33,804 nt of DNA from a virus. The stretch covers positions 1 to 33,804 of IMG/VR virus record IMGVR_UViG_3300007708_000002; one strand, given 5' to 3'. The notes under the pieces were generated by a model. It was not told where the DNA came from, ran no database searches, and saw only the letters and a program-made list of their open reading frames with translations. Of this stretch, positions 1-33,804 are shown one piece after another; position 1 is the first letter of the stretch; the number at the start of each line of letters is the position of its first letter. A program made the translations under genes and the position numbers.

Positions 1-123
1 TCCAGTTTCCCGGATTCTTACCGGCGCGGACGATCGTCCCGTTTCTGAGACTTGCCAGCGCCACTTTCGCGTTTATACACGATTGCGTCAGATCTTGCAC
101 TACTTTTAGCATCCTTCAATCGA
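1..123. repeat. Terminal direct repeat, left copy (circular assembly overlap)
   Basis: These 123 bases are identical to the last 123 bases of the window (33682-33804), so the sequence closes into a circle of 33,681 bp. The repeat ends inside the 52-aa gene at 18-176 and is otherwise unremarkable. An assembler overlap of a circular or circularly permuted molecule is therefore more likely than a true packaged terminal repeat, but the sequence alone cannot settle this. Confidence 0.9.
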
Positions 124-176
124 GGATCGCTGTTTGGAGTAGTTGTACGGGATGTTGAACCTTGTTCTTGGGCCAT
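18..176 (-). CDS. Small basic protein downstream of portal (52 aa)
   Basis: Not a family I recognise. The ATG overlaps the portal stop codon as TGATG, a classic coupled-translation arrangement, which supports a real gene although it is short. The product is polar, Ser/Thr-rich in its first 20 residues, and ends in a strongly basic tail (KRESGAGKSQKRDDRPRR). No cysteine, membrane segment or signal peptide is present. Its place between portal and the scaffold/capsid genes of the late operon suggests a minor head-assembly or DNA-associated role, which is inference. The frame stays open after the TAA for another 19 codons; I treat that as chance. Confidence 0.6.
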   Translation of the reverse strand: MAQEQGSTSRTTTPNSDPRLKDAKSSARSDAIVYKRESGAGKSQKRDDRPRR

Positions 177-1789
177 CACTTCCCTTTCGGAGGAGCTTGC
201 GGAGGAGCAGGAGGCTGCATAGCTGCTTTCTTTTCTTCCTTCTCCAGATCTTCTTTCAACAACTGTTTCATAGGTGGATCAACCAAGTCTATCAAACGTT
301 TCTTGTCAATCACCTTGGCTTCAAACAACTTGAATGCCAGATCACGGCTGTCTTCCATAAAGATCGGGGAATTTGAGTGAGCATCCACCTTAACAACGTA
401 ATCGTTGGTGAACTGCTCAGGTATAAACACCATCCCGTTCTCATCGGTAAAGTGTGTATCGCTATATGCTTGCATGAGCTTGAGATACAAAGTAGCCAGC
501 TTTTCTAGACTGTCCTCAATGATCAGTGCCCTTTTCTTTGCTCTGGAGGAGCCTAGCCTGGCAAGTTGGCTGGCATGGCCGGCAGAACGCACCCCAGTTT
601 CTCCTCGACCCTGCAATACAGAGGAGATGCCGGAGGCTTCTGCAAACATTGCATCTATTTCTGCAATCTCTTTGAACAGATCGTCGGGCATCTTGGGGGC
701 AAGCTCTTCAACTTTGCCACCAGGCGTGTCAGAAAGTATGAACGAGGATGGGGTGTTGAGGGCAAAAGCCTTCTCATCCGTAATGCCCATGAACCCGCTA
801 AAGGCTTTGGGAGGGTTGACCTGCTTGGCAAGGAGCATGGCTATCTCGCCTACCCGCTTGGTACGCAGTTCTTGCAGGTAGATGAGCTTCTCAACCTCGC
901 TTTGACCCCAGAAATAGTCGTACAACGGGTTGGGACAGATCTGGATAAAAGGGCATTCACCCTTGAGGAACATGGATTCCCCGCTGCGGTCGTAGATCAC
1001 AACGTCAGGACTTGCCATCGTGACCACTTGGTAGTCGCTGATGTCATCATTCCACACCCACAGCTCTACCATTTCCACCACAGACTCGGCAACGATGGCC
1101 GTGTAGCGGCTCATGCTCTCCAGCGAGAGGTTCACATTGCCGGTGATGTTGGGTTGGGTCTGCGAGAAAGCCAACCTGTTCATAGCGTTGGGAGCTTCAT
1201 CTACAGGCTTGGGAGCATCGAACACCCGGCGCAAGATGGACTCGCGCTTGGGATGAGAGTAGAGCCTGGTGTAGAGCTCACTCTTGGTCATGTAGTACTT
1301 GTGAGCTATGGCTTCCTGGCGGTCTGTGTAAGGCTTGTCCTCACGCAGAACACCGATAGTCCCTGGCTCAATCATGTACGGGTTGATGCCGCCGTTCTTG
1401 CCAACCACAACTTTGACAAAGGTGCTGTTGAAAACCAGCGACCAGTTGATAGCAGTGCTGAAGACCTGATCAGTGTTGCTGTTGAGCCACTCATCGTTGA
1501 GCGCACGGGTTAGGACTGGGATCTTGGAGTGCTGAAATTTGTCAACAGAGGCACCCATGTTGATGCTGAATCGTGTTGTCTCAGAAGAGTACAGGAACGA
1601 GTTCAGTTGATCTATGTGAGGAGCAATCTTGTTGTACAGCGCAGGAGGATCATCCGGGCTGGCCCCAAACAAGAAGAAGCATTTCAGCTTGTCGTACTGA
1701 GTCCGTCGACCATCCAAAGACACCAGACATTTCTGCATGAGATCAATGTAGAACTCTTCACGATCTGCTTCTGCCTGTGGGATTCTCAT
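176..1789 (-). CDS. Portal (head-tail connector) protein
   Basis: 537 aa, the usual size of podovirus portal proteins (about 500-540 aa). The portal forms the dodecameric ring at the capsid vertex through which DNA is packaged and ejected, and on which the tail assembles. The sequence has the mixed alpha/beta body of this family, a long helical segment at about residues 380-460 (EIDAMFAEASG onward) that fits the stem/wing region, and a basic, Pro/Ala-rich C-terminal tail (PPAPPQAPPKGK) that probably faces the capsid lumen. It follows terminase in the same operon, separated by two small genes, as is common. The ATG lies 8 nt after the preceding stop and its Shine-Dalgarno site is weak, so it may depend on coupling. 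The identification rests on family resemblance, size and position. Confidence 0.88.
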   Translation of the reverse strand: MRIPQAEADREEFYIDLMQKCLVSLDGRRTQYDKLKCFFLFGASPDDPPALYNKIAPHIDQLNSFLYSSETTRFSINMGASVDKFQHSKIPVLTRALNDEWLNSNTDQVFSTAINWSLVFNSTFVKVVVGKNGGINPYMIEPGTIGVLREDKPYTDRQEAIAHKYYMTKSELYTRLYSHPKRESILRRVFDAPKPVDEAPNAMNRLAFSQTQPNITGNVNLSLESMSRYTAIVAESVVEMVELWVWNDDISDYQVVTMASPDVVIYDRSGESMFLKGECPFIQICPNPLYDYFWGQSEVEKLIYLQELRTKRVGEIAMLLAKQVNPPKAFSGFMGITDEKAFALNTPSSFILSDTPGGKVEELAPKMPDDLFKEIAEIDAMFAEASGISSVLQGRGETGVRSAGHASQLARLGSSRAKKRALIIEDSLEKLATLYLKLMQAYSDTHFTDENGMVFIPEQFTNDYVVKVDAHSNSPIFMEDSRDLAFKLFEAKVIDKKRLIDLVDPPMKQLLKEDLEKEEKKAAMQPPAPPQAPPKGK

Positions 1790-1797
1790 GTCTTAGC

Positions 1798-2220
1798 TCA
1801 TTTCTGTATGGCAAGATTTTCGTGATCTCGGGTCACGGCAGTAGGTCGCAACTCGCTGATCCTACCCGTCTGCTTCGCCAATTCTAGTCCGTTGTTGCTC
1901 TCGCCGGAGATGGACGCAGTGTTGTAGTTGCTGATCTGGTTGGGGTTACCCCACTGCACAGCATAAGGATTCTGCGGCTGTTGAGGATGGCGAGCTGGCT
2001 GGGCTTCTCCCTCACGAACGGATTTAACGTCGCTCATGCCAAAGTCTTGGGCCAGACCACGCATAGTAGTGTCAGCATGTTTGGTGCTGTCTGAGCGGGT
2101 TCCTACGGGCTGCAAGAAGACTTTGACGATGCTTTCACCGTCGCAACCATGAGGGCACTTGGCATCCCATGCCTCAAAGTACCCGTGAGCCAAACACTTG
2201 TAATCGTGCAGCACTGCCAT
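1798..2220 (-). CDS. Zinc-finger phage protein between portal and HTH gene (140 aa)
   Basis: The first 26 residues hold Cys9, His12, Cys22 and Cys26 (CLAH...CPHGC), which looks like a treble-clef or zinc-ribbon site. The C-terminal half is polar, low in complexity and rich in Asn, Gln and Pro, and probably disordered. Proteins of this build sit beside portal genes in many T7-like phages, but I know of no established function. The ATG at 2220 is preferred over the TTG two codons upstream because GGGGA lies 6 nt before it and the gene then begins just after the preceding stop. It may be a minor head protein or a packaging accessory; that is inference. Confidence 0.65.
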   Translation of the reverse strand: MAVLHDYKCLAHGYFEAWDAKCPHGCDGESIVKVFLQPVGTRSDSTKHADTTMRGLAQDFGMSDVKSVREGEAQPARHPQQPQNPYAVQWGNPNQISNYNTASISGESNNGLELAKQTGRISELRPTAVTRDHENLAIQK

Positions 2221-2222
2221 CT

Positions 2223-2606
2223 TCAATCCCCATTGAGGTCACGTTGACTGTAGTCATGCCGGTTGACCATCCCGACACGCAGCTTGATTTGTCCACCCGC
2301 CATCTTTAGACCAATGCTAGGCATAGAAACAGGCTGCGGCTCCTTCCGGTAGTCCACATACCTTGAGTTGTCCTTGCGCCTCATGATCTTTACCTGACCA
2401 CTCTTCCAGGCATCGTAACCCTTGTTTACCCTGATCTGCACGGCTTCTGACATAGGAGTCTCATCAGATATGAAGACCTCCTTGAGAAGAGTCCTGCTTA
2501 TACCACACAGCTCTGCAAACAAGTTGATAGAGATCCCCCGCTCTTGATCAGCAAGTAGCTTCTTGATCTGGCGGTGAAGTTCTACTTTGGTTAAAGGTTT
2601 ATACAT
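2223..2606 (-). CDS. HTH-like phage protein next to terminase (127 aa); terminase small subunit candidate
   Basis: The N-terminal half reads as a helix-turn-helix-like bundle: helices around residues 6-19, then ISINLFAELCGISRTLLKEVF (split around residues 25-46), where the small-residue turn (CGIS) fits a recognition-helix layout. The C-terminal half is basic (KIMRRKDNSRYVDYRK) and ends in a beta-rich tail. It starts 1 nt after the large terminase stop and precedes the zinc-finger and portal genes. A DNA-binding packaging role, such as recognising the pac/cos site as the small terminase subunit, is plausible from size, HTH and place, but no motif proves it. A transcriptional role is the alternative. 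Confidence 0.5.
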   Translation of the reverse strand: MYKPLTKVELHRQIKKLLADQERGISINLFAELCGISRTLLKEVFISDETPMSEAVQIRVNKGYDAWKSGQVKIMRRKDNSRYVDYRKEPQPVSMPSIGLKMAGGQIKLRVGMVNRHDYSQRDLNGD

Positions 2607-2607
2607 G

Positions 2608-4359
2608 TCAAGCTCTCATGCCTATTTTTTGAAGATAATTAGACACGTTCTTGCCTATGAACAGATCTTGCTCAGAGCTATCAGCATCTGCCTTCTGCTT
2701 CTCTCTGGTGATGTAGTTGGTGATCAACCTGGGCTGCACCTGCTCTGCCCACGCCACAACAGCCAGCGCGGAGGCAATTACCCGGTCATCCTTGTTCCTG
2801 CCAGGCGCACCCAGGAACCCATCTTCGCGCACGATGGTCTTCATCTCCTCAAGGCAATCCATGCTCAGGACGTTCATCATCCCACGCTCAAAGAAGTCTT
2901 TCATGTAGTTCATCATGCGTTCTTTGGTCTGGTGCGTAGTCATGAACCCTATGCTGTTGGACAACCCGCCCATCGTGTCTAGCTTGCGCCAGATGTAGTT
3001 TTGCATAGACCCCAGCACGTCCCGCAGATCCTTGCCCAGAGAGCCGCTGGTAGCGGTTGCCTGCCTACGCAAGTTCTTGAGTTCAGCAATGACGGCCTGG
3101 CCTGGCCCGTTCACTTCCAAATTCAGCGTTGAGTTCTTGTAGGCTCCAGCAATGTGGGCTATCACCCAGGCAAACTGATAGGTGTTGAGTTCTGAGGTTG
3201 CAAACTCTGCCACTTGATCTAGACCGTTGGCATAGCAGCGGTAGACCTGTATGCAGAACCTGTCAGCCCAGTCAGAGCTACCGTAAGCAGGGTCAGCACC
3301 AATAACGTAGTACCCATTGTCTACCGGCTCCTCCCAGATCCTCAGCGTGCCCAGCCTCTCCGTAGACTTGATGACCTGGGTGTCTTGGAAGTTCTGACCA
3401 AAAGCATAGCGGTAACAGTCAGGAATTATCTTCTTCGCAATCTTGGCTGCATCCGTACACCTGCTGTTGGAGAAGAAGCTCGTGCCAGTCATGACAAATG
3501 CGTAGTCCTCCGTAGGAGGGAACTCCTGGTACATCAGGCTCTCGTCCTTCATGCCCTCCGCTAGCTTCCACCTCCACCACGCCATCTGCCGGCTGTTGAT
3601 CTCCACCCCGTAGAGCTTTTTGATCTCCTTCGTCCATTCCTTCTCCTCCCCCGTCAACTTCCCATCCCAGTACACCTTGTAGACATTGCTGTCAGGATCT
3701 GCTGAGTAGTACTCGTTCCTCCACCACCCGCAAAAGATAGCCCGCTGTGTCTTCGCAGTCTTCGCAGTCTTGTACATGTCGTGATACATGTTGAACCCCT
3801 GCGCCGTACTCTCAAACATGTACAACCGCTCAGGATTCTTCTCAGCCAAAGACGCGATGAGTGACGCTAGCCCCTCCTCACTGCCCCAGGATGCTGTCTC
3901 AGTACCGTGCAAGTAAGTAATAGCCTTGCCCTGCCCCAGTCGAGACTTGTTGCCAGCGATCTGATAGAAGATACGTGATCTGTTCTTGAGTACCATCTGG
4001 TTCCTATTGTGGGCAACCAGTGGAATCTTGAACTCTTTCGGCAAACCTTCCATGTATTGACCAAGAGTAGACCGGAACATATCCCTGTTCTCCTCCGTAT
4101 CTGCCACCAGAGTTCCCTGCCAGCCAGGATGAGTGAACTGCCAGTAAAGATCCAGAGCCAAGGAGATGGTAGTAATACCCAACTGCCTGCCCTTGAGAAT
4201 AACAAAGAAATGAATGTCATTAGCCAACCCCTTTGCAATTTCCTCCATCACATACGTCTGTGTCCCTAAAGGCTTGGACATGGGTATTAGCCCGTCCTCC
4301 TTACTCTCAATCTTCAACTGAGCACAGAATTTGTAAAACTGCTTGAGATCAAAGTTCAT
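2608..4359 (-). CDS. Terminase large subunit (packaging ATPase-nuclease)
   Basis: 583 aa, typical for TerL. It powers DNA translocation into the prohead and cuts the concatemer. The N-terminal ATPase has a Walker-A-like loop at about residues 56-64 (KGRQLGITT), a Walker-B/catalytic region at about 146-158 (AITYLHGTETASW) and a coupling motif at about 182-188 (FESTAQG). The C-terminal RNase-H-like nuclease begins at GADPAYGSSDWAD (about 354-366, Asp356 as a metal ligand), and a late acidic site (NKDDRVIASALAVVAW) lies near residue 540. The start overlaps the preceding stop as ATGA, so it is coupled to the 68-aa gene upstream. Confidence 0.95.
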   Translation of the reverse strand: MNFDLKQFYKFCAQLKIESKEDGLIPMSKPLGTQTYVMEEIAKGLANDIHFFVILKGRQLGITTISLALDLYWQFTHPGWQGTLVADTEENRDMFRSTLGQYMEGLPKEFKIPLVAHNRNQMVLKNRSRIFYQIAGNKSRLGQGKAITYLHGTETASWGSEEGLASLIASLAEKNPERLYMFESTAQGFNMYHDMYKTAKTAKTQRAIFCGWWRNEYYSADPDSNVYKVYWDGKLTGEEKEWTKEIKKLYGVEINSRQMAWWRWKLAEGMKDESLMYQEFPPTEDYAFVMTGTSFFSNSRCTDAAKIAKKIIPDCYRYAFGQNFQDTQVIKSTERLGTLRIWEEPVDNGYYVIGADPAYGSSDWADRFCIQVYRCYANGLDQVAEFATSELNTYQFAWVIAHIAGAYKNSTLNLEVNGPGQAVIAELKNLRRQATATSGSLGKDLRDVLGSMQNYIWRKLDTMGGLSNSIGFMTTHQTKERMMNYMKDFFERGMMNVLSMDCLEEMKTIVREDGFLGAPGRNKDDRVIASALAVVAWAEQVQPRLITNYITREKQKADADSSEQDLFIGKNVSNYLQKIGMRA

Positions 4360-4562
4360 GTGAAGTAGTCCCTATCACTGATACACCGCATGTACACACG
4401 TACCCTCTCCCCCACACCCTTGCCATAGAACTTCTCCAACTTCTTCAGCCTCTTGCCTAACCACTTCTCAGCAAGAACCTTCCCCAACACTTCCCTGTTC
4501 CTGTAATAGCTGAACACCAACACCCTAGCCTCAGCCATCTCCAGCAGAACCCGGTCACTCAA
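4356..4562 (-). CDS. Small protein preceding terminase (68 aa, TTG start)
   Basis: Unrecognised. The product is helical and strongly basic in its middle (KWLGKRLKKLEKFYGKG). The likely start is a TTG overlapping the preceding TGA (TTGA), and its stop overlaps the TerL ATG (ATGA), so the gene is wedged between two coupled neighbours. The next in-frame ATG (4538) has GGAG directly against it, too close for normal initiation. Genes directly before TerL are often small terminase subunits, so this basic helical protein is a second candidate besides the HTH protein after TerL; the evidence is position and charge only. Confidence 0.55.
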   Translation of the reverse strand: MSDRVLLEMAEARVLVFSYYRNREVLGKVLAEKWLGKRLKKLEKFYGKGVGERVRVYMRCISDRDYFT

Positions 4563-4777
4563 CTAAGCCGCCACACCCGCACAAGTTCACCATCGGCTTT
4601 GGAGGTGAAAGTCATCCCGTACTTCTTCCTGGCCCTCACGTTGGCATTCAACACGTTAGCCCTAGCACTCTTGGGAACCGTGAAGCTGTCACCCACCTTC
4701 ATCTGCAAGTACGGGTAACGGTACACCACCCTGACTGGGGGTAAACCTACTCCACTCTCTACTTCTATCTCCTGCAT
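4559..4777 (-). CDS. First gene of the late operon, small conserved-type phage protein (72 aa)
   Basis: The product is mostly beta-strand-like, with a central segment YPYLQMKVGDSFTVPKSARA and a C-terminal TFTSKADGELVRVWRLS. This layout (a short strand, a 'VGDSF.VP' turn, an Arg/Lys-rich helix, a closing strand) recurs in small phage proteins of unknown function with a basic nucleic-acid-binding look. The ATG at 4777 has GGGGAG 8 nt upstream and is preferred over the longer TTG/ATG options at 4825. As the leftmost gene facing the divergent control region it should be the first late-strand message translated. Confidence 0.6.
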   Translation of the reverse strand: MQEIEVESGVGLPPVRVVYRYPYLQMKVGDSFTVPKSARANVLNANVRARKKYGMTFTSKADGELVRVWRLS

Positions 4778-5051
4778 TACCACTCCCCATCTATTGACAA
4801 CACCGCATCCTAGCATGTGCGCCAAATACTAGATATTTTTTATGGGGTGGGCGAGATGTGGGGGTCACGCTCACACTGACCACGCGACCCACCCGGCGGG
4901 CCAGATCAGCTAGCCGGCTGCAGGCAACCTACCCTGCCCGTTTGCCCTGCCCGTCCAGGCGCGGCATGCAGGCGGCACAGCGCTGCTGCTGCTATTTATA
5001 TAGAGCACGCTGACCCATTGCCCCATCGAAGCCATGCGGGGACCCTAGCAG

Positions 5052-5074
5052 TTTAGTTATGAGTGTGAACTAAA
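5052..5074. repeat. Inverted repeat TTTAGTT-9-AACTAAA
   Basis: Perfect 7-bp arms separated by 9 nt (ATGAGTGTG) in the divergent control region. The spacing is close to one helical turn plus arm length, as for a dimeric protein site, and it could also form a weak RNA hairpin. No known operator is recognised. Confidence 0.5.
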
Positions 5075-5117
5075 TGAGAGACCCGCTGAGACCTTAGCCC
5101 TTAAACGCTGAACATCA

Positions 5118-5188
5118 GTCTAGACATCTAACCCATAAACAGTCTAGGTGTCTAGCTGCCTAGGTTGAACCTAGATTGTCTATAGACA
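5118..5188. promoter_or_regulatory. Cluster of palindromes, putative operator region
   Basis: Three perfect palindromes lie within 71 bp: GTCTAGAC (5118-5125), CTAGGTT-G-AACCTAG (5160-5174) and TGTCTATAGACA (5177-5188). GTCTAG also recurs at about 5142, 5150 and 5270. This density is far above the rest of the genome and looks like binding sites for a dimeric regulator, about 70-140 bp upstream of the early promoter candidate. No obvious repressor gene is encoded, so the binding protein may be host-encoded or one of the unknown small phage proteins. Confidence 0.5.
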
Positions 5189-5194
5189 CTACGG

Positions 5195-5216
5195 GTGCTG
5201 TCAAGCACAACAGCAC
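5195..5216. repeat. Inverted repeat GTGCTGT-8-ACAGCAC
   Basis: Perfect 7-bp arms around an 8-nt loop, directly right of the palindrome cluster and 7 bp before the early promoter candidate. It could be an operator or, on RNA from an upstream start, a small hairpin. Confidence 0.45.
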
Positions 5217-5222
5217 TCTAGC

Positions 5223-5251
5223 TTTACATTGCTTTACACAAGCTTTACAAA
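5223..5251 (+). promoter_or_regulatory. Early promoter candidate with GCTTTACA repeats
   Basis: TTTACA (5 of 6 matches to -35) is followed after 17 nt by TACAAA (4 of 6 matches to -10), which would start transcription near 5258, about 78 nt before the ArdC-like gene. The octamer GCTTTACA occurs three times here (5221, 5231, 5242), so the match could also reflect a repeated protein site. It is a moderate sigma70-type candidate only. Confidence 0.35.
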
Positions 5252-5335
5252 GCAGAAACAATTGCAGACGGTCTAGCACCGATACTTTCAGTACTGCAGC
5301 AAGACAGCGGCAGCAACAAACGAAGGGAAGTTCCC

Positions 5336-6100
5336 ATGTCAGATATGAAACCAGAATGGTCAGCAATGCTTGTCGAGGCGGTGACGCAACCCGGCATCAT
5401 TAGCACTTGCTACACCACATTTCACGGCTACAGCATAGGCAACCAAGCACTGGCCTACTCCCAGTGCGCAGCTCGCAGCATCCCTATCGGGCCCATTGCC
5501 ACTTATAAGAAGTGGTCAGAGCTTGGTCGGCACGTGAGCAAAGGTCAGAAGGCGATCGCACTGACAATGCCCGTCACCATTAGCAAGAAAGATAATGCAG
5601 GCGAGAAGACGGGCGACGTTTTCCAGCTCTTCACACTGCGGAACAATTGGTTCGTGCTGAGTCAAACGGAAGGCGCGGACTACGTTAACGAAGTTCCGAT
5701 GCCATCATGGGACAAGGCGAGGGCTTTGGAAGCGTTGGACATCATAGAAGTGGGCTTTGCCCTCGCAGATGGCAACTGTCAAGGGTATGCCACTGGTCGG
5801 AACATCGCAGTGAACCCGGTAGCATTATTGCCACACAAGACACGGTTTCACGAGCTGGCGCATGTAGTGCTAGGCCACACTTCCGAAGGGCAGTGCGCTG
5901 ACAGTGAGACTACACCTAAAAACATCCGCGAAGTGGAAGCTGAAGCCGTGGCCTACATTCTATGCTCACTGCTCGATCTGCCTGGACTGGTTGAGTCTAG
6001 GGGCTATCTTCAGAGCTGGTTGCAAGGCGAGCAGATCAGCGACAAGTCAGCTCAGAAGATTTTTGGCGTAGCTGACAAAATCTTAAAAGCTGGTCAGTGA
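5336..6100 (+). CDS. ArdC-like anti-restriction protein (ssDNA-binding plus zincin-like domain)
   Basis: 254 aa. The N-terminal part (about 1-120) has the ArdC-N arrangement: an N-terminal helix, YSQCAARS, ATYKKWSELGRHVSKGQKAI and a beta-rich stretch ending NNWFVLSQTEG. In plasmid ArdC this domain binds single-stranded DNA. The C-terminal part is a metallopeptidase-like domain with HELAH (172-176) and a downstream Glu-rich helix (REVEAEAVAYI, about 198-208) that would supply the third zinc ligand. ArdC proteins protect incoming DNA from host restriction enzymes. As first gene of the early operon, with GGGAAG 5 nt before the ATG, it would be made at once on entry, as such a role needs. Whether it is a protease or only binds DNA is unknown. 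Confidence 0.82.
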   Translation: MSDMKPEWSAMLVEAVTQPGIISTCYTTFHGYSIGNQALAYSQCAARSIPIGPIATYKKWSELGRHVSKGQKAIALTMPVTISKKDNAGEKTGDVFQLFTLRNNWFVLSQTEGADYVNEVPMPSWDKARALEALDIIEVGFALADGNCQGYATGRNIAVNPVALLPHKTRFHELAHVVLGHTSEGQCADSETTPKNIREVEAEAVAYILCSLLDLPGLVESRGYLQSWLQGEQISDKSAQKIFGVADKILKAGQ

Positions 6101-6102
6101 TT

Positions 6103-6139
6103 GCAGCCGATAGCCTTCATCTTGAGGGCTACGGGCTGC
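6103..6139 (+). repeat. Intercistronic hairpin 1 (GATA-type)
   Basis: Arms 6103-6115 and 6127-6139 pair over 13 positions with two mismatches around an 11-nt loop. There is no T-run afterwards, so it is not an intrinsic terminator. It begins 2 nt after the ArdC-like stop and ends 30 nt before the next start codon. Its core (GATAGCCTT...TGAGGGCTAC) matches hairpin 2 at 6425-6468, suggesting a shared mRNA stability, processing or translation element. Confidence 0.6.
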
Positions 6140-6169
6140 GATTGCAGCTAACCATAAAGGATAAACATC

Positions 6170-6421
6170 ATGACAAACCAAGACCATACCAACATTCTCA
6201 GCGCATATCTTCAGCGGATCACACTCGCTGATCTGAAGTTGCTGAATACCACGATCACGGCATCATGGTCAGCATCGCTGAATTACGGCATGAGCGAGCA
6301 AATCAAACGACAGAACGACGTCGATAACGCAATTGCTCACGTGATCGAGGGCATTCTGTGGCAAGACAAAGCACTCATAGATGCTGTGATTCTGCAGGCA
6401 ACTGACAAGGTTTCGGCATAA
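6170..6421 (+). CDS. Small early protein (83 aa)
   Basis: Unrecognised. It is helical throughout, with no cysteine or membrane segment and near-neutral charge. The N-terminal half (SAYLQRITLADLKLLNTTI) and the C-terminal half (NAIAHVIEGILWQDKALIDAVI) look like amphipathic helices, so a small helical bundle or dimer is likely. AAAGGA lies about 8 nt before the ATG. It stands alone between two related hairpins, which suggests separate post-transcriptional control. Small helical proteins in this position of phage genomes are often host-takeover factors; that is only a contextual guess. Confidence 0.6.
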   Translation: MTNQDHTNILSAYLQRITLADLKLLNTTITASWSASLNYGMSEQIKRQNDVDNAIAHVIEGILWQDKALIDAVILQATDKVSA

Positions 6422-6424
6422 CCG

Positions 6425-6468
6425 ACATGCAATTGATACCCTTAGCAATGAGGGTATCGGTGGCATGT
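6425..6468 (+). repeat. Intercistronic hairpin 2 (GATA-type)
   Basis: An inner 7-bp stem GATACCC/GGGTATC (6435-6441 with 6452-6458) and an outer 6-bp stem ACATGC/GCATGT (6425-6430 with 6463-6468) are separated by an internal loop of 4 nt on each side. It starts 4 nt after the 83-aa gene stop and ends 20 nt before the next ATG. Relative to hairpin 1, one inner pair is changed from G-C to C-G on both sides while the flanks stay alike, so pairing seems to be conserved. Confidence 0.65.
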
Positions 6469-6487
6469 TGCCAGATAGGGGATTATT

Positions 6488-6640
6488 ATGTATGAAATTA
6501 TATGGTCTGTTCGTAATGATTGTTATATCATCCGGAAAGTGATGTTTCATTCCACAATCGTTCCCGTGTTTATGGGTTTTCAGAGTGAGTGCATCGCGTA
6601 TGCCAAGGCTCACGGTTTGAGCCTCACACCTACACTCTAA
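6488..6640 (+). CDS. Small early protein (50 aa)
   Basis: Unrecognised. GGGGA lies 6-7 nt upstream of the ATG, right after hairpin 2. The product starts with an alternating beta-like stretch (MYEIIWSVRNDCYIIRK), contains two cysteines (Cys12, Cys37) and ends in a helical segment (SECIAYAKAHGLSLTP). It looks like a small compact alpha/beta fold rather than a membrane protein. Tight spacing to the next gene (9 nt) places it in the early operon. Confidence 0.55.
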   Translation: MYEIIWSVRNDCYIIRKVMFHSTIVPVFMGFQSECIAYAKAHGLSLTPTL

Positions 6641-6649
6641 AGGGCTAAC

Positions 6650-6820
6650 ATGAAACCATCACACACTCAGACCCCTCGTACTCTCTCGGAATGCAGCTTT
6701 GAGACGGGTTATCCCGTCAAACGACCCGAACCCTACAATCGGCTGGCGACCGTGGCCTACGGGCTGCTGCTGATCTTCTGTCTCGCGGGCATAGGCGTGA
6801 TGCTCGCCTGGAGGATCTGA
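6650..6820 (+). CDS. Small single-span membrane protein (56 aa)
   Basis: The first 30 residues are polar and include one Cys and several Pro. Residues about 32-54 form one hydrophobic segment (LATVAYGLLLIFCLAGIGVM split, then LAW), ending RI, so it is probably a tail-anchored inner-membrane protein with its N-terminus in the cytoplasm. Its start lies 9 nt after the preceding gene and its stop 2 nt before the next start, with GGAGG for the next gene inside its last codons. Early phage proteins of this form can act in superinfection exclusion or membrane targeting, but nothing here proves either. Confidence 0.6.
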   Translation: MKPSHTQTPRTLSECSFETGYPVKRPEPYNRLATVAYGLLLIFCLAGIGVMLAWRI

Positions 6821-6822
6821 GC

Positions 6823-6990
6823 ATGACAGACACCAGCTCGCGCCTGGAAGACGATCTACAGCCCCTTCTCGCGGCCCTGGATGCCGGCCTGGCGATGCTG
6901 GCTGACCCTACTGCTACCCAGCTAGACGCAGAGCAGGTCAGTACCCTCTTTGAGTACGCTATCTCGCGCCTGAAGGGTGAAGTGCAGTGA
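6823..6990 (+). CDS. Small acidic helical protein (55 aa)
   Basis: Unrecognised. Acidic, Leu/Ala-rich and almost entirely helical (LEDDLQPLLAALDAGLAMLA, then VSTLFEYAISRLKGE), which suggests a helical hairpin or a small coiled-coil dimer. GGAGG about 8 nt upstream gives a strong ribosome site inside the end of the membrane-protein gene. It is the last gene of the first early block; the sigma70-type promoter for the RNA unit begins just after its stop codon. Confidence 0.6.
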   Translation: MTDTSSRLEDDLQPLLAALDAGLAMLADPTATQLDAEQVSTLFEYAISRLKGEVQ

Positions 6991-6994
6991 ACGC

Positions 6995-7023
6995 TTGACT
7001 CTATCTCGCGAATGTGCTAAAGT
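6995..7023 (+). promoter_or_regulatory. Sigma70-type promoter with extended -10
   Basis: TTGACT (5 of 6 to the -35 consensus), a 17-nt spacer, and TAAAGT (4 of 6 to the -10) preceded by TGC, which fits the extended -10 form TGn. Predicted start near 7030-7031. It lies just 4 nt after the 55-aa gene stop and points into a stretch with no convincing gene, ending about 100 nt later at a strong terminator. Confidence 0.6.
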
Positions 7024-7029
7024 CCCTCT

Positions 7030-7130
7030 TGTCGTGGTTGCGCACGGCTGAGAGGGTTCAAGATTCGGTACTAGGGAAGGTCAGTGATGATCTTGCGCAT
7101 CCCCTGGTACTGAACCTTGAACCCTTTTTG
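7030..7130 (+). ncRNA. Putative small RNA (about 100 nt) with long terminator stem
   Basis: The segment has its own promoter (6995-7023) and ends at an intrinsic terminator, and it holds no credible reading frame. The RNA would begin with a short free 5' part, which could form a small CGTG/CACG hairpin at about 7034-7047. A long stem with a loop of about 25-31 nt and a U-tract follow. TTGCGCA occurs both in the 5' part and in the big loop. No known RNA family is recognised. The alternative is a leader that controls the downstream alpha-CTD-like gene by termination and readthrough. Confidence 0.5.
7053..7130 (+). terminator. Strong intrinsic terminator (about 24-bp stem)
   Basis: Arms 7053-7073 and 7105-7125 pair at 20 of 21 positions: 18 Watson-Crick pairs, 2 G-U pairs and 1 A-C mismatch. 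Three more G-C pairs inside bring the stem to 24 positions. TTTTTGCTTT follows directly. The stem is unusually long for a bacterial terminator and could also be a double-strand-specific RNase (RNase III) substrate. It would separate the first early block from the genes downstream unless transcription reads through. Confidence 0.75.
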
Positions 7131-7177
7131 CTTTGTGCCACCTGACCGGGGCCATCACCCAGCCCTGAAGAACGTTG

Positions 7178-7285
7178 ATGCGACGGACTTCGATAAACGT
7201 GGTGAACCGGCCCTGTATCTCCTGCCACAAGCTCGGGATAGTGCAAACCGGGATGAAGGGAGAAGCAGTGCGAACCCCTCATTAG
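7178..7285 (+). CDS. Possible 35-aa CxxC mini-protein
   Basis: A short frame with a weak GAAG ribosome site 7 nt upstream. It carries one CxxC pair (RPCISCHK) as in zinc knuckles and is basic overall. A competing GTG frame (7135-7290) overlaps it, so coding here is doubtful. The stretch 7131-7391 otherwise contains only a branched inverted repeat. Confidence 0.2.
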   Translation: MRRTSINVVNRPCISCHKLGIVQTGMKGEAVRTPH

Positions 7286-7298
7286 CCTAGATAAACGA

Positions 7299-7338
7299 GA
7301 GCATCCATCCCAAAAGGATGAACCCAGCAGTGATGCTC
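7299..7338 (+). repeat. Branched inverted repeat upstream of the alpha-CTD-like gene
   Basis: Outer arms GAGCATC (7299-7305) and GATGCTC (7332-7338) enclose an inner hairpin CATCC-CAAAA-GGATG (7306-7320) and an 11-nt single-stranded segment. It ends 53 nt before the preferred start of the alpha-CTD-like gene and could be part of its 5' untranslated region. Confidence 0.4.
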
Positions 7339-7391
7339 GGGTGCTACGGATTGTGCGTTACACATGTGCTACCAACCTGGACAAACTGACC

Positions 7392-7775
7392 ATGACTGTT
7401 GAGAAGATCTACTTGTTTGAAGGAGAGGTCATAGATGGCAAGACCATCATTGACACCATGCAAGCCCTCATAGACGTGCAGCAGAAGCTGATAGCAGAGC
7501 TGGAAGCCCTACGGAAAGGATTACCTGTTAGATATAGGGATGAAGAGATTATCAATTCAAGTCTCAACATCTTACTCGCGGACTTCCGTAGTTGCCTTAC
7601 TAACAGATCTGACAACTGCCTCAAAAGCGCTTTTGATTGGGTTGAGAACCCTACTCTTAAAACGCTAATAGAGTTTGGAGAAAGTAATGTGAAAGCAATC
7701 AAAAACCTGGGACAGAAGAGCTTCAAAGAGATTACCGACGAACTACACGAACTAGGACTGTCATGGAAAAGCTAA
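7392..7775 (+). CDS. RNA polymerase alpha C-terminal-domain-like protein (127 aa)
   Basis: Residues about 65-127 resemble the DNA-binding C-terminal domain of bacterial RpoA. RSDNCLK (72-78) lines up with RSANCLK of E. coli alpha (265-271), and NLGQKSFKEI (105-114) with NLGKKSLTEI (294-303). All the main minor-groove and UP-element contacts are kept: Arg265, Asn268, Cys269, Gly296, Lys298, Ser299 and Glu302 match Arg72, Asn75, Cys76, Gly107, Lys109, Ser110 and Glu113. A 4-residue insertion lies between the two blocks. The first 60 residues are not alpha-like; they are helical (IIDTMQALIDVQQKLIAELEALRKG) and may dimerise. The ATG is preferred over the GTG at 7341 because it begins a regular fold, but its ribosome site is weak. 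It may act as an alpha-CTD mimic or a transcription factor. Confidence 0.75.
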   Translation: MTVEKIYLFEGEVIDGKTIIDTMQALIDVQQKLIAELEALRKGLPVRYRDEEIINSSLNILLADFRSCLTNRSDNCLKSAFDWVENPTLKTLIEFGESNVKAIKNLGQKSFKEITDELHELGLSWKS

Positions 7776-7924
7776 CATCACAAGAGATACAGTCTCTTAT
7801 CCTGAAGCTGGTGATGGAGCACAAGCACGGGAAAGACAACTGGAACACCGCGCTGGTACGCGCAGTAGAGCGGCATCACGGCATAGGCGTGAAAGTTAAG
7901 GAAGCTAAGGGGGTTGAGGCATGA
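7763..7924 (+). CDS. Small coupled protein (53 aa)
   Basis: Unrecognised. It overlaps the end of the alpha-CTD-like gene by 13 nt and its stop overlaps the next ATG (ATGA), so it is translated in a coupled chain. It has an N-terminal amphipathic helix (TSQEIQSLILKLVMEHKHGK) and a basic second half with several His. The tight link to the alpha-CTD-like gene makes a partner or accessory role possible, but no motif shows one. Confidence 0.55.
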   Translation: MEKLTSQEIQSLILKLVMEHKHGKDNWNTALVRAVERHHGIGVKVKEAKGVEA

Positions 7925-8142
7925 ACAATAGCAGGATAGTCAACGAGCTTATTGAGAAGGCCAATGAATGGAGTTATGAAGAGTACAACTACAAAAAAAA
8001 CGGGTACACGCGGGAGCAGTTGTACTCGCAAAAACTCGCCGAGTTGATTGTGTTGGAGTGCGCCCGAGTAGTAAAAGCAAGCAGCCCCCAAGGGATGATT
8101 GGGGTTAATGCAATTAGAATTCACTTTGGGATTGAGCCATGA
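7921..8142 (+). CDS. Small phage protein, paralogue A (73 aa)
   Basis: The C-terminal half (KLAELIVLECARVVKA...AIRIHFGIEP) belongs to a widespread type of small phage protein with the pattern 'LIV-E/K-C...V...HFG(I/V)'. The function is unknown to me. The next gene carries the same pattern, so the two are tandem paralogues. The N-terminal part is polar and aromatic (EWSYEEYNYKKNGY). Start and stop overlap both neighbours by ATGA, the densest coupling in the early operon. Confidence 0.6.
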   Translation: MNNSRIVNELIEKANEWSYEEYNYKKNGYTREQLYSQKLAELIVLECARVVKASSPQGMIGVNAIRIHFGIEP

Positions 8143-8399
8143 ACCCAATAATCAAAGCGCTAGCCGAGCAAGCTGGCATGAACATTAAAACGAACATAAG
8201 CGGCGTGCCGCTGGTCTTTGGCACGTTTGAGGGATACAAGACCTCGCATATTACTGTCGAGGAGTTAGAGAAGTTTGCTAATCTCATCGTGCTGAAGTGC
8301 GTCCAAATAGTTGAAAACGAAGCGGCTCAATACGCTGCCCCAGTTTGGGCGGTTGAGCTAATAAATGACATGCACGAACATTTTGGAGTAACAGAATGA
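8139..8399 (+). CDS. Small phage protein, paralogue B (86 aa)
   Basis: Tandem paralogue of the preceding gene: KFANLIVLKCVQIVEN...MHEHFGVTE matches KLAELIVLECARVVKA...RIHFGIEP. The N-terminal part differs and looks beta-rich (SGVPLVFGTFEGYKTSHITVEELEKF split). It is probably an acidic alpha/beta protein in the cytosol. Such pairs often arise by duplication followed by divergence of the N-terminal partner-binding part; that is inference. ATGA overlaps join it to both sides. Confidence 0.6.
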   Translation: MNPIIKALAEQAGMNIKTNISGVPLVFGTFEGYKTSHITVEELEKFANLIVLKCVQIVENEAAQYAAPVWAVELINDMHEHFGVTE

Positions 8400-8425
8400 A
8401 CCCCTGGTCAATTGAGTTTGGATAG
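8396..8425 (+). CDS. Mini-frame of 9 codons at ATGA overlap (leader or gene remnant)
   Basis: The next ATG of the coupled chain (ATGA with the preceding stop) opens a frame of only 9 codons (MNPWSIEFG). It could be the remnant of a third paralogue cut by a stop codon, or a reinitiation spacer. MNP is also how paralogue B begins. There is little evidence that the peptide itself matters. Confidence 0.2.
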   Translation: MNPWSIEFG

Positions 8426-8434
8426 GGTGGTGAA

Positions 8435-8479
8435 ATGACTGACGTTCTTATTGTGAATTATGGAGAAACCATAAAGTGA
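8435..8479 (+). CDS. Possible 14-aa leader peptide
   Basis: MTDVLIVNYGETIK, with GGTGG 5 nt upstream of the ATG. Its stop overlaps the GTG start of the next gene (GTGA), so translating it would carry ribosomes onto that gene. It is too short to judge as a functional peptide. Confidence 0.25.
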   Translation: MTDVLIVNYGETIK

Positions 8480-8694
8480 ACAAGCCAGACGCTTACCGCA
8501 TCCTTGACCTGGCACTGTCAGGGGCACCACTGCCGCAGGAGGTCATCCTCGCAGCCCTGTACGTCACAGGAGACGCTCCACTGCTGCCCTGGAAGGACTG
8601 GAGGGACGCTGAGGAGTTCGCAGCCGCACTGCTGGCAGACGTAGAAAAGCCCCCCAACCCGGCAAGGCTAGGGGGCAAAGGAGACTATCAATGA
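8476..8694 (+). CDS. Small early protein with GTG start (72 aa)
   Basis: Unrecognised. It is acidic, Ala/Leu/Pro-rich and helical (YRILDLALSGAPLPQEVILA, then DAEEFAAALLADVE), with a Pro/Gly-rich basic end. GGAGA lies about 9 nt before the GTG, and the start overlaps the stop of a 14-codon frame (GTGA). Its own stop overlaps the following ATG (ATGA). High GC codon use sets it apart from the two AT-richer paralogues just upstream, so it may have joined the operon separately. Confidence 0.5.
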   Translation: MNKPDAYRILDLALSGAPLPQEVILAALYVTGDAPLLPWKDWRDAEEFAAALLADVEKPPNPARLGGKGDYQ

Positions 8695-8759
8695 CCAACA
8701 TGCAAAAGACTAGTTTGCCCAACAATGGTAGCACAACAACACTAGAGAGGTACACCTAA
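8691..8759 (+). CDS. Possible 22-aa peptide at ATGA overlap
   Basis: This short frame continues the ATGA coupling chain. It is rich in Thr, Asn and Ser, with no motif. The 67 nt that follow, up to the next gene, hold no feature except the ribosome site shared with the RecT-like gene. It is either a tiny gene or a fortuitous frame. Confidence 0.25.
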   Translation: MTNMQKTSLPNNGSTTTLERYT

Positions 8760-8826
8760 AAAAGATCACTACATCATCAGATCACCGTAGTAGCATTGCA
8801 TTTCCAACAACACAAGTGAGGTTCAC

Positions 8827-9111
8827 ATGTCTGAAGTTAGTAACAAGTTCTGTATCAACTGCGTCCACTATGTTCGGGATCAGATCACGTCCGACATGCA
8901 TGTCGACAAGTGCAGTCACCCCAAAGTGGTGACGGTAAACATGGTCACCGGCAAGGCCAACCTCGGTGATGCGTTCACCCAGCGCCTGGACTATGCCGGT
9001 GCTTGCAAGCAGGGAGGATTCCTCTTCAGCCCTCTGCAGCCCGTGGACTACGACCCCGGCGAACCTTCCACAGTCTGGCCCGACGATCATCAGGAGGCAC
9101 GCAATGTCTGA
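8827..9111 (+). CDS. Small cysteine-rich phage protein preceding the exonuclease (94 aa)
   Basis: Cys9, Cys12, Cys29 and Cys60 (FCINCVHY...DKCSHP...GACKQGG) could bind one zinc ion. The later part is Pro/Asp-rich (YDPGEPSTVWPDDHQE) and probably extended. Proteins of this type, with a 'CxxC.hy' start, are common small phage proteins of unknown function near recombination genes. Its last 8 nt overlap the start of the exonuclease, giving translational coupling. The 16 bases ending in its ATG are identical to those before the RecT-like gene. Confidence 0.6.
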   Translation: MSEVSNKFCINCVHYVRDQITSDMHVDKCSHPKVVTVNMVTGKANLGDAFTQRLDYAGACKQGGFLFSPLQPVDYDPGEPSTVWPDDHQEARNV

Positions 9112-9997
9112 TTTCTCACCCGCAGTACGTGACAGTGCTTGGTGGTCAGGCGACAGCCGCCTGGCAGCGCAGGGCAGGGCCAACGAGGCCATCCTCATCA
9201 AGCAGGGCAAGATGGATAGGCCAGACCTGTCCAACGTCGAGGCCGTCCAGATGGGCCATGTGATGGAGCCAGTCATAGGCAGACTGGCTCAGGAGCGGTT
9301 AGGCATTGAGCTGACCAAGATAGAAGAGGCAATGGCTCATCCAAAAGAGTCTTGGCTCAAAAGCCACTTTGACTTTGCAGGAGTGCAAGATGGGAAGAAG
9401 ATCTTGGTCGAGGCTAAGAATTACCGCGCTGCTTCGTATCAGGATTTTGATGCTGAGTCTGGAATTGTTCCTGCTGCTGACTTGGCTCAATGCGTCCATG
9501 AAGCCACAGTCTTCGATTGCGAGACGGTGTATCTTGCCGTGCTTTTCGGGGGCAATGCGTTTGAGTGCATTCGCCTCGACATTTCGCCGCAGCAAAAGCT
9601 CGAACACATTAAGCAGATGGCAGTCTACTGGGGGCACGTTGTCACAAACACAGTCGGCCCAGCAGAAACCACCGCACAGGCCAGGTTGATCTACTCTGAC
9701 AACGCTAGCGTGAAACAGGCCACTAGCTGGGCAGAACAAGCCTGCATAGACCTAGCCTACACAAAGGCCAGTATCAAGTCCCTGGAGGCTCAGGAAGAGG
9801 CTTTGTCAGTGCAGTTGCAGCGTTACCTACAGCAGTCCTCAACGCTGCTCTCTGTCGACGGCAAAGTGTTGGCAACGTGGAAGCAGGCCAAGTCCAGCAA
9901 GCGGTTCTCTGCTGGTCTCTTCGAGCAAGCCATGCCCGACATCTACAAGCAGTTCGTTGTCGATCAACCAGGCTCACGCCGCTTCCTAATTAAGTGA
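9104..9997 (+). CDS. YqaJ-type recombination exonuclease (297 aa)
   Basis: A PD-(D/E)XK nuclease of the lambda-exonuclease/YqaJ group, which resects double-stranded ends to give single strands for annealing. Visible motifs, in order: the N-terminal substrate helix SAWWSGDSRL, GHVMEP with Glu55, Asp90 in SHFDF, the core VEAKN with Glu103 and Lys105, and Gln129-x-x-His132 in AQCVHEA. The C-terminal half is a helical extension (about 190-297). The ATG at 9104 is chosen because GGAGG lies 7 nt upstream; the frame stays open further upstream but that part overlaps the Cys-rich gene. With the RecT-like and SSB-like genes it forms a two-step annealing recombination module. Confidence 0.85.
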   Translation: MSDFSPAVRDSAWWSGDSRLAAQGRANEAILIKQGKMDRPDLSNVEAVQMGHVMEPVIGRLAQERLGIELTKIEEAMAHPKESWLKSHFDFAGVQDGKKILVEAKNYRAASYQDFDAESGIVPAADLAQCVHEATVFDCETVYLAVLFGGNAFECIRLDISPQQKLEHIKQMAVYWGHVVTNTVGPAETTAQARLIYSDNASVKQATSWAEQACIDLAYTKASIKSLEAQEEALSVQLQRYLQQSSTLLSVDGKVLATWKQAKSSKRFSAGLFEQAMPDIYKQFVVDQPGSRRFLIK

Positions 9998-10004
9998 GGT
10001 TCAC

Positions 10005-10730
10005 ATGAGCAACATAGCATTGATACCGGTCAGCGACATCGAGAAGATGGCGACAGTGATGGCAAAGAGTGGCCTGTTTGGGATGAAGACTCCTGACCAA
10101 GCCTTCGCTCTCATGCTGCTGTGCCAGGGTGAAGGCATCCACCCAGCGATCGCTGTACGTGATTTCCACATTATTCAGGGCAGACCTACCCTCAAAGCAG
10201 ACGCGATGATGGCAAGGTTTCAGCAAGCAGGGGGCAAGGTCGAGTGGAATGTCTACACAGATCAAGAGGTCACAGGCACGTTCTCACATCCGGCTGGTGG
10301 ATCTCTGAAGCTGACATGGACGTTCGCCCAGGCCAAGTCGATAGGACTTACAGGCAAAGACAACTGGCGCAACTACCCTCGGGCAATGCTGAGAGCACGG
10401 TGCATCTCAGAAGGGATCAGAACCGTGTTTCCAGGCTGCGTAGTGGGTACGTACACACCTGAGGAGGTAGAAGACTTTACAGCCCCTCCTAAGCCCGTTG
10501 TTGAGATGGTGGAGGTTGTGGAGGACAAGCCCTTCCCTCTCTACATACCCGGCACTCGTGAGCCTTACAAGTCTTACGACACGCTCGATGACTGGCGGCT
10601 GGGGTTCAACGCTATGAAGACCCGCATCGCTGCTTCTACCAAGTTCAGTGATGAAGACAAAGCTCTGAAGATAGCGGATCTGGAGCGTGCAAACACTGAT
10701 CTTCTAGACTCCGGTGAAGTCATTAGCTGA
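10005..10730 (+). CDS. RecT-like single-strand annealing protein (241 aa)
   Basis: It resembles the RecT-type annealing proteins of proteobacterial phages: an N-terminal helical region (DIEKMATVMAKSGLFGMKTP), the segment ALMLLCQGEGIHPAIAVRDF, then IIQGRPTLKADAMMARFQQAGGKVEW, and a later RNYPRAMLRARCISEGIR helix with basic residues fit for DNA binding. The C-terminal 80 residues are acidic and less conserved. Such proteins coat the single strand produced by the partner exonuclease, which is the gene just upstream, and anneal it to homologous DNA. GAGG at good distance precedes the ATG. Confidence 0.78.
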   Translation: MSNIALIPVSDIEKMATVMAKSGLFGMKTPDQAFALMLLCQGEGIHPAIAVRDFHIIQGRPTLKADAMMARFQQAGGKVEWNVYTDQEVTGTFSHPAGGSLKLTWTFAQAKSIGLTGKDNWRNYPRAMLRARCISEGIRTVFPGCVVGTYTPEEVEDFTAPPKPVVEMVEVVEDKPFPLYIPGTREPYKSYDTLDDWRLGFNAMKTRIAASTKFSDEDKALKIADLERANTDLLDSGEVIS

Positions 10731-10734
10731 AATT

Positions 10735-10753
10735 CTTCCCGCCAACAGGGAAG
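10735..10753 (+). repeat. Short hairpin after the RecT-like gene
   Basis: CTTCCC (10735-10740), a 7-nt loop and GGGAAG (10748-10753) form a perfect 6-bp stem 4 nt after the RecT-like stop. No T-run follows. Its presence supports the view that 10731-10803 is an intercistronic gap and that the next gene begins at the downstream GTG. Confidence 0.4.
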
Positions 10754-10803
10754 CACTCCAACGCCTGGTAGCAAGACTGTCAGGCTCTTACAGGAAACAC
10801 AAA

Positions 10804-11118
10804 GTGAGTACGAACAACGCACACAAAGAGATGCCTGGCAGTGGCGTAGCCTACTGGGAGGATGAGAAGAAGTCAGAGAAGGGGCCAGACTACAAAGGAT
10901 TCGTAGTGCTGGAGATGGACTACAAGGCTGGGGAGAAGCTCAAGATGGCTTTCTGGCAGCGTAGTACAGCACGCGGCACCACCCTCCTTGCCATCAAGGA
11001 AGACAACTGGCTGAAGAGGAAGAAGCTGGAAGAGAACGCTCCTACTGAAGTGGAGCCAGCCTACCGCAGGGCTGTCCCTCCTAAGCGCCAGACTGATGAT
11101 GATGACGTACCTTTTTGA
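10804..11118 (+). CDS. SSB-like protein with acidic DDDDVPF tip (104 aa)
   Basis: The last seven residues, DDDDVPF, match the acidic C-terminal tip (DDDIPF type) by which bacterial SSB recruits recombination and repair proteins. The body (about 10-75) is beta-rich, with a start PGSGVAYWEDEKKSEKGPDYKGFV, aromatic residues and a middle MAFWQRSTARGTTLLAI that fits a small OB-like barrel. A basic, Pro-rich linker follows (AYRRAVPPKRQT). It comes right after the exonuclease and RecT-like genes, as phage SSBs often do. The GTG is preferred because AGGAA lies 8-10 nt upstream; a longer GTG start at 10714 would add 30 residues and overlap RecT. The fold assignment is inference. Confidence 0.6.
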   Translation: MSTNNAHKEMPGSGVAYWEDEKKSEKGPDYKGFVVLEMDYKAGEKLKMAFWQRSTARGTTLLAIKEDNWLKRKKLEENAPTEVEPAYRRAVPPKRQTDDDDVPF

Positions 11119-11120
11119 TC

Positions 11121-11357
11121 ATGCTCAACCACTTCTGTCGAGGAGAGCTGAAGGCGGCAGTTCGTCCTAAAAGCAAGGAAGGATACTATCCTTCATCCTA
11201 CAATCAACTACTGGCTTCTGTGACTGCCAAGCTCAAGAAGATCTACCCAGAGTACTTTCACTCTGACAAGGACTTGTCCAGGCTGAAAGACCGAGCGTTC
11301 TTTGATGAGCCGATAACTCCTATCCCCATGTCACGTTTCACTAGGAACAAACCATGA
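11121..11357 (+). CDS. Small basic early protein (78 aa)
   Basis: Unrecognised. It is basic, with Tyr-rich and Lys-rich helices (KSKEGYYPSSYNQLLASVTA, then KLKKIYPEYFHSDKDLSRLK) and a short C-terminal tail. The ATG is used rather than the TTG two codons upstream; neither has a clear ribosome site, so translation may depend on coupling to the SSB-like gene, which ends 2 nt before. Its stop overlaps the next ATG (ATGA). Confidence 0.55.
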   Translation: MLNHFCRGELKAAVRPKSKEGYYPSSYNQLLASVTAKLKKIYPEYFHSDKDLSRLKDRAFFDEPITPIPMSRFTRNKP

Positions 11358-11890
11358 AGAAACTACTTGCTCTGGCATTGGTTATGAGCACTGCTCATGC
11401 ACATGTCTTGTCAATCTGCGAGGGAGAGTTCGCTCTCTGCGCTGCATCAGGGTCTACACCTACCGGCAAGACAATCGTTGTCAACGGAGTCAGCTTCAAG
11501 GAAGGCAAGGCTGTATGCCCAGTCCTCACAGGCCAGTCAATAGCAAACCTTGAGCTTATGAATGGTTCCTGCTCTGCTCCCAAAAACAAGGTTTGGAGCC
11601 TCTTCAGCCCTCAGAAGTCCTACCCGCAGGCACCCACCTGGGAAGTACAGCCGGCAGTGGTGCGAACCTTTACCGTCACCGCAGCGCCAGGCGGCGGCAT
11701 GTCAAACCAGTGGAGCTTCCTGTGCGACAAGAAAAAGCACATGGTCAACAACGGTACTGTGCAGCTAGCAGATTGCTACGGCCCTATCAACGAATCACCC
11801 TGGGATAACTCTGTTGTAGGTGTAGGCACCACCGCCTTCACACAGGCTCCTGTAGGGGCTCCTAACCCCGTTGGCGGAAACGTACCGTAA
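11354..11890 (+). CDS. Secreted six-cysteine protein (178 aa)
   Basis: A clear Sec signal peptide: KK at the N-terminus, hydrophobic core LLALALVMS and a likely cut after AHA (residue 16). The mature part is beta-rich with six cysteines (22, 29, 55, 73, 124, 141), an even number that fits three disulfides in the periplasm. No enzyme motif is visible. The C-terminus is Pro/Gly-rich (QAPVGAPNPVGGNVP). It is in the early operon, not the lysis cluster, so a periplasmic role early in infection, such as superinfection exclusion or masking a receptor or inhibiting an envelope protein, is a reasonable guess. Start and stop overlap the neighbours (ATGA, TAATG). Confidence 0.7.
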   Translation: MKKLLALALVMSTAHAHVLSICEGEFALCAASGSTPTGKTIVVNGVSFKEGKAVCPVLTGQSIANLELMNGSCSAPKNKVWSLFSPQKSYPQAPTWEVQPAVVRTFTVTAAPGGGMSNQWSFLCDKKKHMVNNGTVQLADCYGPINESPWDNSVVGVGTTAFTQAPVGAPNPVGGNVP

Positions 11891-12207
11891 TGGCTAAGGC
11901 TAGCCCTACCCAACGCTCTCTGGAGTACTTGCGGGATCAGGGCTACCTGTGCGCTATCGTTGAGCACTGGAACCCCTTTGCCCGCATACGTCAGGATCTG
12001 TGGGGCTGGGCTGACATCCTAGCAATACGAAAGGATGAGGTGCTAGCAGTGCAGGTCACCGCTAGTGCCGTCTCTGACCGCATCAAAAAGATAGAAGCCT
12101 CTCTTACGCTGGGAATCGTTAGAGAAGCTGGCATCCGCATAGAAGTACACGGTTGGCGTAAGAACTCAGCCGGGAAGTACGTTATGCGGATTGTGGATCT
12201 GTCCTAA
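11890..12207 (+). CDS. PD-(D/E)XK-like small nuclease-fold protein (105 aa)
   Basis: The layout matches small restriction-endonuclease-fold phage proteins: an N-terminal helix (TQRSLEYLRDQGY), strand AIVEHW, the acidic position Asp42 in GWADILAI, then strand VLAVQVT (51-57) where nucleases usually show (E/Q)xK, a helix (DRIKKIEASLTL) and a strand pair ending HGWRKN...YVMRIVDLS. Gln55 is kept but the usual Lys is Thr57, so activity is uncertain. It is last in the early operon after the recombination genes; a Holliday-junction or repair role would fit, but so would a non-catalytic DNA-binding one. Its stop overlaps the converging late operon. Confidence 0.6.
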   Translation: MAKASPTQRSLEYLRDQGYLCAIVEHWNPFARIRQDLWGWADILAIRKDEVLAVQVTASAVSDRIKKIEASLTLGIVREAGIRIEVHGWRKNSAGKYVMRIVDLS

Positions 12208-12794
12208 GAAATAATCTTTGGATTTAGTTCTATCCGTAGTGCGCTGTTGCTACTCTCAAGCATCACTGCTTCTTTCGGCACAAGGCCCACAGCTTGCAAA
12301 ACAGCAAAAGTGTGCGGGTTGCTCATGGCATTGCGGAGCTTGGCAGGGGACGGTCTACCATTGACAATGATTTCGGCTTGGATGTCTTTGCCAATGCTGA
12401 CCGTAAATTCGTTTGCGGCATTGGCTTCAAACATCTGCTCGTCGGTGTAGCCAGGGATGCGCTCTGCAATCTCATACAACTCAGCCAAAAGACGCTTGAG
12501 AATTTCTATTTCTTGCCGGTTTAACTCAAACGCCTCTGTTTGAATAACTTGGTGAGACTCAGCCTCTAGCAGTTCAGCCTGTTTGTTCAAGATTACATGG
12601 GGCAAGGCGTCAATACGGATCAGGTGTTCGACCTCTGAGACTAGGGCTTGGTACTTGAGATCAGCCACTTTCTCCAGCGCAGCAGCACGTATTCGGCCTT
12701 CCAAAAAACCCTTGAGAGTCTTGATCTTCTCCCAAGGTGTTTCCCCAATGACTTGGTATCGGTAATTAAATTCTGAGTTTAATTTGACTGGCAT
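12204..12794 (-). CDS. Last late-operon protein, possible fibre-assembly factor (196 aa)
   Basis: The N-terminal part (LNSEFNYRYQVIGETPWEKIKTLKG split) is typical of proteins encoded at the end of structural operons in podoviruses. The middle (about 40-120) is one long charged coiled coil (LEKVADLKYQALVSEVEHLI onward), and the C-terminal 70 residues form a mixed domain. No catalytic motif is present. Lying directly after the propeller fibre gene (5-nt gap), it is a candidate fibre chaperone or fibre-associated protein; this rests on position and coiled coil only. Its stop codon lies inside the last two codons of the early operon on the other strand. Confidence 0.55.
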   Translation of the reverse strand: MPVKLNSEFNYRYQVIGETPWEKIKTLKGFLEGRIRAAALEKVADLKYQALVSEVEHLIRIDALPHVILNKQAELLEAESHQVIQTEAFELNRQEIEILKRLLAELYEIAERIPGYTDEQMFEANAANEFTVSIGKDIQAEIIVNGRPSPAKLRNAMSNPHTFAVLQAVGLVPKEAVMLESSNSALRIELNPKIIS

Positions 12795-12799
12795 ATAAT

Positions 12800-14011
12800 T
12801 TATGTGTAGGAATAACCAGCAGCGGCAAGACTGTCTCTTGCGGTGCCAACGCCTGTAGTATCAGTTGCAACTACACCAGTATTGGACACAAGATTGGTCA
12901 TTGAAACATCAGCCCCAGTGTACCCATAGCCAAAGATTGCTTTATCCCCGCCATAGTTTGAAGCCGCCAGATCAGTTCTTGCTGTTCCTACTCCTGTTGT
13001 GTCTGTAGCAACAACTCCAGTATTAGACACAAGATTAGTTAGTGAAAAATAACCCGTAGTACTTCCATACCCAAAAATAGCTTTATCCGTGCCATAACTA
13101 GCCGCTGCCAGTTGTTGCCTAGCAGTACCAACGCCGGATACGTCATTAGAAACATTTCCTGTATTAGATACGGTGTTGGTCATTGACACACTACTTGTGG
13201 TTAAAACAGTAGCCCCATAGCCAAAAATAGCTTTATCAGTACCATAGCCAGCCGCTGCCAAATACAACCTTGCCGTACCATTGGTAGCAGCATCATTGCT
13301 AACAACCCCGGTGTTGGATACCAAATTGACCATTGAGTAAAATAAAACAGCGTAATTATTACCGCCAAAGCCAAAATACGCTTGATCACCACCAAAACCA
13401 GCAGCGGCAAGGCCAAGCCTAGCAGTTCCAACACCTGTAGTGTCCGTTGCCATAACGCCAGTGTTAGATACAAGATTGGTTAGGCTATAAAAAGTTCCTG
13501 CTCTAGAACCGTACCCAAAAATAGCTTTATCACCACCATAACTCGCAGCCGCCAGCGTTGATCGACCAGTACCAACCCCGGTTGTATCTGCGGCAACAAC
13601 GCCGGTGCTAGACACAAGATTGGTCATTGATAAATTGCTGTACCCAAACCCAAATATAGCTCGTTGAACAGTTGATGCTAATGTTGTAATAGAATTACTT
13701 GCCGCGCTGGGTGCGCTTGTGCCAATTGCATTAGTAGCAGTAACGGTAAACGTATACGATGTACTAGCTGTAAGCCCGGTAACCGTAATGGTGCCGGAAC
13801 CGGCTTGACTCAAAACACCTGTGATACCACCCGGACTGCTAGTGGCTGTGTAGCTGGTAATGACAGACCCGCCGTTGCTGGCAGGCTGAGTGAAAGCCAC
13901 GGTGGCGGTTGTCGACCCCGTTGCTGTCGCCGTCCCAATTGTTGGCGCACCTGGGGCCGACGTTGAAGTAACAGGAAATCTGGAACCATGCCGGGAATGA
14001 TTCCTGATCAT
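12800..14011 (-). CDS. Repeat-built tail fibre: fibronectin-III domain plus six-repeat propeller (403 aa)
   Basis: Residues about 18-112 form a fibronectin type III domain (GAPTIGTATATGSTTATVAF start, TASTSYTFTVTATNAIGTS near the end). From 115 to the end there are six repeats of 46-50 residues, each with KAIFGYG, SMTNLVSNTGVV, GVGTAR and LAAAxYGxD. Six such beta-rich units suggest a kelch-like propeller with one blade per repeat, a frequent host-binding module. The ATG at 14011 lies 1 nt after the preceding stop (TAACATG), with GGAGAGG upstream. The frame is open up to 14092 but that part overlaps the previous gene. It is likely a receptor-binding or surface adhesin fibre; the true ligand is unknown. 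Confidence 0.72.
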   Translation of the reverse strand: MIRNHSRHGSRFPVTSTSAPGAPTIGTATATGSTTATVAFTQPASNGGSVITSYTATSSPGGITGVLSQAGSGTITVTGLTASTSYTFTVTATNAIGTSAPSAASNSITTLASTVQRAIFGFGYSNLSMTNLVSSTGVVAADTTGVGTGRSTLAAASYGGDKAIFGYGSRAGTFYSLTNLVSNTGVMATDTTGVGTARLGLAAAGFGGDQAYFGFGGNNYAVLFYSMVNLVSNTGVVSNDAATNGTARLYLAAAGYGTDKAIFGYGATVLTTSSVSMTNTVSNTGNVSNDVSGVGTARQQLAAASYGTDKAIFGYGSTTGYFSLTNLVSNTGVVATDTTGVGTARTDLAASNYGGDKAIFGYGYTGADVSMTNLVSNTGVVATDTTGVGTARDSLAAAGYSYT

Positions 14012-14012
14012 G

Positions 14013-14333
14013 TTACAGACCCTCTCCAGGGATGATCTCGAACGCTCCAACAGCATCCGCTTTGAACCAGGCATTCGGCGGCAGACCACCAAACACCTCG
14101 ACAGTGCTAGGCAACAGTCCTACCGTAAACGTGCTGGGTACTCCTGCCGTAGGGGCCGTGACGGTGATGGAGGGCGTCGTGGGGCCAGAGGGAGCAGCAT
14201 AGGTAAAGTACTGGGAAGTGGTCAGCAAAGCCCGCACACGGTACGTTGTGTTGTTACCAGTTGACGTTACCTGCACGGCTGAAGTGCCAACCAAATACGC
14301 TGGCCCTGTTGGGGAGAAGGCGCTTGTGATCAC
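14013..14333 (-). CDS. Beta-sandwich-like structural protein (106 aa)
   Basis: Thr/Ser/Val-rich throughout with alternating hydrophobic residues, as in Ig-like or carbohydrate-binding beta-sandwiches (TSAVQVTSTGNNTTYRVRAL, SITVTAPTAGVPSTFTVGLL). No cysteine or membrane segment is present. It lies just before the fibre gene and overlaps the 90-aa gene by an ATGA, so it probably forms part of, or attaches, the second fibre. Because the following frame is open across its last 80 nt, a +1 shift could fuse the two, but separate translation from TAACATG is simpler. Confidence 0.6.
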   Translation of the reverse strand: MITSAFSPTGPAYLVGTSAVQVTSTGNNTTYRVRALLTTSQYFTYAAPSGPTTPSITVTAPTAGVPSTFTVGLLPSTVEVFGGLPPNAWFKADAVGAFEIIPGEGL

Positions 14334-14602
14334 TTCTTGATCTCCGTCGAGTTCATCCGCTTCGTACCACCAGTACTAATGAAGTGATCATTGGTCTGGT
14401 TGGACGGATGATCGTTGATAGACAGCGGCTTCTTCTCAAAGATAGGCCGGCCAGTCTCAGGCTTCAGCGTTGCCATGTTTTTAGCCCAGCGGTACTGCAA
14501 CGTGCCTTCTACTGGAATCCTTGGGTCACCAGTACGAAAGGTTGCGTCTTCACTCCGAGCCATCGGCTTGTCTAGCTTGCACGTTTGAAACAGCTTTGTC
14601 AC
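14330..14602 (-). CDS. Small structural-operon protein with GTG start (90 aa)
   Basis: A polar, basic product of unknown function. The middle (MARSEDATFRTGDPRIPVEG, then TLQYRWAKNMATLKPETGRP) resembles small proteins found next to fibre genes in T7-like phages. The GTG with AAGGAG 6-7 nt upstream is preferred; it starts inside the end of the membrane-protein gene (53-nt overlap). A later ATG at 14563 has no good ribosome site. No domain, cysteine or membrane segment is visible. Confidence 0.55.
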   Translation of the reverse strand: MTKLFQTCKLDKPMARSEDATFRTGDPRIPVEGTLQYRWAKNMATLKPETGRPIFEKKPLSINDHPSNQTNDHFISTGGTKRMNSTEIKK

Positions 14603-14798
14603 GGGTTCTCTCCTTAAAGAGTACAGGTAAAAACACACTGGCACTGAAGAAAGCAAAGACGCTAAACCTCACCCAGTTAGGATCATTCATTATCCATGTC
14701 GCTAAAGCAAAAGTCATCCCAAGCGTCACAATTGTCAACAACCTGTCTGTGATCACTCCCAGCGCCAACGACAGCAGAGCAGCTACCTTTTGTTCCAT
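14550..14798 (-). CDS. Two-span membrane protein, holin-like (82 aa)
   Basis: Two hydrophobic segments, about residues 8-34 (LSLALGVITDRLLTIVTLGM start) and 44-61 (FSVFAFFSASVFLPVLF split), joined by a short polar turn with Trp and Asn, then a charged C-terminal tail (KERTRDK). This size and topology match class II holins, but a second holin candidate sits in the lysis cluster at 28062-28439, so this may instead be a membrane protein for ejection or an antiholin. GGGGA lies 7 nt before the ATG. Confidence 0.55.
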   Translation of the reverse strand: MEQKVAALLSLALGVITDRLLTIVTLGMTFALATWIMNDPNWVRFSVFAFFSASVFLPVLFKERTRDKAVSNVQARQADGSE

Positions 14799-14834
14799 GC
14801 TTATCCCCTAGTGAAAAGCTGGAGTATATCCCTA

Positions 14835-15044
14835 TCACTCGCTGTCATCCTCATCCAGCATGAAGCCACTTCCCCAGGCATCATCGCTCACCTTCAGCTT
14901 CAGAGCCTCTAGTTTCAAAGACCTGTCGATGATCTTCATCTTGTCGGTGAGGGTGGCTGTAGGGTCGTTCATCGTGTCTGTGAGCAGCTTTGCGATTGCT
15001 CGCTCTAGTGCTGGGTCGATGCCAGGCGCCTTCTTCTTGCTCAT
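14835..15044 (-). CDS. Small helical conserved-type phage protein (69 aa)
   Basis: Charged, helical protein: KKKAPGIDPALERAIAKLLT, then ATLTDKMKIIDRSLKLEALK and an acidic Gly-containing end (WGSGFMLDEDDSE). Proteins of this shape occur beside internal virion or packaging genes of podoviruses. Length and helical build resemble T7-type small terminase (maturase A) proteins, but terminase large lies far away here, so that is only one possibility. Its start overlaps the stop of the 945-aa gene (ATGA). Confidence 0.5.
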   Translation of the reverse strand: MSKKKAPGIDPALERAIAKLLTDTMNDPTATLTDKMKIIDRSLKLEALKLKVSDDAWGSGFMLDEDDSE

Positions 15045-17878
15045 TCCATTACTTTCTCAGCAACCCGGCCAGGAACGTTTGCCACGTACCCTGTCGTTGC
15101 CCCGGTAAGCGCCCTGCGGATTGCAGAGTCAATTAGCTTTACCTTAGCGGGTGCGTTGATGGGAGTCAGGTAGATGTCGTTCAACTTGGCTTTCAAAGCA
15201 TCAACAGCAGGCTTGTCCATCAACCCAAAACTGACAAGACGATCACCCAGCGCGTCCATCTTGACCCTTGCGCCCTTGAGACTTCCCTCTGCCGCCCTGG
15301 AAACAACTTGCCCAATCCCCTCTGCAAACTTTGCCCTTGCGCCTGGCGTTGAGTTGATCACGCTAGCCATAGCAGACCACTCTTCAGGCTTAGTACCAAG
15401 AACAATCTGCTCAAAGCGACTTTCATTTGTCGTGTTTGCCAACAGAGTATTCACCTTGTCGGCAGCAACCTTGCGGACATTTCCAGCCTCAGCGGTCAAT
15501 GGAGCAGCCTCGCCTGCTGCGGCCTTTGCTTGAGCTTCTGCTGCTGTCTTAGCCTGTCCACGAAGCTCTCCTACCTGGGCTTCTATCTTGGGAGCAATAG
15601 CAGCGATCTGAGATTCCGCACCTTCTCTGACACCGGCTGTAGAAGGAGCGTATTGCGCTGTTCTGCGGGCTGCTTCAGCCTCAATAGCCTTGACCTTCCT
15701 TTCAGCTTCAGACTCAATAGCCCCAGCTTTCCTAACACCAGCAGCTTCAATTCTTCCAGCTTCTTTCACTGGCGCTGTTGGCAACTGTCCAACACGAACA
15801 CCAAGAGCCTTGCTAAGAATGCTTGCCCGCTCTTCCTGGGTCTTTGCACTTGCCAGAGTTTTGCTGATGGTTTCTAGGGAATTACCTAGTCCTTTGAACT
15901 CAGGCAACGCCAACCAGTCACGATTGGACTCTAAGACTCTCTTGATATTGGCAGGAGATCCTTCTCCTATTTGGTCAGCAAGGTAACCTCTGGCTAGACG
16001 TTTAGCTTCATCTGGGCCAGCAACGCTCACCAACTGTTTGGCTGCGCTGGCGCTGGAAAAGGTCTGTCCACCAACTTGAGACAATCGTTGCAAATAGTTG
16101 CCAAGGTCAAAAGACTCTGGCTTGTCAGTGACAAACGTACCCAGCTTTGTACGGAATTCATTGAGAGGCTTAGAAGCATCTCTCCACGCATTCTTGAAAG
16201 CAGAGTAGTTCTTGCCTGAGAACTCATCAATGATCTTCTCAACGTGACCAGCTAGGCGTCCTGCCAACTGCTGGTCAATTGCATCTACACCTTCTGCTGG
16301 CAAGCCCCTGGCCCTATCTTTCAACCTTCTCAAAAGCGTGTCTAAACCATCAGCAGATGCTTTTACTTGCGTGACTACTGTTTCCCCTGCCTCGTTGACA
16401 GACTCTCTGCGAGGGTTAATCTGCGAAACAACATCATCAATTTGCTTGGCGCTCTTAGGGTCAGTGACTTTGAGCATCCCGGTAGTTGGGTCTGTCTTTT
16501 CGCTTCTGACGGCTTTCAGAGCATCTTCATAAGCCTTGGTGTTTCTGTACGTAAGCCCTTGAGTTTCTTGAGCTTTTACGGTGTTCAACCAGGCATCTTT
16601 GAGAGGTTTGGTTACGGCATCTCTTGTTGTTTTAATCTTGTCAAGAGCAGTGTCAAACTGGGTTCGTACTTGCGTACCAAGCTCGGTAGGCAGGATGCGT
16701 TCACCAATACCTTGTTCCTGACCAGCGCGGAATTGTTCTGAGCCTTTAGAGAAGCGGCGAAGCCTGTCTTGCTGTTTTTCAAGGCGGCTTGTTTCTTCTG
16801 CAATCTTTCTTGCAGAGTCTTTCATCACCGTATCTGCTTCCCTCTGGGCGTTGGCAATTACCGTTTGAGCATCCAACTCAGCCATTGCTTTTTCAGTGCC
16901 GGTAGCTTTCTCCGCGTTCTTGCGGATGATGGCAGCACGTTTAGCCCCAGCTTGAACCCGTGTCATGGCTTCTGCTTGGGCATCATTGCGTAGCTTGTCA
17001 GAAGCGGTGTCCCACTGGCTCTTGAGGTTTGCAACCCTTTTTTCCATGTCAGCAGTCAACTTGCCACCGGCAGCTTCTGCTTCTTTGATGAGTTGGTTGG
17101 CCTGGGCTTCAAGACTGCCGGCTCGTTGTTCAGCGGCACCCGTTATGCGAGCACCTTCTTTCTTGAACAACTCAACAATGTCTTTCTCAGCAGTGCGAGA
17201 CTTATCGCCGCCACCGCGCAAGTCTTTGATCTTCTCTTCCAGCAAACGCTTGCTCTCAGCACTGAGGTTTTGAACCTCGGCCTGGGCTATGCCTTTGCTT
17301 TCCAAGAATGAGCCAAGAGTCTGTGCTGCTTTCATTGCAGGAAAACGCAATCCAATTGCTGATGACAACGCTTTCCCGGCTCCAGTACCAAGTGCTTGAA
17401 ACGGCAACGGAGATACTATAGATCCCAACAACCTGGCAGTCTCGGCTCTGACTCCTGGGCCAACTTCTTGCTCAACAGCTTGTCCTGCGGTTTCTCCACC
17501 TGCTCCACTGATAGCACCAACTGCACCACTAGCAAGCCTAGATCCTCTGAGAGCTTCACCGCCAGCAATCAATCCAGTACCAAGACCGGTCGCAGCTTTG
17601 CTAAGAAATCCGCCAACACCAGGCATCCCTTGTGCGGCTCGACCGGCAGCGCCAAGGCCAACACCGGCAGTCTCCATAAGCTCAGGAGCAAAGAACCCGG
17701 CTACACCACCAACACCAGCAGCTTCTCCAATGTCTTTGCCAGAGTACTCTTCACGCAGGTTAGAAGATTCAACTTTCTTTTCAGTTGGCTTTGGCTTATC
17801 AACACCCGCAGGGACTCCACCAAACCTGTCTGTAGCAACAGATTCTTTCACAGGCTCACCACCAAATCTATCAGCCAT
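15041..17878 (-). CDS. Large internal virion/ejection protein (945 aa)
   Basis: The longest gene of the genome. The N-terminus is Gly/Pro-rich with two repeats of DRFGG (residues about 3-7 and 17-21). Residues about 45-165 are Gly/Ala-rich and hydrophobic, a candidate membrane-penetrating part. Two very long Ala/Glu/Lys-rich coiled-coil regions (about 190-375 and 690-800) flank a mixed central domain. This fits the largest core/ejection protein of T7-like virions, which crosses the envelope to let DNA enter. I see no clear lytic transglycosylase site such as T7 gp16 carries. It is last in a series of four internal proteins. Confidence 0.7.
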   Translation of the reverse strand: MADRFGGEPVKESVATDRFGGVPAGVDKPKPTEKKVESSNLREEYSGKDIGEAAGVGGVAGFFAPELMETAGVGLGAAGRAAQGMPGVGGFLSKAATGLGTGLIAGGEALRGSRLASGAVGAISGAGGETAGQAVEQEVGPGVRAETARLLGSIVSPLPFQALGTGAGKALSSAIGLRFPAMKAAQTLGSFLESKGIAQAEVQNLSAESKRLLEEKIKDLRGGGDKSRTAEKDIVELFKKEGARITGAAEQRAGSLEAQANQLIKEAEAAGGKLTADMEKRVANLKSQWDTASDKLRNDAQAEAMTRVQAGAKRAAIIRKNAEKATGTEKAMAELDAQTVIANAQREADTVMKDSARKIAEETSRLEKQQDRLRRFSKGSEQFRAGQEQGIGERILPTELGTQVRTQFDTALDKIKTTRDAVTKPLKDAWLNTVKAQETQGLTYRNTKAYEDALKAVRSEKTDPTTGMLKVTDPKSAKQIDDVVSQINPRRESVNEAGETVVTQVKASADGLDTLLRRLKDRARGLPAEGVDAIDQQLAGRLAGHVEKIIDEFSGKNYSAFKNAWRDASKPLNEFRTKLGTFVTDKPESFDLGNYLQRLSQVGGQTFSSASAAKQLVSVAGPDEAKRLARGYLADQIGEGSPANIKRVLESNRDWLALPEFKGLGNSLETISKTLASAKTQEERASILSKALGVRVGQLPTAPVKEAGRIEAAGVRKAGAIESEAERKVKAIEAEAARRTAQYAPSTAGVREGAESQIAAIAPKIEAQVGELRGQAKTAAEAQAKAAAGEAAPLTAEAGNVRKVAADKVNTLLANTTNESRFEQIVLGTKPEEWSAMASVINSTPGARAKFAEGIGQVVSRAAEGSLKGARVKMDALGDRLVSFGLMDKPAVDALKAKLNDIYLTPINAPAKVKLIDSAIRRALTGATTGYVANVPGRVAEKVME

Positions 17879-17889
17879 TTATATGCCTT

Positions 17890-19644
17890 TTAAGGTTTAA
17901 TGTGGTGTGCTTGTGTTTTGTCTTGATCGTCTACATAGACTGATCCTGACGGCAAGGCATCAAACTCTGCTTGTGTTTTTATAACGGCAGCACTTCCAAT
18001 GCCGTGTTTTGTAACAAATTCCGTAAACGACAACTTTCTATCTTCTTCTGGAACTTTTATCCCGCCTTTGCCTATTCCTTTTAGTGCGTTGTCCAAGTCT
18101 CTCTGCGTAAAAGGAATAGCTTTGCGTGCAAAGTTAAGATTCTTTTCTATCTCTTGTTTTTGCGATGGGTTGTAATTTGGGCTAGCCAACGCTATACGCG
18201 CAGCACTCTCAATGATCCTTCGCATTTCAGCTAGCTTGTCCAACGCCACCGCAGGAGACGCCCCAGCAGGAATTGCCACGCCTTTTTCAATGCTGTTTGT
18301 AAGACCAACAAGACCTGTTGCTGCTCCACCAGTTTCAAGAGATGCCAATGTTCGAGACACACCAGCCATTCGAGTCTGCATGAATTGGGTAGAATCATTT
18401 GTCATTGCTTGATTCAAAACACCAAGAGGTGCTGTAAACAAGCTATCGAATGTTTTCTGCCCATAAACAGGCATCTTGGTGGTAATTTGTAAATTACTCA
18501 AATTAGTCAGCGCATCTGCTGCTTGACCCATAGATTGAGTCATGCGTTCTACGGCACCAGCAGCAGCACCTCCAGCACCGCCAGTTTTGGGCACTGCACC
18601 AACTTTTATTGCACCTGAAAGATCAGCGGCAATTTCTCGTATGTCATCAGGATTTCTGTTGCTGATGGCATACGTCTTGTCTCCCTTTGTGACATACGTA
18701 TATGTTGTCTTTTCATTTGCCATTTTTTCAGAATGAGCAAAAGCGCGTTGCTGGTGCGCGTGTGATTCTTTGAGGGCATCAACTTTGTCTTGAGCCTTCT
18801 GAGTAGCATCACCAACAACCTTGATAGCTTCACCAAGCTGTTGATACTTGTGCGATCTGGCAAGCTGGGCAATGATGCCAGTGTTGTCTATCGCTTGCAA
18901 TTCTTTGATCTTCTGCTCTCCAGCTTCCTTGTTCTTGGACAGCAGATCCATAGCATCACGGTAGATCTTTTCTACCTTTTCGTTATGGCTTTTGATGACC
19001 TGTAGGTTCTCTTCAAAGACTTTTACCTCTTTGTCGTAGATAGCCTTCTGACCTTCCTTATAGCCTTTCATGGCTCCTGTCATGGCAGACAAGGCTTGCA
19101 TACCAGCGTACTTGCCTTTGCCGCCAGAGCCAAAAGCAGCTACTGACAACAGGCTGAAGATAGACGCCAAGTCACGGGCACTCTCTTGAGTAGGAGCAAA
19201 AGGAGAAGCCTCCTGCATGTCCCGCTTGCGAGCTTCCATAACATTCTTGGAGTCCTCCACCATCTTCTCGGCAATCTTGGTGTTCTCCCTTTGCCAATTG
19301 ACAGCGTTCTCAGCTTCTTTCTTTTTGGCAAGAGATTGCTCATCGCCAGCGCGTAGCCCCATCTGAAGAGACGTTTGACGCAGTTGTGCAGGATCTTTGC
19401 TAGACAGAATCTGTGTAGGATCTGCCGCCATCTCTTCAGCGGTCTGGCTGGGTACTGGCGGTGGCCCTATAGGCAACTTAGGAGCAACCACAGGTTTTGT
19501 GGTGCGTAGTGCTGATCCTAGTGTTGCAGCAGACTGTTGTTTTGCCGCAGCCGGTACAGGAGGAACAACAGGCTGTGGAGAGTCATCCCACTCCGTACCC
19601 GGTTTGACAGGCGTACCGAAATCAAATGCTTGTTCTTCAGCCAT
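17890..19644 (-). CDS. Internal virion protein with long coiled coil (584 aa)
   Basis: A Pro/Ala-rich N-terminal region (about 15-75), coiled coils at about 100-145 and 195-320 (KEAENAVNWQRENTKIAEKM and KVFEENLQVIKSHNEKVEKI), a short Gly/Ala-rich hydrophobic stretch (GSGGKGKYAGMQALSAMTGA, about 173-192), and a helical C-terminal part with Asn/Gln-rich segments. No enzyme motif is visible. Size and place, second-last of the internal protein series, suggest a core protein analogous to T7 gp15; that is a positional analogy. It is spaced 11 nt from the 945-aa gene. Confidence 0.65.
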   Translation of the reverse strand: MAEEQAFDFGTPVKPGTEWDDSPQPVVPPVPAAAKQQSAATLGSALRTTKPVVAPKLPIGPPPVPSQTAEEMAADPTQILSSKDPAQLRQTSLQMGLRAGDEQSLAKKKEAENAVNWQRENTKIAEKMVEDSKNVMEARKRDMQEASPFAPTQESARDLASIFSLLSVAAFGSGGKGKYAGMQALSAMTGAMKGYKEGQKAIYDKEVKVFEENLQVIKSHNEKVEKIYRDAMDLLSKNKEAGEQKIKELQAIDNTGIIAQLARSHKYQQLGEAIKVVGDATQKAQDKVDALKESHAHQQRAFAHSEKMANEKTTYTYVTKGDKTYAISNRNPDDIREIAADLSGAIKVGAVPKTGGAGGAAAGAVERMTQSMGQAADALTNLSNLQITTKMPVYGQKTFDSLFTAPLGVLNQAMTNDSTQFMQTRMAGVSRTLASLETGGAATGLVGLTNSIEKGVAIPAGASPAVALDKLAEMRRIIESAARIALASPNYNPSQKQEIEKNLNFARKAIPFTQRDLDNALKGIGKGGIKVPEEDRKLSFTEFVTKHGIGSAAVIKTQAEFDALPSGSVYVDDQDKTQAHHIKP

Positions 19645-19647
19645 GAC

Positions 19648-20676
19648 TTATCCTTTCGGTGCAACAGCAGGGCCACCAGCGGTGGTAGGCAACATGCTAG
19701 CAATCTGCGAGTAGAAGTCTTTCGTCAGCGTAGCGGCGTCCTTCGCCCCTGTGTAGCCAGCTTGGATAGCATCGGTGATATATCTGTCAGCAGTGCCCAT
19801 CAACGCCACACCTCTAGAGATGTTGTCCTGAGCGTACTGCTGTGCCACCCTGGAAATAGCCTGCTCTGCCTGCATCTGGGCTGTCCCGCCGGTGACACCG
19901 GACTGGGCAAGCTGTTGTTGCACCGCAGCACGTTGTGCCTCTAGAGCTTGTTGCTGAGGAGCGGTAAGCTGTCCGGCCTGGCCCAGGTTCATAAGCTGCT
20001 GGCCTTGTTGCCGGTACGGATCTGCTAGTCTGCGGATCTCAGCTTCGTTGGCAGCAGCTTGCTGTGATACCTGTCCAGAAGCCTTCCTACCGGCAAGCGC
20101 AGAAGCTAGACCGCCACCAACCTTCAAGAACCCAAGAGGGCCAAGCTGTGTTGCTAGCTTAGATCCACCCTCAGCAAGCGTTTGTTGAAAAGACTTTGCT
20201 GGCGCTTCTGCTGCAATCTGCGTCCCCGGCTCCATGCCAGGTGCCGTAGGAGACATCTGCGAAAGGTCTATAGGCTGTGCTTGGGCAAACGATGGCGCAG
20301 CCGTCTGTGCCGGTGCAGTGGCGCGGGTCGCTGACGGGTAAGTACGTTCAGTTTGTTTGAACATATTTGCATAGTCTTGCCCACTGAAAGAAGGTTCAGG
20401 AAGAGCTACCGGTTCAGGAGGAAGATCTCTAGCAACAGGCTCAGTAGGTTCTGGAACAGCATAAGAAGTCGCTGGAAAGTCTTCGTCATCAGCAAACTCG
20501 ATGATGCCAGTCTCAGGATTAGGCTCACCCCGTCCACCCTGACTCTTGAGCAGAGCTGCTTCTTTAGGGTTGATGTGCGCCAGGATAGAGTCTTTTCCTC
20601 GACCGGCAGCAGCGAGCTTCCTTGCCATCTCCGGCAACGTCATCTCAGCTTGCAACAGTTTTGCCAAAGTAGCCAT
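19648..20676 (-). CDS. Internal virion-type protein (342 aa)
   Basis: The N-terminal segment (MARKLAAAGRGKDSILAHIN, then PKEAALLKSQGGRGEPNPET) is a recurring pattern in podovirus internal or tail proteins, where an Ala/Gly-rich 'DSILAHINP' segment is followed by 'GG.G..NP.TG'. The middle is Pro/Gln-rich and probably disordered. The C-terminal half (about 190-320) is a Gln/Ala-rich helical domain (QQQALEAQRAAVQQQLAQSG). The start overlaps the stop of the previous gene (TGATG). A core or ejection protein is the likely role. Confidence 0.6.
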   Translation of the reverse strand: MATLAKLLQAEMTLPEMARKLAAAGRGKDSILAHINPKEAALLKSQGGRGEPNPETGIIEFADDEDFPATSYAVPEPTEPVARDLPPEPVALPEPSFSGQDYANMFKQTERTYPSATRATAPAQTAAPSFAQAQPIDLSQMSPTAPGMEPGTQIAAEAPAKSFQQTLAEGGSKLATQLGPLGFLKVGGGLASALAGRKASGQVSQQAAANEAEIRRLADPYRQQGQQLMNLGQAGQLTAPQQQALEAQRAAVQQQLAQSGVTGGTAQMQAEQAISRVAQQYAQDNISRGVALMGTADRYITDAIQAGYTGAKDAATLTKDFYSQIASMLPTTAGGPAVAPKG

Positions 20677-21587
20677 CAGACACCCAACCCTTCTTTCAAT
20701 GCAGTCGTACCTTCAGGAGTACCCCACGGGTATTTTCCACCTTTTTTACCCAACTTCCCACCCACGCTGTCCGGTGTAGTGGTGTCAAGCATTGCAATAT
20801 CGGCACCAGTAGCCGCCGTAGATGGCGATGGAGATCCCGTCGTAACAGATGACGATACAGGAGAAGTGCCGGTAGGCCCGCTGGGTGTGGCGTTGCCTCT
20901 GATCAAGTTAGATACCTGCTGGTCAAAGCTCAGGGGCACGCTTGTATCAGTTGCTTGACCGTACAAATACCCGGCACCACCACCAGCCGCGCCAGCAAGT
21001 GCGCCTATCAACGGGTTCTGCCCTGACAAGCCAGTTTGTGTAGCCCCGGTAACAGCACCACCAAGCGCCCTAGAACCTAACGGATCGTCCACTTGACTGC
21101 TGGCATATTTTCCAAGGCTACCAGCGACACCGCTGATGGCACCTTTCTCCGCGCCTTTCAAAACACCTTCACCAATACTTTGACCGCTCAACAAGGCTTG
21201 TGTACCACCTCTGGCAGCACCGCCAGCCGTAGCCCCAGCAATCCTGCTTGGATCAAACACAGAGGTTCCTACCTGCGTCCCTCCCGGCATCCCGGCTTGG
21301 AATGCGGCCTGGGCATTAGGATCTGCAAATACGTTAGACACCTTGCCACCAACAAACGATCCAACACCGCTGACCAACGCACTTTTCAAAGCGTCTTCAG
21401 CAGAACCACCGGCAGCAAGTGTTCCAACGCCACTCAACGCAGCCGTTCCTACTGTAGCAGCAGACAGTCCAATTTCACCAGCAATGGCAGTAGCGCCAAC
21501 AGTCTCAAGAATTGCGGCACCAGCAGCAGCGATCAGTTCTGGAGCAGCAAGTTCAGCAACGATAAGAAGTACTGGAAGAGCTGGCAT
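20676..21587 (-). CDS. Gly/Ala-rich hydrophobic internal virion protein (303 aa)
   Basis: Residues 1-70 and many later stretches are Gly/Ala/Val-rich and hydrophobic (ALPVLLIVAELAAPELIAAA; LIGALAGAAGGGAGYLYGQA), with alternating 'GGA..GA' helices that can insert in membranes. This matches the T7 gp14-type ejection protein that forms the outer-membrane part of the ejection channel. No catalytic motif is present. The C-terminal 90 residues are Ser/Thr/Pro-rich. It starts the row of four internal proteins after the 148-aa protein. Confidence 0.6.
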   Translation of the reverse strand: MPALPVLLIVAELAAPELIAAAGAAILETVGATAIAGEIGLSAATVGTAALSGVGTLAAGGSAEDALKSALVSGVGSFVGGKVSNVFADPNAQAAFQAGMPGGTQVGTSVFDPSRIAGATAGGAARGGTQALLSGQSIGEGVLKGAEKGAISGVAGSLGKYASSQVDDPLGSRALGGAVTGATQTGLSGQNPLIGALAGAAGGGAGYLYGQATDTSVPLSFDQQVSNLIRGNATPSGPTGTSPVSSSVTTGSPSPSTAATGADIAMLDTTTPDSVGGKLGKKGGKYPWGTPEGTTALKEGLGV

Positions 21588-21588
21588 G

Positions 21589-22035
21589 TCAAAACTCCAA
21601 CACGTATTCGTAAACAGGCTTCATCTCACCACCCTGTTGTTTGACAGTCTGGTTGATCTTTACGGGCAAGCCTGTACTCTTTGCAACCTTCTGGAATGCA
21701 GGATTGTCGCTGTACGTTGTGATCTTTTTGACGCCAATCTTCTGCAAGTACGTAGCGCCTTTGATGTAGTTCTGGATAAGGTTCTCAGGAGTCTCTGCGC
21801 TGAAAGTGTGAACCTCAACTTCGCCAGGAGCTTTGACCATGACCAGAAACACACTGTTGCCAAACTGGATCAACTTGTTGCCAGGTTGCTGCAACAGTAG
21901 TCCCAACGAACCAATCAGTTTTTGAACTTGCGCCGGATCTTTGCTCTCACCCATCAAAGAGTTACGCACAATGTTCAACACTTTTCCAGAAATCTCATTT
22001 TTTTCTGGTGGGGGGGAGGTTGGCGGCATCGGCAT
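21589..22035 (-). CDS. GNAT-like/gp13-type internal protein (148 aa)
   Basis: A Pro-rich N-terminus, then an alpha/beta body whose second half (YLQKIGVKKITTYSDNPAFQ, then KVAKSTGLPVKINQTVKQ) has the order of strands and helices of the C-terminal half of an acetyltransferase (GNAT) fold, ending EYVLEF. T7 gp13, encoded at the same position before the internal core proteins, has a related fold and is needed for assembly. No acetyl-CoA loop (Q/RxxGxG/A) is visible, so it is probably not catalytic. C7 and A7 runs lie in codons 6-15 of the - strand. Confidence 0.55.
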   Translation of the reverse strand: MPMPPTSPPPEKNEISGKVLNIVRNSLMGESKDPAQVQKLIGSLGLLLQQPGNKLIQFGNSVFLVMVKAPGEVEVHTFSAETPENLIQNYIKGATYLQKIGVKKITTYSDNPAFQKVAKSTGLPVKINQTVKQQGGEMKPVYEYVLEF

Positions 22036-22374
22036 CTAAATTCCTAAGACAGACAAAATCTGCTGGTGCAATGATAAGTGAGTGTTCACCCAGTCGTAAA
22101 AAGACGCTTCATCGTTCCAGTTTGTGTCCATAAGGTTGACCGGATTGCTCAAGTTTAGAGCTGATGCCATCGCCTGGTGCTCTACCTGATGAGCTAAAAG
22201 CCAGTCTTCTATGTCGTTTGGGTTGGCATCCATGAGAGGAAAACGTGGAATAACCGTGCCGTTGTCCATCAAAGTCTCTGCAAACGTCTTGTGTTGGACG
22301 CCGTTCTCAAAGATAAAGGCTTGAAGACTGTCTACGTCCCCATGCCTCACCATCGAGAGGGCATCCATGTTCAT
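22036..22374 (-). CDS. Conserved-type phage protein (112 aa)
   Basis: An acidic, His-rich helical protein. The pattern 'SMVRHGDVDSLQAFIFENGV...LMD...DANPNDIEDWLLAHQVEHQA...ALNL' is common to small phage structural-operon proteins; its function is unknown to me. The ATG at 22374 overlaps the preceding stop (ATGA) and is preferred over the 14-codon longer start. It ends 1 nt before the GNAT-like gene. Confidence 0.55.
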   Translation of the reverse strand: MNMDALSMVRHGDVDSLQAFIFENGVQHKTFAETLMDNGTVIPRFPLMDANPNDIEDWLLAHQVEHQAMASALNLSNPVNLMDTNWNDEASFYDWVNTHLSLHQQILSVLGI

Positions 22375-22640
22375 TTTGCAACCACCGGCAATGCCGCCAG
22401 CACGCCACCAAAACAAGTAGCTACAGCATCTAGAAACTCTACGCCATGAGGCCCGTGCATAGCATTGCCTGTTGCTCGCCAGTTGATAAACGCATCACTG
22501 ACTTCTTTGAACACAGCAAAGAAGGCAACCACACATCCAGCCACGATGGCACTGTGCGTAAGCAGGAAACAAGCATCAAAGATCAAAGCGCCATAGAGGG
22601 CATGGTTGGCTTTGTCAGTGGGAAGTTGAGGAAGATTCAT
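22371..22640 (-). CDS. Membrane protein with DKxxH motif (89 aa)
   Basis: Starts with a short polar segment containing DKANHALYG, then hydrophobic spans at about 14-30 and 30-45 and a third near 74-87 (AVATCFGGVLAALPVVAK). The DKxxH start occurs in small YfiM-like/DUF2279-type membrane proteins. There are three membrane spans in 89 residues, with a positively charged middle loop (NWRATGNAMHGPHG). It lies between the tailspike and small structural genes; possible roles are virion-associated membrane factor or lysis accessory. Confidence 0.55.
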   Translation of the reverse strand: MNLPQLPTDKANHALYGALIFDACFLLTHSAIVAGCVVAFFAVFKEVSDAFINWRATGNAMHGPHGVEFLDAVATCFGGVLAALPVVAK

Positions 22641-22643
22641 AAT

Positions 22644-25280
22644 TTATGCAACAGTGGTAACCGCTGTCCAAGTGGTTGAACCAGTGGTGTTGACGTACAT
22701 GCGGGTGCTGGTGCTGCTGCCATCCGAGCGCATGTAGAGCGAGCCTTGAGCAGCGGATAGCGTAGGCGCACCAGACCCGTAGAAGATGCCGAAGTTGGTA
22801 GCGCTGGAGAAGTTCAGACCTTGCGACGTAGATCCGCCGGCAGGAATCGCCGAGAGCTGGTTGACTTTGACGTTGGCGTAAACGTTGACAGAGCCATCGG
22901 GGTCTATCGTCATCCGGGTGGATGCGCTAGTAGAACCTGCCGGCGTTGTGCTGAAGCCAATCAACGTTGGCAAACTTGTTGCTGATGTAGCGCCCCAAGT
23001 TGCTGATGGGCCAATCTTGCCGTACACCAGTGCTGTGTTGCTGGGGGCAACCCCGTTGGATGCAAAAAACTGCACCTGGCCAAGCGTGTCATCGTTTGCA
23101 ACCAAATTTACCGAAGTAGCAGTGGTGCCGCGAGTCTTGACCAGCAACAGATTGGCGCCATTGGCGTCGTTGGCAAACGCTCGTTGCACAACGTTGGCGG
23201 CGCCCGTGGCAGACGATCCGTAAACTTGCAGGCCTTGGACGCCTGCGCTGGTTGTAGCGCCAACCAGAATCTTGCTACTAGCGGTGACTGTCGCAAAAGT
23301 CCCCGTGCTTCCTGGGCCAGACGAACCGGCTCCAAACGCCGCCCAAGTTCCCGGCGAACCGCCCACTAGATTGACCCATCCAATCGGCCCATCCAAGACC
23401 GGGAACTGCGCCCAGACCTTATCTCCCTGAATCCATGTACCCGTGGTAGGTGCAGCGTCTCCAAAAAAGTCTCGCTGGGATGTGCCTCGACCAAGCACTG
23501 CGTAGGTAATTCCAGCGTAACTATTTTGCCACCCTGGAGTTGCTGTATTAGATTGACTAATATTGTTGAACAAAGATAGTAACGGGTAGACGTTGGGCGT
23601 GTCATTCCACAAAGCTATGCCAGCACTTGAAGCATTGGAAATGATGTTCTTGTCTACAGCGTAGTTACGCTTGTCACCAGATCCAACTTGAATGCCGTAC
23701 AGCATTTTTGTTTGGGTAGACTCACCTGTTACGGTGTTGTACGAGATTACGCCGCCGCCATTGCTGTCCAACAAAATACCAGAGTTGCCACCGTTTGTTG
23801 ATATGTTAGCAAGACCCAAATTGGTAAACGTGTTAGACCGGATTGAACAAGACGTCAATGGAGCATACACAGCGGCCCCGTTGTATTGAGTGTTGGATAC
23901 GTTGTTGTTTGAGTAATCAACATTGGCAACGTACAAGCCATACAACCCTATACGCCCGCAAGTGTCTACAACGTTGCCTGACACTACTGCGTTTTTGACG
24001 TACCGTAAGCTAATGCCATCCTGTCCAATAGTGCGAACAGAGTTACCAGTGATGGTTACGTTGTTGCCGTACAGAGCTTTGGTGATGGTTCCACCGCTAG
24101 TCCAAGCACTCCAACCAACTGTACTTAACGCGCTGTTTGTGTAATTGGTAACGGTAAATGTGGTGGTCAGAGGGGTAGTAGCAACAACAAACGTGTCGTT
24201 CAACGTGTTGGCAACTGCACTTGCAGCGTTGACCATTCCCACCACACCGCTGATGCTTATGATGTCCCCCACCACAAGACCATGCGCTGCCACCGTAGTG
24301 AACACCGCAGGGTTGGCAACAGTTACACCAGATAGCGTGCCCATCGTTGCTGGCGCTGAGTTGTACACAAGAATGCCATCACCGCTGATCGTAGGCTCTG
24401 TGCCGGTGTTATAAATGACGTTGCCAATGATGGTCATGTCACTAGGCACTTGCGTCAAGACAAGATCGTTGTACCACTGCACTTTCATACCCATACCACA
24501 AGTGTTGTGGATAAGGTTGTTGCTGATCGTCAAGCGTTGAATGCCGGTGTCGCAGTAGATGCCATGCTCGACCACCGTGTTCTTGATAATGTTGGAGTCA
24601 ACAACTACATCGGTAGATTGCTGCCCAACAATGATGCCTTCGCCAGTCTCTTGGATTGTGTTGCCCCGGATGGTGACGCCGTTGCCAAGAATCGTGACAC
24701 CAGTACAGTTGCGGTTGCCAACAGAAGGAATACCAAGAACCGCAGCGCCAGGCCCGGTCACAAAATTGTCTATGAACTCGATGTTCGTACCCGCAATTGC
24801 CACCATCAACGGGGAATAGCAAAACCCAGTGAACGTGTTGTTTCGGACACACAAGTTGATGGCAGATGCGCCTCTTACACAAATGGCAAGAGACGATGAT
24901 GAATTGGTAAACGGAGACTCTGCTTTGCCGACAAAGTTGCCGCCTGAGATCGTCACGCCCGTGGTGGTACGTACATCAAACATAGGAGTTTGAGTCGTTG
25001 TTTGCGTGACAGTAGCGCCGTTGAATATCAACGTGCTGCCGGTCTGGACAGTCAACGTACCGCTGATCTTGTAAGTGTCGCCAGCATCACCAAAGCTAAC
25101 CAACTTAGAAGCAGTAAGAGCGGATTGAATAGCAACAGTGGAGTCAGCTACACCCGTCGGGTCTGCACCGTAATTCACTACATTTACTGCAACACTGTTT
25201 ACCAGATACGAAAAGTTGCTGTCCAACTCAGCGAGAGGGATGATTCCGGTCTGACCTGCAAAAGTGTAAGGTATTGTCAT
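22644..25280 (-). CDS. Tailspike/fibre with right-handed beta-helix (878 aa)
   Basis: The N-terminus (MTIPYTFAGQTGIIPLAELD) is a common short virion-binding start. Residues about 33-55 (VNVVNYGADPTGVADSTVAI) carry the pectate-lyase-3-type entry motif, and about 90-560 show the Asn/Val/Gly-rich repeats of a right-handed beta helix (NCTGVTILGNGVTIRGNTIQ). The C-terminal 250 residues are Gly/Thr/Ser-rich and end in a trimer-like cap region. Such proteins bind and often cut bacterial surface polysaccharide, so it probably decides host range. Catalytic residues cannot be named from sequence alone. It overlaps the nozzle-like gene by 1 nt. Confidence 0.8.
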   Translation of the reverse strand: MTIPYTFAGQTGIIPLAELDSNFSYLVNSVAVNVVNYGADPTGVADSTVAIQSALTASKLVSFGDAGDTYKISGTLTVQTGSTLIFNGATVTQTTTQTPMFDVRTTTGVTISGGNFVGKAESPFTNSSSSLAICVRGASAINLCVRNNTFTGFCYSPLMVAIAGTNIEFIDNFVTGPGAAVLGIPSVGNRNCTGVTILGNGVTIRGNTIQETGEGIIVGQQSTDVVVDSNIIKNTVVEHGIYCDTGIQRLTISNNLIHNTCGMGMKVQWYNDLVLTQVPSDMTIIGNVIYNTGTEPTISGDGILVYNSAPATMGTLSGVTVANPAVFTTVAAHGLVVGDIISISGVVGMVNAASAVANTLNDTFVVATTPLTTTFTVTNYTNSALSTVGWSAWTSGGTITKALYGNNVTITGNSVRTIGQDGISLRYVKNAVVSGNVVDTCGRIGLYGLYVANVDYSNNNVSNTQYNGAAVYAPLTSCSIRSNTFTNLGLANISTNGGNSGILLDSNGGGVISYNTVTGESTQTKMLYGIQVGSGDKRNYAVDKNIISNASSAGIALWNDTPNVYPLLSLFNNISQSNTATPGWQNSYAGITYAVLGRGTSQRDFFGDAAPTTGTWIQGDKVWAQFPVLDGPIGWVNLVGGSPGTWAAFGAGSSGPGSTGTFATVTASSKILVGATTSAGVQGLQVYGSSATGAANVVQRAFANDANGANLLLVKTRGTTATSVNLVANDDTLGQVQFFASNGVAPSNTALVYGKIGPSATWGATSATSLPTLIGFSTTPAGSTSASTRMTIDPDGSVNVYANVKVNQLSAIPAGGSTSQGLNFSSATNFGIFYGSGAPTLSAAQGSLYMRSDGSSTSTRMYVNTTGSTTWTAVTTVA

Positions 25281-27313
25281 TAGAAGCTCGCTCTCAGTTC
25301 TGTTTGATATTGAACGCCAGAAACAATGAAGTTAGGTGATGTACTGGTGATTGTAAGACCTATGTACTTACCCCACTGTTGGGCATCATAACGGTACAAA
25401 TAGTAACCATTGATAACATTTGCCCAAGTCACAATAGCAAGGGCAGTGTTTGACCAAGACACAATGTTGCCTACATTATTGGCCCACTGAATTGTCTGGA
25501 GGTTGCTCAACGTTGTGGTCGGAGAGGATGCACTCTCGCTATCAACCGTCACATTGATATAGCTTCCTGCTACGCTGCCAAGGATGGCTTCTACGCCAAA
25601 CTTCAATGCTTGCTTGTCGCGGATAATGTTGCCCATCCCCAACAGTGCAGGCTGAATCTTTGTGCTGATCGCCGCTGTTGAGTCTTGGTACATCTTCTGC
25701 AAGTCTGTGCCGGTCGTTGAATACAACGTAGCAGATCCCGTAGAAGGAACAGACGTTATGTACTTCAGACTGTTCTGCGAAGTGAAGAACCACTTCTTGT
25801 CAAAGAACACAGCTTGGATGACTCTAGCCCCTGCCACAGGATCGTTGTAGGTGAACGAGAAGGCAGCGCACAGGATGTTGTACAGCAGCACCTGGCCGGC
25901 ACTGACAGGCTTGGTGAAGTCTATGTACTGAAACACCCCGTCAAGAGCGTCACTGAGCTTTGATGTTGTTGAACCAACCAAGGCATATATGCCGTAGCGG
26001 TTCATGAACACAATAGACCGGAAGTACGGCAACATCGCATACGGCAGATCTGAACCTACAGCCGCACTGATGTTGGTGTTGGTGTAGAGCGTAGCTCCTG
26101 TACTGGTGTTGATGCGGACATCAGAGATGACATTGATGCTGTTGATGCCAAACACGTACAAGAAGTTGTTGGCAGCGACGATCTGCGTGATGTTGCCTAT
26201 CAGAGTCTCATCGTTGAAGATGATGTTGCCGGCAGACACGCTCGCAAAGTCGTTGTTTGTTCCAGCCGCCGTGTAGTACAGCGTCCTGCCGTTGGCAATC
26301 CACACCCGGCCTGAGAATGATGCTATGCACGATCCCGGCTGGCTGACCACCGTGGCAGCAATAGCCTGGCCTGTCCCGCTGCCGGTGATAGTCACCGCTG
26401 GCGCTGTCAAATAGTTGGTGCCAGGCGTGAGGCCCGTACCGTTGGCAGACACGCCAGTGATGACGTAGCCGTTGGAGGCAAGAGCAATTACCGCTTGTGT
26501 ACCACCAGCAGAGGGAGCCGCTACAGCCGCTGTGACAGCCCCGGAGTAGCCTGCACCTGTCAAAGTGTACGTCAGGCCAAGAGGCGTTCCTGCGGTCGTT
26601 ACGATGGCTGTACCACCCAACGTTGCTGACAACGTAAACGTGCTTGTACCGTTGGTTGCGGTGATGTAGTACGAGGCTGATGTTGTAGTTGCGGTATAGC
26701 CAGTGATTGACCCTGTGCCGCCAAACGTGCCTGAAATCGTTACAGCTTCATTTACCAGCAATGTCCCGGCAGTCAGCGGCGTTGCCAAAAGAAACGTGCC
26801 ACCCACTCCTGTGATGGATACACCAGTCAAAATGCCGTAGGTAGCAGGCGAGTAGCCTAGCAAGTACAACTGGAAAGACAACGATCCTACGCTGACCAGC
26901 GTGGTGCCGTTCCACTGGAAGTAGCCTTTGACCGGATCAATGATAAGGATCAGGCTGTTGTACCACTGGGTGGCTTGCACTCCAGACGTAGAAAACGTAC
27001 TTGCAGCAGCAACAGTAGTCCTGACATTGCTTGCCAGGTTGACGGCTTCGCAGCTACCGTCTGACTCAAAAGCAATGTAGTAGTTGACCGCCGAGATGTT
27101 GCCATAGACAGCATTGACAACTGGTTGTGTAAACGTAACAGAGCTAACAACAGTGGGCGCAGGAACAACCCTAAGATTACCGTGCCCGATAGGCATCACG
27201 TTTTCCAGCCAGGAGAACTCCTCCTCCTTAATGGCGGTACGGTTTGCCTTCGTGTTTACGCCAACAAAATCCTTGGTGACGTGGTAATCTTTTTTCTGCT
27301 CTTGGGTTGCCAT
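25280..27313 (-). CDS. Tail nozzle-like protein (T7 gp12-type) with beta-repeat insertion (677 aa)
   Basis: The N-terminus (KDFVGVNTKANRTAIKEEEF, then SWLENVMPIGHGNLRVVPAP) is the typical start of podovirus tubular-B/nozzle proteins. The beta-rich middle and C-terminal part (FVSAG...NAYRYDAQQWGKYI type strands) fit the multi-bladed ring. Residues about 155-330 are a Gly/Thr/Ser-rich insertion with 'TGVSITGVGGTFL' and 'GSGTGQAIAATV' segments, like the repeats in the 368-aa head/decoration protein. The protein forms the tail tip tube. It sits after lysozyme and before the tailspike, so the tail module is split by the lysis genes. Confidence 0.7.
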   Translation of the reverse strand: MATQEQKKDYHVTKDFVGVNTKANRTAIKEEEFSWLENVMPIGHGNLRVVPAPTVVSSVTFTQPVVNAVYGNISAVNYYIAFESDGSCEAVNLASNVRTTVAAASTFSTSGVQATQWYNSLILIIDPVKGYFQWNGTTLVSVGSLSFQLYLLGYSPATYGILTGVSITGVGGTFLLATPLTAGTLLVNEAVTISGTFGGTGSITGYTATTTSASYYITATNGTSTFTLSATLGGTAIVTTAGTPLGLTYTLTGAGYSGAVTAAVAAPSAGGTQAVIALASNGYVITGVSANGTGLTPGTNYLTAPAVTITGSGTGQAIAATVVSQPGSCIASFSGRVWIANGRTLYYTAAGTNNDFASVSAGNIIFNDETLIGNITQIVAANNFLYVFGINSINVISDVRINTSTGATLYTNTNISAAVGSDLPYAMLPYFRSIVFMNRYGIYALVGSTTSKLSDALDGVFQYIDFTKPVSAGQVLLYNILCAAFSFTYNDPVAGARVIQAVFFDKKWFFTSQNSLKYITSVPSTGSATLYSTTGTDLQKMYQDSTAAISTKIQPALLGMGNIIRDKQALKFGVEAILGSVAGSYINVTVDSESASSPTTTLSNLQTIQWANNVGNIVSWSNTALAIVTWANVINGYYLYRYDAQQWGKYIGLTITSTSPNFIVSGVQYQTELRASF

Positions 27314-27316
27314 CTG

Positions 27317-27835
27317 TTATGCACTTGACATGCCCTTGGATTGATCTTCAACCGCATTCACCCTTGCCGTCCACCCACGCCCAAAATGATTGAACGTTGG
27401 CAAGACTGACAAAAACTCTATGCGCTTGTTGTTAAAGTCTTCTATCACATTCAGCCTGTTGGCGCTGTTGACAGCAGCAAGGGTCTTGTCCCCCATCATG
27501 CCATCAGCTTGAACACCAACAATGCTTTGCAAGATCTTGATGCTGCGGTAAGCGCCGGAGTTCACCGCACAGTCAAAAACACAGTAGTCAATGCCAGTCG
27601 GTAGCAAGTCACCTTTGACCGCATCCCAAAACAATTCCTTGTAGAACGGCACAACGTTGCTGAGAGTGAGGTTCTTCATGTCTTCTTCCGACACTTCACT
27701 CTTCGAGAAGTACTCCCACATCTTCTTGGTCACACCCATGTTCGTACAGCCACCTGGGTCTTTGGGATCATGCACGTAACCGCCTTCACTCTCAAGCAAC
27801 AACGTCATGCAGCGTTGAAAGTTCTCAATCATCAT
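27317..27835 (-). CDS. GH108-type endolysin (N-acetylmuramidase, 172 aa)
   Basis: The motif ESEGGYVHDPKDPGGCTNMG (about 15-34), followed by VT, is the signature of glycoside hydrolase family 108, with Glu17 as catalytic acid. The later YCVFDCAVNSGAYRS and LQSIVGVQADGMMGDKTLAA (peptidoglycan-binding-like) complete the family. It cleaves host peptidoglycan to release phage. There is no signal peptide, so it needs the holin. The ATG at 27835 overlaps the preceding stop (ATGATG) and has GGGGG upstream; a TTG 4 codons earlier is less likely. It is part of the cluster holin, small basic protein, endolysin. Confidence 0.88.
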   Translation of the reverse strand: MMIENFQRCMTLLLESEGGYVHDPKDPGGCTNMGVTKKMWEYFSKSEVSEEDMKNLTLSNVVPFYKELFWDAVKGDLLPTGIDYCVFDCAVNSGAYRSIKILQSIVGVQADGMMGDKTLAAVNSANRLNVIEDFNNKRIEFLSVLPTFNHFGRGWTARVNAVEDQSKGMSSA

Positions 27836-28059
27836 CGGCACCCCCAACGTTTTCTTGCCGCCAGGCCTCGTTCACCGTGCCATGACTTGCTTCTTGCACA
27901 GAACGATTTGTGGCGTGGGCCTGACTTTTGCGGTGCCTTCAAGTTGGAACCAGTAGCACGGTTGTACTTGGATCTTCCTTTTGCCGTCAGTCCACCACCC
28001 GCCCTGACTGACAGCTTTTCCCCGCGACTGACTGAAAGGTTAGGTTTTTCCCTTGACAT
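27832..28059 (-). CDS. Small basic DUF6321-like protein in lysis cluster (75 aa)
   Basis: The core GGLTAKGRSKYNRATGSNLK, then APQKSGPRHKSFCARSKSWH, is a recognisable small phage/bacterial pattern ('LT.KGR.KYN..TGSNLKAP...SF.AR'), which I recall as DUF6321. About one residue in three is Lys or Arg. Two cysteines (Cys54 and Cys74) lie in the C-terminal half. It probably binds nucleic acid or ribosomal RNA, but its role is unknown. It starts 2 nt after the holin stop and its own stop overlaps the endolysin start. Confidence 0.6.
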   Translation of the reverse strand: MSREKPNLSVSRGEKLSVRAGGGLTAKGRSKYNRATGSNLKAPQKSGPRHKSFCARSKSWHGERGLAARKRWGCR

Positions 28060-28061
28060 GA

Positions 28062-28439
28062 CTACGACACTCGTTTCATTCTTTCTGAGACATGCAAACC
28101 ACCCAGGCCAAGCATCCCAAACGTCAAAGTTGCCAGAGCGCTAATGTCTAGGGAAGGAAGAACAACAGGATGATTGGCAATAGCAGCGCAAGCAACAATC
28201 AACGGCTGTAGCACAAAGTTGTAGGCATAGGAAAAGCTGCACACCCAGCCAAGACCACCGCGCCAGTGTTGAAGACGATCTGACGAAGCAGCTTCTACTT
28301 TATTGATGTCTGTCTGAGCCGTGAGAAGCGACAGACTGGCACTGAGCTTGGCTTGTTCTTCAGCGGTCTTATCCGGGAAGAACATCCCAATAATCTTCTG
28401 AGCCGCTGTTGCCGCTTCTCCAATGCCGGTGATGTCCAT
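28062..28439 (-). CDS. Holin of the 3TM/GTA-holin type (125 aa)
   Basis: A helical N-terminal part (MDITGIGEAATAAQKIIGMF), an amphipathic stretch, Arg-rich RLQHWRGG, then membrane spans at about 65-85 (GWVCSFSYAYNFVLQPLI) and 100-117 (ISALATLTFGMLGLGGL), ending ERMKRVS. The order and the 'GW.C.F..AYNF' span fit GTA_holin_3TM-like proteins that form the membrane hole for the endolysin. The ATG at 28439 is chosen, 1 nt after the preceding stop; upstream options lack a ribosome site. Confidence 0.75.
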   Translation of the reverse strand: MDITGIGEAATAAQKIIGMFFPDKTAEEQAKLSASLSLLTAQTDINKVEAASSDRLQHWRGGLGWVCSFSYAYNFVLQPLIVACAAIANHPVVLPSLDISALATLTFGMLGLGGLHVSERMKRVS

Positions 28440-28440
28440 G

Positions 28441-28674
28441 TCACTTGTCCGCTTTGTGATCCAACTTGTCAAAGATCTTGCCCATCATTTCTTTAAGATC
28501 TCTGATGTCTTGCTTGTAGTCTTCTCGCAACACATACGATTTTGGCAAGTCAGCTCTAATAATTGCCAAATCTTCTTTCAAATCCTTGACCGCATTCCAC
28601 AATTCTTTGGCAAACCAGCCTATGGCACCAGAGATGATCAACAGGGTTACATCAACAATGCTTTGGAATTCCAT
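28441..28674 (-). CDS. Lysis accessory protein with membrane anchor and coiled coil (77 aa)
   Basis: Residues about 4-22 are hydrophobic (QSIVDVTLLIISGAIGWFA), followed by a charged helix (KELWNAVKDLKEDLAIIRAD), a short break, then a second charged helix (DYKQDIRDLKEMMGKIFDKL). An N-terminal anchor plus coiled coil resembles XhlA-like and i-spanin-like proteins. It precedes the holin by 1 nt and belongs to the lysis cluster. No cognate o-spanin lipoprotein is seen. Confidence 0.6.
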   Translation of the reverse strand: MEFQSIVDVTLLIISGAIGWFAKELWNAVKDLKEDLAIIRADLPKSYVLREDYKQDIRDLKEMMGKIFDKLDHKADK

Positions 28675-28676
28675 GT

Positions 28677-29306
28677 TTAACCGACCAAGTAAGGTGTGGT
28701 GATGCGACGTGTAAAGACTGAAGCCAGCACAGCTTTTACTTGCTTGATGTATTCTTGGTTGAAGATCTCAGACTCTCCATACGCCTGCTCCTTGTACTTG
28801 GCCTTGTGACAAGCGTAGTACGCAACAGGAGAAGTGTACGGGTCTGGGATGGTCTCTGTAGGAGACAGAGGAGTCAGCGGCGCAGGAAGCACCACCGTGT
28901 CTAGCTCGATGACGTAAGTCTGATCTGGAACAGGCCCAAGATAGATGCTAGTCTGTCCGTACATGGAGAATGCAATCGGACGGCCAATGTAGTTCTGGTA
29001 GTAGCGCAACCTGGCATTGAAGTCAGTCCACGGAAGGTATTGCAGTGCAATCCGCGTGTTGCCCCAGATGAGATTGAGTGTGAGTACGTCTAGCGTACTG
29101 ACCCCGTTGGGCAAGGATGCCGTGGGGATGATCTCTTGGTTGGCTGCAACCGAAGAAGTCTGGTACGTACGTAGGCAACCGGTGTCACGAACTAGGCGAA
29201 CCCTCGCCGCGTTGATGTAATCGGTTAGCTCTGAATCCGTGTAGAAGTTACCGTTGGCGTCATGGAGCATCCGACGGCATTCCGTGATGTAGTCAGAGAG
29301 TGCCAT
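28677..29306 (-). CDS. Tail adaptor, tubular-A-like (209 aa)
   Basis: The N-terminus MALSDYITECRRMLHDANGN, then FYTDSELTDYINAARVRLVR, is typical of podovirus head-tail adaptor/tubular-A proteins (gp11-like). The centre has alternating beta strands (IALQYLPWTDFNARLRYYQN), and the end (IFNQEYIKQVKAVLASVFTR) is helical. It should bind the portal ring and start tail assembly. It lies between the head-decoration genes and the lysis genes. Confidence 0.7.
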   Translation of the reverse strand: MALSDYITECRRMLHDANGNFYTDSELTDYINAARVRLVRDTGCLRTYQTSSVAANQEIIPTASLPNGVSTLDVLTLNLIWGNTRIALQYLPWTDFNARLRYYQNYIGRPIAFSMYGQTSIYLGPVPDQTYVIELDTVVLPAPLTPLSPTETIPDPYTSPVAYYACHKAKYKEQAYGESEIFNQEYIKQVKAVLASVFTRRITTPYLVG

Positions 29307-29321
29307 AACGTCCTCATAATT

Positions 29322-29651
29322 TTATGCAACTTGAACAAGACCAGCCTTGCGCTTATTAGGCACAAGGACTGGCTTTGAGTCAACCACGGGGGATAGGACG
29401 TGGACATTCGGCCTGGGCTGTTCAGATGAGAACGAGAAAGAATGGAGCCTAGCCAAAGCCTTTGAAAGGTCTTGGTTGCTTGCCATCCAGCCCAGGCGTC
29501 TGAGATACGGCTCTTTCTTGTCATCGCCGTACCCAAAAACATGATGACAGACAACTAGCGGAACATCTACTGACTGGCCCTTGGCAAACAAGTACCGCTT
29601 GCCGTCATAGCCGTCTTCCAGATCATGCTCGCTGTTGTTAGTGACCCACAT
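29322..29651 (-). CDS. Structural-operon protein, adaptor-associated type (109 aa)
   Basis: Begins MWVTNNSEHDLEDGYDGKRY with a short 'FGYGDDKKEPYLRRLGW' motif (about 40-56), a pattern seen in small proteins between capsid and tail-adaptor genes of phages. The N-terminus is acidic and the C-terminus basic (PNKRKAGLVQVA). The fold and function are unknown; a head-completion or stabilising protein is the most likely role by place. The spacing of 1 nt to its upstream neighbour and 15 nt to the next is ordinary. Confidence 0.55.
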   Translation of the reverse strand: MWVTNNSEHDLEDGYDGKRYLFAKGQSVDVPLVVCHHVFGYGDDKKEPYLRRLGWMASNQDLSKALARLHSFSFSSEQPRPNVHVLSPVVDSKPVLVPNKRKAGLVQVA

Positions 29652-29652
29652 A

Positions 29653-30048
29653 TCAAGCCGTCAAGATGTCGCCGTAGATGTACAGATCAACCGTAGCTGC
29701 TGCACCTTGAGCTGTACCCACGTTGATGTACAAATAGGCTTGAGAGACTGCGTTTGTAGACGCAATCGTCAAATCTTGTACAACAGCGGTTGAAGCCAGT
29801 GCTGGGGTAACAGCAGTCACGATTGCCGTACCACCAGCGGACGCAGCCGTTTGCACTGTGAACCTGGCAGTCGTTGGGTTGATCGAACCGTTGGTCATCG
29901 CAATGGCTCGAACCCGAAACTTTGTTGGAGTATCGGTAAATGCAACAAACGTATCGCCTGTCGCATTCAAATTCAACGCAGGAACCACAGCCAGCAGAAT
30001 GTACCCAAATTGACTTGGCAACTTGTTTGCAACTCTAGATGATGCCAT
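29653..30048 (-). CDS. Beta-rich decoration-like protein (131 aa)
   Basis: Thr/Ala/Val-rich, with alternating hydrophobic residues through the whole length (FVAFTDTPTKFRVRAIAMTN, TIASTNAVSQAYLYINVGTA). No cysteine, charge cluster or membrane segment is present. Such beta-sandwich proteins next to the major capsid gene usually decorate the capsid or tail. It follows the 368-aa protein closely. Fold inferred from composition only. Confidence 0.5.
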   Translation of the reverse strand: MASSRVANKLPSQFGYILLAVVPALNLNATGDTFVAFTDTPTKFRVRAIAMTNGSINPTTARFTVQTAASAGGTAIVTAVTPALASTAVVQDLTIASTNAVSQAYLYINVGTAQGAAATVDLYIYGDILTA

Positions 30049-30057
30049 GATGGCTCC

Positions 30058-31164
30058 TTAGACTGTTTGCAGGTACACAATGTCAGACACGCCACCAAAT
30101 GTATTTGCAACTGTACCTGTCGTTGTGCCAAATGCTGCCGAGGTCGGGACAACGCCCGTGTATGCAGTAGCCACTTGGAACAAACCGTTGTCAGTCAATG
30201 TAGCCGCCCATGCCGTTGTAGCAGAGCAAGTTACAAAACCAACAGCAGGCCGAGGAACAAACACACCAGTGCTGATTGCTGGATTGGTCAAGACCGACGT
30301 ACCAGCAGTGATGTTTGATGTTGCAACAAACGGTGCCGTAGCGGTGTTTGTATAACCAGTGCCACCAGTGGTAGCAGAGGTCAACATGCTCAGGCACATC
30401 ACAGCAGTTGCTGCGGTGGTTGATGCAGGGCTGAACGAGATGGTAGGCACAGAAGTCATGCCAGCACCGTTGTTGTTCATCGTGATAGCGGTCACAGTAC
30501 CAGAGCCAGCCAAGGTAGCGTTGACCGTCAACACAGCGCCAGTACCGGTAGTGTCACCGTTGCCGTTGACTACAGTGATAGTTGGTGCGGCTGTGTAACC
30601 AGCGCCTTGGTTGGTAACGGTCACTGCGTTAATTACACCACTAGAAATGGTGCAAGTTGCAGTAGCTTGTACGCCACCAGCAGGAGGAGAAGAAAGCAAC
30701 AGAATAGGCGCTTTGATGTAGCCGCTACCAGCGGTAGTGATTGCCACTGTGGTGTTGATAGCACCACCAACAATCACGTTACCAGTTGCCAACACGCTAC
30801 CGCCACCGGCTGTGAATGTGCAGGTAGGAGAAGCAGCAGTACCCAAGCCTGTACCAGAAGGATAAATGCCGTTGGTGTAGCCAGAGCCAGCAGTTGTAAT
30901 AACAGTACCTACAACTGTACTGGTCATGTTGATCAAACGGACGTTAGATCCATCTGATGTCACTAGCACAGGAGCAGATTGTGCAGATGCTTCTACAAAA
31001 CGCCAGATCTGTGAAACGCCATCCCATTGCTGGATAGTGGTGTAGGGGCCAACGTGAACAGAGTACTGACCACTTGGAATGGTGTACACCGCACCAGCGG
31101 GCAGATTGATTGGGATATTAGGCCAGTTAGTGCCACGTACACCAAAACCGATTTGATTGAACAT
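30058..31164 (-). CDS. Repeat-rich head decoration or fibre-like protein (368 aa)
   Basis: An N-terminal conserved-looking domain (MFNQIGFGVRGTNWPNIPIN, then a beta-rich segment to about 65). From about 80 to 300 there are about five repeats in which 'I.T.AGSGY(T/I)..P....' is followed by strands, for example ITTAGSGYTNGIYPSGTGLG and VTNQGAGYTAAPTITVVNGN. Repeats with 'GxGYTxxPT' make beta-rich extended or helical assemblies in phage and marine bacterial surface proteins. The gene lies directly after the major capsid gene with an AGGAGA ribosome site, so it may decorate the capsid; the repeats could bind host surface sugars. Confidence 0.55.
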   Translation of the reverse strand: MFNQIGFGVRGTNWPNIPINLPAGAVYTIPSGQYSVHVGPYTTIQQWDGVSQIWRFVEASAQSAPVLVTSDGSNVRLINMTSTVVGTVITTAGSGYTNGIYPSGTGLGTAASPTCTFTAGGGSVLATGNVIVGGAINTTVAITTAGSGYIKAPILLLSSPPAGGVQATATCTISSGVINAVTVTNQGAGYTAAPTITVVNGNGDTTGTGAVLTVNATLAGSGTVTAITMNNNGAGMTSVPTISFSPASTTAATAVMCLSMLTSATTGGTGYTNTATAPFVATSNITAGTSVLTNPAISTGVFVPRPAVGFVTCSATTAWAATLTDNGLFQVATAYTGVVPTSAAFGTTTGTVANTFGGVSDIVYLQTV

Positions 31165-31176
31165 TTAATTTTCTCC

Positions 31177-32193
31177 TTAGATGCTCAATGAATTGTAGCC
31201 AGTGATTTTGGTCATTGCTTTGGGCTTCGTAACAACAAGCTCTGCAATGGTCAAGACAGCACCGACGTAACCAACTTGGAAGTTGGACAAAGTGGACTCA
31301 AAGCCAGTGAAGGCAAAGGAACCCATCTCATGGATGTACAGCGACAGGTAGTTGCTGTTGAGCAAGTACACAGTGCCTTCCGGGCAATACGGATCAGGAT
31401 AAATCGGCACACCGGCAACCATCAAAGCGCGGAAGCCAGACTGTGGGCCGTCAGCATCGCTGTCAAAACCAACACCCTTACCTGGGGTAATGACGTAGGA
31501 CTCTTGACCAACAAAGTCTTGAGCCAGCAGCGTCCACGTACCAAAACCGCACACACCAAACGTTGGGACTTCAGCCGAATTCTTAACAGTGCCGCTGATG
31601 TATTGCAGCATGTTTTGACGGGTGGGATTCACCGCACCAGCAGCGTACAGCTTTGACTTCCACCAGGTGTTGGTAGTACGGTTGATGTTGCCGTAGGTCG
31701 CAAGCGTAGTGCCATCGTCAATCGCGCCAGGTAGGCCGATAAACTGCTGGGTGTTGGTGGTGTTGTTGTACAACGCCGTTGCCATCGAGTCCATCATGCT
31801 GTTCGTCGCGTCGTTCATACGAGCTTCGATCAACGGGATGATTGCGTAGTCTTGCTGGACTGCGCCTTCCATGCCCAGGAACGGAACCGGAGCGATCATC
31901 AACTTCAAGTTGAATTCCGCGTTGGTCACGCCAACCTGAACGCTTGGTTGCGCGAACGAGCCAGAGTAGTCAGACCACTGTGAAGTGATCATCTGCGAAC
32001 CCTGAACCGGGGCCGTAACAGAGGACACACCGCCAGAGGCTTGTTGCGAGTTGCTCAGAAGAGCAGCAAGCAGTGGGGTTGAGTTGTACAGTTGCACAAC
32101 CAACTTAGGAATGAACGCCCGTCGAGTGATGTACGAGAGTTCCGTGTACTGGCTACTGCCAGTGCTTGGGATAATACCGCCGCCAATAGCCAT
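31177..32193 (-). CDS. Major capsid protein (338 aa)
   Basis: The best capsid candidate: size (338 aa), position after the scaffold-like gene, and a mixed alpha/beta sequence with long E-loop-like and P-domain-like parts. Segments such as YITRRAFIPKLVVQLYNSTP (N-arm), AVQQDYAIIPLIEARMNDAT (spine helix) and VYLLNSNYLSLYIHEMGSFA, then FVGQESYVITP, fit the HK97-type fold. No prohead protease is encoded, so maturation would be scaffold-driven as in T7. A strong AGGAG precedes the ATG, as expected for an abundant protein. Confidence 0.75.
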   Translation of the reverse strand: MAIGGGIIPSTGSSQYTELSYITRRAFIPKLVVQLYNSTPLLAALLSNSQQASGGVSSVTAPVQGSQMITSQWSDYSGSFAQPSVQVGVTNAEFNLKLMIAPVPFLGMEGAVQQDYAIIPLIEARMNDATNSMMDSMATALYNNTTNTQQFIGLPGAIDDGTTLATYGNINRTTNTWWKSKLYAAGAVNPTRQNMLQYISGTVKNSAEVPTFGVCGFGTWTLLAQDFVGQESYVITPGKGVGFDSDADGPQSGFRALMVAGVPIYPDPYCPEGTVYLLNSNYLSLYIHEMGSFAFTGFESTLSNFQVGYVGAVLTIAELVVTKPKAMTKITGYNSLSI

Positions 32194-32231
32194 TAAAAGC
32201 TCCTAAAAATATCCCCTGGTATTACAAAGTC

Positions 32232-32762
32232 TTACAAGCCAATTGGCCGTGCAGGACGCCGGAATTCTGTCATAGCTTGCGCGGCTACTTCACGCGCTGC
32301 TTGCACTGGGTTCTTGCGGAACGCGGAGAGGTCAAATTGCCTCATCGGGTTCGGATTGTAGCCAGTAGGTGTTGGGACTGCCGCTTGCTTCATCCACTTG
32401 TGGTACTCAGCGGCTGTTTCATGATTGGTGATGCTTTTTTCAATCATGATCTTCTCAACTTCTTGGATCTCAGCACTGTCGCTAACAAATCCATTTTTGA
32501 TGAGATCGCTGCGGCGGCGCTCCAACTTTTCAATAGCATCACGCTCATGCAGCTTTGCCTCTAGAGAGGCAACCCTGGCTTCAGAACGTTGCAGCATTGA
32601 GTTGGTTCGATCTTCAATGTCTAGCTCAGGCATAGACACATCAGGACGAACCTTCTTGGTCAAACGCAGAAAATCAGCCCTTGTTTCGGGCGACTCCGAC
32701 AACTTTCGAGCCAACGATGCGAGTTCGTCGCGGGCTTCATATGAAACATCTTCGAGTGACAT
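32232..32762 (-). CDS. Scaffolding-like protein (176 aa)
   Basis: Highly charged and mostly helical: an N-terminal helix pair (YEARDELASLARKLSESPET), a long coiled coil (about 55-105, NSMLQRSEARVASLEAKLHE onward), a helix with WMKQAAVP, and a basic C-terminal tail (MTEFRRPARPIGL), which in scaffolds binds the capsid protein. It directly precedes the major capsid gene by 38 nt and resembles podovirus scaffolds in length and place. No catalytic motif is seen. Confidence 0.65.
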   Translation of the reverse strand: MSLEDVSYEARDELASLARKLSESPETRADFLRLTKKVRPDVSMPELDIEDRTNSMLQRSEARVASLEAKLHERDAIEKLERRRSDLIKNGFVSDSAEIQEVEKIMIEKSITNHETAAEYHKWMKQAAVPTPTGYNPNPMRQFDLSAFRKNPVQAAREVAAQAMTEFRRPARPIGL

Positions 32763-32779
32763 AGCTATCCCCTAGTTGC

Positions 32780-32842
32780 TTAGTAACGCTTGCCGCCACG
32801 CCGCCTTGGCGCAGACCGCTTGGGCTTATAAATGTTACGCAT
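32780..32842 (-). CDS. Very basic 20-aa microprotein
   Basis: MRNIYKPKRSAPRRRGGKRY: 9 of 20 residues are Lys or Arg. The ATG overlaps the preceding stop (TAATG), and AAGGTG stands 7 nt before it, which gives it an independent as well as a coupled start. It lies between the 64-aa gene and the scaffold. A nucleic-acid-binding or charge-neutralising role in the capsid is suggested by composition. It is too short for domain recognition. Confidence 0.5.
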   Translation of the reverse strand: MRNIYKPKRSAPRRRGGKRY

Positions 32843-33036
32843 TAGATCACCTTCTTAGTGCCACCCGGCTTTTCCAGGCTCATCTTGTTGCGGTACATCT
32901 GGCTGTTGATAGCAGTGCCATCTTTGCCGCCACCGAATTGCGAGAAACGCGGCGGATTGAACATCTGACCGTTCTGCATGTTGTTGTCCGTGGGCTTACG
33001 AATCGGGGTCGAACCACGCGGCTTAAAAAGATCCAT
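32842..33036 (-). CDS. Small structural-operon protein (64 aa)
   Basis: Unrecognised. A polar, basic, Asn/Gln/Gly-rich product (NNMQNGQMFNPPRFSQFGGG) with a C-terminal Lys-rich end (EKPGGTKKVI), probably disordered. AAGGAAA precedes the ATG by 5 nt. It follows the 144-aa protein and is coupled to the 20-aa microprotein by TAATG. It might be a minor head component. Confidence 0.5.
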   Translation of the reverse strand: MDLFKPRGSTPIRKPTDNNMQNGQMFNPPRFSQFGGGKDGTAINSQMYRNKMSLEKPGGTKKVI

Positions 33037-33045
33037 GATGTTTCC

Positions 33046-33480
33046 TTAGGTAGACAAGGGAGGTTGTTGCATACCCGGCACTGGAGCCTGGGAGATGCTA
33101 CGTTGCTCAGGCGTTGCCCCACCGGCTTGCGGCAGCGTCTGAATCATTTGCAAGATTTCAGCCGGCATGACTTCACGGCTCTTGGCCTCACGCTTGCCAA
33201 AAACCTTGTGCAGCGAACCCAGAGATTTCATGATCTGCTGGCCTTCTTCCGACTCGCTTCCAAGCGCAGGCAAAGATTGCTCTAGCAGATCCATAGCCAT
33301 CTGGATGTTGATGTTCGCAGCCGCCTTGCTTCCCATTTTGGGTTCAGGCGTTGACATCGGTGAAGCCATCGGAGGAGTAGACGAGTCTGCACCTTCACCA
33401 GCTTGATCTGGCGGCGGCATGTCAGCGTTCTCTGGGGCTTGGCCCTTTTGAATCAGCCTCATCATTTCGTCCATCGGCAT
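33046..33480 (-). CDS. Head-module protein, scaffold-region type (144 aa)
   Basis: A Met/Pro-rich low-complexity N-terminal half (PPMASPMSTPEPKMGSKAAA) followed by a helical region (NIQMAMDLLEQSLPALGSES, EGQQIMKSLGSLHKVFGKRE) and a Pro/Gln-rich end. This order, 'MSTPEPK.G.KA...I...M.MLEQ.LPA.GSE..EG', is one I associate with small proteins between portal and scaffold in T7-like phages. Its function is unknown; it may be an auxiliary scaffold or minor capsid protein. Confidence 0.5.
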   Translation of the reverse strand: MPMDEMMRLIQKGQAPENADMPPPDQAGEGADSSTPPMASPMSTPEPKMGSKAAANINIQMAMDLLEQSLPALGSESEEGQQIMKSLGSLHKVFGKREAKSREVMPAEILQMIQTLPQAGGATPEQRSISQAPVPGMQQPPLST

Positions 33481-33562
33481 AGCTTGATCCTTAAATTAGT
33501 GACGGTTAGTTTTCATCCAGACCGTCAAATGATGGGTCGCATTGCTCGACGCTCAAGAACCA

Positions 33563-33578
33563 ACGGGGTTGCCCCCGT
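33563..33578 (-). other. Perfect GNRA-type hairpin between 14-aa and 144-aa genes
   Basis: On the - strand ACGGGG-GCAA-CCCCGT forms a 6-bp stem with a GCAA loop, which fits the stable GNRA class. No T-run follows, so it is not an intrinsic terminator. It begins 3 nt after the stop of the 14-aa microprotein and lies about 82 nt before the next ATG. It may limit transcript decay or separate expression levels in the head module. Confidence 0.5.
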
Positions 33579-33581
33579 CAA

Positions 33582-33626
33582 TTACTTGCGCTTCGAACGC
33601 CGCGAACCCTTGCGAGATTTACGCAT
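33582..33626 (-). CDS. Very basic 14-aa microprotein
   Basis: MRKSRKGSRRSKRK: 9 of 14 residues are Lys or Arg and none is hydrophobic beyond Met1. AAAGGA precedes the ATG by about 8 nt, a strong ribosome site for such a short frame. It lies in the head module between the 52-aa and 144-aa genes, upstream of a stable hairpin. It is either a DNA-neutralising peptide or a translated leader. Confidence 0.45.
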   Translation of the reverse strand: MRKSRKGSRRSKRK

Positions 33627-33681
33627 GATAGAAGTCCTTTAAGACATTCCGGCCACGCCAGAGGGGACGCAGCCATACCCA

Positions 33682-33804
33682 TCCAGTTTCCCGGATTCTT
33701 ACCGGCGCGGACGATCGTCCCGTTTCTGAGACTTGCCAGCGCCACTTTCGCGTTTATACACGATTGCGTCAGATCTTGCACTACTTTTAGCATCCTTCAA
33801 TCGA
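33682..33804. repeat. Terminal direct repeat, right copy (circular assembly overlap)
   Basis: Identical to bases 1-123. It contains the 3' part of the 52-aa gene (33699-33804), truncated at the window end, so this copy is not a second gene. Closing the circle makes the late operon continuous from portal through the head module. Confidence 0.9.

What the first reader, a model, noticed from the sequence alone, without database searches (positions are those of the whole stretch)
7392..7775. Phage-encoded stand-alone alpha-CTD-like protein retaining all main DNA contacts
Seen: RSDNCLK and NLGQKSFKEI match the two DNA-binding blocks of the RNA polymerase alpha C-terminal domain, including the equivalents of Arg265, Asn268, Cys269, Gly296, Lys298, Ser299 and Glu302. 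The N-terminal 60 residues are unrelated to alpha and look like a helical dimerisation part. Known: these residues bind the minor groove of UP elements and activators contact this domain. Inference: the protein could compete with or supplement host alpha-CTD at promoters, steer polymerase to phage A-tracts (such as 4833-4843 upstream of the late operon), or act as the missing late activator. No phage polymerase or classical late regulator is encoded.
Basis: partly seen in the sequence, partly recalled or inferred. Interest (0 to 1): 0.86.

Follow-up and report, generated by a model that had tools for sequence, protein, structure and literature searches.

The report
Phage stand-alone alpha-CTD-like DNA-binding protein
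A freshwater phage carries a small protein that copies the DNA-gripping end domain of bacterial RNA polymerase's alpha subunit; the likeness is real, but such proteins already occur, unstudied, in many phages, and this one is an optional extra rather than the phage's missing late-gene switch.

Summary
The 127-aa ORF at 7392-7775 (+) carries a genuine RNA polymerase alpha C-terminal domain (Pfam PF03118, E 3.9e-8, above the curated cut-off). AlphaFold gives the alpha-CTD fold (pLDDT about 97 over residues 61-120; 1.6-1.7 A from the B. subtilis and E. coli domains). All seven DNA-contact equivalents named are present, behind a separate N-terminal helix.

It is not unique. One pattern scan of viral contigs found 52 loci with alpha-CTD-like domains, without the alpha N-terminal domain. 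UniProt already names similar 128-135-aa phage proteins, and cultured Microbacterium and Bacillus phages carry relatives.

The "missing late activator" reading is not supported. None of 21 related phages holding both terminase and RecE carries the gene. The A-tract cited belongs to a late promoter conserved in 22 relatives, 16 of them tested and lacking it. The sigma-contacting acidic pair and C-terminal tail of E. coli alpha are also absent.

Best reading: an accessory early-operon A/T-rich minor-groove binder, probably a competitor or modulator of transcription; function is untested.

In passing, a conserved pseudoknotted RNA with covarying loops lies just upstream (window plus 23 relatives), followed in five relatives by Rfam Betaproteobacteria-1 RNA.

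The parts
7392..7775 (+). 127-aa ORF, alpha-CTD-like protein (ATG 7392; in-frame GTG 7341 is an alternative start)
   Evidence: Pfam PF03118 E 3.9e-8; AlphaFold and Foldseek
7437..7514 (+). N-terminal helix (residues 16-41), possible dimerisation helix
   Evidence: AlphaFold pLDDT about 90; dimerisation inferred only
7596..7751 (+). alpha-CTD-like domain, Pfam-matched part (residues 69-120)
   Evidence: AlphaFold pLDDT about 97
7605..7625 (+). RSDNCLK block: equivalents of R265, N268, C269
7704..7733 (+). NLGQKSFKEI block: equivalents of G296, K298, S299, E302
7763..8399 (+). three small ORFs (7763-7921, 7921-8142, 8139-8399) whose starts overlap the preceding stop: probable operon with the alpha-CTD-like gene
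   Evidence: sequence; no Pfam match; the last two also without PHROGs match
6995..7023 (+). sigma70-like promoter TTGACT-17-TAAAGT with TG before the -10, upstream of the structured RNA
   Evidence: same place is TTGACA/TATAAT-like in most relatives

Best explanation
The protein is a small accessory DNA-binding protein built from a captured RNA polymerase alpha C-terminal domain behind a short N-terminal helical segment. Made from the early operon, it would bind A/T-rich minor grooves with the conserved surface (R72, N75, C76, G107, K109, S110, E113), probably with avidity from self-association through helix 16-41, and so occupy or compete for UP-element-like and A-tract DNA, modulating host and/or phage transcription. 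It is not part of RNA polymerase (no alpha N-terminal domain) and does not look like a sigma-contacting recruiter. Shown: homology, predicted fold, contact residues, absence from relatives. Inferred: DNA binding, dimerisation, effect on transcription.
For: PF03118 above cut-off; fold with pLDDT about 97 over residues 61-120 and Foldseek to alpha-CTD, including DNA-bound forms 1lb2 and 9zum; seven of seven contact residues, with R265/N268/C269 equivalents also kept in most phage relatives although the scan pattern did not select for them; sigma-contact pair lost (R66, C68) and C-terminal tail absent; accessory distribution, 0 of 21 syntenic relatives; lower GC than the genome (0.43 against 0.51); place in the early operon with overlapping starts.
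Against: No DNA-binding data. Isolated alpha-CTD binds DNA weakly (own knowledge), so function depends on the untested dimerisation. The domain is a helix-hairpin-helix fold, and such folds also serve replication and repair; the nearest functional neighbours, RecE, RecT and SSB-like (9107-11118), fit a recombination role as well. The model is a monomer prediction from 21 sequences, with weak support for residues 1-10 and 41-50.
Confidence: 0.5

Rival explanations
1. It recruits or steers host RNA polymerase to phage promoters (alpha-CTD surrogate or late activator), for example at the A-tract of the late promoter at 4833-4843.
For: DNA-contact surface intact. The A-tract lies about 20 bases upstream of an extended -10-like TGCTAGGAT, near the position of a proximal UP subsite (subsite position from own knowledge).
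Against: The same promoter (G/C box plus A-tract) is conserved in 22 relatives, and the 16 of these searched with PF03118 lack the domain; 0 of 21 relatives with TerL and RecE carry the gene; acidic sigma-contact pair and tail absent.
Confidence: 0.13
2. It is a decoy or host-takeover protein that binds host transcription activators or regulators which normally touch alpha-CTD, taking them away from RNA polymerase.
For: Alpha-CTD is a docking surface for many activators (own knowledge; Foldseek finds activator- and Spx-bound forms). The Goe8 relative lies close to the genome end among small hypothetical genes.
Against: The 287-type surface is only partly kept (E97 present; neighbours G96, S98, N99; the R317 region is missing), and DNA-contact residues would not need to be conserved for this role.
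Confidence: 0.15
3. It is a helix-hairpin-helix DNA-binding protein used in phage recombination, replication or DNA protection, not in transcription.
For: Upstream of RecE, RecT and an SSB-like gene in the same direction; HHH_5 is matched weakly by some phage relatives.
Against: P0001 matches alpha-CTD models specifically, with no HHH_5 match up to E 1; several phage relatives join the domain to sigma region 4, which points to transcription.
Confidence: 0.17
4. A passenger gene without function for the phage.
For: Found in none of 21 syntenic relatives; lower GC.
Against: Intact reading frame, all contact residues kept on a long branch, operon-like overlaps.
Confidence: 0.05

Closest known systems
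RNA polymerase alpha subunit C-terminal domain (Pfam PF03118; structures 1z3e, 1lb2)
   Same: Fold (TMt 0.87-0.88, 1.6-1.7 A), both DNA-binding blocks, all seven contact residues
   Different: No alpha N-terminal domain; four-residue insertion after helix 1 of the domain; D259/E261 equivalents are R/C; ends near residue 316
'RNA polymerase, alpha subunit, C-terminal' proteins of uncultured Caudovirales phages (e.g. A0A6J5MNY7, A0A6J5L490, A0A6J5M7I6 in BFVD)
   Same: Stand-alone, 128-135 aa, alpha-CTD fold, phage-encoded
   Different: About 24-26% identity; neighbours and function unknown
Microbacterium phage Morrill gp24 ('DNA binding protein') and Bacillus phage vB_BmeM-Goe8 c00050 ('RNA polymerase subunit alpha', 210 aa)
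   Same: Alpha-CTD-like domain in a phage protein too short to be a complete alpha subunit
   Different: Found with the relative in L109, not with P0001 itself; unrelated genomes; N-terminal parts not compared
Phage alpha-CTD-like proteins of viral contigs, stand-alone (L009, L012, L109, L123) or fused to sigma region 4 (L008, L013, L129, L135, L138, L153)
   Same: PF03118 domain with R/N/C and GKS-E residues
   Different: Fusions carry sigma region 4 and in some an HTH; P0001 does not. In a low-resolution tree P0001 groups with cellular rpoA, not with these

Membership tests
RNA_pol_A_CTD domain (PF03118) | Score above the curated cut-off | tested here: met
   33.3 bits against 23.8
RNA_pol_A_CTD domain (PF03118) | Alpha-CTD fold | tested here: met
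   AlphaFold pLDDT about 97 over residues 61-120; Foldseek TMt 0.87-0.88
RNA_pol_A_CTD domain (PF03118) | 265-determinant residues for minor-groove contact | tested here: met
   R72, N75, C76, G107, K109, S110, E113
RNA_pol_A_CTD domain (PF03118) | Binds UP-element DNA | not testable with these tools
   needs protein
RNA polymerase alpha subunit (RpoA) | N-terminal domain for assembly with beta and beta' | tested here: not met
   127 aa; rpoA models match only C-terminal parts (from residue 21 at the earliest, mostly 42-69 onwards) and far below their cut-offs
RNA polymerase alpha subunit (RpoA) | Sigma contact by D259 and E261 | tested here: not met
   R66 and C68 at these places; both acidic in only 11 of 42 phage relatives
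Late activator of this phage group | Present in relatives that share the late promoter | tested here: not met
   promoter box in 22 relatives; PF03118 in none of 39 viral contigs searched, 16 of them with the box, nor in MW202753 and MW202825
Phage stand-alone alpha-CTD-like proteins (uncharacterised class) | Alpha-CTD domain on a short unrelated N-terminal part, in a phage genome | tested here: met

The most novel reading that the evidence does not exclude
Alpha-CTD-like proteins, alone or joined to sigma region 4, are a broad and repeatedly acquired class of phage transcription modulators that read UP-element DNA independently of the alpha subunit; the window protein is a member that kept DNA binding and gave up sigma contact, and so works as an UP-element competitor.
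Probability: 0.25. Interest if true: 0.65.

Novelty: new member of a known kind. Interest (0 to 1): 0.38.

Why it matters
If it binds UP elements, it shows a simple way for a phage to tune host RNA polymerase without its own polymerase or sigma factor, and the R72/K109 positions make the idea directly testable. The class is common in viral contigs and partly annotated, but no functional study was found in the open-access literature searched here.

Tried and rejected
Close homologues of P0001 in viral contigs (none) and in bacterial and archaeal genomes (one, a cellular rpoA of a Mollicutes MAG). Most tblastn hits in the phage and plasmid collections were, or looked like, complete rpoA genes or host DNA (checked); only L004 was a phage fusion protein. 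PHROGs gave no family for P0001. DNA similarity of 6900-8800 to phage records: none. A domain tree (56 columns) is too short to settle origin; P0001 sits on a long branch beside cellular rpoA, and the nearest one was itself picked with a P0001 pattern. The G296/K298/S299/E302 conservation among viral relatives was not used as evidence because the scan pattern required it. Sigma70 region 1.2 was not found in the window or relatives. MAFFT misaligned the diverged RNA copies, so the loop-pairing test was done per sequence instead.

Full report
What is there. The frame at 7392-7775 (+) gives a 127-residue protein. Pfam RNA_pol_A_CTD matches residues 69-120 with E 3.9e-8, above the curated cut-off. 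NCBIfam rpoA models match its C-terminal half, the best two from residues 42 and 52, and the best solved relatives by sequence are mycobacterial and Francisella alpha. An AlphaFold model from an alignment of window and viral-contig sequences has pLDDT about 97 over residues 61-120; Foldseek places it on alpha-CTD of B. subtilis (1z3e, TMt 0.88, 1.7 A) and E. coli (1lb2, TMt 0.87, 1.6 A). Arg72, Asn75, Cys76, Gly107, Lys109, Ser110 and Glu113 occupy the places of R265, N268, C269, G296, K298, S299 and E302.

What differs from alpha. There is no N-terminal assembly domain; instead a confident helix 16-41 precedes the domain. The domain has four extra residues between its first two helices and stops near E. 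coli residue 316. The acidic pair D259/E261, which touches sigma in E. coli (own knowledge), is R66/C68 by ungapped count from R72; an alignment that places a two-residue insertion there changes the exact residues, but E261 is not kept in either case.

How common it is. A scan of viral contigs with a single pattern derived from a small alignment returned 52 loci (9 in the first scan). The reading frames are not RpoA: they are short proteins with varied N-terminal parts, or fusions in which Pfam sees sigma-70 region 4 (L008, L013, L129, L135, L138, L153) or an acetyltransferase (L118). Among 46 of them the R265 equivalent is Arg in 41 of 42 aligned, and N268 and C269 are kept in 38 of 44; the other positions were required by the search and prove nothing. 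BFVD already holds 128-135-residue proteins of uncultured Caudovirales phages named 'RNA polymerase, alpha subunit, C-terminal', and similar annotations for Rhodococcus phage Finch and Mycobacterium phage Mithril. Cultured Microbacterium phage Morrill (gp24) and Bacillus phage Goe8 (c00050) carry the domain too. The kind is thus known to annotation; no functional paper was found.

Is it the late activator? The phage belongs to a large, apparently freshwater group: its terminase has at least 599 relatives in viral contigs, of which the best 80 were kept, and two GenBank relatives from Manatee Spring. PF03118 was searched in 39 of the viral-contig records and in both GenBank genomes, without a match. 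Twenty-one of these hold both terminase and RecE, so the intervening region is largely present; all 21 lack the gene. The A-tract at 4833-4843 lies in a conserved late-strand element, GTGACCCCCAC(N5-7)CCCACCCC followed by an A-run and, in the window and many relatives, by TGnTAnnAT about 20 bases on; it is present in 22 relatives, of which 16 were in the PF03118 search (one further regex match, in L018, lacks the A-run). This promoter is kept in phages without the alpha-CTD-like gene, so the gene is unlikely to be its general activator. More distant relatives were not examined.

Surroundings. The gene starts a run of four ORFs with overlapping stop and start codons (7392-8399) in a variable part of the early region between an ArdC-type anti-restriction gene and RecE/RecT/SSB-like genes. 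Its GC is 0.43 against 0.51 for the window. In a tree of 56 columns it groups with cellular rpoA of a Mollicutes MAG and Tsukamurella rather than with other phage copies, which hints at a separate acquisition but is weak evidence. Adjacent RNA in relatives matches Betaproteobacteria-1 RNA, which hints at a betaproteobacterial host, whose own alpha would not be the obvious source; this is inference.

Mechanism. Retained DNA contacts, lost sigma contacts, no assembly domain and an extra helix fit best with a protein that binds A/T-rich minor grooves on its own and competes with or modulates alpha-CTD-dependent transcription. DNA binding, dimerisation and effect are inferred. Rivals are recruitment, decoy for activators, and a recombination role.

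In passing. Upstream, 7031-7131 (+) folds into two hairpins (z -8.2 for 7024-7145) behind a sigma70-like promoter. The same arrangement occurs in 23 relatives found with a covariance model (the window copy is too diverged for the model and was recognised by position and architecture). In every one the first hairpin's loop is complementary over 6-9 bases to a segment of the second; 15 different pairings occur, self-matches average 7.5 bases against 4.3 between different phages, and 0 of 20000 permutations reach the observed sum. In five relatives Rfam RF02932 Betaproteobacteria-1 RNA follows directly. This RNA is shared by the group, unlike the alpha-CTD-like gene, and may be the more general finding.

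Noticed in passing
window 7031-7131 + (promoter 6995-7023); L020, L021, L024, L025, L031, L035, L040, L042, L043, L045, L046, L048, L059, L064, L067, L074, L077, L080, L081, L084, L085, L086, L092: Conserved structured RNA with its own sigma70-like promoter and terminator: loop of hairpin 1 pairs with a segment of hairpin 2; 15 different covarying pairings in 24 phages, 0 of 20000 permutations as good. No Rfam match at this place in the window or the relatives scanned.
   Followed up: partly
window 7147-7310 +; L020 4919-5036, L021 989-1107, L031 1062-1180, L043 4157-4274, L080 3442-3558 (- strand): A second conserved element follows that RNA; in five relatives it is Rfam RF02932 Betaproteobacteria-1 RNA (83-92 bits). 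The window version (78 bases at 75-77% identity to L035, L042, L084-L086) is not recognised by Rfam.
   Followed up: partly
window 4795-4880 - strand; L020, L021, L022, L024, L025, L027, L038, L043, L045 and others: Conserved late promoter: G/C box GTGACCCCCAC..CCCACCCC, then an A-tract, then in many copies an extended -10-like TGnTAnnAT. The G/C box may be the site of an unknown activator.
   Followed up: partly
L008, L013, L129, L135, L138, L153 (viral contigs), L004 (MT835636): Phage proteins joining sigma-70 region 4 (and in some an HTH) to an alpha-CTD-like domain in one chain (L004 by sequence).
   Followed up: partly
L118 5248-6270: Viral-contig protein with a GNAT acetyltransferase domain followed by an alpha-CTD-like domain.
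   Followed up: no
window 5116-5183: Cluster of CTAG-containing direct and inverted repeats in the intergenic control region, possibly operator or origin sites.
   Followed up: no
window 7921-8142 and 8139-8399: Two adjacent small ORFs that look like paralogues (KLAELIVLECARVV..HFGIEP / KFANLIVLKCVQIV..HFGVTE), without family match.
   Followed up: no
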